25,462 nucleotides of DNA from positions 1-25,462 of the forward strand of contig JAABSK010000011.1 of NCBI GenBank assembly GCA_011390435.1, read 5' to 3'. Source of the DNA: Desulfobacteraceae bacterium (lineage in GTDB: Bacteria > Desulfobacterota > Desulfobacteria > Desulfobacterales > Desulfobacteraceae). This document shows positions 1 through 25,462 of this stretch, piece by piece. A program made the position numbers and the translations under genes. Every line of letters begins with the position of its first letter. Positions within the stretch are counted from its first letter, which is position 1. The notes beneath the pieces are model-generated. The model had not been told where the DNA came from and made no database searches. It saw only the letters and a program-made list of their open reading frames with translations.

Positions 1-651
1 ACCCGTCGAGCCGGCCTGCGCCTGGAAGGCATCCAGGCCATTGCCAGCAAAAAGCAGATTCCGGTGAAAATGGTGAATCCCAAAATTCTGGATGCCATGA
101 CTCCGTCGGCCAACCATCAGGGCATTGCTGCCCATGTGTCTGCTTTTCCGGTGAAAAAAGCATCCCAGGTAATATCTGATCTCCAGGCCCGGCAGGATCC
201 GGTGTTTTTTCTGGTGCTGGAAGGAATTGAAGACCCCCACAATCTGGGCGCATTGATCCGGACAGCTCTGTGCGCAGGCGTGGATGGTATTCTGATTCCC
301 AAAGACCGCGCATGTCAGCCGTCTGCCACGGTGTCCCGGATCTCTGCCGGCGCCATGGAACACGCAGATATTTATATGATCACCAACACCGCGGCAATTC
401 TGCGGGATCTGAAAAAAAACGGGGTATGGGTGTCCGGTCTTGACGCGGACGGACCGGCGTCATTGTATGCAGCAGATCTCACCGGAAACATTGCCCTGGT
501 CATTGGCGGTGAGCACAAAGGGATCCGCCCGCTGGTGCAAAAGGAATGTGATTTTCTGCTCTCGCTTCCCAACAGGGGACGCATCAACTCTCTCAATGCC
601 TCGGTGGCCGGTGGTATCGCCATGTATGAGGCCCTTCGCCAGCGGAGTTGA
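1..651 (+). CDS. rlmB: 23S rRNA (guanosine-2'-O-)-methyltransferase, RlmB/TrmH family (5' partial)
   Basis: This is the 3' part of a SPOUT-fold RNA 2'-O-ribose methyltransferase; the reading frame is open from the first base, so the start lies outside the window. The visible N-terminal residues (RRAGLRLEGIQAIASKK) fit the end of the L7Ae-like substrate-binding domain. The catalytic domain shows the family motifs in order: motif 1 EDPHNLGALIRTA (about 235-275), motif 2 IGGEHKGIRPLV (about 500-535) and motif 3 LNASVAGGIAMYE (about 590-630), which together form the knotted SAM site. By family knowledge RlmB methylates G2251 of 23S rRNA using SAM; other TrmH-family members modify other positions, so the exact target is inferred. 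The comF-like start lies 6 bases downstream, suggesting cotranscription. Confidence 0.9.
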   Translation, partial: TRRAGLRLEGIQAIASKKQIPVKMVNPKILDAMTPSANHQGIAAHVSAFPVKKASQVISDLQARQDPVFFLVLEGIEDPHNLGALIRTALCAGVDGILIPKDRACQPSATVSRISAGAMEHADIYMITNTAAILRDLKKNGVWVSGLDADGPASLYAADLTGNIALVIGGEHKGIRPLVQKECDFLLSLPNRGRINSLNASVAGGIAMYEALRQRS

Positions 652-657
652 GATCCA

Positions 658-1437
658 TTGCTGAACCAGGTACGCCATTTTATCTTCCAGGCCATTGACC
701 AACTGGTGTATCCCTGCCGGTGTCTGAAATGCAAAACCTATATGGATGCAGGGCCAATGGATTTTGCGAGCCTGGACACCTGTTTTTGTCCTTTGTGCCG
801 ATCCGGCGGATTTTTCCCCATCACCCACCCCTATTGCCGCAGGTGTGGTCTTCAACTGCCGGTGACAGCGGGAGCGGCGCATCTGTGTGAATCCTGTATT
901 CGAACGCCGTTGAATCTGGACCGGGTCCGTGCAGTGGCGCAGTATGAGGGAATTTTCAAAGACAGTATCCACCTGTTGAAATACCAGTCCAGATTGTCGG
1001 TGGCCAGAGTTCTGGAGCATTTGCTGTTCCAGAGTTTTGAAACCCATTTCGGCGCCAGCACAGTGCAGGTGATCCTGCCGGTTCCCCTGCACCGAAAACG
1101 ACTTAGAAAGCGGGGATTCAACCAGGCGGTTTTGCTGGTACGCCGTTTTGAACGGTGGTACCGAAAAAAACATGGCACGGCACCGCCCTGGCAGATCAAT
1201 TTTTCAGCGCTTGTCCGGAACCGCCACACCCTTCCCCAGACCGGATTTGATATTGCCCGGAGAAAAAGCAATCTGAAGGGTGCTTTTACGGTTGCGGATC
1301 AAAAAGCGGTTGAAAACAAACATGTTCTTCTGGTAGATGATGTATTTACAACAGGGGCGACCTGCAATGAAGCTGCAGGGCAATTACTCAAGCACGGTGC
1401 TGCAAAGGTGGATGCGCTGGTTCTGGCCAGGGCCTGA
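658..1437 (+). CDS. comF: ComF family phosphoribosyltransferase-like protein
   Basis: The 259-residue protein has the two-part ComF layout. An N-terminal cysteine-rich zinc-binding region holds CRCLKC (20-25), CFCPLC (42-47), CRRC (60-63) and CESC (77-80). A type I phosphoribosyltransferase fold follows, with the PRPP-binding loop VDDVFTTGAT at about 226-235. In naturally transformable bacteria ComF helps bring single-stranded DNA into the cell; in other bacteria its role is poorly defined, so transformation should not be assumed here. The TTG start at 658 is supported by a GGAG at 644-647, 10 bases upstream, and no better ATG precedes the first cysteines. It lies 6 bases after rlmB and 6 before the hydrolase. 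Confidence 0.85.
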   Translation: MLNQVRHFIFQAIDQLVYPCRCLKCKTYMDAGPMDFASLDTCFCPLCRSGGFFPITHPYCRRCGLQLPVTAGAAHLCESCIRTPLNLDRVRAVAQYEGIFKDSIHLLKYQSRLSVARVLEHLLFQSFETHFGASTVQVILPVPLHRKRLRKRGFNQAVLLVRRFERWYRKKHGTAPPWQINFSALVRNRHTLPQTGFDIARRKSNLKGAFTVADQKAVENKHVLLVDDVFTTGATCNEAAGQLLKHGAAKVDALVLARA

Positions 1438-1443
1438 CAACAG

Positions 1444-2310
1444 ATGACAACGTCACATTTTATCGATATTCCCCAGGGTTTTTTTCATTATCACACCATT
1501 GGAACAACCGGTCAGCAGGTTTTTTTCTGCCATGGCAACTCCATGAGCGCCGGCACCTACCTCCCTTTTCTGGAAGAATTTTCCCAGAAGGGGTTTCAAA
1601 TTTTTGCACCGGATATCCGGGGTCATGGGTTTTCCACAAAGGAAAAGACGCACACCATCAAAAACTGGGATATTTTTTTAACTGACCTCCAGGCCCTGGT
1701 TCAAACCATCACCACCCCGCCGGTGATCGGTATGGGCCACTCAATGGGCGGATTTTTTATCTATGCTGCGGCTGCCCTGTATCCGCATCTGTTTTCTAAA
1801 ATCGTTCTTTTAGATCCGATTATCCTGCCGACGGGCATGCTCTGGGCTGCTGCGCTTGCCCGCCTGACCGGCCTTGGTCACCGTCATTCCCTGGCCCGGA
1901 TGGCATTGAATAAAAAATCGGAATTTTCCTCAAAAGAAAACGCTCTGACCCATTATTCCGGCAAGGGGATGTTTAAAACCTGGCAGCCGGAATTTGTACA
2001 GGCATTTGTGGACTGGGCTGTGGAAAAGGATACTGCAGACACCTACACGCTTTGCTGTGCTCCCTGGTTTGAAGCTCAGATGTACACCATGGTACCGCTG
2101 AACACCTGGCGGCATGCCCGCCGCATTCACGTGCCGACCCTGGTGGTTCAGGGCCGACGCTCAGAGATGTTTCAATCGGCATCCGGCCGGAAACTGGAAC
2201 GAAATATCACCACCTGCCGGTTTATCCAGCTGGAAAACAACGGGCATTTTTTCACCATGGAAAATCCGACAGGCGTTATTGAGACGATTCTTCCGTTTGT
2301 TGATCAATGA
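1444..2310 (+). CDS. Alpha/beta hydrolase
   Basis: A 288-residue cytoplasmic alpha/beta-hydrolase with no signal peptide. Visible elements are the oxyanion loop HGNS (30-33), the strand-turn DIRGHG (57-62), the nucleophile elbow GHSMGG with Ser100, and a C-terminal catalytic histidine in NNGHFF (His268). The catalytic acid normally sits after the late strand in a G-x-x-S-D context. Here the equivalent stretch is GRRSEMF, so Glu241 is the likely acid instead of Asp. The substrate cannot be read from sequence; esterases, lipases and C-C bond hydrolases all share this fold. It starts 6 bases after the comF-like gene, and its last 35 bases overlap the convergent CNNM-like gene. Confidence 0.85.
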   Translation: MTTSHFIDIPQGFFHYHTIGTTGQQVFFCHGNSMSAGTYLPFLEEFSQKGFQIFAPDIRGHGFSTKEKTHTIKNWDIFLTDLQALVQTITTPPVIGMGHSMGGFFIYAAAALYPHLFSKIVLLDPIILPTGMLWAAALARLTGLGHRHSLARMALNKKSEFSSKENALTHYSGKGMFKTWQPEFVQAFVDWAVEKDTADTYTLCCAPWFEAQMYTMVPLNTWRHARRIHVPTLVVQGRRSEMFQSASGRKLERNITTCRFIQLENNGHFFTMENPTGVIETILPFVDQ

Positions 2311-3379
2311 TCTGAGGCTCCAGACCCATTGCGGTAACGCGGTCTGCCCATTTCTTCCGGGCAAGGACCCGCATATCTTCAACATTGTCGGTTTCATCCA
2401 TGATTTCCATGCCCATCAGTGTTTCAATCAGGTCCTCAAGCGTGACCAGGCCGTCTACGCCGCCATGTTCATTGATCACAATGGCAATGTGCTGGCGGTC
2501 TTTTAAAAACCGTTCGAGCAGGCTGCTCAGCGACACTGATTCCGGAACGGCAATAATGCTGCGTTTCAGGATTTTCAGTTTCTCATGGCCCCGTTTCTGC
2601 GCAGTGAGAATCAATACATCATCTTTGAGAACAAATCCGATGATGTTGTCAATATGTTTTTTGTAGATGGGCAGACGGGAAAACGGGGTCTGGGTCACCT
2701 GTTTTAATGAGTCATTGATGGTCAGGTCTGCCGGAAGTGCTGCAATGACCGTCCTGGGCGTCATGATATCGGCCACTTTTAATGAGTCAAACCGCAGAAG
2801 GTTCTGAATGATTCTGGATTCTTTGATGCGGATCTGTCCGGTTTTGACCCCTGCAAACGTCATGGCAATAAGTTCATCCCGGCTGAAAATATGGACAGGC
2901 TTTCCCCTGGATATAAACTGGGTCACCCGTTCCGAGATCCAGACAAAAGGATAGAGCACCACGATTAATAAGTTCACGTACCAGAGGGTGGGCCGGACCA
3001 GTTTTGACCAGTACACTGCTCCCATGGTTTTGGGAACAATTTCAGACAGAAAAAGAATCATCAGGGTCATGGCAGCGGAAAACAGGCCGAACCAGGCATT
3101 GCCGAAAACAATGGTGGCTTTTGCACCGGCACCAATGGCACCCACGGTATGGGCAATGGTGTTGAGCGTCAGAATGGCGGCAAGGGACCGGTCGATATTA
3201 TCCTGTTTGAGGCGCTTGAGCCGTTCTGCCAATATGGGATTTTGTTTTTTGAGCCCTTCGATGTAAGACGGGGGAATGCTCAGCAGAACCGCTTCCGCCA
3301 CAGAGCAGAGAAAGGAAAAAACAAGTGCCAGAAAAACATATCCGACCAGGAGCAGAATATCGATATCATAGGCGATCAT
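2276..3379 (-). CDS. CNNM/CorC-like membrane protein (DUF21 plus CBS pair)
   Basis: A 367-residue inner-membrane protein. Residues 5-155 form the DUF21/CNNM transmembrane domain, with hydrophobic segments near 7-30, 68-92, 97-118 and 131-150 and the family motif SEIVPKT (112-118). A linker follows and then two CBS domains from DIMTPR (204-209) to NEHGGVDGLVTLEDLIE (303-319). Relatives are linked to magnesium/cobalt homeostasis or export and are often labelled hemolysin-like; the transported ion here is not known. The chain ends about 45 residues after the CBS pair and lacks the usual C-terminal CorC/HlyC domain. The ATG at 3379 follows a strong promoter; its Shine-Dalgarno sequence is weak. 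Its 3' end overlaps the hydrolase gene by 35 bases. Confidence 0.88.
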   Translation of the reverse strand: MIAYDIDILLLVGYVFLALVFSFLCSVAEAVLLSIPPSYIEGLKKQNPILAERLKRLKQDNIDRSLAAILTLNTIAHTVGAIGAGAKATIVFGNAWFGLFSAAMTLMILFLSEIVPKTMGAVYWSKLVRPTLWYVNLLIVVLYPFVWISERVTQFISRGKPVHIFSRDELIAMTFAGVKTGQIRIKESRIIQNLLRFDSLKVADIMTPRTVIAALPADLTINDSLKQVTQTPFSRLPIYKKHIDNIIGFVLKDDVLILTAQKRGHEKLKILKRSIIAVPESVSLSSLLERFLKDRQHIAIVINEHGGVDGLVTLEDLIETLMGMEIMDETDNVEDMRVLARKKWADRVTAMGLEPQIIDQQTEESSQ

Positions 3380-3453
3380 GGGGTGTGTATCCAGTTTTTA
3401 TCATTTGAAATGACAGGATGATGCAGGTATTTGTATTTTCATGAACATGATCG

Positions 3454-3482
3454 AATATAAGGAACAATACCCGGGGTGTCAA
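3454..3482 (-). promoter_or_regulatory. Sigma-70-type promoter for the CNNM-like gene
   Basis: On the minus strand there is a perfect -35 box TTGACA (3482-3477), a 17-base spacer, and a -10 box TATATT (3459-3454, 5 of 6 consensus). Transcription would begin near 3447, leaving a leader of roughly 68 bases before the ATG at 3379. It lies in the 161-base divergent gap 3380-3540. I found no equally good promoter for the MBL gene on the other strand of this gap. Confidence 0.7.
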
Positions 3483-3540
3483 TTGTAAAAAAACAGTGGT
3501 TCCAATTGATTTCAGGTGAAAAATTGCTTATGACAGACAA

Positions 3541-4449
3541 ATGATTATCACAACAACAGGCAGAATCCGTGACGATTTTTACGTGGCAGGATCGGAAGCC
3601 ACACCGGTTTATCTGCTGGACGGGCCGGCCCCGCTTATTTTTGACGCTGGATTCACTGCCTTTTCCAGCCGGTATGCATCAGATATCAAAGCGGTTCTCA
3701 ACGACCGGGTTCCCCGGTACCTGTTTTTAACCCATTCCCATTTTGATCATATCGGTGCGGCCAGCCATTTTAAAACGATCTGGCCCACGCTTCAGATTGC
3801 AGGATCTGTCCGGTGCGCTGAAATCCTGCAAAAAACCAGCGCTGTTGATTTGATACGGGCGTTGAATGCAGAAGGGGCAAAAGGATTAAAGCAGATTGGA
3901 TTCTCTGTTGTGGACGAGACACCATTTGAGCCGTTTGATCTGGACCTGCAGCTTGAGCCGGATCAAACGGTTGATGTTGCACCGGGGTTGAGTGTTATTG
4001 CCATGAATACGCCCGGGCACACCTGGGATTTCATGAGTTACTGGATTCCTGAAAAGAAGATTCTTGTGGCGTCGGAAGCAGTGGCCTGTTATGAAAAAGG
4101 GGGGTATCTTCAACCGGAATTTCTGGTGGATTTTGATGCATATATTGCATCTTTAAACAGGCTGGAATCACTGGGAGCAACTGTTGTCTGCTGCGGCCAC
4201 CACGCGGTGTTCACCGGCCCGGATGCTGTGGCGCACTTCCAGGCATCAGCTGGCGCGGCCAGGGCATACCTGGAGATGGTCGAAGCCTTTCTTGAACAGG
4301 AAGACAATGACATTGACCGAACCGTGATGCAGGTCAAGGCAGTGGAGTGGGATCCCCGGTCATGGCCCAAACAGCCGGAATCTGCCTATCTGCTCAATAC
4401 CCGTCAGCGGGTGAAAACCATACGCAAGCGCATGATCAGCAACCCATAA
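3541..4449 (+). CDS. MBL-fold metallo-hydrolase
   Basis: A 302-residue cytoplasmic metallo-beta-lactamase-fold protein. The metal-binding motif HSHFDH is at 65-70, the third-site histidine in TPGHTWD at His160, and the C-terminal histidines in CCGHH at 220-221. The position that usually holds the bridging aspartate (typically in a GD pair) reads VASEAVACYE, so Glu179 may take this role or the dinuclear centre may be altered. Residues beyond about 240 form a helical tail rich in acidic and basic residues. The family includes glyoxalase II-like thioesterases, lactonases and sulfur-related hydrolases, and I cannot choose between them. The gene is transcribed divergently from the CNNM-like gene. 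It has no clear Shine-Dalgarno site, which lowers certainty of the exact start. Confidence 0.85.
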   Translation: MIITTTGRIRDDFYVAGSEATPVYLLDGPAPLIFDAGFTAFSSRYASDIKAVLNDRVPRYLFLTHSHFDHIGAASHFKTIWPTLQIAGSVRCAEILQKTSAVDLIRALNAEGAKGLKQIGFSVVDETPFEPFDLDLQLEPDQTVDVAPGLSVIAMNTPGHTWDFMSYWIPEKKILVASEAVACYEKGGYLQPEFLVDFDAYIASLNRLESLGATVVCCGHHAVFTGPDAVAHFQASAGAARAYLEMVEAFLEQEDNDIDRTVMQVKAVEWDPRSWPKQPESAYLLNTRQRVKTIRKRMISNP

Positions 4450-4465
4450 CCCGGGATGAAAACAA

Positions 4466-5083
4466 TCATTTTTCCGGCGTCCACCCGCTTTTCCACAGAG
4501 CTTCTGCAACCACATGCACCGCCATGCCATGATCTGAAAACCAGGAATCCACCACAAAACGCTCACCTGTGTCAATCTCCTCAATGGCACAGGCCATATG
4601 GGGCCAGCCGTTGATCATGGCGCCTCTGCGGGCAATACCGAAAAAGCGGTGGAATTGGATCAGATGCGCATCCTGCAGCAGCAGCAGAAAGATATTGGTG
4701 TTCACCGCTTCATCCTCGCAATCCATCTGTCCGGATGCAAACATGCCGGCAAACGTCCCGCCGATATCGGTGTCAATTCCGGTCTTCTCACCAGTCACCT
4801 GTTCAAAATGCCGGATAACCCTGGATATCAATTGTCGTTCCTGTTCAGCAGTTTCAGGCAACGGAACAAAAAAGGCCTGAACCTGTTCCCAGTCCGAATC
4901 TGTGAGGCTGACCGCCGCGGTCTGCCTGCAGCCGTAGGAATAGCAGATTTTAAAGTCTGTGTAATGGAGACCGGTCATGCCATAGAGTTTGACAAACGCG
5001 CGGGGGTGTTGAACCGGCACCGTGGCACAGCTGCAGACCAGCATCAGTATCAGAGCAGAAAATGCTTTGGTGCCCATTGTCAC
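4466..5083 (-). CDS. Putative lipoprotein with transglutaminase/cysteine-protease-like triad
   Basis: A 205-residue protein beginning with a short basic start and a hydrophobic stretch ending VCSC, a plausible lipobox with Cys19 as the lipidated residue, so probably membrane-anchored on the periplasmic side. The second half has a transglutaminase-like arrangement: GQMDCEDEAVNTNIFLLLL (Cys122 at the start of a helix), then WPHMACAIEE (His162), then FVVDSWF (Asp179). This order matches the Cys-His-Asp triad of transglutaminase-fold cysteine proteases, but I do not recognise a named family, so the function is inferred. Its ATG overlaps the stop of the ThDP enzyme gene by 4 bases (5080-5083), implying coupled translation. 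It ends 16 bases from the convergent MBL gene. Confidence 0.7.
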   Translation of the reverse strand: MTMGTKAFSALILMLVCSCATVPVQHPRAFVKLYGMTGLHYTDFKICYSYGCRQTAAVSLTDSDWEQVQAFFVPLPETAEQERQLISRVIRHFEQVTGEKTGIDTDIGGTFAGMFASGQMDCEDEAVNTNIFLLLLQDAHLIQFHRFFGIARRGAMINGWPHMACAIEEIDTGERFVVDSWFSDHGMAVHVVAEALWKSGWTPEK

Positions 5084-6627
5084 AGCACCATTTCAATCAG
5101 ATGGGGGCCGGGGTCTGTCTGTGCTTTTGTCAGTGCGGCATGCAGCTGTTCACCCGTGCGGACAGACACGGCCGGCACCCCCATTCCCTGGCTGATGCTG
5201 ACCCAGTCGAGGACTGGATTGTCCAGTTGCATGAGCGGAGATGCGGCAGCTGCTTCTGTTGTGTACCCTGCACGGGCAAGCTCTACCGACAGGATATGGT
5301 AGCGGCGGTTGGCACAGATCAGGGTGGTGATATTCAAACCATCTCTGGCCTGCATCCACAAAGACTGGACCGCATACATTCCAGCACCGTCTGCCTGAAG
5401 ATTGATCACCGGCCGGTCCGGGCAGGCCAGGGCGGCACCGACAGCACAGGGCATGCCCATGCCCAGCGCACCTCCGGTCAGGGTCATGAGGGTGTGGGGC
5501 CTTGCCGAGGGGGCAAGTGCGCTGTAGGCAGCGCCGGACGTAATGGATTCGTCCACGACAATGGCGTTATCCGGCAGGTCTGCACAAAGGATCTGGCCCA
5601 GGCTCTGGAGCGACAGGCTTGCCTGGATATCAACAGGAGCGGGTTTTGACAGCGGCGTGTCAACATCAGGCGTGTATGCCGGCGCATTGATATGATCGGC
5701 CAGTTGTGACAGGTGCTGCTGCACATCACCAGAATCTGAATCCAGCCGAAACACGGTCTGATGGTCTGCCAGTATCTGACTGGCCATTCCCTGATATCCG
5801 AAAAAAGCCACTGGTGCATCCATTCCGGCAAGAATGACCACAGAATAATCAGCCAGCTGTTTCACTGCCTGTTTTGGAAAATAGGGCACCCGGTTGATGA
5901 CCGGCCAGCCAATACCCTGTTCCATGCAGGGGGGGAACGTGCTGGAAAACAGCGCACAGCCGGTTTTTTCCCTGATCCGTGCAGCCGCCAGAAGGCCGTC
6001 TTTTTTCAACGCCTGTCCGCCCATGATGATAACGGCTTTTTCAGTGCTGTCAAGCAGTGCTGCAGCCGTGTGAACCCGGTCCTCTGCTTCAGAAAGTGGC
6101 CCGGGAGATGGTGTGCAGATGGTTGTGTCGGTGCAGGTGCCCCATTGAAAGTCCTGGGGAATGATCAGGGTGGCCACCTGTCCGGCCAGGGCGGCGCAAA
6201 TGGCGTCAGCAGTATCCCGGGACAGACTGTCCACAGATGTGGCCATCCTGTGCCATCCCGGAATTGTGCCGGCAAGGGTTTGAATATCCATGGTCAAAGG
6301 TGCATCCGCTGCCAGGTGCCAGGAGGCATGGTCGCCCACAAGATTGACAACAGGGGTTCCTGCCCGGTGCGCATTGTGCAGATTGGCAATGCCGTTGGCC
6401 AGGCCCGGTCCCAGGTGCAGAAGGGTAAGGGCGGGTCTGCCGGTCATCCTGCCGTATCCATCTGCTGCTCCGGTGCAGCAGCCTTCAAACAATCCCAGTC
6501 TGGATTGAATGGCCGGTTCTGCTGCCAGTGCAGCCACCAGCGGCATTTCAGTTGTTCCAGGATTGGCAAAACAGATGTCAATCCCTGCGGTAACCGCGGT
6601 TTTAATGATGATCTGGGCTCCGTTCAT
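5080..6627 (-). CDS. Thiamine diphosphate-dependent enzyme, acetolactate synthase-like
   Basis: A 515-residue member of the acetolactate synthase/benzoylformate decarboxylase superfamily. The N-terminal pyrimidine-binding domain has the cofactor-activating glutamate in LFEGCCTG (Glu48), followed by a LGPGLANGIANLHNAHRAGT stretch near 72-91. The central domain is roughly 185-320. The C-terminal diphosphate domain carries the Mg-ThDP motif from about 411, QADGAGMY ending near Asn440; the first Gly of the usual GDG is Ala412. The reaction could be decarboxylation or carboligation of a 2-keto acid, but the substrate is not readable. No small regulatory subunit gene lies nearby, arguing against the ordinary branched-chain amino acid enzyme. 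The gene lies 46 bases after the GlmS-like gene and overlaps the lipoprotein gene. Confidence 0.82.
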   Translation of the reverse strand: MNGAQIIIKTAVTAGIDICFANPGTTEMPLVAALAAEPAIQSRLGLFEGCCTGAADGYGRMTGRPALTLLHLGPGLANGIANLHNAHRAGTPVVNLVGDHASWHLAADAPLTMDIQTLAGTIPGWHRMATSVDSLSRDTADAICAALAGQVATLIIPQDFQWGTCTDTTICTPSPGPLSEAEDRVHTAAALLDSTEKAVIIMGGQALKKDGLLAAARIREKTGCALFSSTFPPCMEQGIGWPVINRVPYFPKQAVKQLADYSVVILAGMDAPVAFFGYQGMASQILADHQTVFRLDSDSGDVQQHLSQLADHINAPAYTPDVDTPLSKPAPVDIQASLSLQSLGQILCADLPDNAIVVDESITSGAAYSALAPSARPHTLMTLTGGALGMGMPCAVGAALACPDRPVINLQADGAGMYAVQSLWMQARDGLNITTLICANRRYHILSVELARAGYTTEAAAASPLMQLDNPVLDWVSISQGMGVPAVSVRTGEQLHAALTKAQTDPGPHLIEMVL

Positions 6628-6673
6628 GGCGGGTTTTCATCCTGTTTATAATCCGACGTCACCTTTGTGCGCT

Positions 6674-9600
6674 TTATTTGATCTTGCTGATAATTTTTTC
6701 CACTGCTTTTTCAGCAGTGTCACCAAACAGGGTTTCGACGTCAACCAGATTCAGGTAACGGTCATCCCACTGAATGTTGTCACCTTCCAGTATCCAGTCT
6801 TTGAGACGGTTGTATTTTCCGCCAAGCGCTTTGATTTTCTTAAGCAGTGGAACATCTTTTGATGCTTTGAAGGTGATGTTCAGCGACAGGATAAACTCAA
6901 TGATATTGGGAGTGGCCGGATTGGTGGAAATCACCGGGATCACCAGGATGTTTTTACCGTCTTTCCGGCCTTTTCCGATATAAACATTGCCTTCCCTGAC
7001 GATGATGTTCTTGGTCCCTTTGAGACTGGGATCGGTCTCCACCCGCGATGTTTCATGTTCCAGGGCACCGGTTTTTTGTACCACCTTTATTTTTGTTTCC
7101 CGGGTGACCTCACCAAGTAGACTCAGACCGGTGATCTGGTATAAAAAACCGCCATTGATGCTTGCAATCACTTCCTGGAGATTTTTGAGCACCAGCACGT
7201 TTTTGTTGGTGAGCTGTGATATCTGGATATCATGGAGTGCCAGCTCGTCAAACAGGATGCCCACAAATTTTTCCACAATCCGGCTGGTGCCGACGGTCAC
7301 TGTTTTTGCCTGATGTTTGATGGCATCCACTGGGCGGGCCATGGTGTTGATGGCCTGCCCGAGATTGTGGAAAAAGGTGTTGAGCATGTTGGAAGGGGTG
7401 CCCTTGATATTGAAGTCCACCTCAAAGTCTGACACTGGAAGCCGTCCGGACAGGTATTTAAACAGCAGTGTGAGATTGGCCATGTTGTCCAGGCCCATGG
7501 CAGCGGGAAATCCGTTCCCCCGCAGCTTTTTTGAAAACCGGTTATACAGCTGGGCAATGCATTCCCTGAATTTTTTTTCCAGCAGGACTTCATAGACGTC
7601 ATGGCCCATGTCAGTATATTCGTCCAGCAGATCCTGGATCTCTTTTCTGCCTTCATACATGAATTTTGAACCGTCGTTGATGGCAAGGGCAGCGTAATAT
7701 CCCCAGATGTGGCCCACCAGGGTATTGAGGACCGGAGCAAAATGCTCTTTGGTTTCCGGTATCTTGAAAACATCTTTGGCATAAAGATCAAACCGGTTTT
7801 CTCCCTGGGTGGTGATTACCACAGGCAAGGCTTTGTGGGCATGAAAAATGGCGGTATCCTTGATAATATCTCCCAGCACGCTTTCCCGTGTTCCAGCAGC
7901 ACAGATAATGATCAACGGCTCGCTGGACAGATCAATGTGTTTTTTGTCTTCAATGAAATCCGAGGAAATGGTTTTATAGCACAGTTCACTGAGTTTAATC
8001 CGGATTTCATCTGCTGATGTTTTGTTTGATCCGGAACCTACGGTGGCCCAGTAGTGTTTTGACACAGCAAGTGATGATGCTGATTTTTTAATCTGCTCTT
8101 TCATCTCCAGAATGGTGCGCATTTTATCCGGCAGCGCCATCAGTTCATTGACCTGGTCGGTGATATAATGATCGGTCCGCGTCCGGGCGATTCCAGCCAG
8201 GTGCAGTCCGAGAACGGCACCGGCAGTCAACTGGGAGTAAAAGGCTTTGGTTGAGGCCACCGACATTTCAATATCCCTTCCTGAGCTGGTATACAGCACA
8301 CCGTCGGTTTTAAAGGTAAGGTCTGAATCCCTCCGGTTGACAATCGCAAGGGTTCTGGCGCCGCAGGCCTTGACCATATCAACGGTCCGGTTGGTATCGG
8401 TTGTTGTACCGGACTGGCTGATAGCCACCACCAGGGCATTGTTCATGGCGGTTTCAGCGCCTTTCCCTTCTGCAATGCAAAAGCCGGACATCTCTGATGA
8501 CTTCAGGGCACGGATATTGATGCCGGCATCCCCCATATAGAAATTAAGCAGATCAGCACAGCCCTGAGCTGCGATTCCTGCAGTTCCCTGACCGATAAAG
8601 TATACCTGTCTGATGCGGTTGTTTTTAAAGTCATCTTCCAGAGATGCGGGAATGACATAGGGATCAAGCGTGGTGGTAAACATCCCGGTTTCAGGATCCT
8701 GCCGGAATTTATTTTCCAGGGTTTTTTCCACAGATACCGGAGATTCAGAGATCTCTTTTAAAAAATAGTGGGGAAAATTCTGGCGGTCGATATCGCGGGA
8801 GGTGATCTGGCTGGTGAGGATCTGATCGCTTGAAAGCTCAATCGGGGTCTGATCATAATAAAATGAACGGATACCATCGATTCCGCCAGAGGAATTCTGG
8901 TCCAGCACCACAATCTGGCCTTTGTCCTCTCCATTGAGCTTGATGTAGTCTGAGGTTTCCTCTACGATTCCATAGAGTTCTGACGCTGCAATGTAATGAT
9001 CCTTGGCAATGCCCACAAAAATCGCCTGTCCACTGCCTTTCTGGGCCAGAAACAGCTTTCCCGGGGCAAGGTCGGTATGCATGCTGATGGCATGGGAACC
9101 GTCAAAATCATTCACGGCAAGCCGGAACGCTTCCTCAACTGCATGCCCATGTTTGAGGTGATGCTCGATCTGCAGCGGGATCAGTTTGGTATCGGTGTTG
9201 ATCTCCTTATGGATTTTATCGTACCGGGCCTCATACTCTGTTTTCAGTTCCAGGTAATTGTCAATGTCACCATTCAGGCAGACATGGATAATCCCGGTTT
9301 TACCGATTTCCTTATCAGTGGGGGTGTTGTCCTGGGGATGGCAGTTGGCAACCGAAATATCGCCGATAGAAGCCCATCTGGTATGGGCAGACACTGAGTG
9401 GGTGATAAACGGATATGCAACCAGAAGGTTGAGCATCAGGTCATTTTTGATCTGGCTGCGGATAAAGGCGATATTATCGCCAAGGGCACCGATTTCCGCA
9501 GCAAATTTATAAACAATGGCAATGGAGACCAGGTGTTCTCCGGTTTCAGGATAGGTATCGCTGATGGTCACAGAATTATTTTTCAGGACTGGATGATTTG

Positions 9601-10372
9601 TCCGCTGCTTGAGGCGGTCTGACAGGCCAGCCTTGATGAGTCCTTCCCGGTAGTGTTCAAACGCTTCTTTGGTAAAGGAAAACAGGACGGAAATTCCTGC
9701 GGAATCCCTGCCCCGGACTTCAAGGCGGTCAATGCTGTTGAGTATGGCATTGATCCGTTTAAATACGGTTAATCCCTCTGGGTTGCCAGAGGTCTGCAGG
9801 CCTGGGGAAAGGGCCTCAATGGATGTGATGTTCTCCAGAATCTCTTTTTTCAGGCACCAGCAGATGTCCTGGAGTTTCTCAAGGCGGACAGACAGCAGAT
9901 CAACAATGGCTGACTGAAGATTGGGCATTTGTGATTTGAATATGGACCGCTGCTCTTTGATCAGCAGTTCAAGCGTATGAACAACCATTGAAAGCTGATT
10001 TTTTTTGTCTGTGTTGAAAAACAGTTCTGCAAAAAGGGTCTCCTGCTTGAGGTCCTGGCTTCGTTCATACAGGTCGTCTAAAACAGCATCTCCCCCAAGA
10101 TAGGTATCTGGTATCTGTTCAATGTCCATGGGAAGTTTTCTGGATGCCAGTGACTCGGCGGCTGTTTGAATCCGGTCCAGACCAAGATCCTCCGGCCTGG
10201 CTTTTCCCTTGAAAGCGATCAGGGCAGAGATCCCGCAGGAAAACGTGTTGAGCTGAACAGGAAAGAAGACAAGGGTGTTTTCAGCAGCCAGGGAAACAGG
10301 TGTTCCAACGGCAATATGGACCGGCCATGTGGTGATGATCTGTTTAAACCATTGCCATGCTCTCAGAATCAT
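6674..10372 (-). CDS. Giant glutamine-fructose-6-phosphate aminotransferase (GlmS)-like protein
   Basis: A 1232-residue relative of GlmS (usually about 610), which makes glucosamine-6-phosphate from fructose-6-phosphate and glutamine for peptidoglycan and LPS. The glutaminase domain begins at SCGISALIAFKG, with catalytic Cys46. It is interrupted by about 145 helical residues (58-203), then continues with RGRDSAG (220-226), HTRW (330-333), LNGD (366-369) and TDT (393-395). SIS domain 1 (about 585-730) has SQSGTTTDT. SIS domain 2 (about 770-900) has KLSELCY and DKKHID. By alignment in my head to E. coli GlmS, Lys485, Glu488, His504 and Lys603 correspond to Lys793, Glu796, His812 and Lys1023, the last in QAKTVTV. 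About 205 residues of unknown function follow. The start is fixed by GAGGAG six bases before the ATG. It sits between the PBP and ThDP genes. Confidence 0.85.
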   Translation of the reverse strand: MILRAWQWFKQIITTWPVHIAVGTPVSLAAENTLVFFPVQLNTFSCGISALIAFKGKARPEDLGLDRIQTAAESLASRKLPMDIEQIPDTYLGGDAVLDDLYERSQDLKQETLFAELFFNTDKKNQLSMVVHTLELLIKEQRSIFKSQMPNLQSAIVDLLSVRLEKLQDICWCLKKEILENITSIEALSPGLQTSGNPEGLTVFKRINAILNSIDRLEVRGRDSAGISVLFSFTKEAFEHYREGLIKAGLSDRLKQRTNHPVLKNNSVTISDTYPETGEHLVSIAIVYKFAAEIGALGDNIAFIRSQIKNDLMLNLLVAYPFITHSVSAHTRWASIGDISVANCHPQDNTPTDKEIGKTGIIHVCLNGDIDNYLELKTEYEARYDKIHKEINTDTKLIPLQIEHHLKHGHAVEEAFRLAVNDFDGSHAISMHTDLAPGKLFLAQKGSGQAIFVGIAKDHYIAASELYGIVEETSDYIKLNGEDKGQIVVLDQNSSGGIDGIRSFYYDQTPIELSSDQILTSQITSRDIDRQNFPHYFLKEISESPVSVEKTLENKFRQDPETGMFTTTLDPYVIPASLEDDFKNNRIRQVYFIGQGTAGIAAQGCADLLNFYMGDAGINIRALKSSEMSGFCIAEGKGAETAMNNALVVAISQSGTTTDTNRTVDMVKACGARTLAIVNRRDSDLTFKTDGVLYTSSGRDIEMSVASTKAFYSQLTAGAVLGLHLAGIARTRTDHYITDQVNELMALPDKMRTILEMKEQIKKSASSLAVSKHYWATVGSGSNKTSADEIRIKLSELCYKTISSDFIEDKKHIDLSSEPLIIICAAGTRESVLGDIIKDTAIFHAHKALPVVITTQGENRFDLYAKDVFKIPETKEHFAPVLNTLVGHIWGYYAALAINDGSKFMYEGRKEIQDLLDEYTDMGHDVYEVLLEKKFRECIAQLYNRFSKKLRGNGFPAAMGLDNMANLTLLFKYLSGRLPVSDFEVDFNIKGTPSNMLNTFFHNLGQAINTMARPVDAIKHQAKTVTVGTSRIVEKFVGILFDELALHDIQISQLTNKNVLVLKNLQEVIASINGGFLYQITGLSLLGEVTRETKIKVVQKTGALEHETSRVETDPSLKGTKNIIVREGNVYIGKGRKDGKNILVIPVISTNPATPNIIEFILSLNITFKASKDVPLLKKIKALGGKYNRLKDWILEGDNIQWDDRYLNLVDVETLFGDTAEKAVEKIISKIK

Positions 10373-10378
10373 TGATTT

Positions 10379-10384
10379 CTCCTC
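10379..10384 (-). promoter_or_regulatory. Ribosome binding site fixing the GlmS-like start
   Basis: On the minus strand GAGGAG lies exactly six bases before the ATG at 10372-10370. This matters because the start places 45 residues ahead of the catalytic cysteine. No ATG, GTG or TTG codon stands directly before the cysteine codon, so an internal start cannot expose it. Confidence 0.75.
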
Positions 10385-10408
10385 AGATGATAGATAGGGG
10401 TTGCAGGG

Positions 10409-11776
10409 TTACAATTGGGCTGTTGTGTCATGGTGATCTTTAAAATACTGTTTTAAAATCATTTTTGCATAGGTTCCGGCACGTGTCCCAATATATTTGC
10501 GGTGACCGACCACAACGGAAACAATGATCTTCCGGTTTCCGTTTTTTTCCGTTCCAAAACCAGTGAACCAGTCATATTTTACCGTATGAGACTTGTTGTA
10601 CAGGGAACCGGTTTTGCCGCCAATGATCAGCCGGGACAATACAGGATCTTTTGACGCACCCCGGAAAGACTTGCTGGCAGTTCCCAGCGTGACGGTTTTT
10701 TGCATCAACTGCATCATGGTTTGCGCAGTTTCCGGCATGATAGCGGTTTTATACGGGGAGATGATGTTTTCGTAAAGAATGTCACCAGTGGTGCCGGTGA
10801 CCTGTTCAACAATGCTGGGCTGCATGACATGGCCCGAGTTGATCACCGCTGCTGTCATCATGGCACCGAAAACCGGGGATATCAGGGTATCGGTGTTAAA
10901 TCCGGAACCCAGTTCCGCAAGGTGATACTGGATGTCATTGGTGGCAAAAGAGCCGGTGGAAAAGGAGATGTCTGCATTGACTGCCTGGTTGAAACCAAAG
11001 GCATCTGCATAGGATTCCAGGGTCTCTTTTCCCAGAAGATTCTGTCCGAGTTTCCCAAACACCGGATTGATGGATTCTGCAAAGGCCCTGGAAAATGAAA
11101 TTTGATAAGAATATTTGTTCCGGGTTTCTGTCAGCTGCCGTTTGTACAGGGTATACTTGTTGCCGTTGAAATATAACTGGGTCTGGGGAGTATAGCCAAG
11201 GGTTTCAACTGCAGCGGCAGCTGTGATGATTTTAAAGATGCTTGCTGCAGGGTAATCTGCTTCAACACAGGGATTTGCATCTGGATCGTCCAGATCAAAT
11301 CCGGTCATGGCGATAATTTTTCCGCTGTCAGCTTCCATGGCCACCAGTGCAATCCGCTGGGGTTTTCCCCTGGTGATGGTTTTGAGCCGGTCCATACGGG
11401 ACAGCAGGTATTCCTGCAGACCAGGGTCGATGCTGGTGGTGATGGTATAGTTGTTTTCAGGCGTTTCAACAAGATGGATTTTTTGACTCGACCGGGTAAA
11501 CGGAGTGGCGCTGATGATCTGGCTGAGCTGGATTTGCGACAGGCGCGGTACTGCTTCAGGAACGAAAAGATCCTGACGGGATACCGCGCTCTGGGGCAAA
11601 ATGCGGTCCGGTGTGAAATGGTTGATGGCAGACAATCCAATGGCTGCCACCAGGAGAAGAAGAGAAAGAACAACTGCCGACCGTTTCACAGCACTGAAAA
11701 GAAGGTGTTTTCTTTTTTTCTTTGTCAGATAATCTGTCTGAAATTCCCGCCAGGATTTTTTTGTATGCATATCCAA
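10409..11776 (-). CDS. Penicillin-binding protein, transpeptidase domain
   Basis: A 455-residue membrane-anchored peptidoglycan transpeptidase. A basic cytoplasmic tail is followed by one membrane segment (about 33-51), a short linker, and a transpeptidase domain with all three active-site motifs: SIFK (Ser179 nucleophile, Lys182), SIN (235-237) and KTG (388-390). There is no glycosyltransferase domain and no clear PBP dimerisation domain, so it is a compact class B-like enzyme rather than a typical FtsI or MrdA. The start is TTG at 11776, chosen because AGGTG lies 5 bases upstream; the ATG two codons later is worse placed. It lies 36 bases before the GlmS-like gene, linking cross-linking to amino-sugar supply. 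No confident promoter is visible in the 72 bases after metG. Confidence 0.85.
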   Translation of the reverse strand: MDMHTKKSWREFQTDYLTKKKRKHLLFSAVKRSAVVLSLLLLVAAIGLSAINHFTPDRILPQSAVSRQDLFVPEAVPRLSQIQLSQIISATPFTRSSQKIHLVETPENNYTITTSIDPGLQEYLLSRMDRLKTITRGKPQRIALVAMEADSGKIIAMTGFDLDDPDANPCVEADYPAASIFKIITAAAAVETLGYTPQTQLYFNGNKYTLYKRQLTETRNKYSYQISFSRAFAESINPVFGKLGQNLLGKETLESYADAFGFNQAVNADISFSTGSFATNDIQYHLAELGSGFNTDTLISPVFGAMMTAAVINSGHVMQPSIVEQVTGTTGDILYENIISPYKTAIMPETAQTMMQLMQKTVTLGTASKSFRGASKDPVLSRLIIGGKTGSLYNKSHTVKYDWFTGFGTEKNGNRKIIVSVVVGHRKYIGTRAGTYAKMILKQYFKDHHDTTAQL

Positions 11777-11848
11777 AAGAGCACCTATTAATACTGTATC
11801 TGAACAATATGACCGATCTGCATCATATAAACAAGGGGATGGTCTGTT

Positions 11849-13777
11849 TTATTTTACACTGTTTCCGGGTTTTACCTGCTGGTCAAATCCGGACAGAACA
11901 AGCCTTTTTTTGTCGGAGGCCGCAAGGATCATTCCCTGTGACAGTTCACCCATGAGCCTGGCCTCTTTCAGGTTGGCCACCACAATTACCTGTTTTCCCA
12001 CGATGGTTTCAGGTGGATAGTCTTTTGCAATGCCGGCAACGATCTGCCGGGTTTCCGGTCCCAGATCAACGGTCAGTTTCAGCAGTTTTGAAGACGTTTC
12101 AATTTTTTCAGCAGCCAGAACAGTAGCGGTTCTCAAATCAATTTTTGCAAAGTCTTCAATGGTGATTTCATCTTTTAAAGGAGGTTTGAACGACGCTGCT
12201 TTTGGAGAGGGTTGTGGTGCTGCCTGTTTGTCAACGTCAATCCGGGGGAACAGCATCTGTGGCGTCTCAAGAATGCTGCCAGTCCGGATCTGGCCCCATT
12301 GAGCGGTTTCTTTCAGGGTGTAGAAACTGCCCTGAGGTTTTTCAACGCCCAGTGTCTGCTGCATGCTTCGGGATGTCTCCGGCATGATGGGATATATCAG
12401 GCAGGAGACCACCCGCAACCCTTCAACCAGATTGTACAACACGGTTTCCAGGCGGGACTGTGTTTCCGGTTTCTTCGCAAGCGACCAGGGTTCCTGGGTA
12501 TCAATATATTTGTTGAGAACACTGATATACTGCCAGATGGCCATCACCCCTTTATGGAATTCATAGCTGGACATGGCAGCTGAGAACGTCTCAATGGCGG
12601 TATCTGCCTCAGGTTTCAGCGACAGGCTGTTGCGTTTTTCCACGTCCGGGTCAGCCCCTTTGATCTCGCCTTTAAAATAACGCTGGTTCATGGACAGCAC
12701 CCTGGAAAAGACATTGCCCAGGTCATTGGCCAGGTCGGCATTGATTCTGGACACAATGGTGTCTTCCGTGAAATTGGCATCCAGCCCAAAAACCATCTCC
12801 CGCATGAGAAAATACCGGAATGCATCCACCCCATAGGTGTGTGCCACCTGAACAGGGTCAGTCACATTGCCGATGCTTTTGGACATCTTGCTGCCCTGGA
12901 CATTCCAGAATCCATGGACATTCAACCCGTCATAGATGTCGATGCCGGCAGCCTTGAGCATGATCGGCCAGTAGATGCCATGGGGCTTGATAATGTCTTT
13001 TGCCACAAAATGCCGGGCACTGGGCCAGAACGCCTTGAAGTGTTCGCCATCTGGATATCCCAGCGCGGAAACATAGTTGACAAGGGCATCAAACCAGACA
13101 TAGGTGACAAAGTTTTCATCAAACGGGAGGGTAATTCCCCAGGTCAACCGGGTTTTGGGTCTTGAGATGCACAAGTCCTCAAGCGGTTCCTTTAGAAACG
13201 ATAAAAGCTCTTTTCGATACTGTTCCGGCCGGATGAAGTCCGGGTGGGTGTTGATGTGATCAATCAACCAGTCCTGGTATTGACTCATTTTGAAAAAATA
13301 ATTGGATTCTTTGATCACACTCGGGGCAACCCCGTGATCCGGGCACTTGCCATCCACCAGCTCCCGTTCCTGGTAAAAGCGTTCACATCCGAAACAATAG
13401 AGCCCTTCATAGCTTGAAAAGTATATGTCACCGGCATCATAGATTGTTGACAGAATGGACTGGACCACCTTTTTATGGTGGTCATCTGTTGTGCGGATAA
13501 AATAATCATTTTCAATGTTCAGCTGTGGCAGCAACTGTCTGAACAGCTGACTGATCTGATCAGCATAGGCTTTTGGCGTGGTGTTCTGTTTTTCTGCCGC
13601 CTGTACAATTTTATCTCCGTGTTCATCTGTCCCGGTTAAAAAAAATGTGGCATACCCGTCCATCTGTTTGAACCGTGTGGCAACATCAGCTGCAATGGAT
13701 GTATAAGCGTGTCCCAGATGGGGTTTGGCATTGACGTAATAGATCGGTGTGGTGAAAAATTGTCTGTTATCCGTCAT
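11849..13777 (-). CDS. metG: Methionyl-tRNA synthetase
   Basis: A 642-residue class I aminoacyl-tRNA synthetase that charges tRNA-Met. The HIGH motif is HLGH (20-23). The zinc knuckle includes CFGC (128-131) and CPDH (145-148), and KMSKS is at 297-301. An anticodon-binding helical region follows. After a Pro/Ala-rich linker, a C-terminal Trbp111-like OB-fold tRNA-binding domain runs from about 540 (FAKIDLRTATV) to the end. I chose ATG 13777 (MTDNRQFFTTPIYY) because the fold begins there. The open frame extends 37 codons further, but that part runs into ricT and does not resemble MetG. An AGGA lies 10 bases upstream. The start overlaps the ricT end by 11 bases. Confidence 0.96.
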   Translation of the reverse strand: MTDNRQFFTTPIYYVNAKPHLGHAYTSIAADVATRFKQMDGYATFFLTGTDEHGDKIVQAAEKQNTTPKAYADQISQLFRQLLPQLNIENDYFIRTTDDHHKKVVQSILSTIYDAGDIYFSSYEGLYCFGCERFYQERELVDGKCPDHGVAPSVIKESNYFFKMSQYQDWLIDHINTHPDFIRPEQYRKELLSFLKEPLEDLCISRPKTRLTWGITLPFDENFVTYVWFDALVNYVSALGYPDGEHFKAFWPSARHFVAKDIIKPHGIYWPIMLKAAGIDIYDGLNVHGFWNVQGSKMSKSIGNVTDPVQVAHTYGVDAFRYFLMREMVFGLDANFTEDTIVSRINADLANDLGNVFSRVLSMNQRYFKGEIKGADPDVEKRNSLSLKPEADTAIETFSAAMSSYEFHKGVMAIWQYISVLNKYIDTQEPWSLAKKPETQSRLETVLYNLVEGLRVVSCLIYPIMPETSRSMQQTLGVEKPQGSFYTLKETAQWGQIRTGSILETPQMLFPRIDVDKQAAPQPSPKAASFKPPLKDEITIEDFAKIDLRTATVLAAEKIETSSKLLKLTVDLGPETRQIVAGIAKDYPPETIVGKQVIVVANLKEARLMGELSQGMILAASDKKRLVLSGFDQQVKPGNSVK

Positions 13778-14585
13778 GGTGGCTTGATCCTGAATGGTGT
13801 TTTGCCAGTTCCTGAATGGATTTTTCAACTTCAGTGCTGTCTTCCAGCCGGATACTGACGGTTTGTTTAAGTATATTCTGCCTGACAACCTTTCCTTCGC
13901 CTTCTTTGAGCATGACTTTTTTGCCCAGCTTGGGCATATCTTTTTTCAGGCTTTTGTATGTTTCATTTTCAAATGTCAGGCAGCACATCAGTCTGCCGCA
14001 GACACCGGATATCTTGGTGGGATTCAGCGACAGGCCCTGCTCTTTTGCCATTTTAATGGAAACCGGATCAAAGGTGTGCATAAAGGATGAACAGCACAGC
14101 TCTCTGCCGCACTTTCCAATACCGCCGCAATGTTTTGAAAGATTGCGGATACCCACCTGGCGCATTTCAATCCGGATACTGAACTCCTTGACCAGCAGCT
14201 TGATCAGCTCTCTGAAATCGATCCGGCCGTCTGCGGTGTAAAAAAAAGTCAGCTTGTTTTTGTCAAACGTGCTTTCAACACTGAACAGGTTCATCATCAA
14301 ATTCAATTTGTTGATGCTCTGAATACAGAAATCAAAGGCCTGTTTTTCCAGTAGAGCGATCTCTTCCCGCCGGATAAAATCATCTTTGGTGGCGATTCGG
14401 ACAATATCCTTTAATTTTTTTTGAATGCTTTCCACTTCAACGGGCGGGATGGCGATTTTGCCGAATCCCAGTCCCTGTTCGGTTTCCACAATAACAGGGT
14501 CCCCTTCTTTGAGAACAAACGCACCGCTTTTGAAATCATAGATTTTTCCTGCGGTTTTGAATTTTACACCGGCAACTTTAATCAT
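13767..14585 (-). CDS. ricT: PSP1 domain protein, RicT (YaaT) family
   Basis: A 272-residue PSP1-domain protein. The conserved cysteine cluster is visible as CGGIGKCGRELCC (Cys153, 159, 164, 165) and CGRLMCC (Cys196, 201, 202). In Bacillus the RicA-RicF-RicT complex binds Fe-S clusters and stimulates RNase Y-dependent RNA processing; the role in Desulfobacterota is not established, and I saw no RicA or RicF here. I chose ATG 14585 (MIKVAGVKFK) because AAGGA lies about 10 bases upstream and homologues begin there; an earlier start at 14612 lies inside holB. The gene overlaps the holB stop by 8 bases and the metG start by 11, so expression of all three is probably coupled. Confidence 0.9.
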   Translation of the reverse strand: MIKVAGVKFKTAGKIYDFKSGAFVLKEGDPVIVETEQGLGFGKIAIPPVEVESIQKKLKDIVRIATKDDFIRREEIALLEKQAFDFCIQSINKLNLMMNLFSVESTFDKNKLTFFYTADGRIDFRELIKLLVKEFSIRIEMRQVGIRNLSKHCGGIGKCGRELCCSSFMHTFDPVSIKMAKEQGLSLNPTKISGVCGRLMCCLTFENETYKSLKKDMPKLGKKVMLKEGEGKVVRQNILKQTVSIRLEDSTEVEKSIQELAKHHSGSSHHDG

Positions 14586-15630
14586 ATATAAAACGTCCTT
14601 TGCTGGTCGCAATTTTTAGAAAAAAGCGATCCAGGGTTAATCTTGGAGAGCTGTTCGCATCAATTCGTTTTTCTGTTTCCAGCCAGTGGTTCATCCAGTC
14701 CAGAAAAATGCGTGTTGATCGGTTACGGCCAATATCCGTAAAATTTGTTAAAAAATCAAGGTTCACTATTTTTTCAGGATGATGTTTTGCAATCAAAAGA
14801 TCCCTGAAAAATGTGCGCAGAACAACCATGCTGTCGGGAAAATGATCTTTGAGCCTGCAGAGATGTTCGGCCAGCAAAAGCCCTGTTGAAATCGCTTTTT
14901 CCGCAGGGGCTGTCATCAGATCAAAAAGGCTGGTCATCAGCCATTTCCGAAAACCAGGCCAGTTGATTGATCCGCCTGTCGGATTTAATCCTGCAAAAAA
15001 AAGGGCTTTTTCATGGTCAGCGCCGGCACAGTGGGCTGCGATGTGGCTTGTCTGTTCGTCAAGGTGGTGGTGTTCGATCAGGTACTGCCGGATCATTAAT
15101 GGGGTCACGGATGAAAACACCAGATGCCTGCAGCGGGAAAGCACTGTGGGCAGCAGCCGGGACTGAAGCGTTGCCGTGAGAATAAAAAACGTATTTTCCG
15201 GTGGTTCTTCAAGCATTTTCAGCAAGGCGTTCTGTGCCTGGGTATTCATCTGATCTGAGTTTGAAATCAACACCATCCTGAACCGTGCCTCATTGGGTCG
15301 GTTACAGATGCGGTCGGCAATCTGCCTGATCTGAGCAATGGAGATCTTTTTTTTATCTTTTTGCAGTTCGATGAACAGCAGATCCGGGTGCAGGTCTGCG
15401 TCGACCTTATGGCAGGAATCACAGGCAGTGCACCCCAGAGGCACATTGTTCAGGCAATTGATTCCTTTGAAAAACAAAACAGCCGCCTGTTTTTTTCCGG
15501 TACTTTCATCGCCTGAAAACAGCAGGGCATTGGGTATTTGACGGGATTCACTCAGGCGGGTCAGCGTGTGAACAATCTGGGGCTGATATTGCATCTGATC
15601 AAAGACTGGCATGGCTTGATCAAGGCTCAA
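14578..15630 (-). CDS. holB: DNA polymerase III delta' subunit
   Basis: A 350-residue AAA+ clamp-loader subunit of the replicative polymerase. The P-loop region reads SGDESTGKK (39-47), with Lys47 where active ATPases have Ser or Thr, consistent with the weak or absent ATPase of delta' subunits. A zinc module includes Cys59, Cys67, Cys70 and Cys73. The conserved NALLKMLEEPPENTFFILT (134-152) and the SRC motif (165-167, arginine finger region) follow. The C-terminal half is the helical collar domain. The TTG start at 15630 directly follows the HU/IHF stop, with GGTGG 8 bases upstream; ATG 15612 is a less well-placed alternative. Confidence 0.9.
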   Translation of the reverse strand: MSLDQAMPVFDQMQYQPQIVHTLTRLSESRQIPNALLFSGDESTGKKQAAVLFFKGINCLNNVPLGCTACDSCHKVDADLHPDLLFIELQKDKKKISIAQIRQIADRICNRPNEARFRMVLISNSDQMNTQAQNALLKMLEEPPENTFFILTATLQSRLLPTVLSRCRHLVFSSVTPLMIRQYLIEHHHLDEQTSHIAAHCAGADHEKALFFAGLNPTGGSINWPGFRKWLMTSLFDLMTAPAEKAISTGLLLAEHLCRLKDHFPDSMVVLRTFFRDLLIAKHHPEKIVNLDFLTNFTDIGRNRSTRIFLDWMNHWLETEKRIDANSSPRLTLDRFFLKIATSKGRFIYD

Positions 15631-15906
15631 TCAATAGTCCACCCGTTCCTTGAGCTCCTTTCCGCATTTGAAAAAAGGCAGTCGCTTGGGTGGTATGGTC
15701 ACTTTTTCTCCGGTTTTCGGATTCCGACCGGTATAACTCTGGTATTCTTTGATATGAAAACTGCAGAATCCTCTGATTTCTACCCGGTCACCTTTGATAA
15801 AGGCGTCAGAAAGCGAGTCAAAAAAGATTTTTACAATATCTGCAGCTTCTGATTTGGTCAGGTTTGTTCGTTCTTTCAACGTTGAAATGAGCTCAAGTTT
15901 ATTCAT
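15631..15906 (-). CDS. HU/IHF family DNA-bending protein
   Basis: A 91-residue nucleoid protein of the HU/IHF family. It has the N-terminal helical dimer part (MNKLELISTL onward) and the beta-arm with GRNPKTGE (about 61-68), whose proline intercalates into DNA and bends it. The RGFCSF and FFKCGKELKERV elements are typical of IHF-like members in Desulfobacterota; I cannot say from sequence whether it acts as a homodimer HU or as one half of IHF. The ATG at 15906 has GAGGTAG directly upstream. It is the first gene of the holB-ricT-metG block and lies downstream of a candidate promoter at 15951-15979. Confidence 0.92.
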   Translation of the reverse strand: MNKLELISTLKERTNLTKSEAADIVKIFFDSLSDAFIKGDRVEIRGFCSFHIKEYQSYTGRNPKTGEKVTIPPKRLPFFKCGKELKERVDY

Positions 15907-15950
15907 GCTACCTCTTTTATCTTAACAATGCTTTCGAAACGCTTTAGACG

Positions 15951-15979
15951 GTTTTATTCAAGATCTGATAAAAAGTCAA
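15951..15979 (-). promoter_or_regulatory. Candidate sigma-70 promoter for the HU/IHF-holB-ricT-metG block
   Basis: On the minus strand TTGACT (15979-15974) and TAAAAC (15956-15951) are separated by 17 bases. The -35 box is 5 of 6 and the -10 box 4 of 6 to consensus. It sits in the 77-base gap after the NusG-like gene and would give a leader of about 40 bases. Confidence 0.5.
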
Positions 15980-15983
15980 GGGC

Positions 15984-16508
15984 TTATGCAAACAGATCCG
16001 GAAGCTTTTCAATATGATCCGCTTCGATTTCCACACCTGCATACTGGCCCAGCAGGTCGATTTTAATGATCACGCGACCTTTGCCTTTGTGATGGACAAA
16101 CTCGCCCTGAAAACCAGCCATGGGGCCTTCAAGTATCATGACCGGGTCGCCTTTTTTCAGGCCTGTGATTGGCCCGGTGACCAGGTTGCTGTCCACACGG
16201 GTCAGCAATTTTAACGATTCAACCTGCTGCTCCGGAACTGGAACAGGGCCTGACTGGTTGCCTAAAAGTCTGACTGCTCCGGTGGTTTTGAGAACGGCCA
16301 GCTGGGATGCCGGATCACTGCCGGCCTTGACAAAAAGATAACCAGGGAAAAGCGGAAAATTGATCATCAAGTTTCGGTCTTTTCTCCGGCTTTTGCGTCG
16401 AATCGTGGGCAAAAAGACCTCGATCTTTTTTTTTTCGATGGCCTTGTGCACTGTCTGTTCAAAATTGCTTCTGGTGAGAAGGGCGAACCAGTTTTGAGAT
16501 TCCATCAT
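15984..16508 (-). CDS. NusG-family transcription antitermination protein (specialised paralogue)
   Basis: A 174-residue NusG-like protein. The N-terminal NGN domain runs from QNWFALLTRSNFEQTV to FPLFPGYLFVKA (about 5-62). The C-terminal KOW domain begins near residue 118 (KKGDPVMILEGPMAGFQGEF). It resembles RfaH/UpxY/LoaP-type paralogues more than housekeeping NusG: the sequence is divergent, and no secE, rplK or rplA is nearby. Such paralogues ride RNA polymerase and increase elongation through specific operons, often those for surface polysaccharides. The ATG at 16508 overlaps the lptD stop as ATGA, so it is made together with LptD. The open frame extends 32 codons further upstream but only inside lptD, so I rejected that extension. 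Confidence 0.85.
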   Translation of the reverse strand: MMESQNWFALLTRSNFEQTVHKAIEKKKIEVFLPTIRRKSRRKDRNLMINFPLFPGYLFVKAGSDPASQLAVLKTTGAVRLLGNQSGPVPVPEQQVESLKLLTRVDSNLVTGPITGLKKGDPVMILEGPMAGFQGEFVHHKGKGRVIIKIDLLGQYAGVEIEADHIEKLPDLFA

Positions 16509-18727
16509 TTTGTACCAAACTCTCCAATGCCGTGCAGGTTGATCAGGAAGGCAATTGCATTCTCTCCCCGGGATTCGGAAAAAAACAGGCGAAATGTCCA
16601 GCACGCTTTTTGATAGGTGAAACCGGCCTGGGTCTCAACGGTCCTGCGGGTTTCCAGATTTTTTTCAATCGAACAATAGGCGGACATGGCTTCGGTGAGG
16701 CTGACATTCAGACGTGAGTATACGGTTTCGTTAACATCACTGGTATAGCGGTACTGGGTGGTTAATGAATCACCCCGGTTGTCAGAGAGTGTGCCACCGA
16801 TATTCAGCTCTTTAAAGTGACTGTCGTGGGGAGAAACAGCCATGTCCATATTCAGAGAGATGAACGCTGACGGTTTCAGTTCTGTTTCAATGAAAAAATT
16901 TGAAAAGGATCGGGGCTCATTGTCCCGCTCCTTTCGGATATCATAGCTTTGATACAGTTTGACATAGGCGAACTCATCATAGACGGCAGAAGTTTCTCCT
17001 GTTGGGGTGGTGCGGGTGTTCCGCCGGATAAAATGATTGGTCAATGACCAGGTGATCTGGTTTTTCTCAGCTAACCGGTCAAGGTCATCGAACAGGGGCA
17101 GATCATCCTGGCTCACAGAAGGGGAATAAAGATATTCCAGTTTTGGAACCAGCTCATGTTTGGCCTTGTCAGCAAAGGCATTGTTCAGATCGAACACCCG
17201 GATCAGTTTGCTGGACAGCTCGCCTCCGATATCATAGGTTTCCCGCGTTCTGAAATCATCTGAATGGCCATGGATATCTGTGAAATCAGGTGTGTGCCAA
17301 AGGGTCTGCCGGACGCCGGCCCAGGGTTCAAGATAGAAAAATTTCCCGATCCGCATGGGCCTTGAGATTTTTGGATAGATATCTGCCCGCTGTCCTCTGA
17401 CAAGGGTTGCTGTGGTATCTTTGCGGTAAAATGATCGGTATTCGCTGTCCAGGGTATAGTAGAACCCGGAACTGCCGATTTTCTGTTTTGATGCGGCAAA
17501 TTGAATCCCCGGAAGGGTCTGCAGGGTTGTGTCATCCACGTTCTGACGCCGGGCATTGATATTGTCATACCACAGAGCATCCAGATTTAAGCTGAAATTG
17601 GACCATGACTTGTAAAGGTTCAATGAGTTTTTACGGGTATCATCGTCATAGGCATCCAGGTTCCTGCCGAATGTGTCTTCAAAACGGGCATCAGTTTCGA
17701 TATAGCCGGTGAATCCGTCATGGAATTCATTTAAAAAATCCTGATCACTGACCACGTCCACATCCAGTTTTGCACTGAAACCATTGGGCAGCGTCTGGTC
17801 ATGCTTCATCCTGAACCAGAAACGGTCGGTATTGGTCCGCTGTGGGGTGCTGCTGTAACTATAGAGCTTTGTTGCATCTGTTCCGTCATCAACGGTGTCA
17901 TCGTCAAGATAATCAAAAAAGACCGTTCCTCTGGAGCTGTTGTCCAGAACATATCGAAATTCAGTTCCCAGTTTGGTGCCGCGGTCTGACATGTGATCAA
18001 TATAAATGGTGGCATCATGACTGCGTGAAAGGGCGAGGAACAAGGGTTGCTCATATTCAAACCCTTTCCTGTCTGAAGTGGTGATCCGGGGAGCCAGCAG
18101 CCCTGACTGGCGTTTGGTCTGAACCGGAAAAATCAGAAACGGAGAATAGACAGCAGGAATTTTTTTTGCCCATAAAACCGCATTGGTTGCGGTTCCATAC
18201 CCTTCGATGGTCACCTTGATATTTTTGCCGGTGATTTTCCAGTCCGGTGTATCGCCGCTGCAGGATGTGATCGATCCTGTGCTGGCGTCATACGTAAATT
18301 TTCCGGTTTTCCGGATGTTTTCCCCATGGATATAAAAATTGTTTTCCTGGATAAAGATGGTGCCTTTATGAATGGTGCCGATTTCCGTGGCCAGGTTGAT
18401 CTGCATGGCATTGCAGGAAATGGAATCTTCTCCTGAAATCAAGAGGACATTGCCTTGAGCAAAGGCATCTTTTGTGGTATTGGAAAATTCCACATAATCG
18501 GCTTCAAGCCGGGTTTTTCCGCCAGTGATCACCACCTCGTCTTCTGCAATGTAAAGGTCCCTGGCTTTATCAAACGTGACGCTTAGGGCGGTAATATGCC
18601 AGGCAGTCTTTTTCGGGTCATCCGCCAGAAAATCCCTGGCCCAGACCGGATGAATTGTTACCATTATATAAACAGCAGCAAAGGCAGCTAAAAACAGTGC
18701 TCCTTTTTTGTGCAGCAAAAGGCCCAT
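16505..18727 (-). CDS. lptD: LPS-assembly protein LptD
   Basis: A 740-residue outer-membrane beta-barrel that inserts lipopolysaccharide into the outer leaflet with LptE. A signal peptide (MGLLLHKKG followed by a hydrophobic core) ends at VWA/RD near residue 30. An OstA/LptA-like beta-jellyroll domain (about 45-190) contains repeated short strands, for example YIAEDEVVITGGKTRLEADY. The remainder alternates aromatic and polar strands with Asp-rich turns, as expected of a large barrel. Cysteines occur in the N-terminal region (SISCNAM, TSCSGD) and near the C terminus (AYCSIEK, KACW), which could form the inter-domain disulfides known from E. coli LptD. I prefer ATG 18727, with GGAAAG just upstream, over the GTG at 18751. 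The organism therefore probably has LPS. Confidence 0.9.
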   Translation of the reverse strand: MGLLLHKKGALFLAAFAAVYIMVTIHPVWARDFLADDPKKTAWHITALSVTFDKARDLYIAEDEVVITGGKTRLEADYVEFSNTTKDAFAQGNVLLISGEDSISCNAMQINLATEIGTIHKGTIFIQENNFYIHGENIRKTGKFTYDASTGSITSCSGDTPDWKITGKNIKVTIEGYGTATNAVLWAKKIPAVYSPFLIFPVQTKRQSGLLAPRITTSDRKGFEYEQPLFLALSRSHDATIYIDHMSDRGTKLGTEFRYVLDNSSRGTVFFDYLDDDTVDDGTDATKLYSYSSTPQRTNTDRFWFRMKHDQTLPNGFSAKLDVDVVSDQDFLNEFHDGFTGYIETDARFEDTFGRNLDAYDDDTRKNSLNLYKSWSNFSLNLDALWYDNINARRQNVDDTTLQTLPGIQFAASKQKIGSSGFYYTLDSEYRSFYRKDTTATLVRGQRADIYPKISRPMRIGKFFYLEPWAGVRQTLWHTPDFTDIHGHSDDFRTRETYDIGGELSSKLIRVFDLNNAFADKAKHELVPKLEYLYSPSVSQDDLPLFDDLDRLAEKNQITWSLTNHFIRRNTRTTPTGETSAVYDEFAYVKLYQSYDIRKERDNEPRSFSNFFIETELKPSAFISLNMDMAVSPHDSHFKELNIGGTLSDNRGDSLTTQYRYTSDVNETVYSRLNVSLTEAMSAYCSIEKNLETRRTVETQAGFTYQKACWTFRLFFSESRGENAIAFLINLHGIGEFGTK

Positions 18728-18766
18728 TTTCTTTCCAGTAAAAAATTGCACATCAGTTAAAATTAC

Positions 18767-18798
18767 TGTATAAAGCCATTTTATAGTTTAAAAGTCAA
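18767..18798 (-). promoter_or_regulatory. Weak candidate promoter for lptD
   Basis: On the minus strand TTGACT (18798-18793) and TATACA (18772-18767) are separated by 20 bases, longer than the optimum of 17. The gap 18752-18840 is AT-rich and divergent between lptD and the CysK/CysRS fusion, so it must serve both genes. I found no better box set on either strand, nor a T-box or other leader structure. Confidence 0.3.
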
Positions 18799-18840
18799 GT
18801 CTGAATCCAACGGTGGGCAAGGCAAAAGGCAAACAATAAG

Positions 18841-21126
18841 ATGACATTTTCCATAATTGATTCCATCGGCAACACCCCTTTAATTGAGATCCAGAAAATG
18901 AATCCGGTAAAAGGCGTGAAGATTCTGGCCAAACTGGAATACATGAATCCTGGCGGCTCGGTAAAAGACCGGGCCGCATTGTTTATGATCACGGCTGCGG
19001 AAAAATCAGGAGAGCTGACACCGGATAAAACCGTCATTGAAGCCACCAGCGGCAACACCGGGATTGGTCTTGCCATGATCTGTGCTGTTAAAGGATATAA
19101 AATCGCTTTGACCATGGCAGAAAACGCCAGTGAAGAGCGCAAGAGCATCCTGCGCGCCCGGGGCGCACAAATTATCCTGACACCCCGGCATCTGGGTTCG
19201 GATGGCGCCATTGAAGAGGCCTACCGCCTGGCCAGGGAGAATCCGGATAAGTATTTTCTCACAGATCAGTATAATAATGATGCCAACTGGCAGGCCCATT
19301 ACGACACCACCGGTCCTGAGATCATTGAGCAGACAAAGGGAACGATCTCCTCTCTGGTGGCAACCGTTGGTACCAGTGGTACCCTGATGGGGCTTTCCCG
19401 GTGCCTGAAGGCGTATCATCAGGATATCCGCATTGTCTGTGCAGAACCATATCTCGGACATAAGATCCAGGGGCTTAAAAATATGAAAGAGTCCTATACC
19501 CCCGAGATTATGGATAAAACCCTTCTGGATGAAAAAATCAATATTGATGATGAAACTGCATTTGAAATGGCACGGAGGCTGTCCAGAGAGGAGGGGCTGT
19601 TTGTGGGAATGAGCAGCGGGGCTGCCATGGCTGCAGCCATTGAAGAGGCCCGGAAGATCAAAACCGGGGTGGTGGTGGTGATTTTCCCGGACAGCGGGGA
19701 GCGGTATCTGTCCACCAGCCTTTTTTCCGTGGAAAATCCCATTGGCCTGTCTTTGTTCAACACCTTTTCAAAAACAAAAATACCGTTTACACCCCTGGAA
19801 AAGGAAAAGGTATCCGTTTATACCTGTGGGCCCACCGTTTACAAACCACTCAATGTCGGCCAGTTGCGGCGCTATGTTTTTACCGATCTGCTGATCCGGT
19901 TTATCGAATACCACCGTGTCCGTGTCAATCATGTTGTCAATATTACCGACTATGATGATAAAACCATTCAGGGCGCTTATGAGGCTGGCCGGAATCTGTC
20001 GGAATTTACCCGGACCTATTTTGACGCCTTTAAAAAAGATATGGACCGGTTGAATATCCGGCCGGCAGATGCATATCCCAAAGTGTCGGATCATTTTGAA
20101 GAAATGATTGACGTTGTCCGCCTTCTGCTCGAAGGTGCGCATGCATATGAAAAACTGCATTCTCTCTATTTTGACATTTCCCGTCTGCCGGGATACGGTG
20201 AGTTTTCCAACGTGGATCTGGATAAAATCAAACTTGGTGCAACCGTGGATCTGGATGAATATGAAAAGCGCAACCCCAGGGATTTTACGCTTCTCAAACG
20301 GGTCCGCCTGTCTGAGTTGAAACGGGGCGTTGGGGTAAAGACCCAGTGGGGGAATGTCCGGCCTTCTCTCCATCTTCAATGTGCAGCCATTGCCATGAAA
20401 TTTCTGGGCACCCGATTTGACATTCAGACCGGCAGCCGGGAATTGATTTTCCCCCATCATGAAAATGAAGTGGCCATTGCCAAAGCAGCAAAAGGGGGAA
20501 GTCTTGCCAGCTACTGGCTGCATTGTGATCCTGTCCAGTATGACGGCTCTTTTGGGGGGTCAGATATTGATGAATTTACCCTTGACCGGTTGATAGAGAT
20601 GGGGTGGAAACCGGAAACCATCAGGTTGTGGCTGATTTCCAACCATTACCGGAAAACACTGGTGCTGTCAAAGCATGCGTTGATGCAGGCAGACCAGACA
20701 CTGGAAAAGATCAACCGCTGCATTGAAAATTTGATGGTGATTGAAGCCGGTGAAACCTGTGAAGACATTGATCAGATCCTGTACGACATGAAATCGGATT
20801 TTTCAGAGGCCCTGGCAGATGATCTGAAAATATCCGGTGTGGTATCATCCCTTCTGGTGCATGTAAAGACCATTAACCGGCTGGTGGATCAGCAAAAGAT
20901 TGATCAAAACGGCGCAGAAAAACTGATCGAAGGATTCAGAGACATTGATGCGGTGCTTCAACTGTTTCATTTCCATAAAAAAACGGAATATTCCGACCAG
21001 GTCCAGGATCTGATGGAGAGAAGAGCAGCCGCCCGTCAGCAGAAGAACTGGGAACTGGCAGATCAGCTCCGTGAGCAGCTGGAGGCCCTGGGCGTGAGTG
21101 TTCATGACAAAAAGGTAGGACAATGA
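18841..21126 (+). CDS. Cysteine synthase / cysteinyl-tRNA synthetase-like fusion protein
   Basis: A 761-residue fusion. Residues 1-305 are a fold-II PLP cysteine synthase: PLP lysine Lys42 in NPGGSVKDR, TSGNTG (69-74), phosphate loop GTSGT (177-181), and FPDSGERYLST (282-292). By family this half makes cysteine from O-acetylserine and sulfide. Residues 320-760 align end to end with cysteinyl-tRNA synthetase: CGPTVY (Cys329), ITDYDDK (368-374), HLQC (Cys514), PHHENE (538-543), a DALR-like helical domain (about 640-715) and the C-terminal AARQQKNWELADQLREQLEA. Zinc ligands appear kept (Cys329, Cys514, His539, Glu543), but HIGH reads NVGQ (338-341) and KMSKS reads SFGGS (570-574). ATP activation is therefore doubtful. 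The Shine-Dalgarno site is weak. The next gene overlaps by 4 bases. Confidence 0.9.
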   Translation: MTFSIIDSIGNTPLIEIQKMNPVKGVKILAKLEYMNPGGSVKDRAALFMITAAEKSGELTPDKTVIEATSGNTGIGLAMICAVKGYKIALTMAENASEERKSILRARGAQIILTPRHLGSDGAIEEAYRLARENPDKYFLTDQYNNDANWQAHYDTTGPEIIEQTKGTISSLVATVGTSGTLMGLSRCLKAYHQDIRIVCAEPYLGHKIQGLKNMKESYTPEIMDKTLLDEKINIDDETAFEMARRLSREEGLFVGMSSGAAMAAAIEEARKIKTGVVVVIFPDSGERYLSTSLFSVENPIGLSLFNTFSKTKIPFTPLEKEKVSVYTCGPTVYKPLNVGQLRRYVFTDLLIRFIEYHRVRVNHVVNITDYDDKTIQGAYEAGRNLSEFTRTYFDAFKKDMDRLNIRPADAYPKVSDHFEEMIDVVRLLLEGAHAYEKLHSLYFDISRLPGYGEFSNVDLDKIKLGATVDLDEYEKRNPRDFTLLKRVRLSELKRGVGVKTQWGNVRPSLHLQCAAIAMKFLGTRFDIQTGSRELIFPHHENEVAIAKAAKGGSLASYWLHCDPVQYDGSFGGSDIDEFTLDRLIEMGWKPETIRLWLISNHYRKTLVLSKHALMQADQTLEKINRCIENLMVIEAGETCEDIDQILYDMKSDFSEALADDLKISGVVSSLLVHVKTINRLVDQQKIDQNGAEKLIEGFRDIDAVLQLFHFHKKTEYSDQVQDLMERRAAARQQKNWELADQLREQLEALGVSVHDKKVGQ

Positions 21127-22091
21127 ATCAGCAGAAGATATTCTTTTTTCCCTTTACCCATATGAACCGGCAGCAGTGTGAAACGATAGCTGCAGTATTT
21201 CCGTCCTTCACCCTGTTGTCGATGGCGCCCCGAACCCCTGATCTGGATGAAAATTTTCATGGATCTGGTCCGGGGCGGATCCACAGGGTATTTTCTCCGG
21301 AAAATGCACTGGAATCTGCCCGGCAGAAAACCCTGCACTATCTTGAATGGGCTCAAATCCACAAGGGGAACCAGAAGAATCTGAAGGCGCTTTTGCAGGA
21401 TACGCCATACTTTACCTCTGATACCCATGTCAGTGCCATAAAGTCCCAGATTAAAGGGGTTGCAGCGCAAACAGCTGATGGGGCGGCACTTCACCGCCAG
21501 TCGTTTGAAGATGCGCTGCTGTTTCTGGAACTGGCAGAACGGCTTGACTCTCAGACCGAACAGATTGATCTGGAGCTCAGATCTCTGGACCAAACCAGGG
21601 TCGGGCTTGTTTCAGCGCTGCGTGGCATGGAGGATGATCAAGATGACATTCATGCACCGCCCCCTTTTGCAGGGCAGGATCCAGGTGCGGTGATGACTGC
21701 TGAAAGGGTGCAGGCGTGGTTTTGCTGCATGCATGCCAATGGGGCCCTGAAAACAGCAGAGGAGATGCCGGTATTTGTAACCACAAGTGCAGCTGTTTAC
21801 AGCTATCTTGAGGCCAACTGCACAGATGTTGTAAATGCCCTTGACATCACCCGGATAAAAGTGCATGAAAATAATTGCAAGACAAAAGATGAATGGCAGC
21901 AGCAGTTTTACAACCAGCTGCAACAGGCTGTTCACGGTAGAGGCAGCCGGATTACAGATCTGCCGGAAGTGTCGGATGACTGTTCATATTCAGTCGAGAT
22001 TTCAGTGGGGATTTTTTCCGGAAACAGGATAAACACACTTTTAAATGAACCAGAAAAACCCATGGTGGTATGCCTGGTCAAATTAAAGTGA
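21123..22091 (+). CDS. Protein of unknown function coupled to the CysK/CysRS-like fusion
   Basis: A 322-residue protein that I do not recognise. It begins with a strand-like segment KIFFFPFTHM (5-14). Residues about 60-175 look helical and charged, including a stretch rich in Gln, Leu and Glu that could form a helical bundle. A mixed region follows and then a C-terminal strand pair (SYSVEISVGIF and PMVVCLVKL). No signal peptide, membrane segment or metal motif is evident, so it is probably cytoplasmic. Its ATG overlaps the stop of the fusion gene as ATGA, a strong sign of coupled translation and possibly of a physical or metabolic partnership. The base composition matches its neighbours, so it does not look like recent foreign DNA. 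Confidence 0.75.
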   Translation: MNQQKIFFFPFTHMNRQQCETIAAVFPSFTLLSMAPRTPDLDENFHGSGPGRIHRVFSPENALESARQKTLHYLEWAQIHKGNQKNLKALLQDTPYFTSDTHVSAIKSQIKGVAAQTADGAALHRQSFEDALLFLELAERLDSQTEQIDLELRSLDQTRVGLVSALRGMEDDQDDIHAPPPFAGQDPGAVMTAERVQAWFCCMHANGALKTAEEMPVFVTTSAAVYSYLEANCTDVVNALDITRIKVHENNCKTKDEWQQQFYNQLQQAVHGRGSRITDLPEVSDDCSYSVEISVGIFSGNRINTLLNEPEKPMVVCLVKLK

Positions 22092-22099
22092 TAAAAAGC

Positions 22100-22127
22100 T
22101 TGATTTTAATGAATTACATGTTATAAA
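22100..22127 (+). promoter_or_regulatory. Candidate sigma-70 promoter for the ferredoxin gene
   Basis: TTGATT (22100-22105) and TATAAA (22122-22127) are separated by 16 bases, in an AT-rich 116-base gap between the unknown gene and the ferredoxin gene. The leader would be about 75 bases. Confidence 0.5.
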
Positions 22128-22207
22128 TGCGTTTTTTAATGCACGCGACATTTAAAAAATGAGTTTATAAAACACCAGGCGTTAAATTATTTAAGGAGGC
22201 TATTAAA

Positions 22208-22396
22208 ATGGCATTTACCCCAATTGTTGACCAATCAAAATGTGTTGGCTGTGAAGAATGTGTTGATGTATGTCCCGTAGAAGTGTTTGAAATGGAAGAT
22301 GATAAATCTGTTCCAGTGAATGCAGAAGAATGTATGGGCTGCGAAAGCTGCGTTGAAGTTTGTGAGGAAGACGCAATTACGATCGAGGAAGACTAA
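22208..22396 (+). CDS. 2[4Fe-4S] ferredoxin
   Basis: A 62-residue, very acidic electron carrier with two cluster motifs: Cys12, 15, 18 and 22 (CVGCEECVDVCP) and Cys42, 45, 48 and 52 (CMGCESCVEVCE). The first motif has the usual proline after the last cysteine; the second has Glu in its place. It is shorter than many bacterial ferredoxins and has no extra loop or third cluster. In anaerobic sulfate reducers such proteins carry low-potential electrons for pyruvate or hydrogen metabolism; the partner here is unknown. The start has an unusually strong AAGGAGG (22193-22199), 8 bases from ATG, and its own promoter and terminator, suggesting high independent expression. Confidence 0.95.
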   Translation: MAFTPIVDQSKCVGCEECVDVCPVEVFEMEDDKSVPVNAEECMGCESCVEVCEEDAITIEED

Positions 22397-22425
22397 ACCT
22401 CACCAGCACGTTACACCAGAACCAG

Positions 22426-22470
22426 AACTGCCGGGATTTTGATATACTCAACTCCCGGCAGTTTTGTTTT
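22426..22470 (+). terminator. Rho-independent terminator after the ferredoxin gene
   Basis: A perfect 11-base inverted repeat, AACTGCCGGGA (22426-22436) and TCCCGGCAGTT (22453-22463), encloses a 16-base loop and is followed by a T-rich tail (TTGTTTT, ending at 22470). It starts 30 bases after the ferredoxin stop. The opposite strand lacks a good T tract, so it probably does not serve the convergent regulator operon. Confidence 0.85.
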
Positions 22471-22529
22471 CAGGGCTGAAATGTTCTGTCGGACGTCCTG
22501 TCCAGACACCACAGGGCCCTGCCTTTTGT

Positions 22530-23726
22530 TTATTCGATCTCATTGTACAGATTCAAATCCGGATAGTGCGTTTTTGCACATTCCTGACAGATACCGTGGC
22601 TGAACCTGGCTTCAGAATGTTCGTGAATATACTGCTCAATCTGCTTCCAGTATCCTTTGTCATCCCGTATTTTTTTACAATGGGAACAGATGGGAAGCAG
22701 GCCGCTGAGCTGTTTGACATTTTCCAATGCCTTTTTGAGTTCCTGAATGAGGTCGGTTTTCTGTTTTTCAGCCGTGTTTCGATTGTCGATGTTCTGGCTG
22801 TTCTGAAGCGCAATGGCGGCAAGTTCACCAAATCCGCTGGCAATGTCGGCATCGTTTTGTGTGAAATCTGATTTTTTGTTTGCCAGTCCCATGATCCCAA
22901 CAGTTTTTTGCTCGATGACAAGGGGAGCAAACAAAACGTTTTTCAGTGGTACGTGTCCGCCGGGCATGAACTGAACCCATTCAGAATGCATAAAATCATT
23001 ATCAAATACAGTGGCGCAGGTATGGTAGGCGGTTTCCCTCAACCCCCGGATGGGCATGGGCAACTCCGGATCAACAGTACAGGCAAGGTTGCCGGCCTCC
23101 AGGAACAACACCTCATTTTCACTGCCATCTTCTGACAGCAGGGCAACATAGCCGGATGTGGATCCAATCAGCTCGGAGCAGATATCAAAGACTTTTCTGG
23201 CGGTGGTTTTAAAATCTGTTTGCCGGAGAATCGCCCGGGCTCCTTTCAAGAGCCCGGCAATTTCCTGTTCCCGGATGGTGGACTGCTCCAGTGCTGTCTG
23301 AAGTGTGCGTTTCGTGGATTCCAGATGGGTGATGAGACGGTGGCGTTCCATGGCGTAGCGGATGGTCCGGGTAATGGTGGCAACCGAAGGTTCTCCTTTG
23401 CTGAGATAGTCCTGAGCGCCGTGTTGAACAGCAGAAAGGGCTGTTTCAAGGTCATTGATCCCTGACATGATAATGACGGGAATTTGCGGGTACTGTTTAT
23501 AAAAGGTTAAAAATGTGTCCAGTCCATAGCTGTCGGGAAGGTGAAGATCAAGTATTGCCACGTCTGGAGTGATCGTCTCAGCCATCTCAAGGGCTTTTTC
23601 AAGCCGCTGTGCATGAAAAACTTTTGTTTGTATCTCGTCCGATGATGTAAGGGTTTCTGTCAGCAGCAGTGCATCATCCAGATTGTCCTCGAGTATCAAA
23701 ACAGTGATCGGTTGACGCGCCATCAT
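22530..23726 (-). CDS. Response regulator with REC, GAF and C-terminal CxxC motifs
   Basis: A 398-residue cytoplasmic signalling protein. The receiver domain (about 7-125) has the acidic pair in LEDNLDD, phosphoacceptor Asp60 in AILDLHLPD, the Ser of IIMSG and the Lys of YLSKGEP. A coiled linker (about 125-165) leads to a GAF domain (about 170-310). After a second coiled stretch, the tail has two CxxC pairs, CSHC (347-350) and CQEC (380-383), flanking KKIRDDKGYW; this looks like a zinc-binding module found in other Desulfobacterota sensors, whose role I do not know. There is no DNA-binding or cyclase domain. The ATG at 23726 follows GGAGTGA and overlaps the stop of the preceding regulator. 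Confidence 0.85.
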   Translation of the reverse strand: MMARQPITVLILEDNLDDALLLTETLTSSDEIQTKVFHAQRLEKALEMAETITPDVAILDLHLPDSYGLDTFLTFYKQYPQIPVIIMSGINDLETALSAVQHGAQDYLSKGEPSVATITRTIRYAMERHRLITHLESTKRTLQTALEQSTIREQEIAGLLKGARAILRQTDFKTTARKVFDICSELIGSTSGYVALLSEDGSENEVLFLEAGNLACTVDPELPMPIRGLRETAYHTCATVFDNDFMHSEWVQFMPGGHVPLKNVLFAPLVIEQKTVGIMGLANKKSDFTQNDADIASGFGELAAIALQNSQNIDNRNTAEKQKTDLIQELKKALENVKQLSGLLPICSHCKKIRDDKGYWKQIEQYIHEHSEARFSHGICQECAKTHYPDLNLYNEIE

Positions 23727-24175
23727 TCACTCCTTCGGGGCAGTTTAACCAGTTGAAACCAGAACCCTTCGATCTGTTTTACAATTTCGGAAAACTGTCG
23801 AAAATCCACAGGTTTTGAAATATAGCAGTTGGCATGCAGCTGATATGCTTTGCAGACATCTTCTTCACTCTGGGAGGTGGTCAGGACCACGACAGGCAGA
23901 TCTGTCAGGTCTGGATCATCCCGGACAGCCTTTAACACTTCCCGGCCATCCATCAATGGCAGATTTAAGTCCAGAAGAATCAGATCCGGTCTGGGTTTGT
24001 GGAGATACTCCTCCTGCTGGCGCAGAAATTTCATGGCGGCAATGCCGTCAGACACCACATGCACATCCATTCGGACTTTAGAGTCTTTTAATGCTTCCAG
24101 AGTCAGTTCCACATCATCAACATTATCCTCGACCAGAAGAACCTGGGCCGGTTTGACGTTATCCATATCTGTCAT
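23723..24175 (-). CDS. CheY/Rcp1-like single-domain response regulator
   Basis: A 150-residue stand-alone receiver. The acidic pocket is VEDNVDD (15-21), the phosphoacceptor is Asp69 in LILLDLNLPLMDG, the switch Thr is in VVVLTTSQSEED (Thr99/100), and the conserved Lys121 is in YISKPVDF. The length and the extended loop before the phosphoacceptor resemble the Rcp1 group that partners phytochrome-like kinases. It lacks an output domain, so it probably acts by protein contact or in a phosphorelay. Its ATG overlaps the kinase stop as ATGA, making that kinase its likely partner. Confidence 0.9.
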   Translation of the reverse strand: MTDMDNVKPAQVLLVEDNVDDVELTLEALKDSKVRMDVHVVSDGIAAMKFLRQQEEYLHKPRPDLILLDLNLPLMDGREVLKAVRDDPDLTDLPVVVLTTSQSEEDVCKAYQLHANCYISKPVDFRQFSEIVKQIEGFWFQLVKLPRRSE

Positions 24176-25462
24176 TTGAGTTTCCTTTGTTTTGGAAGAG
24201 AGAAAAAAAAGGTAGCGCCTTCATCTTGAGCGGATTCCAGCCAGAGTTTGCCGTTATGGCGGTCAATAATTTTTTTACACAGGGCAAGACCGATACCGGT
24301 CCCGGAATATTCCTGCCGGGTGTGCAGCCGCTGAAAAATCATAAAGATCCGTTCGTGAAACCGGGGGGCAATGCCAATGCCGTTATCTTTAACAAAAAAG
24401 CAGTATTCATCTGTTGTTTCGTGACAGCCGATTTCAATAATAACGGTATGATTTTCATTGTACTTGATCGCATTTGTCAGTAAGTTCTGGAACAGACTTG
24501 TGATCTGAGTGCGATCCACAATGACTTCCGGAAGGTCGCGCACGGCGATCTGTATCTTTTTTTCCTGAAAACCAGATGTGAGCGTTTCAGAAATCCGGGT
24601 GATCACTCTGTGCAGGTCTGTTGGCTTCAAAACAAGATCCTGCGTGTTGACGCGGGACAGACGCAGCAGGTCATTGATCAGTCCCTGCATTCGCCTTCCG
24701 GCATTGATTGCCCGCTCAATATAGTGCACGCCTTTTTCATCCAGAAGGTGTGTATATCTGGATTCCAGAAGCTGAAGAAATCCGACAACCGCCCGCAGAG
24801 GCTCCTGGAGATCGTGGGAGGCCACATAGGCAAATTGCTGGAGCTCTGCATTGGATCTTTCCAGATCCGCCAGTGTCTGTTTCAGCGAGGCTTCCATGTT
24901 GAGCCGTTCTGTCAGATCGACAAAAGTGGCCAGAAAATGGTCATGAACAGCAGTGCCGGAGATAATGACATTCCGGGTTTCTCCGTTCTTGCAGGTCATC
25001 TGGTATTCAACAGGGTCGATATCAATATGAAAGGTTTTTGCCCGGTTGACAGCTTCTGCCCAGGTGGTTTTGACCCATTGCCGGTATTTCGGGTCTGGAT
25101 AAACCTTTTCCCACCAGCTGTCCAGGGTTGGAATATCAGCCAATGTATACCCGAAAACCTGAGTGAGTTTCGGGTTGATGTCCAGAATAATGCCGTTGTC
25201 TTTGGCAAAGCACATGGGAATCGCAGCGGAATGAAAAAGCATTTTGAATTTGCTTTCACTTTTCTGAAGGGTTTGTTCAGCCTGTTTGCGGTCCTGAATT
25301 TCCTGTACTAAAGATTTTGTCTTACGGGCAATTTCCTTTTTCATGGCCCACAGCCCGATGATCGTGATCAAAAAAAATAAAGGTGTCACAATCAATGCCA
25401 GGGCTTTGGCCAGCGTTTTCCACCCGGGACCTGTCTGTTGCAGGATCGGGCCGAACCATTTT
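24172..25462 (-). CDS. PAS-containing sensor histidine kinase (5' partial)
   Basis: The 3' part of a membrane histidine kinase; the frame stays open to the window edge, so the start is outside. The visible chain begins KWFGPILQQT on the likely periplasmic side, then a membrane segment (about 25410-25345), a short coiled coil, a PAS domain (about 25250-24910), a HisKA domain with the phospho-acceptor His in VASHDLQEPLR (codon near 24815), and a HATPase domain with N box NLLTNAIKYN, DNGIGIAP and GTGIGLAL. The kinase core resembles Cph1-type enzymes that pair with Rcp1-like regulators, as encoded next. The TTG near 25395 is inside the membrane segment and is not a credible start. The periplasmic sensor part cannot be seen. 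Confidence 0.9.
   Translation of the reverse strand, partial: KWFGPILQQTGPGWKTLAKALALIVTPLFFLITIIGLWAMKKEIARKTKSLVQEIQDRKQAEQTLQKSESKFKMLFHSAAIPMCFAKDNGIILDINPKLTQVFGYTLADIPTLDSWWEKVYPDPKYRQWVKTTWAEAVNRAKTFHIDIDPVEYQMTCKNGETRNVIISGTAVHDHFLATFVDLTERLNMEASLKQTLADLERSNAELQQFAYVASHDLQEPLRAVVGFLQLLESRYTHLLDEKGVHYIERAINAGRRMQGLINDLLRLSRVNTQDLVLKPTDLHRVITRISETLTSGFQEKKIQIAVRDLPEVIVDRTQITSLFQNLLTNAIKYNENHTVIIEIGCHETTDEYCFFVKDNGIGIAPRFHERIFMIFQRLHTRQEYSGTGIGLALCKKIIDRHNGKLWLESAQDEGATFFFSLPKQRKLK

What the first reader, a model, noticed from the sequence alone, without database searches (positions are those of the whole stretch)
19750..21126. CysRS-like half has lost both HIGH and KMSKS motifs while keeping the zinc site
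The synthetase half aligns along its length with CysRS, including YTCGPTVY, the PHHENE region, the helical domain and the C-terminal tail. The ATP-activating signatures are changed: HIGH is NVGQ (338-341), and KMSKS is SFGGS in QYDGSFGGSDIDEFTL (570-574). The usual Trp before the second zinc Cys is Leu510. The cysteine/zinc pocket ligands (Cys329, Cys514, His539, Glu543) remain. This pattern suggests a pseudo-synthetase that may bind cysteine or tRNA without activating it: a cysteine sensor, a tRNA-dependent transfer domain, or a regulator of the fused cysteine synthase.
Basis: partly seen in the sequence, partly recalled or inferred. Interest (0 to 1): 0.85.

Follow-up and report, generated by a model that had tools for sequence, protein, structure and literature searches.

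The report
Cysteine maker fused to dead synthetase
Many sulfate-reducing bacteria and their relatives carry an enzyme that makes cysteine joined to an apparently broken copy of the enzyme that loads cysteine onto its tRNA; the broken copy keeps its cysteine pocket and tRNA-reading residues, which suggests that it senses cysteine or its tRNA rather than loading it.

Summary
Confirmed and widened. Window 18841-21126 encodes a 761-residue fusion of a cysteine synthase and a CysRS-like protein. HIGH is NVGQ, KMSKS is SFGGS, the GGG element is changed; Cys329, Cys514, His539 and Glu543 remain. It belongs to a family: in two sets of distinct fusions (166 and 144, one shared) both HIGH histidines survive in 0 and 8, KMSK in none. 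The zinc triad is kept in 165 of 166 and 142 of 144. Five anticodon-domain residues, three of which contact G34 in E. coli CysRS, are kept in 165 of 165 and 138 of 139. All 16 relatives first searched also hold a CysRS with HIGH and KMSKS; the window's own genome is not held. The cysteine-synthase active site is intact. Best reading, not proven: this half no longer activates cysteine but binds cysteine and/or tRNA-Cys and tunes the attached cysteine synthase, much as HisZ tunes HisG. The fourth zinc ligand is lost in a sister clade, so 'zinc site kept' in full holds for this clade only. No listing of ten paper searches, six aimed at the fusion, shows it described.

The parts
18841..21126 (+). 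Fusion gene, 761 aa: CysK/CysM-type cysteine synthase + pseudo-CysRS
   Evidence: ORF; NCBIfam TIGR01136 370.5 bits (cut-off 344.15) for residues 7-295 and TIGR00435 cysS 329.9 bits (cut-off 340) for residues 303-760; Pfam PALP, tRNA-synt_1e, CysS_C
18841..19725 (+). Cysteine synthase half, residues 1-295
19747..21120 (+). CysRS-like half, residues 303-760
19825..19827 (+). Cys329 = E. coli C28, zinc ligand
   Evidence: 165 of 166 and 142 of 144
19852..19863 (+). NVGQ (338-341) in place of HIGH
   Evidence: both histidines in 0 of 166 and 8 of 144 fusions
20380..20382 (+). Cys514 = C209, zinc ligand
   Evidence: 166 of 166 and 144 of 144
20455..20457 (+). His539 = H234, zinc ligand
   Evidence: 166 of 166 and 144 of 144
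20467..20469 (+). Glu543 = E238, fourth zinc ligand
   Evidence: 163 of 166 in the window's set, 49 of 144 in the wider set
20548..20562 (+). SFGGS (570-574) in place of KMSKS
   Evidence: the string KMSK occurs in this region in 0 of 166 and 0 of 144 fusions and in 21 of 21 controls
20986..21123 (+). Anticodon-binding domain (residues 716-761) with R728, R732, D741, R744, D756 (E. coli R423, R427, D436, R439, D451) and W737 (W432)
   Evidence: PF23493 39.5 bits; five residues together in 165 of 165 and 138 of 139 fusions that have the domain, residue 432 aromatic in all of them; G34 contacts of R427, D436, W432, R423 from PMC12684709 passages
21123..22091 (+). Downstream gene of unknown function, 322 aa, ATG overlaps the fusion's stop (ATGA)
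   Evidence: sequence; tblastn match in 44 of 62 fusion loci; of 58 loci with sequence downstream, a start with the family's motif was recognised in 44, with the 4-base overlap in 21; no Pfam, no PDB fold match at E<=0.001

Best explanation
The gene makes a cysteine synthase, probably working, whose C-terminal half is a CysRS that has lost cysteine activation but kept its cysteine/zinc pocket and its recognition of the tRNA-Cys anticodon. Shown by sequence: the two halves, loss of the ATP elements, retention of the zinc ligands, anticodon-domain residues and PLP-enzyme residues, and a separate canonical CysRS in relatives. Inferred: the pseudo-synthetase binds cysteine, tRNA-Cys or charged Cys-tRNA-Cys, and this changes the activity of the attached cysteine synthase. 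That is end-product feedback built from a synthetase paralogue, as with HisZ on HisG. The direction of control (inhibition when cysteine or charged tRNA is plentiful, or activation by uncharged tRNA) is not known.
For: (1) Both HIGH histidines in 0 of 166 and 8 of 144 fusions, KMSK in none, G225 of the GGG element in none, against 21 of 21 standalone controls with all of these. (2) Zinc triad C28/C209/H234 together in 165 of 166 and 142 of 144; T68 in 165 of 166 and 142 of 144. (3) Anticodon domain: 7 of 7 canonical-invariant columns retained at 97% or more in the window's set, against 60 of 135 such columns over the whole protein (hypergeometric P = 0.0028, which ignores linkage of neighbouring columns and shared ancestry). 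Three of the residues kept, and the aromatic residue 432, contact G34 in E. coli. (4) Cysteine synthase residues kept. (5) A CysRS with HIGH and KMSKS in 16 of 16 relatives. (6) In Desulfobacter latus, HSG16 and a Desulfamplus MAG (3 of 16, all drafts) the fusion is the only cysteine synthase match over the family cut-off, so that half probably works. (7) Fusion-specific residues such as T43R (309 of 309) and I74T (308 of 309), absent from 21 of 21 controls, argue for a new constrained function, not decay.
Against: No ligand binding or allostery is shown. Domain placement in the model is uncertain (pTM 0.60). Neighbouring genes give no regulatory clue: LptD and the unknown gene in Desulfobacterales, P-II, glnD-like and glutamine synthetase-like genes in Desulfobulbales loci (the latter read by eye from sequence). 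Some members look nearly canonical (HLGL or HLGN with KMSRS) and could retain some activity; D229 is kept in 114 of 144 of the second set. Six of 309 lack the anticodon domain in the alignment (L097, P0121, P0122, P0163, P0222, P0224; P0222 is marked partial in its name), and three have lost C28 (L036 Thr, L155 and L158 Asp). 13 of 16 genomes also have a separate CysK beside a serine acetyltransferase-like gene, so the fusion need not be the main cysteine source.
Confidence: 0.45

Rival explanations
1. Channelling scaffold: the fusion makes cysteine, holds it at the zinc site with tRNA-Cys docked, and passes both to the separate working CysRS, keeping cysteine local in a sulfide-rich cell. No allostery is needed.
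For: The fused enzyme makes exactly the ligand of the second half; tRNA and cysteine sites are retained together; a separate CysRS is present in relatives. Matches to both halves also lie within about 3 kb on one strand in Acetoanaerobium noterae.
Against: No evidence of contact with CysRS; hand-over would need release and rebinding.
Confidence: 0.15
2. Cys-tRNA-dependent enzyme: the pseudo-synthetase takes Cys-tRNA-Cys as substrate and transfers or frees the cysteinyl group, as cyclodipeptide synthases (HIGH-less class I relatives) use charged tRNA. The PLP half may modify it.
For: HIGH lost with tRNA recognition kept, like the loss of HIGH described for CDPSs, which use aminoacyl-tRNA (PMC2922099 passages); new near-invariant residues beside the old ATP site (T43R 309 of 309; G225T 297 of 307).
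Against: No partner enzyme or acceptor gene is conserved next to it across the family. The carboxylate-binding loop of the PLP half (S70-G71-N72-T73; role recalled) is unchanged, which suits free amino acid substrates.
Confidence: 0.15
3. Still an active, unusual CysRS.
For: E. coli KMSK lysine mutants kept protein synthesis in a cell-free assay (PMC5660078 passages); some members keep HLGx + KMSRS and pass the cysS cut-off; one fusion-bearing genome, G313, shows no standalone CysRS.
Against: HIGH, KMSKS, GGG and D229 are altered together in the window's set; a canonical CysRS in 16 of 16 relatives; G317, with a fusion very similar to G313's, does have a standalone copy with HIGH and KMSKS, though its assembled start does not match.
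Confidence: 0.08
4. Cysteine persulfide synthase of the CysRS type (CPERS), using PLP on KIIK and KMSK lysines.
For: Many of the named hosts are sulfate reducers (recalled from their genus names); the companion half is a PLP enzyme.
Against: The four lysines reported as needed (K73, K76, K266, K269) occur together in 0 of 166 and 0 of 144 fusions, against 14 of 21 controls.
Confidence: 0.03
5. Relic: a fused former CysRS kept only for folding or dimerisation of the cysteine synthase.
For: ATP motifs drift freely between clades; three members have lost C28 and six the anticodon domain.
Against: Zinc ligands and anticodon residues are near-invariant in the rest, which folding alone would not demand.
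Confidence: 0.1

Closest known systems
Cysteinyl-tRNA synthetase (CysRS; E. coli 1li5/1u0b)
   Same: Fold over the whole half, zinc ligands, anticodon-domain residues
   Different: HIGH, KMSKS, GGG and D229 changed; N-terminal cysteine synthase; below the NCBIfam cysS cut-off
Cysteine synthase CysK/CysM
   Same: N-terminal half over the TIGR01136 subfamily cut-off, active-site residues intact
   Different: Below the CysM and CysK equivalog cut-offs; carries a pseudo-synthetase half
HisZ, the HisRS paralogue that regulates HisG
   Same: Works alike in the favoured model: a synthetase paralogue without adenylation tied to an enzyme of its own amino acid's synthesis (PMC9437257 passages)
   Different: HisZ is class II and a separate subunit (recalled); here class I and fused; tRNA-anticodon recognition residues are kept
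MshC, mycothiol cysteine ligase
   Different: TIGR03447 169 bits against cut-off 485.1, covering only residues 300-668 here; MshC is believed to adenylate cysteine (PMC2922099 passages)
CysRS* (cysS*) of Desulfobacterales, linked to selC* and selB*
   Same: A second CysRS-like gene in the same order (PMC7609411 and PMC9437257 passages)
   Different: CysRS* lacks the anticodon-binding domain and charges selC* tRNA; here the domain is present and ATP motifs are lost. No CysRS* sequence was compared
Cyclodipeptide synthases
   Same: Class I synthetase relatives that lost HIGH (PMC2922099 passages)
   Different: Use charged tRNA as substrate; no sequence test made here

Membership tests
Functional CysRS | HIGH and KMSKS signatures | tested here: not met
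   NVGQ and SFGGS in the window; none of 166 and 144 fusions has both histidines and KMSK, while 21 of 21 controls do
Functional CysRS | NCBIfam cysS equivalog cut-off (340 bits) | tested here: not met
   329.9 bits; some other fusions pass it (up to 463 bits)
Functional CysRS | Zinc ligands for cysteine recognition | tested here: met
Functional CysRS | Anticodon-binding domain with G34 contacts | tested here: met
Functional CysRS | Charging of tRNA-Cys with cysteine | not testable with these tools
   needs an assay
Cysteine synthase (TIGR01136 subfamily) | Score over cut-off and intact PLP-enzyme residues | tested here: met
   370.5 against 344.15 bits; residues
CysM equivalog (TIGR01138) | Score over cut-off | tested here: not met
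   363.8 against 394.2 bits
MshC (TIGR03447) | Score over cut-off | tested here: not met
   169 against 485.1 bits
CysRS* (cysS*) | Absence of the anticodon-binding domain | tested here: not met
   domain present, PF23493 39.5 bits
CPERS-type CysRS | Lysines K73, K76, K266, K269 | tested here: not met
   0 of 166 and 0 of 144 fusions have all four
HisZ-like regulatory synthetase paralogue | Allosteric control of the partner enzyme by the amino acid | not testable with these tools
   needs kinetics
Cyclodipeptide synthase | Sequence and fold match to CDPS models | not tested
   no CDPS comparison was run

The most novel reading that the evidence does not exclude
The pseudo-synthetase is a reader of charged Cys-tRNA-Cys: cysteine in the zinc pocket and the anticodon in the C-terminal domain are bound together without ATP, and the charging state of tRNA-Cys sets the rate of the fused cysteine synthase. 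A metabolic enzyme would be gated directly by its own aminoacyl-tRNA.
Probability: 0.2. Interest if true: 0.9.

Novelty: new variant of a known kind. Interest (0 to 1): 0.72.

Why it matters
It would add a second amino-acid pathway, after histidine with HisZ, in which a retired synthetase is tied to biosynthesis. Here it is fused, carries its own tRNA-reading domain, and is found in 48 of 118 sampled genomes of one phylum, many of whose named members are sulfate reducers (recalled from genus names), where cysteine and sulfide must be balanced. In the source names shown, the genes are called 'cysteine synthase', 'cysteine--tRNA ligase' or 'cysteinyl-tRNA synthetase', and a few partial ones 'pyridoxal-phosphate dependent enzyme', so each name misses one half. 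The series from near-canonical to fully degenerate members is a natural record of a synthetase losing activation while keeping recognition.

Tried and rejected
Sequencing error or single-genome oddity: rejected, the pattern recurs in 166 distinct homologues. Ordinary CysRS: rejected on HIGH, KMSKS, GGG and D229 together. MshC and CysRS*: rejected. CPERS persulfide synthase: unlikely, lysines missing. Operon clue: none found across the family. Its model has no PDB match at E<=0.001. RNA element or tRNA gene in the window: none at gathering threshold, none by ARAGORN. Literature: ten searches, of which some were aimed at the fusion; I saw listings and abstract starts, some capped (20 of 42, 12 of 135, 15 of 31, 10 of 66 and 10 of 24). 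None shows this fusion described; the library holds open-licence PMC papers only, so this is no proof of absence from print.

A mistake found and mended on rechecking: the locus filter asked for motif letters that include the C28 and H234 region, and so dropped L128, L129 (standalone) and L155, L158 (fusions). L155 and L158 prove to have Asp in place of C28. The counts were rerun with all four, and the report uses unless another call is named. The zinc triad is therefore 142 of 144, not complete, in the second set.

Caveats. The KMSKS region is hard to align in the window's clade, so single-column counts there differ; the absence of KMSK was also checked as a string. The control set is small (21) and mostly Desulfobacterota. 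The tree (FastTree on the CysRS half, 19 controls, without L155 and L158) separates fusions from controls with support 0.74 only, and deep branches are weak. Set membership follows the searches, not clades; the first set includes some diverged members. One search scored at most 8 candidates per genome and gave loci for 30 of its 48 fusion genomes, so 18 were not read. Rows dropped before counts: partial fusions (loci of 650 aa or less, database proteins under 700 aa in the first set and under 640 in the second) and exact duplicates. The 16 genomes were chosen by me from the 62 fusion loci. Co-occurrence in the 59 genomes was counted by eye from its rows; motifs of those standalone copies were not read except where they became loci.

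Full report
Observation. Window 18841-21126 (+) is one open frame of 761 codons. NCBIfam puts residues 7-295 in the cysteine synthase subfamily TIGR01136 (370.5 bits, cut-off 344.15) and residues 303-760 on the cysS model (329.9 bits, just under its cut-off of 340). Pfam finds PALP, tRNA-synt_1e and the CysRS anticodon-binding domain CysS_C. PDB CysRS sequences align end to end.

Is it conserved? A search with the CysRS half returned 5484 proteins at E<=0.001 among the 7999 candidates scored; the best 120 are listed. The four best relatives (P0002-P0005) are 759-761 aa fusions, 70-71% identical over this half. A scan of species genomes kept 80 loci of 249, of which L001-L062 carry at least part of the CysRS half; the others match only the cysteine synthase half. 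Aligned with canonical CysRS, the position of HIGH reads NIGQ, NVGQ, HIGL, DITH, NPGR, DPSR, NIEE, HLGE and so on. KMSKS is replaced by SLGx-type or unrelated letters. G225 of the GGG element is T in 164 of 166 and D229 is E in 150 of 166. Zinc ligands stay: C28 165 of 166, C209 166 of 166, H234 166 of 166, E238 163 of 166.

Wider family. A second search with a diverged fusion (L097) listed 120 more. A scan of 118 genomes of the phylum of G001 (Desulfopila sp. IMCC35008) found 48 with a match stronger than 1e-150, 45 near full length and three partial (G027, G324, G078), counted from its rows; 30 of them became loci. In this second set of 144 distinct proteins both HIGH histidines occur in 8, KMSK in none, C209 and H234 in all, C28 in 142, and E238 in only 49. 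Some members (for example P0198 from Thermosulfuriphilus) read HLGL or HLGN with KMSRS. On a tree of the CysRS half the fusions are separated from the controls with support 0.74. ATP motifs change in different ways in different branches: the window's branch keeps E238 and loses the KMSK lysines, another branch mostly keeps a lysine and loses E238. Two members, L155 and L158, have Asp at C28; an earlier motif filter of mine had dropped them.

Genome context. No genome is held for the window. In 16 of 16 genomes of relatives, chosen from the fusion loci, there is a standalone CysRS (449-475 bits to PF01406; HIGH and KMSKS read in all 16) besides the fusion (225-296 bits; one genome has a second fusion at 302). 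In an even sample of 59 genomes of the phylum I count 25 with a fusion, the same 25 that one search finds among them. Of these, 22 also have a standalone copy over 520 bits (G317's lacks the first 23 model positions), G053 has one split over two frames, G036 a fragment in a 109-aa frame, and G313 none found. G317 carries a fusion very similar to G313's; its standalone copy reads HIGH and KMSKS but its assembled start, with the C28 position, does not match. Completeness of these genomes is not told. In 13 of 16 genomes a separate CysK stands beside a serine acetyltransferase-like gene (148-168 bits, under the cysE cut-off of 210.65); in the other three the fusion is the only match over the cysteine synthase cut-off.

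Neighbourhood. In Desulfobacterales the gene lies divergent from LptD (matched in 47 of 62 loci) and is followed by a 322-aa gene of unknown function (44 of 62) that often overlaps its stop by four bases (21 of 44 loci with a recognised start, of 58 examined). That gene has no Pfam domain, 62 database relatives without a functional name and a fair model (pLDDT 79.6) without a PDB match at E<=0.001. In Desulfobulbales-like loci (L046, L048, L051, L052, L056) the surroundings differ: P-II, glnD-like and glutamine synthetase-like genes in various of them, judged by eye from sequence. So no operon partner explains the fusion across the family.

Mechanism. The pattern is the reverse of MshC, which is believed to adenylate cysteine (PMC2922099 passages) and whose model ends before the anticodon domain. 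Here the means of activation are lost and those of tRNA reading kept. It also differs from CysRS* of Desulfobacterales, which lacks the anticodon domain and charges selC* tRNA (passages of PMC7609411 and PMC9437257). The simplest account is a binding module for cysteine and tRNA-Cys on a cysteine synthase. HisZ, a HisRS paralogue without adenylation that mediates feedback on HisG (PMC9437257 passages), is the working precedent. Regulation is inferred; binding is predicted from conservation; inactivity in charging is strongly suggested but not measured. Against over-reading, K266/K269 mutants of E. coli CysRS kept protein synthesis in a cell-free assay (PMC5660078 passages), so the case rests on HIGH, KMSKS, GGG and D229 together and on another CysRS in relatives.

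Novelty. Ten searches of the held papers, six of them aimed at the fusion, show nothing on it in their listings. Of the papers opened I read passages found by term, not whole texts. I rate it a new variant of a known kind: a retired synthetase serving amino-acid biosynthesis, in a new class, pathway and architecture.

Noticed in passing
window 21123-22091: 322-aa gene of unknown function, overlapping the fusion's stop in many Desulfobacterales; N-terminal FFPFT motif, no Pfam domain and no PDB fold match at E<=0.001.
   Followed up: partly
L097, P0121, P0122, P0163, P0222, P0224: Members of 668-730 aa with no residues aligned to the anticodon domain (P0222 is marked partial); genome G014 holds a canonical CysRS and two different fusions.
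   Followed up: partly
second set (many of P0138-P0240 and loci): A sister clade has replaced the fourth zinc ligand E238, mostly by Ala, Ser or Thr, while keeping C28, C209 and H234.
   Followed up: partly
L155, L158 (genomes G088, G114): Fusions with Asp in place of C28 and Val in place of E238 but an unchanged anticodon domain: a natural case in which the zinc pocket is going and the tRNA-reading residues stay.
   Followed up: partly
   Followed up: partly
   Followed up: no
window 6674-10372 (-): 1232-aa protein with SIS and glutamine amidotransferase-like stretches, below the GlmS cut-offs, matched in 24 of 62 loci beside the same cluster.
   Followed up: no
NZ_CP154629.1, 2282002-2284932: In Acetoanaerobium noterae two tblastn pieces that together cover both halves of the fusion (34% identity) lie within about 3 kb on one strand, so the two functions may be unfused neighbours there.
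   Followed up: no
window 22530-25395 (-): Histidine kinase, response regulator and response regulator-GAF genes, rarely found near the fusion elsewhere (matches in 1 to 4 of 62 loci).
   Followed up: no
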